Both the position numbers and the translations under genes were made by a program. From a virus, in IMG/VR virus record IMGVR_UViG_3300025154_002776, positions 1 through 40,954 of that record: a DNA stretch of 40,954 nucleotides. One strand, written 5' to 3'. Shown here one piece after another: positions 1 through 40,954 of the stretch (position 1 is the stretch's first letter; each line of letters starts with the position of its first letter). Under the pieces are notes generated by a model. The model was not told the DNA's origin and searched no databases. It saw nothing but the letters and a program-made list of their open reading frames with translations.

Positions 1-624
1 TTATTCAAGTTTCACATACTCTGGAAGTGCCACGTCTGAATGCGGATTCTTGTTTGAAACATTTAGTCTTGCTCCTATAACCTTAAACCTTATTCCCAAA
101 AACTTGTATTTGTAAACCTTTGTGCCGACAGCGGAAATAGTATCCCGGCTGTAGTAATTAGGCTGTTTCAGGCTATCCCTGTGAATTATTCCCGACATTC
201 CGCCCCAACTATCCGACCATTCAAAATACTTAGCCAAAACAGGCTTTTTATTTTCGATATAATTAGTATCCTTAAGAGGCATATCAGGAGGCTTAACATT
301 AGTGGTAGTTTGAGTTGAAATATACATCTCTGCATCCCTCAGTTTAATCTTCATGTTTTTCAGGTCTGCCTTAATCTGAGTGTTAAACTTATCCAACTCT
401 TTTTTCTCAAGAGTTACTTTTTCCACCTCTGCGACCAGCTGACCGTTCTTAGCCTGATAGTACATTACCGTATCATTCAACAACGCCGTTTTTGTAGCTT
501 TTAGTTCCGTTATCTCAGCCTTGCCACTTCTGTACTTGCTGTACAGAAACAAGCAGCCTGCGACGGCAATAAGGAGCAACACCACTAACAGTGTGCTCCC
601 TCCGTTCCCTTTCTCGTTACTCAT
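1..624 (-). CDS. membrane-anchored coiled-coil protein, possible spanin
   Basis: This 207-aa protein has a short polar N-terminus, one hydrophobic segment (about residues 12-27) and a long Lys/Glu-rich coiled coil (about 32-105), followed by a C-terminal globular part. That layout fits an inner-membrane anchor with a periplasmic coil, as in i-spanins. The hydrophobic segment ends in VAGC (Cys24), which also resembles a lipobox, so it could instead be a lipoprotein. It is the last gene of the lysis block and overlaps the upstream membrane-protein gene by 8 nt. Similar proteins (DUF6549-like, from memory) are common in Bacteroides phages. The spanin role is inferred from topology and position. 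The stop codon is the first three bases of the window. Confidence 0.6.
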   Translation of the reverse strand: MSNEKGNGGSTLLVVLLLIAVAGCLFLYSKYRSGKAEITELKATKTALLNDTVMYYQAKNGQLVAEVEKVTLEKKELDKFNTQIKADLKNMKIKLRDAEMYISTQTTTNVKPPDMPLKDTNYIENKKPVLAKYFEWSDSWGGMSGIIHRDSLKQPNYYSRDTISAVGTKVYKYKFLGIRFKVIGARLNVSNKNPHSDVALPEYVKLE

Positions 625-1024
625 TTTTCTTTTCGAGTTTTAAAGCCTTTAGTATAGCCTGTATCAGCGAAATGTCAAAGAAACCGTTTGCCGCTAATCC
701 GACCGCAAAGCCATAGATTACAACAACCCACCAGACCAGACCTGTAAATACTCCAAGGTTGAAATACCAGCCTACAAAACATAAAATAATAGATATCACC
801 CAAGCAACCAACTGTTTCAAAAAACCTGAGAGATTTAGCTTTGAGTTTACAAAAGCAGCAATCAGAACCACGAGCGGCACAAGGGCTGCAAGGGAGAGGA
901 AATAATTTGAGAACCCTGCCCCGACAATAGTCGTGATAACAGTGTTTGTTTCAGCCTGTGCAAACAAAGCTACAGGCAAGAGCAAAAGCGCAATAGCGCA
1001 GAAAAATGCAAAAAACTTTTTCAT
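617..1024 (-). CDS. multi-pass membrane protein with signal peptide, lysis block
   Basis: This 135-aa protein begins MKKFF and has a cleavable-looking signal peptide ending near LFAQA (about residue 24). Three or so further hydrophobic segments follow (about 38-60, 70-85 and 90-115), then a Lys-rich tail. It is therefore an inner-membrane protein with its start in the periplasm. It lies in the lysis block, downstream of a second small membrane protein. A holin, antiholin or pinholin-like role is possible from position alone. I do not recognise the family. Confidence 0.6.
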   Translation of the reverse strand: MKKFFAFFCAIALLLLPVALFAQAETNTVITTIVGAGFSNYFLSLAALVPLVVLIAAFVNSKLNLSGFLKQLVAWVISIILCFVGWYFNLGVFTGLVWWVVVIYGFAVGLAANGFFDISLIQAILKALKLEKKNE

Positions 1025-1029
1025 AATAA

Positions 1030-1278
1030 TTATTGATTTTGTGAGGGATTTCCCTCGGATTTGATTTCCGTTTTCTTTTGAGCGAACAGGAACGCCATTG
1101 CCGGGCCGGCAATCGTTAGAAAGATTGTGCCGGCGGCGATGGCTGCCTGAATTATGTTGTTCCGGCCAAAATATAGAATCTCCTGTACAAATATTAAAGT
1201 CACTACAATGACAATAAACCCTATTAGTCTACTGCTTGACCGGTTGCCTCTTAGTGAATCAAAAAAACCTGTTTTCAT
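1030..1278 (-). CDS. small two-TM membrane protein, holin-like
   Basis: This 82-aa protein has two hydrophobic helices (about 17-36 and 43-66), a basic N-terminal segment (RGNRSSSR) and a charged C-terminal tail (KKTEIKSEG). This is the general shape of class II holins or antiholins. It lies 5 bp upstream of the next membrane-protein gene, within the lysis block. A more standard holin is encoded before the endolysin, so this may be an accessory holin or antiholin. The role is inferred from size and topology. Confidence 0.55.
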   Translation of the reverse strand: MKTGFFDSLRGNRSSSRLIGFIVIVVTLIFVQEILYFGRNNIIQAAIAAGTIFLTIAGPAMAFLFAQKKTEIKSEGNPSQNQ

Positions 1279-1290
1279 AATTCTTTAATT

Positions 1291-1599
1291 TTATACTTCA
1301 TCCCAATCTGGGATCTCTACAGTTTGATTTTTCAAATTATGCCAACAGTCGCTTAAAAACTGAATCATACCATCTTTAATAAAACTGTGACACCTACACT
1401 CCGGCCAGTGTTTATTACACAAGAGACTCGGCGATATTGTAGGTTTGTCAACATCTCCGTTGAAGTCCCATTTTGAACCGTTGGCAGATGGCGTAATTGT
1501 ATGTACCGGATGAGCATTCCTACACCCCGGGCAGTGGAATAAATAAAGACCTTGTACCTTGTTATCGGAACTGTCATTGATTAAGTGAAATTTACTCAT
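1291..1599 (-). CDS. DUF6527-type Cys-rich protein
   Basis: This 102-aa protein has the pattern HCPGC (Cys23, Cys26), then WDFNGD, then KPTISPSL, then CHSFI and a final DC-H pair (Cys85, His87). These are hallmarks of the DUF6527 family found in many phages. The Cys/His residues probably bind zinc. Biochemical function is unknown for the family. Its first codons overlap the end of the upstream zincin gene by 8 nt, so the two are probably translationally coupled. It sits inside the lysis block without an obvious lysis feature of its own. Confidence 0.7.
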   Translation of the reverse strand: MSKFHLINDSSDNKVQGLYLFHCPGCRNAHPVHTITPSANGSKWDFNGDVDKPTISPSLLCNKHWPECRCHSFIKDGMIQFLSDCWHNLKNQTVEIPDWDEV

Positions 1600-1981
1600 G
1601 CTGCTTTACTTTATTTAGTTTAACCTTTTCACAACATCCTGCAATCCATCCAATGACATATTCAAATGGCTCATGCTCTTTTATACCAGCACTTATATGT
1701 TCAAATAAAAACTTAGCGGCGTGTGAAGATTCGTGTGCCACCAGTTCGTATGACGACAGACTCCGCTTTGACCTAAAAAATATAATTACGCCATAATTTG
1801 GCTTTTCCTTTCTAATTACTGGCATCGTGAAAGCTGCTGTTCTATTAGTATCTCTCTCGATAAATTCAATAGGCGTTCCATCATATTCATTAAATTTGTC
1901 AGAGATAAGAGTTGGCTTCTTATCAATTATAATCCATAACTTATATGGATAAATCACTGGATCAAATTCGTGTATTTCCAT
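1592..1981 (-). CDS. zincin-like protein with HESSH motif
   Basis: This 129-aa protein contains the metalloprotease-type motif HESSH (His83, Glu84, His87) in a helix, followed by acidic residues at 102-107 that could supply the third zinc ligand. This is the minimal zincin signature, so a small metallopeptidase is plausible. No signal peptide is visible, so it would act in the cytoplasm. It overlaps the endolysin stop by one base (TAATG) and precedes the DUF6527 gene. A peptidoglycan or host-protein target is conceivable, but nothing in the sequence fixes the substrate. Confidence 0.55.
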   Translation of the reverse strand: MEIHEFDPVIYPYKLWIIIDKKPTLISDKFNEYDGTPIEFIERDTNRTAAFTMPVIRKEKPNYGVIIFFRSKRSLSSYELVAHESSHAAKFLFEHISAGIKEHEPFEYVIGWIAGCCEKVKLNKVKQHE

Positions 1982-2541
1982 TATGCAGCATATTTTAAAT
2001 ATTCCTGACTCATCGACACATCATAAGGAGTTCTATTGTATTTTATAGCTACCTCGCGGAATTTAGCTCCGTTATACAAAATCGCTACACTTGTCCAATC
2101 CTTTTCTTGCAAAGCAGCCAAAAGTCGTTTGCTGGTAAGAATGAATTGCACCATTTGCCAGACCTGACGATCAATACCCTTATTGGCATCATCCCACATT
2201 GCTCCAGCAGAACTATAACCAAGTCTTTGCCAGTGTAGCCCCATAATTTGGCCTAATCCAAAGGAGGTGCTTTCAATCGCAGCAACCCTGTTGTACATCC
2301 AAACTTCGTCAAATGCCCCCCATTCTGCCTTTTGCCTTTCAACTCCGTTAAGGCTCCATTTACCACTTGGTGTGTACGGTGATTTCTTTTTGAACCAAGC
2401 CGGCTCAAACTGGATGATGATTTTGCCAGTCTCTGGGTCAAACCCAAGGCCTCCCGTTTCAACAGAAACAAAGGCCATCAACGCTGCGTACTCTATTCCT
2501 GAGCGTTCAGCTTCAAGTCGTACAATTTCCTCGAGTTTCAT
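1981..2541 (-). CDS. endolysin, N-acetylmuramidase (PF11860-like)
   Basis: This 186-aa protein matches the phage N-acetylmuramidase (DUF3380) family over its whole length. VETGG (Glu28, likely catalytic) is followed by the IIIQFEPAWF segment, the SFGLGQIMG motif and a C-terminal helical part containing LYNGA. It would cleave the glycan backbone of peptidoglycan. It has no signal peptide, so it should depend on the holin encoded just upstream. The two genes overlap as ATGA, typical of a holin-endolysin pair. Confidence 0.85.
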   Translation of the reverse strand: MKLEEIVRLEAERSGIEYAALMAFVSVETGGLGFDPETGKIIIQFEPAWFKKKSPYTPSGKWSLNGVERQKAEWGAFDEVWMYNRVAAIESTSFGLGQIMGLHWQRLGYSSAGAMWDDANKGIDRQVWQMVQFILTSKRLLAALQEKDWTSVAILYNGAKFREVAIKYNRTPYDVSMSQEYLKYAA

Positions 2542-3035
2542 TGTTCCTTAGGTTTCTCGTTATCCTTTATATACTGCTGATCTGTAGTATTCATATACGA
2601 CATTATCTCCTCAATCATTTTAGAAATATCGTCCTTGCTGGCAATCACCTTTCCGGCCAGCATGCTCGTACTCTTAAACCGCTGCTTGTCCTCTGCCTTT
2701 TCACACATGCTCTTTATTTCAATTATTGCTATAAAAATCACTGCCAACAATGATAAGTACGGAAAAGCAGGGAGGGATTCTAATGCAAGGTAAATCGGGG
2801 AAATAAGGACAATCATATCCACTGCTGTTATAGCCAGCATGATATTTATATACCTTGCAAGCTTGTCAAGAGTTCGTCTATAGCCAAAGGACATTCTGGC
2901 CTCTCCCCTCTTCCTTGCCTTTCGTACTCCAGACCAAAGATCCATGGACACTAAAAATATAATTGCTATGTAAAATACCGATAGGTAACCAGCTTGTGCA
3001 AGAATGCTGTCTGAAATTTTTCCCCATGTCTCCAT
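2538..3035 (-). CDS. phage holin (holin family 4-like)
   Basis: This 165-aa protein has about three hydrophobic segments (18-36, 60-84 and 92-110), a basic loop between the first two (RKARKRGEAR) and a hydrophilic C-terminal tail of about 50 residues. Size, topology and the motif MDLWSG in the first helix resemble the phage_holin_4 (TcdE/UtxA-like) family. It would permeabilise the inner membrane and release or trigger the muramidase encoded immediately downstream with a 4-nt ATGA overlap. It is the first gene of the lysis block after the tail tip gene. Confidence 0.75.
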   Translation of the reverse strand: METWGKISDSILAQAGYLSVFYIAIIFLVSMDLWSGVRKARKRGEARMSFGYRRTLDKLARYINIMLAITAVDMIVLISPIYLALESLPAFPYLSLLAVIFIAIIEIKSMCEKAEDKQRFKSTSMLAGKVIASKDDISKMIEEIMSYMNTTDQQYIKDNEKPKEQ

Positions 3036-3069
3036 TGTTCTTTCCCCCTTTTAGTTTTATGTTTATTGT

Positions 3070-6000
3070 TTATAATGAAGCGGCAACCCATGTGGCCCCG
3101 CCGTTTGTTGTTTTTTCAAAGCCTGAGGCACTGACACGAAAGCCGTAGTTTCCAACTCGCTGTTCGATCTTGTTTGCTCCTGATAAATATTGAACTAAAA
3201 AATACATATCCGAGGCCCACATGCTGCGAAAGCCATTGCCGGCAAATTCTGTTAGCTCATAGGGGTAATTAATTGATCCTGTGGAGGCCGCGAAAGTCAA
3301 AGCCAGCAACGCTGAAAAACCTTCGTAACCGGGCGCTACGTAAAAAGAGTACTCAAACTCTACTCTAAGTTCATTCGATATTGCTGCTAACTCAGTATCT
3401 AACGCAGGAATAACTATCTGATGAATCCAACCATCCACGTTAGAATTGTAATTAACGCTTTTTATCAAAGAGCTGCCCATGTAAAACTTACAAGTTATAG
3501 AGGCTTCATCCTCTGATGAAAAACCAGCAATATCCGTAATATCAATATCGAAATAAATGGCAGGAATATGGACTGAATTATTAGATTCTGCAGGTTGAAT
3601 AGTAGCCAAAAGATTACTGCCTCCATAAGAGTAAACTCCAGAAGTCCAACCAGAAGTATATTTCTGGATTGATCCTCCATTGCTCGAGCAAGCGAATGTA
3701 CTTCCAGAAGTACCAACGCTTCCTAATGCATCACCGCCTAAACGAGCTCTAATATTACCAGAAGCATCGTACATAATTATAGCGTTCAGCTCTTTGCTGA
3801 TAGTAATCCGCTGCCCAGAGGTGGCCGTCGATAAATTGCTGGTTAGAATAGAATACGCTTCTATCAGTTCCGTTCTTAGGTGCCCACCCTCAATAATAGT
3901 TTTGCCGTTCTCTATAGCATTATGCATAGCATCCCAACTAACATAACCAAGAGCTCTCGCAATATCATCCTTTGCTGCCTGTGCATCTGCATCTGAACCC
4001 GGAAGACCATCCGATGAATATCTTGCCCACATTGCCGGTGCCGAATATGTTCCCCACGTGCCGGCAACCTTGGTTCTCTTTGAAGACCATTCGTATTTAT
4101 TTGTAGAAGTAACCCCTTGCTGATCGTCAGACCAACCTACTGGTACAAAGTCATCAGTATTTTCTCCGGTAGGCGTCGATGGAGGAGTTGCTGTGGTAGT
4201 GCGCGTAAAAATAAACTCGATGCTTTTTCCATCAAGACCAGTAGCTCCGTTCAAACCGCTTAATTTAGTATACGTCCATTCTCCATATGTAGATGGAGGA
4301 GTAACTAATCTTGTTCTTAACCACACATAAGGGCTTCCTGTTGTAGGAGTTGGGGCTGTAGCCTGCCAGCCTGTAGTCGGAACTTCCAACCCGCCAATAG
4401 CATACTCAAGAGTATAGTAGCTTCCGTTTTGACCAGGATCTCCTGGAATACCTACTAATCGAATGGCTCCTGACCACTCTCCAGCAATACCATTCTTTTG
4501 ACGCATATAGAGATCGCCAGAAGTAAAGGTATCGTGCCATAGCGTTGAACCGTCAACTGAATATTGAATGAACAGACGTGCAAGCTCGATGCTGTCTACT
4601 AAAGCCTCGTATTCTGAAAACTTATCGAGCCCTGAAGAGCCTGAACCGATTGTCAGTTTTCCCTTGATCTCAGCACCATTTTTGGCCTCAATGATACGAT
4701 TTACAAGGTCTATAACTAAATTAGCATCCTTGTCCTGAATCTTTCTAATAATAAATCTTCCCGGGGACCACTCAGAGTAACCTGACATTACAGATATGCT
4801 TCGATCTCCGTCGGACTCACTGTTTATAAGGGCAAAGAGCAGATGATAGAATCCTGCCTCCTCTTCCATACCAATGGCTGTTTCGCTGAGAACTATGCTT
4901 CCATGGTCTGTTCCGTCAGTAACTGTGTTGCTTACTTTAACATACAGGTAGTAAATCTTTGCAGGTACATCAAGTGCTGCGCTCTGGTAAGAGTCAAGAA
5001 TCCACCTCATTTTTTTCTCAACAGGATATTCATTTGTAACATATTCCAGCCCGAGAGTTTCATGTCGTATGTAGCTTGCCGTAATATTGATTTTCTTAGT
5101 CTCTTTATCAAATGAGATATCTTCACCAATTTCTGTTACGAAAGTGCTATCTGTAAAGATGAATTGAAGACTGTCATCTCCAACTATGGCCTGCATGGTA
5201 CGTACGGTTATAGGAGTTATTCCCTTGCTGAAGTTCAGGAGTGAATCCTGAAGTAATTTTTGTGTCTGCATTGCATCCCTGAAGCTGCGACGTGTGTTTT
5301 CGTTACTCCTACTATATGAATCTTCAATAGCTACATCTTTCTCTCCAATTTTACGCAACTCACTTGTAAGCTTGCCTCCAGTTGTATTGTTTAACTCCAA
5401 TACCGGTTTGTACGGTTTATTAACAAAATGCTTTATTCCTCTGATCCTGATCAAAACAGGATCTTCGTCTTTGTATGCAAAAGAAACATAACTTCCTATT
5501 TTACACTTACCACCTACATTTAAGGCATCAGTCCAATGTGACTTGGCCCATATACCATCAAGCGTTCCATCAAATCCATATTGAAAATCTTCACAAGAAT
5601 AAAAATGCCTTACCACTTCTCTAAACATATCCCATGATGCTCCAGTCTTGCTGACATCATCACATATATAAGCAGTTGGCAACTGTATTCCGAACACAGC
5701 ATATTTATCATCTGCTTCTGGATACCATGCACCACCTGGCATCATCTGTCCGTCTTCTTCGTGGGGTACCAGTTTAAAAGTTCTTGTTTCATGATCATAT
5801 CCGGATAACTTTGAACTTGTAGCCTCTATCTCAAATTCCCTTCCTGAAAGTCTTCCACTCTGGAAAATTATTCTTGCTGTTTCTCCTGCAATCCTACAAA
5901 GAGAGTAATCCAATGCCTCAGGTATACTTTCATCAGTGATATTCCAGAAATATTTTTCTTCATCCACGCATTCAACAGACGAAAGAACACCAACCCTTGC

Positions 6001-6876
6001 CGGATAAATCTCTGTCGCATCAAAACTGTCTTCATTGTATGTTTCAAAAGGCTTTTCAGTCTGATCACGATAAATGTATAAACCACCAGCATCTGTCAGG
6101 TATGTACGTGACCTGCTGATATCATAACCAGTTTCGCCATCAAAGAAAACACCATCGTATTTTATGCTCTTCGATTTTGGTAAAAGCAGGGTTTTGTTAC
6201 CATATACAGAATAATCAATATTCCTGTTTGTTCCTTGTATGTATAGAATCTCAACAGGTTTGTATTCACTGATATTTGTTCTCTTTACACCAGTCTTAAA
6301 ACCATTTCCCTTTCCAAAGGACAAAGCAAGAGGGGTACTTTTATTGTACTCTACTTTCCTTAGATGTATTGTGTATCCATCTATTTCCCACTCTGTTTTG
6401 AAAGCATCTGCAATTGCCTGTAGAGCATCTGAAACATAAGCATAATCAAATTCTATTGTCTTCTGTTCTGATATAATACAGTCGCCAACAACCCATGCAT
6501 TTTGCTCTACCGGTCGGTCATTCATATTTCCAACTATAAAAACAATAAACTCACGAGGAGTTGCAGTCATAGAGAAAGACAATCTACCATCTTCACGGTT
6601 ACGCGCTTTGTACTTCCTAAGACTTCCTATACCACGACAAAATATAACTGTATAATCAAAGTTCCTTTCACCAAGAATAGTAATATCTGTTGAGTCCTTA
6701 AGATAAAAAGTAAGACCTAAAAACGAACAATATGAGCCAAGTGGAATTTCAATCTTCTGCGTTAATGCGAACATCAAAACAAGTTCATGGCTGTCCATAA
6801 TTGCATTATACGAATATGACCCATCTTTGACAGAAACATCAAGCAATAAAGTGTCGTCTGGTCTATATATTTCCAT
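3070..6876 (-). CDS. tail tip / tail-associated protein (Tal-like)
   Basis: This 1268-aa protein follows the Dit and tail fibre genes. The first ~400 residues have the mixed beta character of siphovirus Tal/baseplate-hub proteins. The middle (about 560-800) carries tail-fibre-like sequence. Short collagen-like stretches follow (GIPGDPGQNG near 806 and GLNGATGLDG near 873), around repeated Trp-rich beta segments. The C-terminal ~250 residues look like a receptor-binding tip. It probably sits at the distal end of the tail and contacts the cell surface. No peptidase or hydrolase motif was recognised. The gene starts 6 bp after the upstream fibre gene. Confidence 0.75.
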   Translation of the reverse strand: MEIYRPDDTLLLDVSVKDGSYSYNAIMDSHELVLMFALTQKIEIPLGSYCSFLGLTFYLKDSTDITILGERNFDYTVIFCRGIGSLRKYKARNREDGRLSFSMTATPREFIVFIVGNMNDRPVEQNAWVVGDCIISEQKTIEFDYAYVSDALQAIADAFKTEWEIDGYTIHLRKVEYNKSTPLALSFGKGNGFKTGVKRTNISEYKPVEILYIQGTNRNIDYSVYGNKTLLLPKSKSIKYDGVFFDGETGYDISRSRTYLTDAGGLYIYRDQTEKPFETYNEDSFDATEIYPARVGVLSSVECVDEEKYFWNITDESIPEALDYSLCRIAGETARIIFQSGRLSGREFEIEATSSKLSGYDHETRTFKLVPHEEDGQMMPGGAWYPEADDKYAVFGIQLPTAYICDDVSKTGASWDMFREVVRHFYSCEDFQYGFDGTLDGIWAKSHWTDALNVGGKCKIGSYVSFAYKDEDPVLIRIRGIKHFVNKPYKPVLELNNTTGGKLTSELRKIGEKDVAIEDSYSRSNENTRRSFRDAMQTQKLLQDSLLNFSKGITPITVRTMQAIVGDDSLQFIFTDSTFVTEIGEDISFDKETKKINITASYIRHETLGLEYVTNEYPVEKKMRWILDSYQSAALDVPAKIYYLYVKVSNTVTDGTDHGSIVLSETAIGMEEEAGFYHLLFALINSESDGDRSISVMSGYSEWSPGRFIIRKIQDKDANLVIDLVNRIIEAKNGAEIKGKLTIGSGSSGLDKFSEYEALVDSIELARLFIQYSVDGSTLWHDTFTSGDLYMRQKNGIAGEWSGAIRLVGIPGDPGQNGSYYTLEYAIGGLEVPTTGWQATAPTPTTGSPYVWLRTRLVTPPSTYGEWTYTKLSGLNGATGLDGKSIEFIFTRTTTATPPSTPTGENTDDFVPVGWSDDQQGVTSTNKYEWSSKRTKVAGTWGTYSAPAMWARYSSDGLPGSDADAQAAKDDIARALGYVSWDAMHNAIENGKTIIEGGHLRTELIEAYSILTSNLSTATSGQRITISKELNAIIMYDASGNIRARLGGDALGSVGTSGSTFACSSNGGSIQKYTSGWTSGVYSYGGSNLLATIQPAESNNSVHIPAIYFDIDITDIAGFSSEDEASITCKFYMGSSLIKSVNYNSNVDGWIHQIVIPALDTELAAISNELRVEFEYSFYVAPGYEGFSALLALTFAASTGSINYPYELTEFAGNGFRSMWASDMYFLVQYLSGANKIEQRVGNYGFRVSASGFEKTTNGGATWVAASL

Positions 6877-6882
6877 TTGATC

Positions 6883-9800
6883 CTATGCTGTTTTAGTGAT
6901 TTCAATAAGACTGATACCCGGCTTGCCGCCCATGCCACCTACAGCGGTATTCCACATATATATAGCTATGTTACCTGCAACAGCTTGTCCAGAGCCTACT
7001 ATTATACCCGAGATTTCTCGATTAAACTGTTTGTTATTTAACGATGTAAAACCTTCGTCTCCTACTGTAACAGGTGTTCCGGATGTTAGAATAGTGCCTG
7101 TGCCATTTTCAACGTTTACTTTATAATATGAGCAAGCTCTTAGAGAATCAGATATAGCTTCCGAACCGCACCATAAAAACTTAAATGTATAGGTGCCTTC
7201 CGGCAAACTAAGAATTATCCTTGATTTATGAACAGATGTCGGTTCAAGATAACATACGTTGTTTCTTTTAATATATAAATCTGGATATGCTCCACCTTCC
7301 CCGGACAATGTGAGCTCGTAGCTATTTAAGTGAGGCTCTGTCCAGTCAGTATCTGCTGTTGCAACAAAGAATGAAATATCGCTAATAATCTTCCAACCGG
7401 TCAAATCTAAACCGGTTGCCTTATTTTTAAGCTGGTTCTGACCATAGTAGCCTATACCAACAGTTCCGGCCATTGGTTGAGTTAAGTTAAATGTAACTCC
7501 TCCGGCGCTCGGATACTCAACGTTCCCATTGCCATTAGCATGCGCAAATGATAATACCGCTGCCACTGCTGCCGGAGGAGCAACTGTTAAAGTGATATCG
7601 TCATGTTGAACTGCTGACTCGCTAACGCTATTTTTAAGTTGAACGTAAACCGTTTTAGTTCCTGCTCCATCTGCAACCTGATAGCTCAGTGGAGAACTTG
7701 TAAAGGCAACCCATGCAGCAGCTGACAAGTCTGCCACCTCTCCGATTCTGTAGTGTGTTGGAGTACCTGTATAAGTCAAGCCTACGCTGACTGTTCTGTT
7801 GTCAGTACTTGCAGCTCCAGAATTGATTGACACGCCTGTCAAGGCAACAGACTGAACATAAGTTATTGAATCATTAACTACAGAAGATGTTTCTGTATCG
7901 TTCTTGACCTGAGCATAAACAGTTTTTGACCCATATGATGCTGAAACCATAAATTGAATTTGCCCTGCCGGAATATCTGTCCATGCTACAGCCGACAAAT
8001 CTACCGTTTCACCTAAACGGTATTGAGTTGCAGTTCCTGTATATGAAAGGTCAACATCAACAAGCCTTGCACCTGTATCAGAAGCATTATCGTTAATTGA
8101 GACTGCATTTAAAGAAAGAACGTTAGGATTAACATACTCTATTGAATCGTTACGAGAAGCACTTTCAGAAGAAGCGTTTTTGAGTTTTGCGTATACTGTT
8201 TTACTACCGAAGCCTGTGGATAGGTTAAACACAGGATTTTCGGCAAAGGCAGCCCATGAAGCGCCTGAGAAGTCTGAATTTTCACTAAGCATATAGTGCG
8301 TAGGAGTGCCTGTATAACTGAATCCCACGTTAACGCTCTGGTTACTTGAAGAAGCGGCTCCTGAGTTGATCGAGATTGAGTTAAGCACTACTGGTTCTTC
8401 TGAGTAAGCGATGGCATCTGATCGTGTTGCACTTTCTCCGTTCACGTTTTTAATCTTGACATAAACGGTTTTGGTTCCGTATCCGGATGACAATAAAAAC
8501 GATTTTGGAGAAACGTATGTTTCCCAAGAAGCTCCTGAAAAGTCTGAGTTTTCACTGACCATCATCTGCGAAGCACTGCCAGACATCGAGCATGTAATCG
8601 CTACAGTACGACTATAAGTGGTCGCCTCGTTGGCGTTGATAAGTATTGAGGTCAGTGTAGGAGCAGCTGCAAGAGCATCTATCCTCGCCTGAAATGGAGC
8701 CCTTAATTCCGGTTTTATCAACTGAATAAAGTATTGAGCATCCTCTAAGGCAAAGGTTTTTTCAGAATCCAAAAGCGCACCGATGATAGGAGGTGTATTT
8801 TCAAACAACTCTACATATTTCTCTACTTTGGCCAATAAATCGGCATTGAAATCTAAATTAACAAGCAACTGACTATCGCTGATTGCATGAGACATTCCAC
8901 TACAATTAGCCGAAGATGCTACCGAAACACCTGTCAAGCTTGAAATGCCCGACAGTAAACATGAAATAGACTTAAATTGAAAATCCTGTACAAAAGGAAT
9001 GTGAATCTTAAATTTAATATTTTGCCCGTTAACAGACTTTCCGGCGGATGCGTAATACTTCATCCATGAGTACTCCATGACTTCCTGAGAAGCCGCGAAC
9101 CATAAAGAATCGTCTCCAGATATACCATAGGCGGTTTCTAAATCAGAAAACAAAGCTTCAGCGCCTGTGTCGGAATATACATCATGCACTCCGTATATAT
9201 TCCAGATTCTATCAGCCAAAGACTTGGCATACTCTGAAATTACTTTTGCCTTAAAATCCGCTAAAGTATAGTCGGTTCTCCAGAACACCCTATAAGGAAG
9301 CAGGTCTTTCCTCGACAACGGAAGAGAATCAGCAAATGGCTTGTAATAATACCCGTTATTTCCATACTGACCATCCTGATTGGTTGCAATATAGTTGAAT
9401 AAGACATGAGGACAATTTAAGAACCTATAATAAATATCGTTCCCGCCCGGTCTCGTGCCTATAATCGGCTTCCTGTCAAGTAGGGCAAAATATCTCTCCC
9501 TTTCTATTAGAACAGCAGCATCAAACTCCTGCTGTGTCATACTGTCATAATTGTTTTTACTCTCACTATAGGGAATATACATATCGTGAATTTCATAGGC
9601 GACTCCGAAATCCGACATATACCTTATTTCTCTTGCGGATGATGCCGGAAAAGCATAACTTACCTGCTGATCCCTTGCCGTTACCAACCATGCCGGATCT
9701 GTGACATTAGAGTTTGCGCCTGTATTTTCGGCCAACCACCACCAAGAACCAGCAATACCAAAACCATAACGCCGTCTTCCTCCAGCGCCGTCGGAATATT

Positions 9801-11079
9801 CACAAAACTTACTTGGAACATGTCCATTGACATGAGGAACACCTCCTACAGTATAATTTGTTGACCTGTCGTAATAACGTCCGTTAATTGTTTCTGTCCA
9901 GTCTTTATGTATAATGATTGTTCCATTAGCCAAACCAAGATCTTGTTTAAGTTCGTTATCAACCCACTTCTTGTTGATAGGAGCAAAAACATTATTCCAG
10001 GCCGGTTTTGTGTCATCCATAGAAAAAGAGGCCACATTTTTCTTGTTATACTTGAGAGATGGAAATGTCAAATTCACGTCAGCAGGATCTATCCCTGCAG
10101 GTACTGTAACATTCAGTTCAAGAATATCACCCGGATCTTTGATGTACTGAACCTGCAGATTTACTTTTACTGCAACAGGAACCGTTTCAAGACATTTAAT
10201 GGTAACCTTTGTGGCAAGGTCGGTATCAACAAAAATTCGCTGGAATTTATATAGATGATTATAGTAGTCAGCAACCACTACCTGAGAGTCAGCTGCTGCG
10301 ATGAACGACTTCACATCAAGAAACAGATTAAAGCCGATCGGGATGTCACTTAAAACAAAAGTGGCTTCCGCATTGGCAATGACCGGAATATTTTCTGTAA
10401 CCTCGACTAACATCTGGAATAAGTCGTACTGAGTGCCAAAGAGGGTTATTTTGCCTATCTTGGTTTCAGCAGGTTTTATGTCAACGGATGTTACAATGCC
10501 CTCACGTAGAGTAGCAAGCTGTTCCTCTGTGAGCATGTCGAACGTGAACGCTTCGCCAGGAGCACCGGGTGCTCCATCTGCACCTTTCAAAGAGTCTTTT
10601 TCTTCCTGAGTCAGGTCAGAGAAATTCAGCTTCAAAGAGGCAAAACTTACTATTTGCCTGTAGGCTGTATCGGCCTCATTAGTATACTTCCACTCAATGC
10701 CGGAAGCACCTGCACGTAAAATAGGAGTTGCACCTGCAGCGCCAGTCGCACCTGCGGCACCTGTGGCTCCAACCCCTCCGGTTGCTCCTGTGGCACCCGT
10801 GGCACCCACACCTCCTGTAGCACCAGTAGCTCCTGCTGGTCCTGCTGGAATTCCCAAAACCAAGATAGGATTTTCAGCCGTTCCGGATTTCTGCACTGTC
10901 GGGGTGGCTCCTGATGCAAGGGCAGTAACCTGAATTGTCAAGTTCGGTGTAGCTCCTACATTGCCTTTAAGCAACGCAATAGGCACCTGAACGCTCTGGC
11001 TCTCACTAACTCCCAAAACCACAAGCCCAACAAGAGTTTCCGCTACCGGCATATCACTGACTTTAATTTCCTCTTCCAT
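6883..11079 (-). CDS. tail fibre with collagen-like, NodB-like and Ig-like repeat regions
   Basis: This 1398-aa protein is modular. Residues ~1-70 form an attachment part. Residues ~73-118 are Gly-X-Y repeats (GAT/GAA/GGV triplets), with a second short GADGAPGAPG stretch near 165. Residues ~330-800 resemble a polysaccharide deacetylase: FSMDD (~352), EIHDMY (~497) and GTRPGGND (~542) fall in the order of NodB motifs 1-3. Residues ~806-1165 are four tandem Ig-like repeats of about 90 residues, sharing SENSDFSGASW-like and GTKTVYVKLKN-like segments. The last ~230 residues are a beta-rich, probably lectin-like tip. The protein likely binds and possibly deacetylates host capsule. The second metal His of motif 2 is not obvious, so activity is uncertain. 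Confidence 0.75.
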   Translation of the reverse strand: MEEEIKVSDMPVAETLVGLVVLGVSESQSVQVPIALLKGNVGATPNLTIQVTALASGATPTVQKSGTAENPILVLGIPAGPAGATGATGGVGATGATGATGGVGATGAAGATGAAGATPILRAGASGIEWKYTNEADTAYRQIVSFASLKLNFSDLTQEEKDSLKGADGAPGAPGEAFTFDMLTEEQLATLREGIVTSVDIKPAETKIGKITLFGTQYDLFQMLVEVTENIPVIANAEATFVLSDIPIGFNLFLDVKSFIAAADSQVVVADYYNHLYKFQRIFVDTDLATKVTIKCLETVPVAVKVNLQVQYIKDPGDILELNVTVPAGIDPADVNLTFPSLKYNKKNVASFSMDDTKPAWNNVFAPINKKWVDNELKQDLGLANGTIIIHKDWTETINGRYYDRSTNYTVGGVPHVNGHVPSKFCEYSDGAGGRRRYGFGIAGSWWWLAENTGANSNVTDPAWLVTARDQQVSYAFPASSAREIRYMSDFGVAYEIHDMYIPYSESKNNYDSMTQQEFDAAVLIERERYFALLDRKPIIGTRPGGNDIYYRFLNCPHVLFNYIATNQDGQYGNNGYYYKPFADSLPLSRKDLLPYRVFWRTDYTLADFKAKVISEYAKSLADRIWNIYGVHDVYSDTGAEALFSDLETAYGISGDDSLWFAASQEVMEYSWMKYYASAGKSVNGQNIKFKIHIPFVQDFQFKSISCLLSGISSLTGVSVASSANCSGMSHAISDSQLLVNLDFNADLLAKVEKYVELFENTPPIIGALLDSEKTFALEDAQYFIQLIKPELRAPFQARIDALAAAPTLTSILINANEATTYSRTVAITCSMSGSASQMMVSENSDFSGASWETYVSPKSFLLSSGYGTKTVYVKIKNVNGESATRSDAIAYSEEPVVLNSISINSGAASSSNQSVNVGFSYTGTPTHYMLSENSDFSGASWAAFAENPVFNLSTGFGSKTVYAKLKNASSESASRNDSIEYVNPNVLSLNAVSINDNASDTGARLVDVDLSYTGTATQYRLGETVDLSAVAWTDIPAGQIQFMVSASYGSKTVYAQVKNDTETSSVVNDSITYVQSVALTGVSINSGAASTDNRTVSVGLTYTGTPTHYRIGEVADLSAAAWVAFTSSPLSYQVADGAGTKTVYVQLKNSVSESAVQHDDITLTVAPPAAVAAVLSFAHANGNGNVEYPSAGGVTFNLTQPMAGTVGIGYYGQNQLKNKATGLDLTGWKIISDISFFVATADTDWTEPHLNSYELTLSGEGGAYPDLYIKRNNVCYLEPTSVHKSRIILSLPEGTYTFKFLWCGSEAISDSLRACSYYKVNVENGTGTILTSGTPVTVGDEGFTSLNNKQFNREISGIIVGSGQAVAGNIAIYMWNTAVGGMGGKPGISLIEITKTA

Positions 11080-11081
11080 AT

Positions 11082-11999
11082 CTATCTCAATTTTATTCTG
11101 ATTCCGTTTTCTGTAATTATCGTTTTGCCGCTCTCGGCTATAAGAATGTATATTTTGTCTGATCCGCTCACTTTGAAAGAGGTGAAAACAAGGGTAACTG
11201 AAAAGTCACACCATACATTATCATTACCTATATCGTCGAAAACGGAAACGCTTGCTGATTTATAGTAAAAAGGGATTGTCATGACTTTTTTACCATAGAA
11301 TAACGATCTTTCACCTGGCTTTGAAAGGTTGTATAGAAACGATGACATGTTGCGCCAAAACGCGCTGTTTTGCCCTTTGAAATGAAGTTTTAAAACCGCC
11401 TCTTTGTGCTGAAATACCACTTTCTGCCCATCATACTCCAATCCTTTTGTTACACTGTTTTCTTTAATCAGATTTTTCTTTACAGCAGGCATCTTTTCTA
11501 TGCTGTCAGCTGTTCCCTTAACAACCATAAATCCATATGCGGATAAGTCTAAGTCGTCAACTTTAATGTATTGTTGTGACACACCAATTGAAACAGGTTC
11601 CTGATATACATAATCCTTAAGAGGGTTGTCGTCAGCAAATTTTATTGTATAGTTTCCAAGCTTTTTGAAAGTCGACAAATCCGGCATATCAACCATACGC
11701 AGGGAAAGAGAAATTCCAAGAAAAGCAAAGTTGAAAGTGTGGAACGATCCATCTGAAAGGGCTGCAATGAAGGAACTGAACCGATCAGTGTTTCCACAAT
11801 TAAACTCGAGTTCAATTTCCCTGCTGTCAAGAACCGATTCTGTCAGGTCCACCTCTATACCGTCTTCGTCCGGCCAGTCATTAAACTCAACATCTTTCAA
11901 CGGTGCAAACATTGCAAGGTCTTTGTACCCTCCTCTTGTAAGATAAATCTTCCACGATGAATAAGCATCAATACCGTCTATGTATAGTTTCCCTGTCAT
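11082..11999 (-). CDS. distal tail protein (Dit-like)
   Basis: This 305-aa protein lies immediately downstream of the tape measure gene, where Dit is expected. Its N-terminal half (IDGIDAYSSW, then a beta-rich segment with EIELEF and a SDGSFHTFNF loop) resembles the belt domain of siphovirus Dit proteins. The C-terminal half repeats a similar beta layout. It would form the hexameric ring joining the tail tube to Tal and the fibre. The start codon overlaps the tape measure stop by one base. Identification rests on position plus fold-like features. Confidence 0.7.
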   Translation of the reverse strand: MTGKLYIDGIDAYSSWKIYLTRGGYKDLAMFAPLKDVEFNDWPDEDGIEVDLTESVLDSREIELEFNCGNTDRFSSFIAALSDGSFHTFNFAFLGISLSLRMVDMPDLSTFKKLGNYTIKFADDNPLKDYVYQEPVSIGVSQQYIKVDDLDLSAYGFMVVKGTADSIEKMPAVKKNLIKENSVTKGLEYDGQKVVFQHKEAVLKLHFKGQNSAFWRNMSSFLYNLSKPGERSLFYGKKVMTIPFYYKSASVSVFDDIGNDNVWCDFSVTLVFTSFKVSGSDKIYILIAESGKTIITENGIRIKLR

Positions 12000-14900
12000 T
12001 ACATCCTTACTTTAATTCCTCTTGTCTCCATAAGTCCAAGAGTAGTATTTACACTTTCCATAGTATTCTCAATATTCTCAAGTCTTGCCGTGTCCTCTTT
12101 GATTCCGCTTACTTTTTCCAGTATGGCAGAACTGTTCTTATGCAGCCCTATTATCTCATTATGAATATTTGCGCCTATACTTTGCAATGACTTGATGTTG
12201 TCATTGCTGTCTCTGATAAGAGAAGTCTGAGTTGTAAGCAATGAATTATTAAGGTCAACACTGTCCTGGCTTGCCGTTGCAATGCCTCTTGATGTAGCCG
12301 TTCTTTCCGTGTCCCAAATATCAAAGCCCTTTTCAGCTGCTTTTTTCTTCCACATGTCCATCCAATCCTGAGCATTGTCCATGTCTGTACCTATTGTGGA
12401 AAAGAATTGGTTCAGCAAATCCAATTGCTTATTTGCAATAGCCTGTGGATCGGCTAAATCATAACTGTCTAGAATATCCTTTTCAAAATTCTCAAACTTC
12501 TTTGCAAAAAACAGTTCGTAAGCAAGTTTTTCTCCAAGCCTCTCTATTGCTGCCGCTCCTGCATCTTCAAACAGATCAAACGCATCTGCACCTTCGGTTA
12601 CAGCCTGAACAAGAATATCTACAACGCTTTTACCAAGGTCCCCAAATGTGTCCTCGATATCTTGTTTTATGATACTTACATTCTCATCATAAGCATCTTT
12701 CAAATCTATGATGTTCTGTATTTGCTTTCTCTGCTCATCAGAAATCTGAGTGTTAGTCTCAAGAAATGCCTTTGCAGCATCGATGTCAAATTCTCCGTTT
12801 ATATCTTTGTTCCACAACTCTGGAGCAAGATCAAACAATGATTTGTATTCATCCTTGAATCCCCAAAAATTAGCCCATCCAGACTGATCCTTAGTCTTGA
12901 CAGCCATTCCTTGTATATCGGAATAACCCTTCTTATAAGATTCAATAAGAGTTTTATACTCATTTGTCAACTCTTTCATTCTACCTCCCGGTAGTCCAAA
13001 ATTGAAAGCTAAACCGCTGTTTCGGTTTTCCTTTTCAATTTCCGGAAGTGTTCTTCCTGAAAGTTCATCGTTATATCGTTTTATAGCATCCCTCGCATTA
13101 CTGGCCGCAGCAGCAGCCTTACTCAATGCTTTGACACCAAATACAGATTCAAAATCCTCGTTCTTTATTTGAAATAGCAGATCCTGATAGGCATTTAAGA
13201 AATCAATGTGATTCTGTTCAAACTCTTTTTCTTCTGCCTTTGCTATAGTGAACGCCTCTATAGTCTGAGTGATCACACTTGTGGCAGCACCAACAACGGC
13301 TCCAATCCATCCACCGCTTGCCGCTCCCTGTGCTGCAGCAGAAACTACCTTTGTCATGGCCTGGAATTGCTCTGCAAAAGACTTGAACCTTGAATCGCCC
13401 ATGACTTCTGCCAGATCCATGAACTTATCAGATATTTCTGTAAGATATCCGGATGCTTGAACCGCTCCGTCAACTATGTAATTGACACCCTGACTTTGTT
13501 TTGCATCTGCCTGATCATTAAGAAGTTTCTTTTTCTTTTCATCTGTTTCAGCAAGAGCTTTTTTTGCATACCCAGCTGATTCTTTGAGGGCTTCAAATCC
13601 TTTTATGAAACCAGCGAATGGATAGTTTGTCTGCTTATCGTATGCTGTCTGCTGTTCATCCAATTGATCAAGTACCGCCTTTATCTCTTCTGCTGATAAC
13701 TTCATCTTATCTGCAGACTCTTTAGTGATACCCTCCGGCAAGGCCTGATTTACGCCTGTCAAATAGTTTACAAGCTGCTTTGTTGATTCAAGAGTCTCCT
13801 TGAGTCTCTTTCTGCTCATATCTGATGTGTTGGAGAAAATCCTGATCAGCAGGTCTGCATTATCCCTTACTGAATTTAGCTCTGAATCAGATACTCCCTT
13901 AAGGGCTTCTTTTCTCTTCTTCTCTAAAACAGCAACCTTTCCTGCAATAACGTCTTCTGACAACCCACTTTTTTCAATCTTCTTCCTTTCATCATCATAC
14001 TTCTTGTTTACTGAGGTTTTTTGCTCTTCAAAAGTTTCATAATCCTTCAGCAGTTCTTCCAGCGTTTCTTTGTCCTTTTTTTTGTTTTCAGCAGTCTTCT
14101 TGTCAATCTGCTTCTGATATGCATCTTTTGTAGTTGCAACCCTGTTGTCAAATACAGACATGTCCGGAGATTTTATACCGGCTTCTTTCGCTAAATCCTT
14201 ATATGCTTTTGCTTCTTTGTTGATTGCATCGATTGCCTCGTCTCTTTCAATTTTAATCAACTCGATATTATCCTCTGTCGATTCCTTTTTAAGAGTAAAC
14301 TTATCCTGATGTAGCTTTTCCTCTTGACTCAGAACTTCATCATCGTATTTCTTTTTCGCTTTATCTGCATCAGTTTCTTGTGTTTTTGAACCAAACTTCT
14401 TACCAGTAAGCATCTCATATTTATCTTCAAGTGCTTTGAGTTTGTCTTCCTCTTCCTTGATGCTTTGAGTCAACTCTTCTGACATTCCCTTTTGGGCCTT
14501 CAGCCTGAGGTCAGCAAGATTCTTGCTTGTGTTTCTGATACTCTCTGTTATGGAATTGAGGGTTTCGAGTTTTACCTCGTCATTGACTGTTTCAGGAACA
14601 TCTTCTTCCTGTGGTTTTCCAAACTTTGTCTCAGCATTCTTTAACGCAGCATCGAATGTGTCCTTTGCATTTTTATACCTTGCAAAGATTGTCTTCATGA
14701 AGTTCGATGTTGTGGACTGAGCCGGAGCAAGTGACAAATTACCCTGTCCTGAAAAAACATCTTTCTGATCAAACTGAGAAACAACAGAACTAAGCTCCTT
14801 TGTCAGTTTCTCTTTTCCCTCAAGCACTGGAACGAATTTCAAGAAAAGCTCTTCTCCCTTTACCTCTCCAAACTTACCTGTGAGCTTGCTTTTCAGTTTC

Positions 14901-16396
14901 TCGCGCAGATCGCCGATTGACTCTGCAAAAACATCAGATTCATTACTGACGTATGCGTTATAGGCTTTTGCCTTTGCAGCTTCCTCTATACTTTTTTTGA
15001 GACCATCGTATGCAGCAGCAAGATCATTAACGTCCTTACCCTCTTTCTTTAGCTTTTCAAAGTAGTCAGCATACTGTTTCTGTATTGCATTCTTTGCCTT
15101 TTTCCAGTCGTCTGTGCCCTCTTTTGCGGCCTTGAGCCTTGTATATAACAAGTCCAACTGTGTCGTCTCTTTGATAACTTCTACTTGCAGGTCCATCTCT
15201 GCCTGCTGAAGCTCTTCTGCTGCAATTGTTGCCTCGCTCTTATAAGTAGCCAGTTTGTAAATAGTGAAACCAAGAGCAGCCACAGCAGCGGCCAACATAA
15301 CATAAGGGTTTGCCAGGAGTGCACCAGTCAACTTCTTGGTTGTGGCAATCAACCCTTGCTGTGCTACCATAAAGAGTTTTGTCATGGCAGCTGCAATAGC
15401 TTCAGCATTTGAAAGTGTAATAGTTGCTTTTGCTGCAAGTGCTTTCTCTAAAACAGCCTGTCTTAAAATTGCATTGTTGAGCCTTCCAAGAGCCATCATA
15501 ACTATCAATGTAGCCTTATAGGTGCCATACACTGCAACCAGTTCAAGCAATACCTTACCAATCTCCTGATAGTTCTCTATTGCCCAGTTAGCTGCTAAAA
15601 TGCCACCTCTAAGCACCTCTTGAAAATCCTTACCCAAATCATTGATTGTTGCTGTGATCGTATCATTAAGCAGACCTATGCTATCACCAAGGGTTTTCAT
15701 CTTCTCCTCCATGATACCATAAAACTGGCCACCCTCAGAAGTCAGTCCTTTCAACACACCTTGCAGATGAGTGAAACGAACCTCGCTGTTTTTAACCATC
15801 GCCCATATAGCCTGTTCGCTTTTTCCTGAAGCATTTGCCAATTCATAGATGATATCGACACCCTTTGTGGCCCACTGCTCTATGTCCTCTGACATTAGTT
15901 TGTCTCTTGACTTTGCCTTGTTGTACAGGTCTATGAATTCCGTAAGTGGTTTTGATGTGGCACTCGCAACATTTGACAACTGATCAATAACATCAATGAC
16001 ATCGTTTACATCAGTCCTGAATGCAAGTAACTTTGCTGCCTCTGTTGTCAGATCTTTAAATTCAAAGACATTCCAGTAAGCATATTTCTGCATGTCCTGC
16101 ATGAATTTTGCCGCCTTTTCCTCCGATCCAAGAAACACCTTGAAAGCCGCCTCTGTATTCTGAAACTCTGAACGGACATCAATCATTTTCTTAACAAGAC
16201 CAGTTGCAGCTGCTGTAGCTGCTGCCAACCCTGCTGCAAGACCCAACTTCTTGCCAAATGCATTGTCGATCCTGGCACCCTCTATCTCAGCTTTATCACC
16301 AAGAGATTTGAACAGCTTGTTGCTTTGTTCAATATCTGCGTTAAGCTTGTCATTATCGAGCCTCTGTGCATACCATATCGATCCGTCTCTGTTCAT
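11999..16396 (-). CDS. tail tape measure protein
   Basis: This is the longest protein in the window (1465 aa). It is mostly alpha-helical and coiled-coil, rich in Lys, Glu, Ala and Gln. The N-terminus resembles the tape-measure N-terminal domain (segment EAAFKVFLGSEEKAAKFMQDM). Hydrophobic stretches near 280-305 and 365-385 could be membrane-inserting segments used in DNA ejection. At about 0.15 nm per residue the length suggests a tail of roughly 200 nm. The start codon overlaps the stop of the frameshifted chaperone product (ATGA), as expected for the G/GT-H gene order. Confidence 0.92.
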   Translation of the reverse strand: MNRDGSIWYAQRLDNDKLNADIEQSNKLFKSLGDKAEIEGARIDNAFGKKLGLAAGLAAATAAATGLVKKMIDVRSEFQNTEAAFKVFLGSEEKAAKFMQDMQKYAYWNVFEFKDLTTEAAKLLAFRTDVNDVIDVIDQLSNVASATSKPLTEFIDLYNKAKSRDKLMSEDIEQWATKGVDIIYELANASGKSEQAIWAMVKNSEVRFTHLQGVLKGLTSEGGQFYGIMEEKMKTLGDSIGLLNDTITATINDLGKDFQEVLRGGILAANWAIENYQEIGKVLLELVAVYGTYKATLIVMMALGRLNNAILRQAVLEKALAAKATITLSNAEAIAAAMTKLFMVAQQGLIATTKKLTGALLANPYVMLAAAVAALGFTIYKLATYKSEATIAAEELQQAEMDLQVEVIKETTQLDLLYTRLKAAKEGTDDWKKAKNAIQKQYADYFEKLKKEGKDVNDLAAAYDGLKKSIEEAAKAKAYNAYVSNESDVFAESIGDLREKLKSKLTGKFGEVKGEELFLKFVPVLEGKEKLTKELSSVVSQFDQKDVFSGQGNLSLAPAQSTTSNFMKTIFARYKNAKDTFDAALKNAETKFGKPQEEDVPETVNDEVKLETLNSITESIRNTSKNLADLRLKAQKGMSEELTQSIKEEEDKLKALEDKYEMLTGKKFGSKTQETDADKAKKKYDDEVLSQEEKLHQDKFTLKKESTEDNIELIKIERDEAIDAINKEAKAYKDLAKEAGIKSPDMSVFDNRVATTKDAYQKQIDKKTAENKKKDKETLEELLKDYETFEEQKTSVNKKYDDERKKIEKSGLSEDVIAGKVAVLEKKRKEALKGVSDSELNSVRDNADLLIRIFSNTSDMSRKRLKETLESTKQLVNYLTGVNQALPEGITKESADKMKLSAEEIKAVLDQLDEQQTAYDKQTNYPFAGFIKGFEALKESAGYAKKALAETDEKKKKLLNDQADAKQSQGVNYIVDGAVQASGYLTEISDKFMDLAEVMGDSRFKSFAEQFQAMTKVVSAAAQGAASGGWIGAVVGAATSVITQTIEAFTIAKAEEKEFEQNHIDFLNAYQDLLFQIKNEDFESVFGVKALSKAAAAASNARDAIKRYNDELSGRTLPEIEKENRNSGLAFNFGLPGGRMKELTNEYKTLIESYKKGYSDIQGMAVKTKDQSGWANFWGFKDEYKSLFDLAPELWNKDINGEFDIDAAKAFLETNTQISDEQRKQIQNIIDLKDAYDENVSIIKQDIEDTFGDLGKSVVDILVQAVTEGADAFDLFEDAGAAAIERLGEKLAYELFFAKKFENFEKDILDSYDLADPQAIANKQLDLLNQFFSTIGTDMDNAQDWMDMWKKKAAEKGFDIWDTERTATSRGIATASQDSVDLNNSLLTTQTSLIRDSNDNIKSLQSIGANIHNEIIGLHKNSSAILEKVSGIKEDTARLENIENTMESVNTTLGLMETRGIKVRM

Positions 16397-16689
16397 TTTT
16401 TTCCGAATAACATTTGTTGTACTATCTCTTGATTAGCTGGATCATCAGCATTTATAACATCTTCTTTGTCTCCGTTTTTGTCGTCTTTGTCTGTCTTTTT
16501 GTATTCCGGTAATACCTTGCAATACATTATCATGTTCACGAAACTCATCTTGTATAGCACATATTCCGGAGTGAGGTTATAAGCCTTGCAAACAGATGCT
16601 ATTATTGCCCAGATGCTGTCGTTTTGTTCTTTACCACTTCCACCGTCTTCTTCACTAGATTGATGTCGCTCAGGGAAGTGGTTAAACCA
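16393..16689 (-). CDS. -1 frameshift extension of the tail assembly chaperone (gpGT-like)
   Basis: A 98-codon open frame without its own start continues the upstream chaperone in the -1 frame. It begins WFNHFPERH directly after a T TTT TTT heptamer and ends QQMLFGKK. It reads as real protein: an acidic linker (SSEEDGGSG), an aromatic helical core (YNLTPEYVLYKMSFVNMIMY) and a charged tail. Its TGA stop overlaps the tape measure ATG. The fusion would be 248 aa if the chaperone starts at 17138. By analogy with lambda gpG/gpGT, the minor fused form links tape measure and tube subunits during assembly. Confidence 0.85.
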   Translation of the reverse strand, partial: WFNHFPERHQSSEEDGGSGKEQNDSIWAIIASVCKAYNLTPEYVLYKMSFVNMIMYCKVLPEYKKTDKDDKNGDKEDVINADDPANQEIVQQMLFGKK

Positions 16690-17138
16690 AAAAAAGCTTC
16701 TATCTCCATATCATCTAAGAGTCCTCTCATGAGCATACTCAAATCACGAGGACCAATCTTTGTAAGTAGTTTGTCTGACAACTCTTTTAACCTGTCAATT
16801 TCTTGAACTTTAGGTTTGTTTATCACAACTCCGAATAATCGTTTTTCAGGCCTTATGACAACTGTGTCAACGTAATTTTCCTTGTAACCAAGCATCATCA
16901 CGGCACAGATTTCACCAAGAACACTACATTCCCTTGCTTTTCTCAATACTTCCATTTTTGCTTCCTCGTTTTCCAGTGAGGAATCAATAACCGGCATTTC
17001 AGCAATCAGCTCTGATACTTTCATTATAGTAGCTACAAGAGGTGTCGCAACTTCATACTTTTCACCACAAATAGTTAAAACCGTCTTACCCTGTAAAACA
17101 GCCTTAACTATCTTGCTTTCAATACTATTTTTCTTCAT
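16602..17138 (-). CDS. tail assembly chaperone (gpG-like)
   Basis: This helical protein of 178 aa, starting MKKNSIESK, lies between the tail tube and tape measure genes. I chose the ATG at 17138. The frame is open to an ATG at 17180, but the 14 extra codons coincide with the T-arm and acceptor of a tRNA-like gene and give a non-conserved-looking leader. Most ribosomes would end at 16602. A slippery T7 at codons 149-150 lets a fraction continue in the -1 frame. It would bind the tape measure protein to keep it soluble while the tube polymerises. Confidence 0.82.
   Translation of the reverse strand: MKKNSIESKIVKAVLQGKTVLTICGEKYEVATPLVATIMKVSELIAEMPVIDSSLENEEAKMEVLRKARECSVLGEICAVMMLGYKENYVDTVVIRPEKRLFGVVINKPKVQEIDRLKELSDKLLTKIGPRDLSMLMRGLLDDMEIEAFFGLTTSLSDINLVKKTVEVVKNKTTASGQ
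16689..16695 (-). other. programmed -1 ribosomal frameshift site, T TTT TTT
   Basis: On the coding strand seven T residues sit in the X XXY YYZ register of the chaperone frame: the first T is the third base of the GCT codon, followed by TTT TTT GGT. After a one-base backward slip, reading continues as TGG TTT AAC and stays open for 98 codons to the tape measure start. No clear pseudoknot was worked out by eye. A plain sequencing indel in the homopolymer is the alternative, but the conserved G/GT arrangement favours real frameshifting. Confidence 0.85.
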
Positions 17139-17156
17139 TGTTTTGATATTGATTTG

Positions 17157-17226
17157 TGCAGGGTTGAGAATCGAACTCATGCCTCCTGTTTGTTAAACAA
17201 GCACTCTGCCATTAAGCTACCCTGCT
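17157..17226 (-). tRNA. tRNA-like gene, apparent anticodon AAC (Val), noncanonical
   Basis: The minus strand folds as a cloverleaf. The acceptor is GCAGGG(T) with (A)CCCTGC. The D-arm is GCTT-AATGGCA-GAGT. The anticodon arm is CTTGT-TTAACAA-ACAGG (anticodon AAC by position, T33 and A37 present). A short variable loop follows, then a T-arm TGAG-TTCGATT-CTCA. Oddities are an A-rich mismatch at the T-stem base, only one or two bases between acceptor and D-stem, and A at the wobble position, which is rare in bacterial Val tRNAs. CCA is not encoded. It starts 7 nt after the tail tube stop and is probably processed from the structural mRNA. Confidence 0.6.
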
Positions 17227-17232
17227 TGCCAA

Positions 17233-17691
17233 CTATGTAGTTGGCTTTGTGTACGGCTGCAATGTGTTACCTGTTTCAGGTTTAAGAGCGCGAAAGATAT
17301 AACGGAGCATGGTACCCTTTGCGGAGTTCCATCTTGTTTCGCACTTTACAACACTACGAGAGATCAACCACCCTTCGTTTGTGTCATCCTCAGGAGTAAG
17401 ACGGATTGCATGTTCACCGGCTATAAGTCCATCATTGTCAGTGAACGGTCTTGTCATACCTTTCTTTAAAAAGATATCTGTAGTAAATGTGTAACCGTCC
17501 TTGCTTGCAGCAAAGTCAATAGTTTCACTACCTTCATTCACTGCCTCTCTTTCAGGACCCGGTTTTGGCTCAAGCTGAGAAGTGTCTTTCTCTGAATCTG
17601 GCAAAACAACCCATGTAGGAGTTGCCGGAATGGCTCCGTCTGTTAACGGAGTGGTTTCGAGTTTGGGTTTACCCCATGTTAATTTTGACAT
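17233..17691 (-). CDS. major tail tube protein (putative)
   Basis: This 152-aa protein lies between the tail terminator gene and the chaperone/tape measure pair, the usual place of the siphovirus tail tube gene. It is rich in beta-strand and polar residues and has a long N-terminal loop with TPLTDGAIP and a Pro/Glu-rich linker. A central beta region contains DGYTFTTDIFLKKG, and the C-terminal tail is Pro/Thr-rich (LQPYTKPTT). These features fit tube proteins of Bacteroides siphoviruses. No diagnostic motif was available, so the call leans on position. Confidence 0.65.
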   Translation of the reverse strand: MSKLTWGKPKLETTPLTDGAIPATPTWVVLPDSEKDTSQLEPKPGPEREAVNEGSETIDFAASKDGYTFTTDIFLKKGMTRPFTDNDGLIAGEHAIRLTPEDDTNEGWLISRSVVKCETRWNSAKGTMLRYIFRALKPETGNTLQPYTKPTT

Positions 17692-17702
17692 AATATTAGT
17701 AT

Positions 17703-18119
17703 TTAAAACGTTACATATTCATAAAAAAGTCTGACATTGACAAAGTGCTGCTTAACGCCATCCTCCTCTAATTTAAAAGTTGTTATTGTTGAGTCCAGTC
17801 TGAATTTGTAGTCCGCATTTGGATTGAGTGAGTCGACTACATTTTGAGCTATACGCTGAAGCTGTGTCAAACGAGTGATGTTTTTAACCGGAAACCCTAA
17901 CCCTGCATCAATGTCCGGAACATAAATATTGATGTTCAAAAACCCCTCTTGTATCTGTCCAGGATTGCCTTTTAGAAACATTACCAAAGCATCTTCCTTT
18001 TTAGAGTTTAGAGGTCTCGTCCCTTCTCTGTAAACCGATCCATTTATACTGCTTGATATTGCAGAATGGTTGATCAGGTTAAATATGTCGTTTTCGATTT
18101 CTGCACCAGTTTTTTCCAT
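17703..18119 (-). CDS. tail terminator / tail completion protein (putative)
   Basis: This 138-aa protein sits directly upstream of the tail tube gene and directly downstream of a gp10-like neck gene, where lambda gpU/SPP1 gp17-type terminators occur. The sequence alternates helix (N-terminal ENDIFNLIN) and strands (GFLNINIYVPDID), then a helix (LTQLQRIAQNVVDSL) and C-terminal strands, consistent with the small alpha/beta fold of tail terminators. It would cap the tail tube and dock to the head. The assignment is from gene order and predicted fold. Confidence 0.6.
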   Translation of the reverse strand: MEKTGAEIENDIFNLINHSAISSSINGSVYREGTRPLNSKKEDALVMFLKGNPGQIQEGFLNINIYVPDIDAGLGFPVKNITRLTQLQRIAQNVVDSLNPNADYKFRLDSTITTFKLEEDGVKQHFVNVRLFYEYVTF

Positions 18120-18122
18120 GAC

Positions 18123-18572
18123 TTATAATTTGAGCTTTTCAATCAATTCAGGAACTCTCTTTCTTGCATATAACTCACTTGAAGTCAAAACATCGTAATT
18201 CATTGCTTCCACATAGGCCGCGTACTTCATGCCAGCAATTACTATAAGAACCAAGCCATCAGAATAACTAATCGCCAATTCGTCTGCTGTAAGCCTACCT
18301 TTCATAACACCCTCTGATCCTGTGTGAACCTGTTGAAAACCACCTTTTCGTATAATCACGCCGTCATCAATGACAACGTAACCGATAGAACTTCGTAAGT
18401 TTCCTGTCTGGTCCGTATATGAACCCTCTGAGGGATTAAGGTTTCTTGCTACATTGACACATTCCTCGCCTACTTTTGTGAGCAGTAAAACAAATTTCTT
18501 CTTTTGCTTTTTCAACTGATCTTCCAAGTAGCCATTAATGTCTGATAACGGTGTTACTCTAACTATTGCCAT
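18123..18572 (-). CDS. neck protein, HK97 gp10-like (putative)
   Basis: This 149-aa protein has a long N-terminal Lys-rich helix (LEDQLKKQKKKFVLLLTKVGEE). The segment TDQTGNLRSSIGYVV follows, a variant of the TGxLRxSI motif typical of HK97 gp10/head-tail joining proteins. A central beta region ends with MKYAAYVEAMNYDVL. It follows a head-closure-sized gene and precedes the tail terminator, matching the usual connector order. It would form part of the head-tail interface. Confidence 0.72.
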   Translation of the reverse strand: MAIVRVTPLSDINGYLEDQLKKQKKKFVLLLTKVGEECVNVARNLNPSEGSYTDQTGNLRSSIGYVVIDDGVIIRKGGFQQVHTGSEGVMKGRLTADELAISYSDGLVLIVIAGMKYAAYVEAMNYDVLTSSELYARKRVPELIEKLKL

Positions 18573-18895
18573 TATTGTACATATAGCATCGTGCTCAATT
18601 GATAGCGTACAGCATGCTGTATCTGGCCCTCAATTACGATATTTCCAAATTCGTCAAACAACTTTACAAACCTTGCTGTATAATCTTCACTTGATGGACC
18701 TAAAAACACTACATAAGGATAACTCTTGAACGTTCCATCTGACAGGGTTTTGATATTGCTTTTTCCCTCTGTCTCATATCTGCATGGAATGGGTTCTGTC
18801 CATGACGGTACTACAGGCAAAGGAATTCTGTTTACATCAAAACCACCTCCAGTGGTCGTTTTAAAACTTATCTTATGTGGCCTAAGCTTAATCAT
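18572..18895 (-). CDS. head closure / head-tail joining protein (putative)
   Basis: This 107-aa, beta-rich protein lies between a connector gene and the gp10-like gene, overlapping the latter by one base and the former by 4 nt. It has an N-terminal basic segment (KLRPHKISFKT) and a central SYPYVVFLGPSS-type strand-turn-strand. Size and order match SPP1 gp16-type stoppers that close the connector after packaging. I recognised no sequence signature, so this is a positional call. Confidence 0.55.
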   Translation of the reverse strand: MIKLRPHKISFKTTTGGGFDVNRIPLPVVPSWTEPIPCRYETEGKSNIKTLSDGTFKSYPYVVFLGPSSEDYTARFVKLFDEFGNIVIEGQIQHAVRYQLSTMLYVQ

Positions 18896-19209
18896 TCTAA
18901 GATTTTTATAGCAGGTTGTTTTTCACCGCCTAATAAAGGCTCTCCGTACCTCTCATATATGGAGTTGGCAACATTCAGTATCAGCTCTTGTTGTGACAAA
19001 CTGATATTAAGCTGTCCTTCTCCTACGTTTATAGCATCAACAAGAGAAGCAAGACTATCTGCTCTTGCAAGATTAAATTGTTTGCTAGTTCCTATCTGTG
19101 CCGTAAACTCAGCATCAGGTGATAAACCTCTTTCAATAACGACTGTTTCGAAAAAGCCGTCAGAAAGAGGATATTTCACCTTGTGCTTAAGTGCGTCGAT
19201 AACCTTCAT
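18892..19209 (-). CDS. head-tail connector / adaptor protein (putative)
   Basis: This 105-aa, mostly helical protein sits immediately after the major capsid gene, the usual position of the gp6/gp15-like adaptor that binds beneath the portal. It starts MKVIDALKHKVKYPLSDGFFE and contains ARADSLASLVDAI and a Gln-rich helix (SLSQQELILNVANSIYERYGE). Similar proteins (DUF6706-like, from memory) are common at this place in Bacteroides phages. It overlaps the next gene by 4 nt. Confidence 0.6.
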   Translation of the reverse strand: MKVIDALKHKVKYPLSDGFFETVVIERGLSPDAEFTAQIGTSKQFNLARADSLASLVDAINVGEGQLNISLSQQELILNVANSIYERYGEPLLGGEKQPAIKILE

Positions 19210-19221
19210 GAGACTACTTTG

Positions 19222-20325
19222 TTATGCGCTTACACCATCTGCCCACGCAGCAGCATTGTCCACATTTGCAAATATCAGAGAAGCCCTGTTCGAGAGAGCC
19301 GGTTGAACATAAGCTTCACACATTGTAACCTCAAGCATAGGGTTCAGCTCTGAGTATACAGTAGTTTTAGAAAATGCTCCTCTTACTTGCATTGCATCAG
19401 TGTTCTTTATGATCGGAACTGGCTTGAAGTAAGTATATCCCAAACGAGGGACAGGAGAGAGAACAACAACGTTTTTGTTCCATGGCCTTACTGTTGTTTC
19501 ATTGCCCTTTTTATCCTGTATAAGAACAGTGCTGTCAAGAGACACGAACTGAGGGAAACCCTTTTGTTTCATGTATCTGTTAAGGTTTTCTATTGTAAGG
19601 ATATCGGATGCTTGCAAACCAGTTGCGTTAAGAACGATAGTAGAAACTCTTTTCAAAGTTTTATCTTTCTGCAGAACAACGTCAAGCATGTCTTCGTCAA
19701 TGAATGCGAACATAGGCTTTTTAAGACCTTTGCCGGATATGTACTTTTGCCATGTCTTAACATCTGCAATAGGATCAGCATTTACACCACTCCACTTCGA
19801 AAACTTGAAGTTTCCTTCAGGTACGTTGAAGTCAATGACATCTTCTGTTGCTGTATCTCCCTCGATACTTGCAGGATAGGTCTTCTTCGCAAGTGAGCCG
19901 ATACGAAGCGCATCAATCTCAACCTTTGCATCAATACCATCATTTACAAATTTGATGTCATCGTACACCATGTCAACAAGGTACTGAGCAGCTTCCTTGT
20001 CCTCTGTATTAGCAGCGGCAATAGTTTTCAGATCCTCATACTCATTGATTTTCTTCTCGTCTTTCTCTTGAGAAACAGACAACTTATCAAGTTCTCCACT
20101 CCATGAGCCGACTTTTTTACGAGTCTTGAGCGGTGACTTAACGTTAAAGGCAACCCTGTCAGCTGCGATTGGAATTCCATCCTCACCCTCGATACCTTTG
20201 ATATCGAATTTAGGAGTGTATTTCAACGGGAACAGAACAGGCCATGCGAAAGCTCTTCCTGGCTGGTAAGAACTAACTTCGGCTTGCATCCCGGGGATAT
20301 CTAAATCAAATAACGGTTTATTCAT
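19222..20325 (-). CDS. major capsid protein (lambda gpE/HK97-fold type)
   Basis: This 367-aa protein follows the scaffold and decoration genes and precedes the connectors. It opens with a Pro/aromatic-rich arm (FAWPVLFPLKYTPKF), has a charged helical middle (VSQEKDEKKINEYEDLK) and an ATEDVIDF segment. The C-terminal part (VVVLSPVPRLGYTYFKPVP, then LNPMLEVTMCEAYVQPAL) resembles capsid proteins of the gpE (PF03864) type. It forms the icosahedral shell. It has an exceptionally good Shine-Dalgarno sequence, consistent with very high expression. Confidence 0.85.
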   Translation of the reverse strand: MNKPLFDLDIPGMQAEVSSYQPGRAFAWPVLFPLKYTPKFDIKGIEGEDGIPIAADRVAFNVKSPLKTRKKVGSWSGELDKLSVSQEKDEKKINEYEDLKTIAAANTEDKEAAQYLVDMVYDDIKFVNDGIDAKVEIDALRIGSLAKKTYPASIEGDTATEDVIDFNVPEGNFKFSKWSGVNADPIADVKTWQKYISGKGLKKPMFAFIDEDMLDVVLQKDKTLKRVSTIVLNATGLQASDILTIENLNRYMKQKGFPQFVSLDSTVLIQDKKGNETTVRPWNKNVVVLSPVPRLGYTYFKPVPIIKNTDAMQVRGAFSKTTVYSELNPMLEVTMCEAYVQPALSNRASLIFANVDNAAAWADGVSA

Positions 20326-20333
20326 AATAATTT

Positions 20334-20339
20334 CCTCCT
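20334..20339 (-). promoter_or_regulatory. strong Shine-Dalgarno AGGAGG of the capsid gene
   Basis: On the coding strand AGGAGG lies 8 nt before the capsid ATG at 20325, an ideal spacing. Most other genes here have only A-rich leaders without such a match, as is usual in Bacteroidota. Confidence 0.75.
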
Positions 20340-20341
20340 AA

Positions 20342-21088
20342 TTAAACCAGTTCAATATTTTTCAATAAGGCAATAACCTCAAGAGATGCGTTAACAGTCT
20401 CTTTCCGTACATTAGCAGCATTTACCAGTTTCACCAACTGATCACCAAGACCTGTGTAAATCTTGTCACCTAATAGATATTTAGGCACATACTTAGGGTA
20501 AGCAGGTACACCGACAACGCCGGCAACAGAAGCCTTAAGAACCACATAATGATCAGCAGCAAGATTCTTGATGCCTTTGTATGGTTCAACGGATGCAAGC
20601 AAGATCTCTCCTGCTCCGGCATCAGCGGCAACAACCTTAAGTGAATCTGGAGTGGCTTCAACAGCATCATAGTAGCCATAGGCAATTTCTTCAACTGCTT
20701 CAACACTGGCAACCGCAGACTGGAATAGAACAGTATCACTTTTAATAACGACACCAAGTGTAACAGTAACAACATCCTTTTCTGCGTTAGTAGCATCAAC
20801 TGCTGAACATGCTACAGCAACAGTTTCATGACCAATTATGTCACCAACAACAACACCGCTGCCCTTGGCTATTTCAATTGAATCATCATCTGCTGCAACA
20901 TCTTTAAGCAATCTGTAAGCCTTGATAGGAACAAGCTTACCATCAGAATTCAAACCAACAGCTGTTGACGCAGGAACATCAAAGCTCGGGTTTAAAACAA
21001 TTCCACCACCTGGTTTTTCACCAAGGATCTGTTCAAATACAACAGGATCTTTGGCTTCAGCAGGGGTGTGTTTGAATTTTACATTCAT
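20342..21088 (-). CDS. head decoration / head-fibre-like protein (putative)
   Basis: This 248-aa protein is encoded between scaffold and major capsid genes. It is rich in Ala, Val, Asp and Gly and strongly beta-patterned, with an N-terminal segment (FKHTPAEAKDPVVFEQ) and a C-terminal helix (VNASLEVIALLKNIELV). Decoration and head-fibre proteins are often found here in Bacteroides phages, sometimes annotated as head fibre protein. It would sit on the outside of the capsid. There is no enzymatic motif. The identification is by order and composition. Confidence 0.6.
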   Translation of the reverse strand: MNVKFKHTPAEAKDPVVFEQILGEKPGGGIVLNPSFDVPASTAVGLNSDGKLVPIKAYRLLKDVAADDDSIEIAKGSGVVVGDIIGHETVAVACSAVDATNAEKDVVTVTLGVVIKSDTVLFQSAVASVEAVEEIAYGYYDAVEATPDSLKVVAADAGAGEILLASVEPYKGIKNLAADHYVVLKASVAGVVGVPAYPKYVPKYLLGDKIYTGLGDQLVKLVNAANVRKETVNASLEVIALLKNIELV

Positions 21089-21097
21089 TTCGATTGA

Positions 21098-21751
21098 TTA
21101 TTTTGTTTCGAGCCCTTTAATGACCGGGGCCACAGTTTCGGTCTTTCTATCTTCGATTCTTTTCAAGACCTGTTCGTTTGGTTTGTCGTCTTTTGGAGAA
21201 TCTGTACCACCTGCAGGCTTTGATAGTCTGGCTAGACCATCATTAGCAAGTCTCTGAGAGTAAGCAGTCCATTTTGTTTCAAGTGATGTGGAAAAAGCAT
21301 CCACTTCTTCTTGAGAATTGAATGTCCGTCCATCAATTGCCATTTCAAAATACTCCTTATCAACATCTTTGAACTTAGTTCTGAGATTACCGAGATAATC
21401 GTTATTAGCTTTCTCAGTTTTGAGCTTTCTCAACTCTTCTGTAATCGGAGCTACAACTTTATTCATTGTTGCTTCAATCTGCTTTTGAAGATCTGTTGGC
21501 TCTTCTGCATGTTCTGGTTTGTGTTGATCTGGTTTCTCTTCTTTTTTCTTTGCGTTCACTATTCTTGTGACCGCCTTTTGAGACACCTTTAGAAACGGAA
21601 CGATTGACTTTACTGCATTGGCAATGTCATCGTCACTTGCATCGTCTTTAAGCCCTGCTGCAATTGTATCAACTGCTTCTGTCAGGTCTTCGTCACTGAA
21701 CCCCAATGATGCGATTTCGGGTTTCAATTTTTTAAGAACTTTTGTCTTCAT
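21098..21751 (-). CDS. capsid scaffolding protein (putative)
   Basis: This 217-aa, highly charged, helical protein opens the head-tail operon just before the decoration and capsid genes. A DUF-like N-terminal helical part (FSDEDLTEAVDTIAAGL) is followed by a Lys/Glu/Pro-rich linker (about 70-90), a coiled coil (about 90-115) and a basic C-terminus (VLKRIEDRK). These are the typical features and position of a scaffold. No protease signature is visible and no separate prohead protease was found in the window. Confidence 0.68.
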   Translation of the reverse strand: MKTKVLKKLKPEIASLGFSDEDLTEAVDTIAAGLKDDASDDDIANAVKSIVPFLKVSQKAVTRIVNAKKKEEKPDQHKPEHAEEPTDLQKQIEATMNKVVAPITEELRKLKTEKANNDYLGNLRTKFKDVDKEYFEMAIDGRTFNSQEEVDAFSTSLETKWTAYSQRLANDGLARLSKPAGGTDSPKDDKPNEQVLKRIEDRKTETVAPVIKGLETK

Positions 21752-21772
21752 TACTCTGTATGTTAGTTTATT

Positions 21773-21804
21773 AAAAGTCTGCTACTACAGAGCAGCAGAC
21801 TTTT
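21773..21804. terminator. bidirectional terminator-like hairpin in the scaffold leader
   Basis: A perfect 11-bp stem (AAAAGTCTGCT with AGCAGACTTTT) closes a 10-nt loop. On the plus strand it is followed by eight T residues; on the minus strand by TTTTAATA, a weaker T-run. It lies between the predicted promoter (21865-21896) and the scaffold start (21751), so late transcripts from that promoter must read through it. It may insulate against transcription from outside or act as an attenuator. Confidence 0.7.
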
Positions 21805-21864
21805 TTTTAAACAATAGAAGCGTATGAAGCATTCTTGTAACTATGCTGTCCGCAATAGCTCGAA

Positions 21865-21896
21865 CAAATGTATAAAAAAAGTGTTTGCAAAACAAA
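21865..21896 (-). promoter_or_regulatory. Bacteroides-type promoter of the head-tail operon
   Basis: On the minus strand a TTTG (21896-21893) is separated by 20 nt from TACATTTG (21872-21865), matching the Bacteroides -33 TTTG / -7 TAnnTTTG consensus with suitable spacing. Transcription would start near 21858, giving a leader of about 105 nt before the scaffold ATG. An inverted repeat overlaps the -33 box. Confidence 0.7.
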
Positions 21897-21902
21897 CACT
21901 TT
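21878..21902. promoter_or_regulatory. operator-like inverted repeat over the late promoter
   Basis: AAAGTGTTTG and CAAACACTTT form a perfect 10-bp inverted repeat around CAAAA. It covers the -33 element. Its core, TGTTT-N7-AAACA (21882-21898), recurs at 24345-24361 and 33580-33596. Confidence 0.6.
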
Positions 21903-21927
21903 GTGATAAAATATTTTTGATTCTTTT

Positions 21928-22233
21928 CTAATTATTTCTTAGAGCTGCTTTCTCCCTTTCAATCTCCCAGCTGAATGGGAACTTCTTTTCTGCATAAAAA
22001 TATCCGTTTCCCTTAACGTTATGCTCAACTGCAATGACTTCTTTATTTTCGATTACCTCAATCAGGATATCATCTCTTACCGGGCAATCAGGCTCTCCTG
22101 TGAAAGTGGTCCACGTAATAAGACCTTTGCCCTCGTCTTGTCTGCATAGCATCCTTTTGCTATTAACTATCTTGTAAACATCGTAACAAAACCCGGACTC
22201 TGAATAATAAAACTTTACTTGAATGGTTGTCAT
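21928..22233 (-). CDS. hypothetical protein, small-gene island
   Basis: This 101-aa protein is not recognised. It is beta-rich and hydrophilic with no signal peptide or membrane segment, and has scattered Cys residues (FCYDVYKIV, RMLCRQDEG, PDCPVRDD). It is the last gene of the seven-gene island before the late promoter. It follows the 174-aa gene by 11 bp. Confidence 0.6.
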   Translation of the reverse strand: MTTIQVKFYYSESGFCYDVYKIVNSKRMLCRQDEGKGLITWTTFTGEPDCPVRDDILIEVIENKEVIAVEHNVKGNGYFYAEKKFPFSWEIEREKAALRNN

Positions 22234-22244
22234 GTCTTCTTAGT

Positions 22245-22769
22245 TTAAAAACTGTAATCATAATACTCTTGTCTAATTCCAAAGACTATATTAACCTTTG
22301 AGAATTTGGTTCGAACTATTGTCTTACCTGCAACAAACCTAAATTCTCCGTTTTCATCATGGATTTCTTTAAACAGATCACATTTGTCATTATATGTTCC
22401 GTCCTTTCTTCCTTTAACTATCAATTCAAAGGTTTCATTCGTATATTCAATTGTCTTAATTATTTTTCTCCATGCTCCATACTTCCAGACAATTTCTTCA
22501 TTGCATCCATTCAGCTTTTCATACTTGTATTCCTGAGACTCACTCATTCCATTGTTATCTATTCTCTCTGGTTCATACTTCTGAATTACAACTGTCTTAT
22601 AGTCTTTGCTTACTTCCATGACTTCGTATGCACTTCTGTCTGTCCAATGTAGAATAGTTGCACCTTCTCCAACTTTTGGCAGGGTTGCATTTCTACCCAT
22701 AATGTGGTTGGTTAAACTACCGGTCTCTTTACCGGCTTTCATCTGCTGTTTGAATTCTAATGCTTCCAT
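22245..22769 (-). CDS. hypothetical protein, small-gene island
   Basis: This 174-aa protein is not recognised. It is soluble, rich in charged and aromatic residues and beta-patterned, including GEGATILHWTDRSAYEVMEV and TFELIVKGRKDGTYND. Similar proteins of unknown function are seen in Bacteroides phages and mobile elements, usually as cargo rather than structural genes. It sits mid-island with short spacing to both neighbours. Confidence 0.6.
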   Translation of the reverse strand: MEALEFKQQMKAGKETGSLTNHIMGRNATLPKVGEGATILHWTDRSAYEVMEVSKDYKTVVIQKYEPERIDNNGMSESQEYKYEKLNGCNEEIVWKYGAWRKIIKTIEYTNETFELIVKGRKDGTYNDKCDLFKEIHDENGEFRFVAGKTIVRTKFSKVNIVFGIRQEYYDYSF

Positions 22770-22788
22770 GATTATTGTTTGATTTTAG

Positions 22789-23163
22789 TTATTTCGCAAT
22801 TTGATAGTACACTTCGCCATTTCTGATCTGCTTCAGAACCGGAACACCTTTCTTCTTCAGGCGCGAAATGTTGTTTAGAATGATCTGCCTTTCAAGAAAC
22901 AAGGCCTCAGTCAGCCTTTTTACTGAAAGTAATTCTCCTGTTTTCAGGGCTTCGAATACAGCTATGCGTGCATTCTTGTGCATCAGTTGTCCGGGGCCTT
23001 TGTACTTGATACAGCCCCAGCGAGCATAGTCGCTGACTACTACGTCTGGTGATAGAATTGATCTTCGTATAAACGAATAGCATGAAGTGTGCAGCTTTTC
23101 GCATTTCAGACAAGAAGCTACTGCTGTTCTGCTCATGTCTGGATATTGTTTAGTTGATACCAT
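22789..23163 (-). CDS. Cys-rich winged-helix-like protein
   Basis: This 124-aa protein has an N-terminal Cys cluster (Cys18, Cys21, Cys28) that may bind zinc. A C-terminal half with winged-helix character follows: ARIAVFEALKTGELLSVKRLTEALFL looks like the first helices, ILNNISRLKKKGVPV is a recognition-helix-like segment, and a short wing reads EVYYQIAK. It could be a small transcription regulator. It lies between two promoter/operator regions and is a plausible candidate to act on them, though this is not shown. Confidence 0.55.
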   Translation of the reverse strand: MVSTKQYPDMSRTAVASCLKCEKLHTSCYSFIRRSILSPDVVVSDYARWGCIKYKGPGQLMHKNARIAVFEALKTGELLSVKRLTEALFLERQIILNNISRLKKKGVPVLKQIRNGEVYYQIAK

Positions 23164-23175
23164 GTCGCTGCTGTT

Positions 23176-23367
23176 TTAAAATTCGTCAATGTTGATTTCT
23201 TTCCTGTTTTTCGGCCAACTTATACGAATCAAATTAGTTGGATTCTTTTTGGAAAGCCTATCTAGTGCTTTCTTTCGCGCCTCTGTACTATTCTTTGCCG
23301 AGATATGTACTTCAAATGTTTCTAATTCAATCGAAACAAGGAACTGTTTTTGATTTTCTGTTGCCAT
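23176..23367 (-). CDS. hypothetical small protein
   Basis: This 63-aa protein is not recognised. It consists of a beta strand (FLVSIELETFEVHISA), a basic helix (STEARKKALDRLSKK) and a final strand. The layout resembles small alpha/beta host-interaction proteins of phages. It lies within the small-gene island, 12 bp after the RadC-like gene. Confidence 0.5.
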   Translation of the reverse strand: MATENQKQFLVSIELETFEVHISAKNSTEARKKALDRLSKKNPTNLIRISWPKNRKEINIDEF

Positions 23368-23379
23368 TATATTGCTTTT

Positions 23380-23823
23380 TTATACGTTAATTAACCCTTC
23401 ATCTGCCATTGAAGTGTAGCCATCAGAAGTTATAATAATATGATCCATAAGCGTAACTTCAAGAATTTTTGCTGCTTCTGCAACTCTATTTGTAAGATGT
23501 TTGTCTTCTGCAGATGGACGAAGCTCCCCAGATGGATGGTTATGTGCCAATATTATGGCAGAGGCAAGTGTGTCAACAGCATATTTCATGATTATTTTGG
23601 TATCAACTACTGTGCAAGCCACTCCACCTTGACTTATCTTTGCATAACCAACTGTTCTGTTTGCCCTGTTCAATAACAGAATAAAGCACGATTCATAAAT
23701 ATCAATATCTTCAAAGTAGAATTGTCTTATAACTGTTTCAGCATTTTTTGAAGACATTATTTTCACACTTTCAAAGGTATTACCAGTAGGGACAACCTTT
23801 AGTTCTTTAAGTTGTGTTTGCAT
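23380..23823 (-). CDS. RadC-like JAB/JAMM-domain protein
   Basis: This 147-aa protein has the full JAMM metal-binding signature of RadC proteins: HNHPSG (His94, His96, Ser98) and Asp107 after SAED, with an upstream Glu44 in the ESCFILLLN strand. The helix-hairpin-helix N-terminus of full-length RadC is absent, so this is the stand-alone JAB form often carried by mobile elements. JAMM domains can be zinc isopeptidases, but no cellular function for phage RadC is established. It lies in an island with its own promoter region, so a host-takeover or anti-defence role is possible but inferred. Confidence 0.85.
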   Translation of the reverse strand: MQTQLKELKVVPTGNTFESVKIMSSKNAETVIRQFYFEDIDIYESCFILLLNRANRTVGYAKISQGGVACTVVDTKIIMKYAVDTLASAIILAHNHPSGELRPSAEDKHLTNRVAEAAKILEVTLMDHIIITSDGYTSMADEGLINV

Positions 23824-23835
23824 TCTGTTGCTGTT

Positions 23836-24108
23836 TTATCTTGAAGACCTTGGTAGAAAGAAATTCTGAAGCGTTCCATCAGTGCGGTCAATACAATTCA
23901 TTATTCCTGTTATATCATGGGCAAAATTGAATTGATCAAATCCGAGTAGCTTTACAAAGTCAATTGGAGTTCCATTGCTATGTGTTGCTGACAGGTCCAT
24001 TGAAAGACTAAGACCGTCTTCAATGTGAAGTTCTGATTGTGCTCTTTTGACTATTTTTGAAATAAGGTCGTCTTCCTCAATAGTTGTGTTGAATGTTACT
24101 GTTTTCAT
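23836..24108 (-). CDS. conserved hypothetical protein (DUF6874-like)
   Basis: This 90-aa protein contains the pattern NGTPIDFVKLLG, then FNFAHDITGI, then a C-terminal TGTLQNFFLPR. I associate this with a small family common in Bacteroidetes phages and conjugative elements (DUF6874, from memory). Function is unknown. It is soluble and mixed alpha/beta. It lies 12 bp upstream of the RadC-like gene and is probably co-transcribed with it. Confidence 0.6.
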   Translation of the reverse strand: MKTVTFNTTIEEDDLISKIVKRAQSELHIEDGLSLSMDLSATHSNGTPIDFVKLLGFDQFNFAHDITGIMNCIDRTDGTLQNFFLPRSSR

Positions 24109-24120
24109 TGCTTTATTTAA

Positions 24121-24300
24121 TTAAAATTGATTATCCAAATACTCTGCAATGCTAAGGTCAATCATCATCTTCTGGTCTTTCTCCCATAGAGACTTATGGT
24201 CTCTACTAATTTCAGAACCATTGATGTAACCTACAACATAGTCTGCTTCCTGAATGAAAATGAATTCTAGTTCGTCTCTTGTTTCTGTAACCTGTATCAT
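24121..24300 (-). CDS. hypothetical 59-aa protein, first gene of the island
   Basis: A short open frame runs from an ATG at 24300 to a TAA at 24121. It starts MIQVTETRDELEFIFIQ and ends SIAEYLDNQF. It is acidic and helical with no membrane segment. It follows the promoter-like region at 24345-24363 and is spaced 12 bp before the next gene, fitting the tight spacing of this block. It is below common length cutoffs and easily missed. Function unknown. Confidence 0.6.
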   Translation of the reverse strand: MIQVTETRDELEFIFIQEADYVVGYINGSEISRDHKSLWEKDQKMMIDLSIAEYLDNQF

Positions 24301-24344
24301 TGTACTGTCTGTTAATATTTTATGATGTAAAGCTACTCAGTTTG

Positions 24345-24363
24345 TGTTTATTATGCAAACATA
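24345..24363 (-). promoter_or_regulatory. promoter-like -7 box with operator-like inverted repeat, small-gene island
   Basis: The minus strand reads TATGTTTG at 24363-24356, a match to the Bacteroides -7 TAnnTTTG box. A clear -33 TTTG at the right distance is missing. The inverted repeat TGTTT-N7-AAACA (24345-24361) overlaps the box, as in the other two regulatory regions. Transcription would lead directly into the 59-aa gene at 24300. Confidence 0.5.
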
Positions 24364-24443
24364 TAACCTGTTAATTTACATTGTATTGTAAGCTAAAGCA
24401 CTAAAACATTGATTGATAGTCAGAATAATTTTGCAAGGGCAAT

Positions 24444-24470
24444 AAAAAAGAGTGAATTTCTCCACTCTTT
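24444..24470 (-). terminator. intrinsic terminator after the packaging/portal operon
   Basis: On the minus strand AAAGAGTG and CACTCTTT form an 8-bp stem around an 8-nt loop, followed directly by a T-run (TTTTTT). It lies 26 bp downstream of the minor head protein stop and ends the terminase-portal transcription unit before the small-gene island. Confidence 0.8.
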
Positions 24471-24495
24471 CAACTATATATCAGTCATTTACAAA

Positions 24496-25554
24496 TCATT
24501 TCAGATACCTATCAAAGTTATTATCTTTCAAAAAATACGGCAAAGTACCGGATTCATCTGCTTTTTGTATCCTATCCTGATTCTTGATTATCCAATCCTT
24601 AAAGTTACCAGGTACCTCTTTTATTTCATTAGCACTTGTTACCGGTTCATCATTTAAGATGCTCTCAAACTCTCTATCTGTGCAATGTATAGAAGTGACA
24701 TAACATCTGCATTGAGGGTGCCATCCAGTAAAGACAAACTTCTTAGGATACTTGCCGGCCAACGCGTCACAGAGTGGACAAGGATAAGGATTTGCTGACC
24801 TCTTTACTTCAAAACCTACTATAAAATCAAGATCATTCCACCTTACCTGATCAGCTGTTCTGTATGATATGTTGATTTCTGTTCTTGCCAATCTCATTGC
24901 ATTCTTGTAGGATGACCTGTATCTCCCGGGACCAGGGTTGTATGATTTGGCAGCTCTGCTTAACTGTAATTCTCCATACTTATCCCTTACTCTCCTGAAC
25001 AGCTTATCTGGATCAATGAGATTCTTTCGAATTGTTCTGCTAAGATCTGCTGCACTTGTTCCGTTTGTAATGGCATCGGCCAAAGAATCACTGAGGGCGA
25101 CCTGAACATCCTCCTGATACATGCCACCTATTTTCCATACTTTTTGGCTTAAATTAAGACCTTTCTGCTTTCTTGATAGGAATGATTGCAAAGCTTTCTT
25201 ATTCTCGTCAAACCATGCCTTATTTTGGCCTATGTCGCGGAAATTCTTCTTGAAGACATTCTCAATGATATATTTCTCATACTCGTTATTGTCAGAATTA
25301 CTTTCGTCCCACTCCACTTGAACGCCTTTGACAATATTTGAATATAGTTCTTTAGACAACTTTTCGGTAATCTCGTCTACCCTTTTCTTCAATTCCGGAA
25401 AATCAGAGAATACAAATGTCTTGCTGCCATCAAAAGAGGTTTCAAGTGCCAACTTCGCATATTGTTTGTTAGCACTTGAAAACAACCTGTTGATTTGTCT
25501 TATATAGGCATCTACTCGTTCAAAGTGAGATGCGTATGCATCATTTTTGTTCAC
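24496..25554 (-). CDS. minor head / head morphogenesis protein (SPP1 gp7-like)
   Basis: This 352-aa protein follows the portal gene and ends with the typical head-morphogenesis (PF04233) signature: CPLC near 259, then GWHPQCRCYV around 277-286. A preceding helix contains RLARTEINISYRTADQVRW, the usual ARTE segment of the family. The N-terminal two thirds are helical. It would be an internal head protein packaged with the DNA or bound to the portal. There is no ADP-ribosyltransferase or protease extension. A terminator follows the gene. Confidence 0.85.
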   Translation of the reverse strand: MNKNDAYASHFERVDAYIRQINRLFSSANKQYAKLALETSFDGSKTFVFSDFPELKKRVDEITEKLSKELYSNIVKGVQVEWDESNSDNNEYEKYIIENVFKKNFRDIGQNKAWFDENKKALQSFLSRKQKGLNLSQKVWKIGGMYQEDVQVALSDSLADAITNGTSAADLSRTIRKNLIDPDKLFRRVRDKYGELQLSRAAKSYNPGPGRYRSSYKNAMRLARTEINISYRTADQVRWNDLDFIVGFEVKRSANPYPCPLCDALAGKYPKKFVFTGWHPQCRCYVTSIHCTDREFESILNDEPVTSANEIKEVPGNFKDWIIKNQDRIQKADESGTLPYFLKDNNFDRYLK

Positions 25555-25562
25555 TTGATCAA

Positions 25563-26993
25563 CTATTCAGCATTAGTAAAGACATCTGTTTTTCTTGTTC
25601 TTTCTGCATCAGCATCCTCTTCTGCCTTTATGAGTAGCATTTCTGCTTCCGGATCTTCAACCATTCCAAGCATGGATATTGCTGTTTTTTGAGCCATGAC
25701 TGCCTTTCCTCCAGTTGCTTTCATCGTCTTGTCTATTTCAGCAACTTCATCATTTTGAATAAACGGAGTGATAACATGCTCTACAGACAGGTCTTTGATG
25801 CTTTCTTTCCATGCTGTATTCATTTCACCAAGGAATGCTTTTATGATGTTACATTCCCTGTCAAGAGCATAGATGATATCATGCTTCTCCTCTCCTACTT
25901 TCAAGTGTGCATCTGTAAGTAAAGTCTTTCTGGCCTCTCCACTGATTGCAGATATTGACTTGATGTTCTCCAATGACAGGTTAGGAAGCTGCGTATACTC
26001 TTCCATGTTCTGCTTGAGAGTAGAAACGTAGTACTTTGCAGATTCCGGAGAGATTGATGGAGAAACTGTGTCAACGTCACCACCCAGCTCCATCTGATAG
26101 ACTTCCCTTGCTCTATCACCAACTGGTGTTTCACCAATCGTTTTACCTATGAGCTTGACAATCGGAGCAGAATTTCTGCGAATGATATCTGAGGTCCTTG
26201 ACAAAGTGAATTCAATCTCATCCCTATCATCTGAAATATCCTCATATATAGGAGCAGGTCTCCATGCGTAAAAAAGAGGATGCTTTTTTATCTTGATTAC
26301 CTCTCCATCAATTACAACATCAGTTTCTTTTGTTCCCTCTGTCACCCATTTGTAATGGGCTGTTTTCGTATATGTTTCAAAATATGTACTCTTAACGCCA
26401 TTGTTGTCTACAACATACTCAAAAGACATTGCTATCATATCCTCATATTCATCAATGATCGGATATAAAGAAGCCTGTGTAATCTTGCTTGTTTTCTGAG
26501 GCATCGGAGAATAACTCCTGCATTTCAGCTTGAATTTACTGTCAAATCCATAAAGCTTGTTCTCTTCTTCAACTGTGTACCAGATTGTCATAACCTCACA
26601 ACATGCAAAATATGCTTTCCAACGATTCATGTTTACACCGTCAATCCTTGCATGTTTGTAAATTGCTTCCATTGCAGCTGCCTGTTCCTTTTTCGTCTTA
26701 TCCTTGTCTGTTTTGTAAATCCTTTTTACAGGTATAGAGAATGCCATTTGAGTCATCCTGTTTGTTGTGATCATCTCTGCAGCATAGGTGACTTTTGCAG
26801 GTATCTCTCTTTGACCGTCTTTTATCTTTGGCTTTGGCCTTAGACTCTTGTCGGTAATGATTCTGTGCTGTTTTGGAATATACAGCTTCTCCAGATCTGA
26901 CCATGCAGGAATAACCACAGACTTCTTCTTCAAGTCTGAAATAATGTCGGCATATTTTCTTTCCGGCGTAATAATTTTGTTAATGTCAATCAT
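25563..26993 (-). CDS. portal protein
   Basis: This 476-aa protein lies between TerL and the minor head gene. Features fit SPP1 gp6-type portals: an N-terminal helical part with VIPAWSDLEKLYIPKQHRI, a wing region rich in strands (YEDMIAMSFEYVVDNNG), the segment HPLFYAWRPAPIYED, then a long helical stem and crown with ISAISGEARKTLL. The C-terminus is acidic and helical. It forms the dodecameric vertex for DNA packaging and tail attachment. It starts 17 bp after TerL. Confidence 0.85.
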   Translation of the reverse strand: MIDINKIITPERKYADIISDLKKKSVVIPAWSDLEKLYIPKQHRIITDKSLRPKPKIKDGQREIPAKVTYAAEMITTNRMTQMAFSIPVKRIYKTDKDKTKKEQAAAMEAIYKHARIDGVNMNRWKAYFACCEVMTIWYTVEEENKLYGFDSKFKLKCRSYSPMPQKTSKITQASLYPIIDEYEDMIAMSFEYVVDNNGVKSTYFETYTKTAHYKWVTEGTKETDVVIDGEVIKIKKHPLFYAWRPAPIYEDISDDRDEIEFTLSRTSDIIRRNSAPIVKLIGKTIGETPVGDRAREVYQMELGGDVDTVSPSISPESAKYYVSTLKQNMEEYTQLPNLSLENIKSISAISGEARKTLLTDAHLKVGEEKHDIIYALDRECNIIKAFLGEMNTAWKESIKDLSVEHVITPFIQNDEVAEIDKTMKATGGKAVMAQKTAISMLGMVEDPEAEMLLIKAEEDADAERTRKTDVFTNAE

Positions 26994-27010
26994 CGTAGTA
27001 ATGTTTTTAG

Positions 27011-28534
27011 TTATGAAAAGTCTTTTAATACACTATCCTCAGAGTAAGATTGTGTTTCCTCTACATGAGGGTAAAACGTGTTTGCAAGTGAATCAAATCT
27101 ATCTGTTGACCTGTGTATTCTTTTTTTAATGTCTTCTTTCGGTTCAATTATGATGCTTCCGTTACTCATGAACTTGTAGTGAATGTCTGTTGCTTCTTCC
27201 ATGAACTTGTCATCTGGAGGCAACTTTGCATTGAAGCCGTTCTTTGGGTTAAGCCAGTCCCGTACACACCAAAAAAGATATGCTCTCATGTTTGCAAAAG
27301 TGTATACTCCTGTGATATCGGAAAGATCCTTTGCTCCCTCTGAGAATTTGCAGGATATGGCATTAAAGTAACCAAGCTCCCTGAGTCTCGAGTATATACC
27401 GGCTCCCTCTCCTATTGTATCAATAAAAACCTTATTCTTGCCTTTTTTCAGGTCCGGAACCAACATTCCAGCAACATGCATGTGATCTGCCTTACCTGCG
27501 CTCTGATGTGTTTTAAACGGCCATACATAACTGTCGCACCTGTGGCAAATAACGCTTTCGTCTCTTCCCATACCGGCAGCATCTGCTCCAATGGTCTTTG
27601 CACCATTGTAGACTTTCTGAACATCTTGCTGGTCATAAGCCAACCACTTGGCGTTAGCAATCTCGATCCATTCGTAAGGGATCAATACATCTTCTGCTAC
27701 TTTCGGGAACATTCCAAGAACCTTTACCCTGAACAGGTCGTTTGGTCTGTACAATCCATCTTCAAACTTAAAGTCTCCCTCTCCGTCGTTGAATTCGTCT
27801 TCTATGATAGGAGAAGCCCAGTTTGAAACCTTGTCTTTAACCCATGCATAGTCTACCTGTCCCGGGATTATGATTTGTTTTTTTACCACGTTCTCAGCAT
27901 TGAGAGAGTTAAGACGAAATTTGTTGAATCGATCAGACTTCATAGCTCGTGCAGCATATCCTGAAGTTATGTTCGGATTAAACACTATCAGCAATCTTGA
28001 ATTTCCCTGCAGGTTACCCTCAATAGCATTAAATGTAACCTCACTTATACCGGTTGCCTCTGTAACTACGAACATCGTATTTGCTGCGTGGAATCCTGAC
28101 CATGCCTCTGTAGCATCATCACCGGCCTTGAAACCTGTGAGAAACCATTCCTCATTGTCTGTCCTTATGTCGTTTGAAACAGTTCTTCCCGGGAGAAAAC
28201 GGGCCTGTCTGAAAAGTCGCCTTACCTCAGGTGTCATAATGTTGCCTACCTGTCTGCCTGTCGGTGCCGTCATTGCAACCTTGGTGTTTTCAATCATGTT
28301 TCCCCTGCTGTCAAAGCGAGGTGTCAGGTACATAAAACAAAGAGAGGCACAAGCTGCTACGAAGTCTTTTCCTCTCGCTGTGCCACTTGCAACCGCTGTC
28401 ATTAAGTTGTGCTGTACAGATGTAATGATATCCTGCTGCTCATTGTCTAACCTTGCTTTCAGGACATCTCTTACAAACCGGTTCCAGTCACCCTGCCATG
28501 ACAGAAATACATTTTTTTCCTTTGCATTAAACAC
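27011..28534 (-). CDS. terL: terminase large subunit
   Basis: This 507-aa protein is the packaging ATPase-nuclease. The ATPase part has a Walker A-like SGTARGKDF (50-58) and a Walker B-like MFVVTEA (154-160), where Thr replaces the usual Asp before the catalytic Glu. A coupling motif, LLIVFNP (181-187), follows. The RNase H-like nuclease part shows acidic residues in GADAAG (Asp318), FIDTIGEG (Asp372) and RFDSLAN (Asp481). It would cut concatemers and pump DNA through the portal. It lies 1 bp after TerS. Confidence 0.88.
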   Translation of the reverse strand: MFNAKEKNVFLSWQGDWNRFVRDVLKARLDNEQQDIITSVQHNLMTAVASGTARGKDFVAACASLCFMYLTPRFDSRGNMIENTKVAMTAPTGRQVGNIMTPEVRRLFRQARFLPGRTVSNDIRTDNEEWFLTGFKAGDDATEAWSGFHAANTMFVVTEATGISEVTFNAIEGNLQGNSRLLIVFNPNITSGYAARAMKSDRFNKFRLNSLNAENVVKKQIIIPGQVDYAWVKDKVSNWASPIIEDEFNDGEGDFKFEDGLYRPNDLFRVKVLGMFPKVAEDVLIPYEWIEIANAKWLAYDQQDVQKVYNGAKTIGADAAGMGRDESVICHRCDSYVWPFKTHQSAGKADHMHVAGMLVPDLKKGKNKVFIDTIGEGAGIYSRLRELGYFNAISCKFSEGAKDLSDITGVYTFANMRAYLFWCVRDWLNPKNGFNAKLPPDDKFMEEATDIHYKFMSNGSIIIEPKEDIKKRIHRSTDRFDSLANTFYPHVEETQSYSEDSVLKDFS

Positions 28535-28535
28535 C

Positions 28536-28955
28536 TTATTGTTTTGTATCTGCTACTACCTGACTTGTTTCTTTCATTAACTCATAAAATGGGTTGACGG
28601 TGACATCCTGTTCGATCTTTTCAACATATCCCCTGTGCTTCATCTTTGTCTTTGATATCCATATCAGCATTACCGTGTCTTTGTCCGTAATCGCCTTGCT
28701 GTACATCGTAGTTTCAATGTCATCATAGAACATTTCCTGCTCATCTGCGACTCCTTTTTTAAATTTGTCATCTTCGTCACACCATCTATAAAAAGTCTGA
28801 CGTGATATGCCTACCACCTCGCATGTCTTCGATACATTACAAAGTCTTAGTTTAAAGGTGTTTATAAACCTTTTCTTCTTCTGCCTTGTTGTCTCTGCTT
28901 TCTTCTTCTCAGCGTTTTCCACGTTAACAGGAAGCTCTTTCTTAATCGTCTCCAT
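28536..28955 (-). CDS. terS: terminase small subunit
   Basis: This 139-aa protein has a basic N-terminus and a helix-turn-helix at about 40-60 (CNVSKTCEVVGISRQTFYRW), the DNA-recognition part of TerS proteins. A helical oligomerisation region and a tail (NPFYELMKETSQ) follow. It binds pac or cos DNA and stimulates TerL, encoded directly downstream. Its start overlaps the ParB-like gene by 14 nt. Confidence 0.82.
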   Translation of the reverse strand: METIKKELPVNVENAEKKKAETTRQKKKRFINTFKLRLCNVSKTCEVVGISRQTFYRWCDEDDKFKKGVADEQEMFYDDIETTMYSKAITDKDTVMLIWISKTKMKHRGYVEKIEQDVTVNPFYELMKETSQVVADTKQ

Positions 28956-29634
28956 TGTTCAATGTATAATCTACCAGTTCAATCATCTTGCATATACTAA
29001 GCACTTGTGCCTTGATCTTGTATTTGTCCTGTACCTTTGCGCTTACTTCATTTAGTCGTTTTAGTGTTTCCTTAGGCAACAAGGTAACGTTCTCCAGCTC
29101 TCTCGGAGTAAGGATATCCAGCTGTGCAAATATCTTGTCCATGTTCGCCTTTGCTGTATCTATGAACATAAACGTGACAGGTACAATCTCGTTTGATGGC
29201 ATTTCAATGGTATAGTCCATTCTTTCCATCTCGGCAAGGTATTCCTGAGAGATGTGTGCATACTCTTTCATTGCCGTGTCCTTTATTTCATCGAGCAGTT
29301 CCTTCAGTATTTCAGCGTCATCCTGTCCTTTTATGGAGTTGTGGGAAAGTTGTATCGCCCTCATCTCGTCATGTGTGATATCCTGTTCCAGTGCGTACAT
29401 TACTGGTATTTGTGTAAGTCCGGCCATCTTTGCTGCTTGTACCCTGTGGTTTCCTGATACAGCAAGGTATCTTCCATTTTCTTTCTCTATACAAAAAGGA
29501 ACAGAAGACAATTCTCCGTCCCTCTTTATGTTTGCGACAAGTTGCCTGAATGTGGCCTGCTCCATATAGTGAGCATTTTTGTCAATCAGATCAATCTCTG
29601 AAATCTGTACTATTTTGATTTTAAATCTCGACAT
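28942..29634 (-). CDS. ParB/Srx-domain protein
   Basis: The N-terminal ~110 residues form a ParB/sulfiredoxin-like domain: IDLIDKNAHYM, then SVPFCIE, and the hallmark GNHRVQAAKMAGLTQIPV. The remaining ~120 residues are helical and unassigned. I chose the ATG at 29634 (230 aa): it falls one base after the stop of the SEC-C gene, whereas the longer frame (from 29673) would overlap that gene. ParB-fold proteins next to phage terminases may act as CTPases, nucleases or packaging-site factors. Which applies here is unknown. Confidence 0.75.
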   Translation of the reverse strand: MSRFKIKIVQISEIDLIDKNAHYMEQATFRQLVANIKRDGELSSVPFCIEKENGRYLAVSGNHRVQAAKMAGLTQIPVMYALEQDITHDEMRAIQLSHNSIKGQDDAEILKELLDEIKDTAMKEYAHISQEYLAEMERMDYTIEMPSNEIVPVTFMFIDTAKANMDKIFAQLDILTPRELENVTLLPKETLKRLNEVSAKVQDKYKIKAQVLSICKMIELVDYTLNNGDD

Positions 29635-29635
29635 C

Positions 29636-29794
29636 TTATTTGCTTTTAGTATAAAATTCTGTTTCTGAGCCACAGCATTTATTTGCTTTTAAACCACTTC
29701 CACAAGGGCAAAGAGTGTTCTTTGATTCGCGCCTCGAATTGAGTGGAAGACCTTTTCTTTTAGGGGTGAAAACCACCTTACGTTCCTTACTCAT
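29636..29794 (-). CDS. SEC-C motif mini-protein
   Basis: This 52-aa protein (ATG at 29794, TAA at 29638) has a basic N-terminus and the zinc-binding signature CPCGSGLKANKCCG at about 32-45, matching the CPCGSG-x-K-x2-CC pattern of SEC-C motifs known from SecA and many small proteins. It would be a stand-alone zinc adaptor for protein or nucleic-acid contacts. It starts right after the amidoligase gene stop (29796) and ends one base before the ParB start, so it is tightly embedded in the operon. It is too short for standard ORF cutoffs. Confidence 0.75.
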   Translation of the reverse strand: MSKERKVVFTPKRKGLPLNSRRESKNTLCPCGSGLKANKCCGSETEFYTKSK

Positions 29795-29795
29795 G

Positions 29796-31844
29796 CTATT
29801 TCTTGTAATTTCGTTTTAAAAAGTCCTTTATTATTTCTTCCAATGATCCAAGCTTTCCTGACTCCTGCCTGTAGTGTAGTTTTCCGATCTGCCTGTCATA
29901 TAGCTCAAACACTCCCCTGTATTTCATTGATACTGGTTTATCTGTAAAAACCGACGTGTAAAATGAGTTTATTTCTCTCTTGAACCGAATGTCAATTTCT
30001 TCCTTGAATTCGGTTGAAAGAATGCCCATGAGCAGAAGCTTGCTCAGCTTCGGAAAATCGCTGTCAATAACAAAATCACTCTTGAGGCTTGCATTGTCCA
30101 CACCAAACGAAGACATCTTGAAAAAATCGACCATACAGGCTCCTATCACATACTTGTCCAGGAACCAGAGATAACAGAACGGAGCAGATCCTAAGATGAT
30201 ATCCTTTTTCAGATAGAACATTCTCAGGTAGTCAATCTCACTCATCGAGGCACGAATGAACATAAGACGGCTATTTTCAGTAAGCTCATATCCATCCGGA
30301 AGACGTTTGTACTTTAGTTGAGTGAGAAAACGCTTAGTGAAGACATTATCACCTGATTCAGATATGTTTGAGTAAAGACAGGTTCTATTGTCTTTAAACA
30401 CCTTTTTTCGGCCCATAAACTGATGCTGTGAGATAGCAATGTAATTGATCTGATCTTCGTCAATATCTGCATACTTTGTTCTGTTCCTTTCCTGAAACCC
30501 GAAATCTTCTTCAAGAACACGCATTAATGCATTACTGGCTGCTCTTAGTCCTGAATTGAATTCATTCTGGTAAACTATAACGTCTTTCTCAGTGCTGTCC
30601 GCTATTGCATCGGCCAGATCTCCACAATAAACAATTTCAATATCTTTCTTGGAAAGATTGTCAACAAGCTTCTGGTACTTTTCTGCATATTTGCTCCTGT
30701 AATGCTCCAGTTTGTTAAGATAATCATCATACAGGGATTTATGATAAATGTCCGCTGAGTTCTTGTGCTTCTTAATGGAGTTAAACAAGAAAAGAGTGGC
30801 TATAATCTCACTCTCTTTGTCTGTGGATATGTCGAGAAATCTGTATTCATCATTGAAGCTTAATTCCTTTATTTCGCCCCTGATTGCTTTGTAAAGGACA
30901 TAGATGAAATACTCCTTTGTGTAGACAACCATCTTATTGAAAACAACCTGCTCAATATCCATGTAAAAGGAGTTGACAACACGAACAGTATCAAACTGCT
31001 TTACCGATTTGCTTATGTAGGACAACATACGCTGTGACTTCTTGAACATCTCGCCAACAACCGTTGTATTATCAGACATCTCAGCTGCCCACAAGAGGGG
31101 CTTGTGTCTTCCTGGAACCTTGTCTCTGTCTATATTGAATGCCTGTAGACATTTTTCAATACTATTGAGCTCTATGTATTTTTCAATGTCTTCATTCATA
31201 TATGCATAATCGACAAATGAATACATGAACTTTATAGTCTCAAGAGTCTTTTCAAAATCCCACGAGGAGTTGAATATCCGGAACTCTATTGTTCCTATCT
31301 TTTCAATCGGAACACAATTAAGCCAGTACCGGATATGTCCACGATCAGAACCATTGCAGAATATCTTTATGAAGTTCTCCTCGCTGTCTGTGGCAAGTGC
31401 TTTCTTTACTACGTCATAGGTTGGTGTTGGTGCAAGGTACTTTGTGTCCCACCATTCCGGAAAATCAAAAATCTCTTTTATGGGTTTGGCCACATAATAG
31501 GACAATGCAAAGATTCTCTTGATTACATCTAACCCAAGGTCCCTAACGTAAAAATGAGCATCGAAGCCCTCGTTCCACATCAGGTACCCACCAGTCTCTT
31601 TCAGGAGATTTATGAAGTTCTTCAGCTCCTTCAGGTCTTCTTTGTTGTACAAGTACGGACGTGTGTTGATCTCTCCTCCAAACTGGCCATTGTGAGTGAC
31701 AGCACTTCCATCTGAGTTATTCATAAGTGTCAGATTGTTGTCTGTCCACTTATATCCCTCCGGGAGAACTATTTTTGTCTTGTCAGAGTCAGCAAACTCC
31801 AACTCAAAGCCAAACGTTCTTTTACTTATATTCTCGTTCCACAT
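29796..31844 (-). CDS. amidoligase (PF12224-like) fused to a GNAT-like C-terminal region
   Basis: This 682-aa protein has an N-terminal ~220 residues that match the glutamine-synthetase-fold amidoligase (COOH-NH2 ligase) family: FGFELEF (11-17), DGSAVT (45-50), GGEINTRP (56-63), His97 in AHFYV, and RYWLNCVPI then GTIEFRIFNSSWDFE (about 172-198). The middle (about 230-500) is helical and unassigned. The C-terminal ~170 residues (SRLMFIRASMSEIDYLRMF, then PVSMKYRG at 637-644) look like a GNAT or Mom-like acyltransferase domain of phage type. It probably forms an amide bond using ATP and transfers or caps the product. It overlaps the racemase-like gene by 23 nt. The substrate is unknown. Confidence 0.72.
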   Translation of the reverse strand: MWNENISKRTFGFELEFADSDKTKIVLPEGYKWTDNNLTLMNNSDGSAVTHNGQFGGEINTRPYLYNKEDLKELKNFINLLKETGGYLMWNEGFDAHFYVRDLGLDVIKRIFALSYYVAKPIKEIFDFPEWWDTKYLAPTPTYDVVKKALATDSEENFIKIFCNGSDRGHIRYWLNCVPIEKIGTIEFRIFNSSWDFEKTLETIKFMYSFVDYAYMNEDIEKYIELNSIEKCLQAFNIDRDKVPGRHKPLLWAAEMSDNTTVVGEMFKKSQRMLSYISKSVKQFDTVRVVNSFYMDIEQVVFNKMVVYTKEYFIYVLYKAIRGEIKELSFNDEYRFLDISTDKESEIIATLFLFNSIKKHKNSADIYHKSLYDDYLNKLEHYRSKYAEKYQKLVDNLSKKDIEIVYCGDLADAIADSTEKDVIVYQNEFNSGLRAASNALMRVLEEDFGFQERNRTKYADIDEDQINYIAISQHQFMGRKKVFKDNRTCLYSNISESGDNVFTKRFLTQLKYKRLPDGYELTENSRLMFIRASMSEIDYLRMFYLKKDIILGSAPFCYLWFLDKYVIGACMVDFFKMSSFGVDNASLKSDFVIDSDFPKLSKLLLMGILSTEFKEEIDIRFKREINSFYTSVFTDKPVSMKYRGVFELYDRQIGKLHYRQESGKLGSLEEIIKDFLKRNYKK

Positions 31845-32685
31845 ATTGAAGCTTTACTAATGATTTGTAGTTAGGAATAAGACGGATCTTGCTACCTGTT
31901 TTATAGATCGAAAACCTGTCTTTGTAAATAGTGTATTCGCTCGAACTGTCAACATATTCAAGAGCTCCACCTGATAATAAATAACAATATTTTGCGTCAA
32001 GATTGGCGTAACCTCCTCTTACAAGTATGTGCTGCCTTTCTCTGTATGTCTCAACAACCTCAAGCTCAACCTCTAATGCGTTGAATCCGTTTAATTCTGG
32101 AGTGTCACAATAAGGGATAGTGCCAAACAGCATATACTCACCAATGCGTATTTCGTAGACAAATTCAGGAAGTTTCCTGAATTGCAGATAGTAGCTTCCT
32201 CCAAGGCTTATTCCTTGAATAAAACCATATGTCTTCTGTATGTATGAACAGAAATTCTCCAACTCCAACATGGTAGGACCGCGATCATTGATACAACCTG
32301 ATGTGATTGACAGATATACAGATTTGTCCATGCTCGCTTTCCTTGCAAGGGTTATGTAGTCAGAATTTATACCCTCCCTGTCATCATGAAAGTTTACCGG
32401 TATGTAAACAATATCTGTCTTACACCTTGACAATGCTTCCATGTTTGTTATATATGATCCCTCATAACCCTCTGACTCTTCATTAATGACATAGTTGATA
32501 GTATTTCCCACACACAGTTTTTTTGTGTTGCCAAACATGTTGCAATTGATCATGTTCAGCCCGGCTTCCTTTGAGAGATAATCGTAAAAGCTTTTCATCA
32601 TCAAAGAGATGTTCTGACAACTCGTCAATAATGATGCTTGCTGGATATTGCTTTCCAGTGCTGCTTTGTTAATAACAAGCTTCAT
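31822..32685 (-). CDS. PLP-dependent racemase-like protein (ornithine/alanine racemase fold III)
   Basis: This 287-aa protein resembles ornithine racemase/alanine racemase N-terminal barrels: INKAALESNI at the start, a candidate PLP lysine (Lys31) in LMMKSF, ITSGCINDRGP near 127-137, the phosphate-loop-like GISLGGS (158-164) and EIRIGEYMLFG (178-188), followed by a beta segment. It is shorter than full racemases. It would make or bind a D- or unusual amino acid in the cytoplasm. It overlaps the GNAT (17 nt) and amidoligase (23 nt) genes, so the three are likely made together. Confidence 0.68.
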   Translation of the reverse strand: MKLVINKAALESNIQQASLLTSCQNISLMMKSFYDYLSKEAGLNMINCNMFGNTKKLCVGNTINYVINEESEGYEGSYITNMEALSRCKTDIVYIPVNFHDDREGINSDYITLARKASMDKSVYLSITSGCINDRGPTMLELENFCSYIQKTYGFIQGISLGGSYYLQFRKLPEFVYEIRIGEYMLFGTIPYCDTPELNGFNALEVELEVVETYRERQHILVRGGYANLDAKYCYLLSGGALEYVDSSSEYTIYKDRFSIYKTGSKIRLIPNYKSLVKLQYVEREYK

Positions 32686-33130
32686 TGTCTATGCGTTTTA
32701 ATACCAGTCTTTTCTTTCCATTATACACTGTTCCCCATGAGTACCAGAATCCACAATCAACGAAACCCTTAAGGCTTACTTCGTTTTCAGGAGAGACCAT
32801 GGTATAAACCTCTTTTACTCCGTTCTTGAAAAGAAGTGACATAGACTCATTCATCATCTGCTTCATGCATCCCTTGTTGCGAAGTTCAGGAACTACAAAG
32901 ACCTTTTCAATGTATCCTGTTCCGTATTCCGTGAAGTGTGCCAGAACAAAGCCTATTAGCTTGTTGTTTTCGTACAGCCCAACACTTGCCATGGACTTGA
33001 GACATTTTGAAATATCTGACTTCGAAGACCTAAAGCAAGTGTTTTCCTCTTTTATAAATTCTCTTTCAATACGAATGATGCTCAGCAGATTGCCAAGGCA
33101 TGACGTTAAGGGTTTTACTTTAATTATCAT
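32669..33130 (-). CDS. GNAT N-acetyltransferase
   Basis: This 153-aa protein has the GNAT core: the strand-helix motif A IEKVFVVPELRNKGCMKQMM (75-94) with the acetyl-CoA loop RNKGCM, then MVSPENEVSLKGFVDCGF (111-128) as motif B. I chose ATG 33130, directly after the DUF488 stop; an upstream ATG at 33190 would overlap that gene by 59 nt. It probably acylates an amine of a small molecule or peptide. Position between DUF488 and a racemase-like gene suggests it works in the same pathway as the amidoligase. Confidence 0.8.
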   Translation of the reverse strand: MIIKVKPLTSCLGNLLSIIRIEREFIKEENTCFRSSKSDISKCLKSMASVGLYENNKLIGFVLAHFTEYGTGYIEKVFVVPELRNKGCMKQMMNESMSLLFKNGVKEVYTMVSPENEVSLKGFVDCGFWYSWGTVYNGKKRLVLKRIDNEACY

Positions 33131-33131
33131 A

Positions 33132-33542
33132 CTAAAAAAGTGTTTGTTCAATAATCTTTGGCTTTTCTTCCTTGACTGCAGAAACACCAAATTCCGTTAC
33201 TTCAATACCTGTGGTCCTTGTAAACCATTCTGCAAATATGTGCCTGTGACAAAAGTCACTTGGCTTTTCATAACATAACAAAGCGACATCGTTTCCATTT
33301 CCATACGCTTTGATCATTGATATTATCTGAGAGGGGTTGACCTGAGCCAGAACATCCTTTTTGTACATGTTCGTATACTGCTCTTCTGTAAGGCTGTCAT
33401 TAAGCATGTATCTCTTTGGTGCAAGTATCAATATGGAAAAACCACCAAAGAACTTTGGTTGCCACAAAGCAATGTTTATAGGACATATCCCACTCTTTGC
33501 CAGGTTCCTTAAATTTCCGAAATAAGACGTGTAAATCTTCAT
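33132..33542 (-). CDS. DUF488 family protein
   Basis: This 136-aa protein carries the DUF488 signature LLCYEKPSDFCHRHIFAEWF (88-107), including Cys90, Cys98 and two His residues, plus an N-terminal IYTSYFGN. DUF488 proteins are small, often mobile-element or phage-associated, with unknown biochemistry. It is the first gene after the promoter at 33565-33594 and heads the GNAT-racemase-amidoligase cassette. Confidence 0.8.
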   Translation of the reverse strand: MKIYTSYFGNLRNLAKSGICPINIALWQPKFFGGFSILILAPKRYMLNDSLTEEQYTNMYKKDVLAQVNPSQIISMIKAYGNGNDVALLCYEKPSDFCHRHIFAEWFTRTTGIEVTEFGVSAVKEEKPKIIEQTLF

Positions 33543-33564
33543 ACTATTCTAATAATTGACATTG

Positions 33565-33594
33565 TAAATCTACAAATAATGTTTGTTATACAAA
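33565..33594 (-). promoter_or_regulatory. Bacteroides-type promoter of the amidoligase cassette
   Basis: On the minus strand TTTG (33594-33591) is separated by 18 nt from TAGATTTA (33572-33565), a 7-of-8 match to TAnnTTTG. The predicted start is about 15 nt before the DUF488 ATG. An inverted repeat lies over the -33 region. Confidence 0.5.
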
Positions 33595-33596
33595 CA
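33580..33596. promoter_or_regulatory. operator-like inverted repeat TGTTT-N7-AAACA
   Basis: TGTTT-GTTATAC-AAACA lies in the 59-bp gap between the VRR-NUC and DUF488 genes and overlaps the predicted -33 box. The outer five bases are identical to those at 21882-21898 and 24345-24361. Confidence 0.5.
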
Positions 33597-33601
33597 CATA
33601 A

Positions 33602-34018
33602 TCATTGAAAATTTGGCATTTTTTCATCTATTTTGCCTAAATAATCTTCGATTTCCGACCTAAATTCGTCGTAATTTCGAACAACTACATATTTGTTTCC
33701 TCCCTTTTCAGAAGCTGCCTGCCATTCTTTTTGAGCCTTGGACTGATCTCCATCTTCAGTCTTCATTTCTATACACAGACAACCGTAACCTTTTTTGGGA
33801 GTGAGTAAAATCAGATCAGAGACACCTGCCACCATACCTTCATCTTTAGCTCTCTTTCCTCCTATGCATACTGTCTTGTATCCGTTTCGTGTAGAGATAA
33901 CCTTTGTGCTTCTTTTTCCTGCATTCGGCACAGCGATCAACAGCTTTGCCAAAGGAGAGTACTGGTACCTGAACCACATTACACAGGCTTGTTGTATTTT
34001 GCTTTCTTCGTATCCCAT
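33602..34018 (-). CDS. VRR-NUC domain nuclease
   Basis: This 138-aa protein matches the virus-type replication-repair nuclease: EGMVAGVSDLILL (60-72, Asp68), CIEMKTEDGDQSKAQKEWQ (82-100, Glu84, Lys86 and the Q-x-x-Q-x-x-W pattern), preceded by PNAGKRS. It is a stand-alone PD-(D/E)XK nuclease that probably acts on branched or structured DNA during replication or recombination. It is the last gene before the promoter of the amidoligase cassette. Confidence 0.85.
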   Translation of the reverse strand: MGYEESKIQQACVMWFRYQYSPLAKLLIAVPNAGKRSTKVISTRNGYKTVCIGGKRAKDEGMVAGVSDLILLTPKKGYGCLCIEMKTEDGDQSKAQKEWQAASEKGGNKYVVVRNYDEFRSEIEDYLGKIDEKMPNFQ

Positions 34019-34033
34019 CTTGTTTTTAGTTAA

Positions 34034-34231
34034 TTAAATTCCTAACTTATTCATTGCTGTTTCAGTATCAATGGCAAGGGTTCTTGATAGCCTAAGTATC
34101 TCTATCGTTTTATCATACGACTTGCATCTTCTATAAACCGTTTCACATGTGCCAAATGGATACGGAGAGCATTGAGATATTGCAGATATTATTCTTCTTT
34201 CCAAACAATCTAATTCATTCATATCCTGCAA
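34034..34231 (-). CDS. hypothetical small helical protein
   Basis: This 65-aa protein is not recognised. It is helical with the segment LRLSRTLAIDTETAMNKLGI at the C-terminus and two Cys residues (QCSPY, GTCETVYRRC). It overlaps the Cys-rich gene upstream by 17 nt and ends 16 bp before VRR-NUC, so it is probably co-transcribed with the nuclease. Confidence 0.5.
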   Translation of the reverse strand: MQDMNELDCLERRIISAISQCSPYPFGTCETVYRRCKSYDKTIEILRLSRTLAIDTETAMNKLGI

Positions 34232-34439
34232 CTTTTTTTGTTATTAATCTTGCCCAATCTGGTAAGTTCCACTTCTCAGAATCACAACAAGAATGCCGTT
34301 TCTCTATTACCTTTTCCTTTAAGCATTTTTCACAGAAATAATAGTCTGCGTGGTAATATTCTCTTGAGTTTCTACCACAAAATCTCCAGTAGGAATCTGA
34401 CCTACTGAACACCCATTTATGTTGTTCACAAGCTTCCAT
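34215..34439 (-). CDS. small Cys-rich, probably zinc-binding protein
   Basis: This 74-aa protein has CEQH (Cys4, His7), Cys21, FCEKC (Cys36, Cys39) and HSCC (His49, Cys51, Cys52), a spacing that suggests one or two zinc sites. It is rich in Trp and Tyr. It starts one base after the radical SAM gene stop. Function unknown; a nucleic-acid-binding zinc ribbon is plausible. Confidence 0.6.
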   Translation of the reverse strand: MEACEQHKWVFSRSDSYWRFCGRNSREYYHADYYFCEKCLKEKVIEKRHSCCDSEKWNLPDWARLITKKVAGYE

Positions 34440-34440
34440 G

Positions 34441-35280
34441 TTATAGTTCTTTAAATATGTTATAATCCCTGTTTACGCAATTTGCAGGAAGTTCTGACCT
34501 CTCTATCCAGGCAGCTTTGAGAAGAGAGTCTTTAAAATACACTTTTCGTGTTCTTCTTGCTATAAAGATTACTGCATTCATGAAATTAAAAAGTTCGTTT
34601 TTATCATATTTCTTGCCCGACTCAAGCCCTATTTTTAACAGGTCACATATCCCTGCTGTGCGTACAATCATTTCAATGCTGCTCTTAAAATCAATAACCG
34701 GCTCTATGCTTGCGAATGTCTTGAACCCTGCATCGTGTAGTTTTTTCATTGCCTCAATTCGCTCCTGATTGGTCGATGCTCCGGGTTCCAGTTCATCGTG
34801 TCCGGTAAGGGTGAAGCCGAAAGCAATATTGCATTTTGCATTATTTGGAAGGTCGAATATTGAACAGCCTTTATTGCCGTCAATTTCAAATATTTTCAGA
34901 TCAATGAATTTTTCAACCTTAGTTAAAATCTTGACAGGAATCTTAAACTTAGAGCAAACTACTAAAGCCTGATAAGTCATTGCAATTGTTTCCGGCAACA
35001 TTGGATCAGTGGAGAAACTAAAAAACAAACCGTGTTTTTGCAGTTCCGGAAGATTCGCTTTTAGTTCCATTTCAAACACCTCTAAGGCGTGTACTTCATC
35101 CTTGAAGCACTTCTTTAGTGTAGGGACATTTCCGCCTAAAATAGCGGCTCCCCTGCCTTTTTTCAGGTAGCAGTAATCACAGCCGTTTGAACAGCCTACG
35201 TAGAAATTACAGGCCCATTCAGCATACTCTTTTGCCTTGCCTGCCGGTTGATAAATTGCTTTTCCTTTAAATGTTTTCAT
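34441..35280 (-). CDS. radical SAM protein, SPL-like
   Basis: This 279-aa protein has the radical SAM cluster motif in the form NFYVGCSNGCDYCY (Cys30, Cys34, Cys37), the layout of the spore-photoproduct-lyase-like family common in phages. Later segments (FSFSTDPMLPE, then ITGSMLANV-like strands and the SIEPVID region) fit the TIM barrel. It binds a 4Fe-4S cluster and S-adenosylmethionine. The family includes DNA repair enzymes, but most phage members are uncharacterised. It lies 9 bp after the PAPS-reductase-like gene. Confidence 0.8.
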   Translation of the reverse strand: MKTFKGKAIYQPAGKAKEYAEWACNFYVGCSNGCDYCYLKKGRGAAILGGNVPTLKKCFKDEVHALEVFEMELKANLPELQKHGLFFSFSTDPMLPETIAMTYQALVVCSKFKIPVKILTKVEKFIDLKIFEIDGNKGCSIFDLPNNAKCNIAFGFTLTGHDELEPGASTNQERIEAMKKLHDAGFKTFASIEPVIDFKSSIEMIVRTAGICDLLKIGLESGKKYDKNELFNFMNAVIFIARRTRKVYFKDSLLKAAWIERSELPANCVNRDYNIFKEL

Positions 35281-35289
35281 ATTATTTTT

Positions 35290-36129
35290 TTATTGCTTAT
35301 TAAAATTATAGTCTATTGTATAATTTTGTTTCATTGCCTTATATTTAGCAACACTTACACCTGATACCCACCAATTGAATACTTCGTCAACATCCATATT
35401 AAACTCTGTATATTTGCCCATTTTACACAACTCGTAAATAGATTTCTTGATTTCTCTTTCAACCCCAGGGAAATTTTGCCTATCCCTTTGTTTTGATTTT
35501 TTTGAACTATATGGACAAAACATGCACCCTATTCTATTATAACCCATATCATAAAGACTACAATATTCCATATCGTTCTTTCTAATAAAACTCCACACAT
35601 CTGCATGAGACCAGTCAATAATTGGAGAAAGTAGTATTTTGTCTTTTCCTTTAATGCATAATACCTGATTCTCGTTATCAATATTAAATTGATCAAGACT
35701 ATTCGAGTATTTTCTTCCACTTATTTCTAATTCGTTGCGCTTTGCTCTTTTACTACTTTCTGCTTTTCTTATGCCTATAATAGTAACCGTTCCTGAACCA
35801 GAACCCTCTTTAAGTTCCTTGCAGCAAAATCTTCTATTCATTGTTGGAAGAGACATATATTTTATAATCAATTTATAAAAATTCATCTCCGGTCTTTCCA
35901 TAATTACATCCGGATAATTTAACCGCACAAACCTCATTAATTCCGGAGGATCAATACTTGTGACTTGCATAACCGGACGAAATTTAACACCTGCCATTTG
36001 AGCAAGTTTGTAAATAACAAGGCTATCCTTTCCACCTGAAAAAGCTAAATGAAAGCCATAATCCTGATATTTCAGTGCTAAAGATTCAGCTTTCTGTATA
36101 GTTTCTATTGCTCGTTCTGTTTTACCCAT
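35290..36129 (-). CDS. PAPS-reductase-type PP-loop protein
   Basis: This 279-aa protein has the PP-loop SGGKDS (31-36) of the adenine-nucleotide alpha-hydrolase superfamily and RRFCCKELK (99-107). It also has a C-terminal GCMFCPYS (201-208), which forms a Cys pair seen in phosphoadenosine-phosphosulfate reductase-like phage proteins. The usual assimilatory ECGLH motif is absent. Related proteins include DndC-type and tRNA-thiolation enzymes, so a role in sulfur transfer or nucleotide activation is possible. It is adjacent to a radical SAM gene. Confidence 0.8.
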   Translation of the reverse strand: MGKTERAIETIQKAESLALKYQDYGFHLAFSGGKDSLVIYKLAQMAGVKFRPVMQVTSIDPPELMRFVRLNYPDVIMERPEMNFYKLIIKYMSLPTMNRRFCCKELKEGSGSGTVTIIGIRKAESSKRAKRNELEISGRKYSNSLDQFNIDNENQVLCIKGKDKILLSPIIDWSHADVWSFIRKNDMEYCSLYDMGYNRIGCMFCPYSSKKSKQRDRQNFPGVEREIKKSIYELCKMGKYTEFNMDVDEVFNWWVSGVSVAKYKAMKQNYTIDYNFNKQ

Positions 36130-36175
36130 TTCGTTTTTATTTTTCTCACCAATTTCCCCATGTCGGGAAAATGGT

Positions 36176-36454
36176 TTATAGAGATAGGTTGTTTAATATT
36201 AATTTTTCTGTTATATCTTCCCCTTGCTCAGCAAGTTTAATTAAGTCTGGAATATAGATATGGGTATCATTATTTGATGCAGGAGTAAATCCAAATCCAT
36301 CCCCTTGCAGGTGGTCAACAAAACCATCAATTCCTGTTATTTTTGTGATTAAATTACTGAGGGCCTGCGCGGCTCCCTGTGCTTCGTTTTCTAAATCAAC
36401 GGCTCTATCGTGTGCAACATCTATTTGAACGATTTGAAATTTTGAGAGTTTCAT
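36176..36454 (-). CDS. hypothetical protein
   Basis: This 92-aa protein is not recognised. It has an acidic N-terminal helix (VDLENEAQGAAQALSNLITKI), a Gly-rich middle (LQGDGFGFTPAS) and an acidic C-terminal helix. It is soluble. Its start overlaps the HD-domain gene stop as ATGA. A 6-bp hairpin (TTTCCC/GGGAAA) lies just downstream at 36153-36170. Confidence 0.5.
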   Translation of the reverse strand: MKLSKFQIVQIDVAHDRAVDLENEAQGAAQALSNLITKITGIDGFVDHLQGDGFGFTPASNNDTHIYIPDLIKLAEQGEDITEKLILNNLSL

Positions 36455-37062
36455 AATTCTTTTGTTTCGTTAGTGATGTTCATGGCATTTCTGCTTGGTG
36501 TCCAGGTGTCCTCTTTTCCGTTATAATGCTCATAAACCCACGCATTTAAATAGTTACAGACATCATAAAACCATGCTTTTTGATTTTTAACTGAGATTTC
36601 CATTTTCTTATATTTTCCATCTTCTGCTTTGGCTGCTTGCATGTATTCCTTGATCTCGCCTGTTGCGTTGACTCTCGGTAGGTATAACCAGTAAGGCTCT
36701 AAACAAATTGCAAGCTTGTCTGCATAGCATAGTTTGGATGGCTTTTTCTTTAACTTCTTAGCATAGAATCTTGAGTGTAAAAGAGAAAACTCGTACCACG
36801 TTAAATCATCCGGTGTACCGTTTTCTCTTTTCTTATCAAATAATTTCAGCATGACCATTGCTCCAAAAATGACATGAGTTTCACCCTCCGGACCATCCAT
36901 ATTTGGTTTTCCAAAATATCCTAAATCATGCACGAAAAATGCTATCCATAAACGAGGATCATATGGGAATCCGTAAAGTTTCCACCATGCCAAAAACACA
37001 AACACTGGGTGAATAAAGAAGCAGTGCGCTCCGAATAAAACCGATTTAGTTCCTATTTTCAT
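36451..37062 (-). CDS. HD-domain-like protein
   Basis: This 203-aa protein carries an HD-type layout: His18 in a hydrophobic helix, the HD pair His45-Asp46 in FFVHDLGYF, His96 in SLLHSRFY and Asp115 in CYADKLA. This matches small metal-dependent phosphohydrolases. The C-terminal third is helical. It may hydrolyse nucleotides or nucleotide second messengers; the substrate is unknown. It overlaps the next gene by 4 nt. Confidence 0.7.
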   Translation of the reverse strand: MKIGTKSVLFGAHCFFIHPVFVFLAWWKLYGFPYDPRLWIAFFVHDLGYFGKPNMDGPEGETHVIFGAMVMLKLFDKKRENGTPDDLTWYEFSLLHSRFYAKKLKKKPSKLCYADKLAICLEPYWLYLPRVNATGEIKEYMQAAKAEDGKYKKMEISVKNQKAWFYDVCNYLNAWVYEHYNGKEDTWTPSRNAMNITNETKEL

Positions 37063-37079
37063 TTTACTTCTATTTTGTT

Positions 37080-37364
37080 TTACTTCATTGTACCTTGATA
37101 CGAAACGGATAATTCTTTTCCGTCAATCCTCATAAATTTGAATACATGGACCTTGTCCCAGTCTTTCATACATTCAACCTGAAAACCATAATCAAAGCCT
37201 GGATTATCCGTACTATTTGCACAGGAAAGGATTTGCTTTTTAATCTCCTCTAAGGACGTTGTTTCTTTAGCGTGTTTCTCAGAAAGACTACTTGTGCCAT
37301 CGATATATCCAACAAGTTTATTCTCATTGTATATAATTACAGATTCTATTATGTTGTTATTCAT
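37080..37364 (-). CDS. hypothetical protein
   Basis: This 94-aa soluble alpha/beta protein is not recognised. It starts MNNNIIESVIIYNENKL and ends with a strand pair (VFKFMRIDGKELSVSYQG). The coding strand has AGGAG at 8 nt before the ATG, one of few good Shine-Dalgarno matches in the window; it spans the stop of the upstream gene and may be accidental. Confidence 0.5.
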   Translation of the reverse strand: MNNNIIESVIIYNENKLVGYIDGTSSLSEKHAKETTSLEEIKKQILSCANSTDNPGFDYGFQVECMKDWDKVHVFKFMRIDGKELSVSYQGTMK

Positions 37365-37375
37365 TAGAATATCTC

Positions 37376-37702
37376 CTATTTCTTCTCTTTGGCTGCTTCA
37401 ATAGCCTTGTTCCAGATATCAATAACTTCAGCACAATAGTCATTTACTGCTTTCATGCTTTCCTCCTTTGTAGTTCCTGACATGAATTTGCGCCTTAGTT
37501 CCTCGAAGTGAACAATTCTGCGTTTACCTCGCTTCATCGGAGGGAGTGATAATGCTACTTGCTTTAGATAAACCATTGCCGGCATTGACTTCTTAATACC
37601 ATCTTTTGTTTGAGTATAAATGGCATGCTTCTTCGCTTTTGCATTCCAACTACTTGATACTTTTACAGGTTCTTCTGCTTTGATTTCTTTATTGTCATTC
37701 AT
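37376..37702 (-). CDS. hypothetical phage protein
   Basis: This 108-aa protein is not recognised. It is basic, with a disordered N-terminus (KAEEPVKVSSSWN) and a helical second half containing KRGKRRIVHFEELRRKF and NDYCAEVIDIWNKAIEAAKEKK. It may bind nucleic acid. It lies after a hairpin that follows the DUF2303-like gene. Confidence 0.5.
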   Translation of the reverse strand: MNDNKEIKAEEPVKVSSSWNAKAKKHAIYTQTKDGIKKSMPAMVYLKQVALSLPPMKRGKRRIVHFEELRRKFMSGTTKEESMKAVNDYCAEVIDIWNKAIEAAKEKK

Positions 37703-37722
37703 TTTATTAACGATTTATCAAA

Positions 37723-37744
37723 CCACCCCTCCGGAGAGGAGTGG
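37723..37744. repeat. stem-loop between two early genes
   Basis: CCACCCCTC and GAGGAGTGG pair (one mismatch) around CGGA in the 55-bp gap. On the minus strand only TTTG follows, so it is not a clear terminator. It may be an attenuator or RNA processing site. Confidence 0.4.
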
Positions 37745-37757
37745 CTGAATGGTTAGT

Positions 37758-38516
37758 TTATTTCTCAATTATTGCTATTCCAGGAGACAGGGTTCTTATT
37801 TCAAAGATTTGGTCGTCAATCACCTTGTCTCTGATTTCTTCTGTGAGCTGACATGCTCCCGGAGAGAACAACTGTAGGGTTACTTCTCTTCCGCTAACAT
37901 TTGCATAGAATTCAACCTCAATATCTTCCGGAGGAGTACCCTTGAACAACGGAATATGGAGTTTAAATGATCCCGGTAGGTTTGAGGTAACAACACCTGA
38001 GAAGTTGTCTTTAAAGCTTCCTGAATCGTCTTTTTGCTTCTCAATTTTTGCATTGACATCTGCAATGAAATTTTTCAGATTACTAACAAGTTTCATGTTC
38101 TCTTCCATGTCATTAAAGAACGCCCTGTTCATCTTGAAATACTGGCCAAGATCGTTAGGGGTCCAGTTCTTCTTCGAATTGATGCCAAATTCCGAGAACT
38201 TAGGGTGTTGAATAAGGGTTCCTACAACACTGCCTTTCAGATATTCGTCATGCTCATTTATGACAAGTTCGAGGGTAATATTCTCTCTGTCCACTATAAC
38301 ATGGCAACGCTCAGGGATTATCTGCCCAATTTCTGCTTTTACCAATCCATCAAGTCTCTTTCTTAAAAACTCTACCGGTGCTCCAATAACTCCGGAAAGA
38401 TCTGTTTTTACAGGAGGCATCGGATCGAGAATCTTCGCTGCATCACCTTCACGAATTATTAACTCTTTTACTGATTCGCCCTCTCCGAAGACAATTTGCA
38501 TTTTTTCGTTTTGCAT
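37758..38516 (-). CDS. DUF2303-like phage protein (tentative)
   Basis: This 252-aa soluble protein has an N-terminal mixed region, a central helical part (FKMNRAFFNDMEENMKLVSNL) and a C-terminal beta region containing SFKLHIPLFKG and EVEFYANVSGREVTLQLF. This reminds me of the DUF2303 family found in phage early or recombination regions, but I could not confirm it. It is next to an HU-like gene. No catalytic motif was seen. Confidence 0.55.
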   Translation of the reverse strand: MQNEKMQIVFGEGESVKELIIREGDAAKILDPMPPVKTDLSGVIGAPVEFLRKRLDGLVKAEIGQIIPERCHVIVDRENITLELVINEHDEYLKGSVVGTLIQHPKFSEFGINSKKNWTPNDLGQYFKMNRAFFNDMEENMKLVSNLKNFIADVNAKIEKQKDDSGSFKDNFSGVVTSNLPGSFKLHIPLFKGTPPEDIEVEFYANVSGREVTLQLFSPGACQLTEEIRDKVIDDQIFEIRTLSPGIAIIEK

Positions 38517-38534
38517 TGTATTGATGTTTAAGGA

Positions 38535-38837
38535 TTACAACTGGTTACCTTTTAGAAGTTTTCCTATTTCAACTTCCTGTCTGAAGCTGAAGCATGGCTT
38601 GAATGCCGGAACAGTACGCTCTGGCACATGACAGGCCTCTCCTGTGGCAATGATTCGTGCCGTTTTTGCTTTTCTGGTCTTAGGGCCAAGGGTGCCAAAT
38701 CCACGTAAGTAGATTGTTTGACCGCCAACAACGGATTCTTTTGAAACATTCAATGTTGTGTTGATAATGCTTTCAACAACTGCTCTTTTGAGTCCTGAAC
38801 GCTCTGATACTGCGTTCACTAAATCTTGTTTTGTCAT
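38535..38837 (-). CDS. HU/IHF-family DNA-binding protein
   Basis: This 100-aa protein matches HU-like proteins: helices TKQDLVNAVSERSGL and VESIINTTLNVSKESV, then the beta-arm region IYLRGFGTLGPKTRKAKTAR, VPAFKPCFSFRQEV and a C-terminal helix. It would bend or compact DNA. Phage HU proteins can aid replication, packaging or site-specific recombination. It is a complete-length, ordinary HU with a slightly unusual arm (GEACHVPERTVPA). Confidence 0.85.
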   Translation of the reverse strand: MTKQDLVNAVSERSGLKRAVVESIINTTLNVSKESVVGGQTIYLRGFGTLGPKTRKAKTARIIATGEACHVPERTVPAFKPCFSFRQEVEIGKLLKGNQL

Positions 38838-38902
38838 AATAAATTGAATTTTAATTTGTTTGGTGCTTTAATTGTTTGATTAATATTAAAAAAGTGTGAA
38901 TT

Positions 38903-39334
38903 TTAGCTGTGAGTGCCTGTTCTTGGTATGTGGAAAATTGTACCCTGAAGCTCATCCGGTCTTGCCCTGCGAGTAAGAGAATCTACCAGTTTACCATCTG
39001 AGTCATAGTATCCGACCATCTTCTCATCAAGGTCTATAAACTTGTACAGATCCTCTGTTACATACTCTGCTTTATTCTTGATGTTAAGCAGGAGTTTGCT
39101 GATGTTTGTAGAAATGGGTTTCATCCGTATTTTGAATTTATCCATGGCAGCTTTCTTCTCGTCTTGAATGTTATTCAATTCGATTGATTGATCAGCCAGC
39201 TGGTCTTTCTTTTCAGCGATTTCATCCTCTGTGAATGACCTCATGTAGCCCTGGGGCTCTACTTTGCTACAGTTGTCCTGAAGCAATGCTATCCTTTCAT
39301 TTTGTGATAGCTTTTTTCCTAATTGTTTCTCCAT
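38903..39334 (-). CDS. hypothetical coiled-coil phage protein
   Basis: This 143-aa protein is not recognised. It is helical, with a coiled-coil-like middle (EIAEKKDQLADQSIELNNIQDEKK at about 39-62), a basic segment (FKIRMKPISTNISKLLLNIKNK) and a short C-terminal beta part with VGYYDSDGKLVDSL. It lies between the HU gene and a run of small unknown genes. Confidence 0.5.
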   Translation of the reverse strand: MEKQLGKKLSQNERIALLQDNCSKVEPQGYMRSFTEDEIAEKKDQLADQSIELNNIQDEKKAAMDKFKIRMKPISTNISKLLLNIKNKAEYVTEDLYKFIDLDEKMVGYYDSDGKLVDSLTRRARPDELQGTIFHIPRTGTHS

Positions 39335-39412
39335 TTTTGTGCTTTTAGTGTTTAAATTATTTAATAAAAAGACGGGTAAAATATTTATCCTTGTGTATAG
39401 CGTTGTGTTTCA

Positions 39413-39637
39413 CTAATCTATAAATCCAATTACTTTGAGCGTTTCTGTACTTTTTAGAACCTTTACCGGATTGCATGAGGCATCCTTTTTCTGATTGAAT
39501 TCATCATCATACAACTCTACCAAGACCTTATTTTTTTCTCTTATCTCTTTATACTGGTCCTTGTGTCTAATAATGCCTTTTTGTAAAACATCATATTTAT
39601 TGATGTACTCAACCAGATATCCTGAATTTGCACTCAT
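39413..39637 (-). CDS. hypothetical protein
   Basis: This 74-aa, charged, mostly helical protein is not recognised (start MSANSGYLVEYINKYDVL). It contains a Lys/Glu-rich middle and no recognised motif. The 78-bp gap downstream of it shows nothing clear. Confidence 0.45.
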   Translation of the reverse strand: MSANSGYLVEYINKYDVLQKGIIRHKDQYKEIREKNKVLVELYDDEFNQKKDASCNPVKVLKSTETLKVIGFID

Positions 39638-39648
39638 TAGTTTAAGGA

Positions 39649-39912
39649 TTAAAGTTTTTCAAGTTCTTTCTCAAGCCTCTTTATCTCCTTGTCCACTCTA
39701 GCAAGGTATAACTCAACGTATTCCGCGATAGATATAGGTAGGTATTCTTTCTTTAAGCCTTTATTAGCACTAGAATATCTACTTTCAACATAAATGCGTG
39801 ATAAGCCATCGTATGGGTCAGGTTTGTCCATCTTTATATACTCATAGTGCTCTTTAAGCTCTTTGATTTGTTTTTCAAGCTCTTTTGCCTGTTGTAATGT
39901 TTCAGTTTTCAT
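39649..39912 (-). CDS. hypothetical coiled-coil protein
   Basis: This 87-aa protein has two helices of coiled-coil type (about 4-27 and 66-87, rich in Glu and Lys) joined by a Pro/Tyr-containing middle (MDKPDPYDGLSRIYVESRYSS). It has no recognised family. It overlaps the upstream gene by 4 nt. Confidence 0.45.
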   Translation of the reverse strand: MKTETLQQAKELEKQIKELKEHYEYIKMDKPDPYDGLSRIYVESRYSSANKGLKKEYLPISIAEYVELYLARVDKEIKRLEKELEKL

Positions 39913-40220
39913 GATTGTTCTGCTTGATTGATTGCGTTAATAATTTGTTTGTATTGCAGACCAACAATACAATGGTCTTCGTTTATTCCTTGAGCATCCA
40001 ATACTGCTTTTGCTCCCTTTAATGCCTCAAGCATATTTGGTGCTGCTGCCATTAAATTTGCATCTGTTTTGGTAGAGATACTTTCAGCTATTAGGTAGCC
40101 TCCATAATATTCAATATCATCATGACCAGTATTATTCATAAGCCATTCTGGTATTGTGTCAGTTACTACGGTACCAGGTCTTCCGACTTTCCAGTTACCT
40201 CCTGTGTGTTTTGTGCTCAT
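39909..40220 (-). CDS. conserved small phage protein (DANLMAAAPNMLEAL type)
   Basis: This 103-aa protein has the segment DANLMAAAPNMLEALKGAK (about 53-71), frequently seen in small early proteins of many phages, preceded by TGGNWKVG and a GYLIAES-type strand. Function is unknown. It lies 2 bp after the methyltransferase gene. Confidence 0.55.
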   Translation of the reverse strand: MSTKHTGGNWKVGRPGTVVTDTIPEWLMNNTGHDDIEYYGGYLIAESISTKTDANLMAAAPNMLEALKGAKAVLDAQGINEDHCIVGLQYKQIINAINQAEQS

Positions 40221-40222
40221 GA

Positions 40223-40954
40223 CTATTTATCAATTATGATTATGCATGATGCTACCATTGTTCCGCTATCCTTGAATGATCCTTCAGAAATTTCATGAAC
40301 TGTAGCTCCCATGTTTGATAGCCAATATCTGAACTCCGTTTCTTTTTTTCCGGAAGCAAATTGCCAGTGCTTAGAAGCAACTGAAACAATACGCCCACCA
40401 AACTTTAGTAAGTCATACATTCTTCTTATGTGGTCAATATCCTGATTCTTTGAAAACGGAGGATTAGCAATAATCTTATCGTAGACAGGTTGATTCGGTA
40501 TTGCTAAAAAGTCTCCTTTTTCGTGGTTAAATCCCTTTCTGTTGAGTATAATAGAGTTTGTGTCCATAAGCTCAATAGCAAAGACGCTTGCTTGTGGATT
40601 GGTTCTTAAAATTGCCTCAATAATGGCACCTTGTCCTGCACTTGGTTCAAGAATAATGTCATCGCTTTTAATTTGAGCTAATTCTACCAACCAGTCTGCT
40701 ATATCACTTGGTGTTGCAAAAAACTGATACTCTTTTTTGATATTTCGGTTTTCTCCGTTAGCAATTTGCTCAAGCAGCTCTGTTGGATCTTCTTGAAAAA
40801 CGAACCCTGCTGTTTTTCCGCCCTTCCATTTACCACCGATCAGTTCAAGAGCTTTTGCTACCTCTTGATATAGCTTTCTGTCTAACTGAATTTCTGGGAG
40901 CTTTACGATGTTACCAGAAATTGTGCATTGCTGTAAAATTTGTTGTTTGTCCAT
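40223..40954 (-). CDS. DNA adenine-type methyltransferase
   Basis: This 243-aa protein is a class I SAM-dependent methyltransferase. EPSAGQGAI (103-111) is the SAM-binding motif I and NPPF (164-167) is the catalytic motif IV typical of N6-adenine methyltransferases. A ~75-residue N-terminal part (LYQEVAKALELIGGKWKG) precedes the core. No restriction partner is present in the window, so it is probably a solitary phage methyltransferase that protects DNA or regulates packaging. Its ATG coincides with the window edge; the frame might extend upstream beyond it. Confidence 0.78.
   Translation of the reverse strand: MDKQQILQQCTISGNIVKLPEIQLDRKLYQEVAKALELIGGKWKGGKTAGFVFQEDPTELLEQIANGENRNIKKEYQFFATPSDIADWLVELAQIKSDDIILEPSAGQGAIIEAILRTNPQASVFAIELMDTNSIILNRKGFNHEKGDFLAIPNQPVYDKIIANPPFSKNQDIDHIRRMYDLLKFGGRIVSVASKHWQFASGKKETEFRYWLSNMGATVHEISEGSFKDSGTMVASCIIIIDK

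Follow-up and report, generated by a model that had tools for sequence, protein, structure and literature searches.

What might a phage build with a DUF488 protein, an acetyltransferase, a racemase-like enzyme and an amidoligase encoded side by side? This question is raised by the viral DNA analyzed here in full (IMG/VR record IMGVR_UViG_3300025154_002776, 40,954 nucleotides; hereafter the window), which is an integrated prophage in a Bacteroidota chromosome, flanked by an integrase on one side and a tmRNA gene on the other. A first-pass annotation had proposed that these genes together encode what is needed to produce an unusual amino acid and attach it by amide linkage, and conserved active sites and gene order support that proposal. 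Our preferred answer, held with somewhat better than even confidence, is a prophage-borne DNA hypermodification cassette that adds an unusual amino acid to DNA by an amide bond.

Four intact genes, overlapping or abutting as first described, occupy the minus strand between 29796 and 33542, and their coordinates and family matches agree with that description. They encode a DUF488 (DUF488-N3a) protein (33132..33542, 136 aa; PF22751 and PF04343), a stand-alone GNAT acetyltransferase (32669..33130, 153 aa; PF00583, E = 1.7e-11), an alanine/ornithine-racemase-like fold-type III PLP enzyme (31822..32685, 287 aa; assigned from homologues and an AF2 model) and an amidoligase/Dam-like/GNAT-fold fusion (29796-31844, 682 aa; Pfam). 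The ATG of the stand-alone GNAT at 33130 lies one base after the DUF488 stop, which makes a TTG start at 33190 unneeded.

Downstream lies a ParB-like gene (28942..29634, minus strand, 230 aa; PF02195, 4.5e-5; phrog_7405, 3.8e-55) and then TerS-like and TerL genes, so that the reported position of the cassette just before ParB and terminase is right except for one intervening ORF. This 52-aa SEC-C-type zinc-motif ORF (CPCGSGLKANKCCG; 29636-29794, minus strand) precedes the ParB-like ATG at 29634; it is absent from all relatives examined, was rejected as a cassette part on that ground, and is probably an insert outside the core. A Cys-rich domain was separately called YkgJ-like from its motif alone and has no Pfam match.

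The cassette had also been credited with its own promoter, a claim we could not uphold: the region holds 15 sigma-70-like sites against 17.8 +/- 3.8 in shuffles, and a search upstream of the cassette for a Bacteroidota-type promoter (TTTG/TAnnTTTG) returned none. With PADLOC, DUF488 and ParB were the only genes to match, weakly, models of candidate defence systems, and no known defence system was recognized.

The three-domain fusion and its partner proteins

The 682-aa protein had been read as an amidoligase-GNAT fusion; Pfam confirms both ends, but a middle domain with the fold of DNA adenine methyltransferase (Dam) had been missed. Amidoligase_2 proteins usually stand alone or have glutamine-amidotransferase- or cyclotransferase-type partners, in contrast to the fusion to Dam-like and GNAT domains seen here. 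The N-terminal domain (residues 1-218; 31191..31844, minus strand) matches PF12224 (Amidoligase_2) at 4.4e-9, with 37 bits against a curated cut-off of 22 (77.8 bits in locus L163), and carries the conserved motifs of the family: GxExE, GGE, H97, D102, R172 and ExR. Thirteen residues (R9, T10, G12, E14, E16, G56, E58, H97, D102, R172, T185, E187 and R189) are identical in 45/45 amidoligase homologues, and G57 is kept in 44/45. Foldseek against BFVD matched this domain to many phage amidoligases, and stand-alone amidoligases are present in many phages; of 50,697 phage records searched, however, not one matched the fusion over more than 80% of its length, and the complete cassette was absent from the laboratory phages covered. 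Searching PDB sequences with a profile of the fusion returned ubiquitin matches alone, which we discarded as spurious.

The middle domain (residues ~219-515; 30300..31190, minus strand) matches PF22555 at 0.0084 in the window, 9.8e-6 in locus L012 and 3e-94 in Gordonia phage Sting, and locus L134 matches PF22556 at 6.8e-95. Foldseek aligned the AF2 model of the fusion with E. coli Dam (2ore; E = 2.2e-3, probability 1.0). In the window, VVNSFY...E and YQNEF replace SAM motif I and the DPPY motif, and both are lost across the amidoligase clade. Actinophage domains have GCSG and FPPF at these positions, and in the core without amidoligase C48 and G50 are kept in 82/83 sequences and D69 and P188 in 83/83. 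With both motifs gone, this domain may have ceased to act on DNA in the amidoligase clade, which counts against a DNA-modifying role.

The C-terminal GNAT-fold domain (residues ~516-682; 29799..30299, minus strand; PF22559, 7.5e-27) has invariant DF and (V)S(M)KYRG motifs. Its structural matches include Naa60 (5.9e-5), PseH (2.1e-4) and phage Mu Mom (8bv8; 1.3e-3, probability 1.0). The Mom-like look ascribed to it thus holds at the level of fold, where Mom is one among many GNATs, but not of sequence: hhalign against the Mom family gave a probability of 1.4% and detected no relationship, in a test of little power, as even the canonical GNAT of the cassette reaches just 1.2%. The usual CoA loop, [QR]xxGx[GA], occurs in 13/137 of these domains, a further point against DNA modification.

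The window copy of the racemase-like protein has no direct Pfam match; 7/10 homologues match PF14031. It carries GGS and RIGE motifs, and its PLP lysine, K31, is invariant in the alignment (20/20). The AF2 model (pLDDT 91.4) has Foldseek matches that span its whole length (6.1e-13 to 1e-9), the best of them to dehydratases/aldolases and alanine racemases alike (D-serine dehydratase, 6.1e-13; alanine racemase, 1.2e-11). Where dehydratases have a PNHxC zinc-type motif this protein reads PxYxSL, which by sequence would favor a racemase over a dehydratase. The refuting checks proposed for the first-pass annotation, now run, overturned nothing: both models have the right folds, and the amidoligase residues and the racemase lysine are conserved throughout.

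DUF488 matches PF22751 at 1.4e-10 and PF04343 at 1.8e-4; its two cysteines, histidine and arginine (C90 and C98-H99-R100) are identical in 106/106 homologues, and a PDB sequence search with its profile gave nothing meaningful. In the ParB-like protein the S, G and R of the nucleotide-binding motif SGNHR are present in 133/133, and its profile matches ParB and Noc structures and, weakly, SbnI. NTP binding is documented for ParB-fold proteins that are fused to DNA methyltransferases, acetyltransferases and DUF488 (PMC12704722).

A constant core and exchangeable suppliers

We surveyed 137 distinct loci, 45 with the fused amidoligase and 92 without, many of them closely related, so that relatedness inflates the counts. 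A ParB-like gene adjoins the Dam/GNAT gene in 44/45 amidoligase loci and 91/92 others (135/137 overall) and belongs to the cassette core; DUF488 lies nearby in 42/45 and 68/92 (110/137). The expectation that the cassette genes stay together in relatives was borne out, but the four genes are not the unit. The constant core is DUF488, Dam-like/GNAT and ParB, with the amidoligase as an add-on and the racemase/GNAT pair as one among several supply modules that can be exchanged.

The suppliers are distributed very differently from the core. Racemase-like enzymes occur in 22/45 amidoligase loci and 0/92 others, opine dehydrogenases (CENDH profile, 3.9e-15) in 14/45 and 0/92, and saccharopine-forming dehydrogenases (lysine-ketoglutarate reductase/saccharopine dehydrogenase, 1.3e-27) in 6/45 and 1/92; 42/45 amidoligase loci carry one of these three and none carries two. 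The stand-alone GNAT follows the same pattern (18/45 and 0/92). Because suppliers are nearly confined to amidoligase loci, never more than one to a locus, the amidoligase appears to be paired with a dedicated, exchangeable source of an unusual amino acid. The opine and saccharopine dehydrogenase groups are essentially one clade each, and so few swap events (5 label changes overall) weaken this support.

Target and proposed mechanism

The Dam fold, and ParB partners that elsewhere lie beside Mom and DNA carboxymethyltransferases, favor DNA bases as the target, most likely those of the phage's own DNA. The first-pass annotation had leaned towards DNA or capsid; DNA is now preferred to capsid, mainly on grounds that had gone unnoticed, the Dam-like domain and the ParB partner. 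In Vibrio phage 2.275 an amidoligase adjoins QueF/QueD/GTP-cyclohydrolase genes, which also speaks for DNA, while proposals cited in PMC11318856 have amidoligases elsewhere acting on peptides or cell surfaces, which speaks against it.

It is unlikely, in our estimate, that the cassette instead ligates an unusual amino acid or peptide to a protein (capsid, terminase or host RNA polymerase), with its Dam-like domain serving as a degenerate scaffold. Such an account would suit the common action of amidoligases and GNATs on peptides and proteins, the terminase genes beside the fusion in the window and the lost Dam catalytic motifs; however, the amidoligase-less core keeps those motifs and the ParB partner, and since the terminases across the loci belong to several unrelated families, terminase proximity does not indicate one protein target. 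We give a slim chance to the making or modifying of host cell-surface or peptidoglycan peptides that blocks superinfection, an idea that draws on the racemase and D-Ala-D-Ala-ligase-like parts and on the phiEco32 amidoligase, cited in PMC11318856 as a cell-wall receptor modifier. Against it, the partners that stay constant are ParB, a DNA methylase fold and DUF488, and no transporter or membrane protein is evident among the recurrent neighbors. A diffusible small molecule or modified nucleotide or RNA end (such as an amino acid coupled to a nucleotide) in virus-host conflict is improbable: the substrates predicted earlier for DUF488-clade enzymes are the ends of nucleotides, RNA or DNA, and ATP-grasp and opine enzymes are typical of small-molecule pathways, but no exporter or immunity gene was recognized among the recurrent neighbors, and the Dam-like fusion and ParB partner suggest a polymer substrate. 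Finally, that unrelated genes hitch-hiked within a late region conserved in a single phage lineage is highly improbable despite the many close relatives, as the core-neighbor and supplier counts contradict it and the association spans several unrelated terminases and persists to ~17-33% identity, reaching actinophages and also a Gastranaerophilales genome.

For the DNA hypermodification reading we infer the following reactions. The PLP enzyme would supply a non-standard, probably D-, amino acid, which the stand-alone GNAT may acylate. The Dam-like domain would hold its target in the DNA, probably adenine or another base in a flipped state, while the GNAT-fold domain, perhaps with DUF488, would install or expose a reactive handle to which the amidoligase, using ATP, would join the amino acid through an amide bond. 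For enzyme loading, ParB could serve as a DNA clamp or switch that depends on nucleotide, and the product would be amino-acid-decorated phage DNA resistant to host nucleases. In related phages an opine dehydrogenase with a D-Ala-D-Ala-ligase-like ATP-grasp enzyme (D-Ala-D-Ala ligase, 3.2e-10), or a saccharopine-forming dehydrogenase, replaces the racemase, suggesting that the amino acid varies while the attaching machine stays constant. More tentatively, at somewhat less than an even chance, this would be a modular machine that amide-links D-amino acids, opines or saccharopine-like compounds to DNA bases, with the Dam domain a catalytically retired base-holder.

Relation to known systems

Among the closest known systems, those of Gordonia phage Sting and Mycobacterium phage Megabear (PF22555/PF22556/PF22559) have both C-terminal domains, a ParB-like gene after them and DUF488 upstream, yet lack an amidoligase or amino-acid enzyme and keep the Dam-like motifs; their Dam-like/GNAT proteins are annotated merely as DNA methyltransferase or hypothetical protein. 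Gordonia phage Clawz likewise carries the core alone. Mom, which makes N6-carbamoylmethyladenine in phage Mu, shares the GNAT fold, and actinophage Mom-type genes adjoin a ParB-like gene (Microbacterium phage Antuna, Arthrobacter phage Zartrosa), but the cassette differs in its fused Dam-like and amidoligase domains and DUF488 partner. Thymidine hypermodification (Pseudomonas M6 and others) likewise draws on amino acids and GNATs in assembling a bulky base. Among the genes scanned, neither its 5-hydroxymethyluracil kinases nor its amino-acid transferases were recognized, and the chemistry is expected to differ.

A further parallel is CmoA/CmoX/CmoY of Synechococcus phage S-B43. There a cytosine in DNA is carboxymethylated, glycine is joined to this handle by an amide ligase that depends on ATP, and ParBc genes lie in the neighborhood (PMC12783734). 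CmoX is related to cytosine C5 methyltransferases, and CmoY is an AMP-forming ligase resembling asparagine synthetase (PMC12783734), whereas the cassette combines Dam-like/GNAT and Amidoligase_2 in one protein, has dedicated amino-acid-making enzymes and, by Pfam scan, belongs to families other than those of CmoX, CmoA and CmoY.

In the literature searched, CmoY with glycine was the sole case of a phage ligase that forms amide bonds on DNA at the expense of ATP, and no description of the cassette was found. Surveys of amidoligases (Iyer 2009) and of base modification (Iyer 2013) and a paper on rhodanese/DUF488 (Burroughs and Aravind 2023) may already predict the DUF488, Dam-like/GNAT and ParB core; the Pfam names DAM-like-phage, GNAT-phage-like and DUF488-N3a indicate that curators already knew the domains. 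If our reading is true, the cassette would be a second, unrelated DNA amide-ligation machine, with exchangeable D-amino-acid and opine suppliers, widening known DNA chemistry and pointing to a means of phage nuclease evasion. Phages with different suppliers are predicted to carry different adducts, and the presence of the core in cultured Gordonia and Mycobacterium phages makes the proposal directly testable.

A prophage cassette and its surroundings

The four tightly packed minus-strand genes described in the first-pass annotation are present at 29796-33542 of the window. They encode a DUF488 protein (33132-33542, minus strand; DUF488-N3a, 1.4e-10), a stand-alone GNAT (32669-33130, minus strand; GNAT profile, 1.7e-11) whose ATG lies one base past the DUF488 stop, a racemase-like protein (31822-32685, minus strand), and a 682-aa protein (29796-31844, minus strand) matching Amidoligase_2 (4.4e-9) and GNAT-phage-like (7.5e-27). 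The promoter of its own once assigned to the cassette did not hold up, as promoter-like sites are no more frequent than in shuffled sequence. Between the amidoligase gene and ParB lies a 52-aa ORF with a SEC-C-type zinc motif (CPCGSGLKANKCCG; 29636-29794, minus strand), found in this phage only when compared with its relatives. Upstream of the cassette are radical-SAM (spore-photoproduct-lyase-like) and PAPS-reductase-like genes (34441-36129, minus strand), the former also upstream in two relatives' loci, L008 and L011, at 55-59% identity. A predicted tRNA-Val (anticodon aac; 17156-17225, minus strand) sits in the structural gene region and overlaps the start of ORF 16602-17180.

The phage element is an integrated prophage, with an integrase-like (tyrosine-recombinase-like) gene at one edge (locus L189, 8001-9341) and a tmRNA gene at the opposite edge (L190, 157-552); ssrA is the probable integration site. 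Flanking genes and the tmRNA tag point to a host within the Bacteroidota, a phylum in which the GNAT-phage-like domain is rare (4 of 395 genomes).

Conservation and domain architecture

Searching viral contigs and genomes and dropping duplicates yielded 137 loci with a GNAT-phage-like domain, which follows Dam-like and amidoligase domains in 45 and a Dam-like domain alone in 92. A ParB-like gene adjoins the gene for this protein, always on the same strand, in 44/45 amidoligase loci and 91/92 others. DUF488 accompanies 42/45 and 68/92 respectively; of the 40 loci that lack the amidoligase but extend 6.5 kb or more upstream, 32 have it. Common inheritance of a single late gene block does not account for this linkage, because the relatives carry several unrelated terminase families and extend to actinophages and one Gastranaerophilales genome. 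Among 50,697 cultured phage records, 13 contain the core (DUF488, Dam-like/GNAT protein and ParB) and none the amidoligase fusion, counted as a match over 80% of its length.

DAM-like-phage1 matches the middle of the 682-aa protein weakly (0.0084), a match that proved genuine, as relatives carry the same domain with better scores: 9.8e-6 in the L012 relative, 3e-94 in Gordonia phage Sting and 5.5e-85 in Mycobacterium phage Megabear, whose proteins are shorter, and 6.8e-95 for the sister model DAM-like-phage2 in the L134 relative. An AF2 model built from 26 phage or genome sequences (mean pLDDT 86, pTM 0.69) matched GNATs (best 5.9e-5), phage Mu Mom (1.3e-3) and E. coli Dam (2.2e-3) in the PDB, all with probability 1.0, and among viral models many annotated amidoligases, as well as one relative of nearly full length (67% identity). 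The Mom-like look noted earlier for the C-terminal domain stands for the fold only; sequence similarity to Mom was not detected. The usual CoA loop, [QR]xxGx[GA], occurs in 13 of 137 C-terminal GNAT domains, most lacking it.

Amidoligase-free proteins keep the Dam-like pocket motifs (GCSG Cys and Gly, 82/83; D69 and FPPF P188, 83/83). In the amidoligase clade these motifs are gone and an invariant VN stands in their place; one catalytic step may have been replaced when the amidoligase arrived. Catalytic-type residues do not vary: R9, T10, G12, E14, E16, G56, E58, H97, D102, R172, T185, E187 and R189 of the amidoligase (45/45), CHR and the cysteines of DUF488 (106/106), and the arginine of ParB SGNHR (133/133).

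Putative exchangeable amino-acid suppliers

The racemase-like gene occurs in 22 of 45 amidoligase loci and 0 of 92 loci without amidoligase. In 14/45 there is an opine dehydrogenase, which scores up to 9.4e-29 against PF02317 and is nearest, among proteins of known structure, to N-(1-D-carboxyethyl)-L-norvaline dehydrogenase (3.9e-15); each of these loci has a D-Ala-D-Ala-ligase-like ATP-grasp gene (3.2e-10) after ParB. A further 6/45 carry a saccharopine-forming, lysine-ketoglutarate-reductase-like enzyme (1.3e-27). Exactly one of the three is present in 42/45 loci and two together in none; of the remaining three, L147 is truncated by the contig start. A tree of the 45 fusion proteins requires five supplier changes, with the racemase form across deeper branches and the opine and saccharopine forms each within a single clade. 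Since these events are few, the pattern draws its weight from exclusivity and near-zero occurrence without amidoligase, not from raw counts. At one relative's locus, L126 (7280-8005), a DUF4417 gene lies where relatives have the opine dehydrogenase; ParB-DUF4417 fusions have been reported in phages (PMC12704722).

Along its full length, the racemase-like model (pLDDT 91, pTM 0.88) resembles D-serine dehydratase, D-threonine aldolase, alanine racemases and alanine-racemase-like proteins, and the PLP lysine K31 is invariant (20/20). The dehydratase metal motif, PNHxC, is absent from the protein, which favors racemization as its predicted activity. Ten racemase loci also encode a Cys-rich domain, GNAT-fused or separate, several of whose cysteines are invariant (e.g. 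relatives L003, 6222-7121, and L012, 4286-4726; GWxCC ... C ... CPL). It is YkgJ-like by motif only, has no Pfam match, and is missing from the window.

A predicted route to DNA hypermodification

We infer that each of the three supplier types produces an unusual amino acid and that the amidoligase would use ATP to activate a carboxyl group before forming the amide. The Dam-fold domain and ParB suggest DNA as the acceptor of the amide-linked amino acid, the least certain step. ParB could serve as a nucleotide-dependent loading factor: NTP binding is a property of its fold, fusions of this fold to DNA methyltransferases, acetyltransferases and DUF488 are known (PMC12704722), and it accompanies CmoX DNA carboxymethyltransferases (PMC12783734). 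Microbacterium phage Antuna (L183, 2469-3621) and Arthrobacter phage Zartrosa (L185, 1-861) also have ParB-like genes adjoining Mom-type genes, and GNAT-type DNA modification may involve ParB as a partner more generally. In Vibrio phage 2.275 (L016, 5866-11074) an amidoligase lies beside QueF, queuosine-biosynthesis and GTP cyclohydrolase genes, a neighborhood that suggests amidation or aminoacylation of 7-deazaguanine bases.

The cassette domains have already been named by Pfam curators, and the core may already have been predicted, as work published in 2023 on the DUF488 clade reportedly proposes roles in phage nucleic-acid modification. We found no mention of the amidoligase form with exchangeable suppliers in the literature searched. 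Among working systems CmoX/CmoY comes nearest: it attaches a carboxymethyl handle to cytosine and then ligates glycine onto it (PMC12783734). The cassette enzymes come from other families. We predict that the cassette represents a new form of phage DNA hypermodification.
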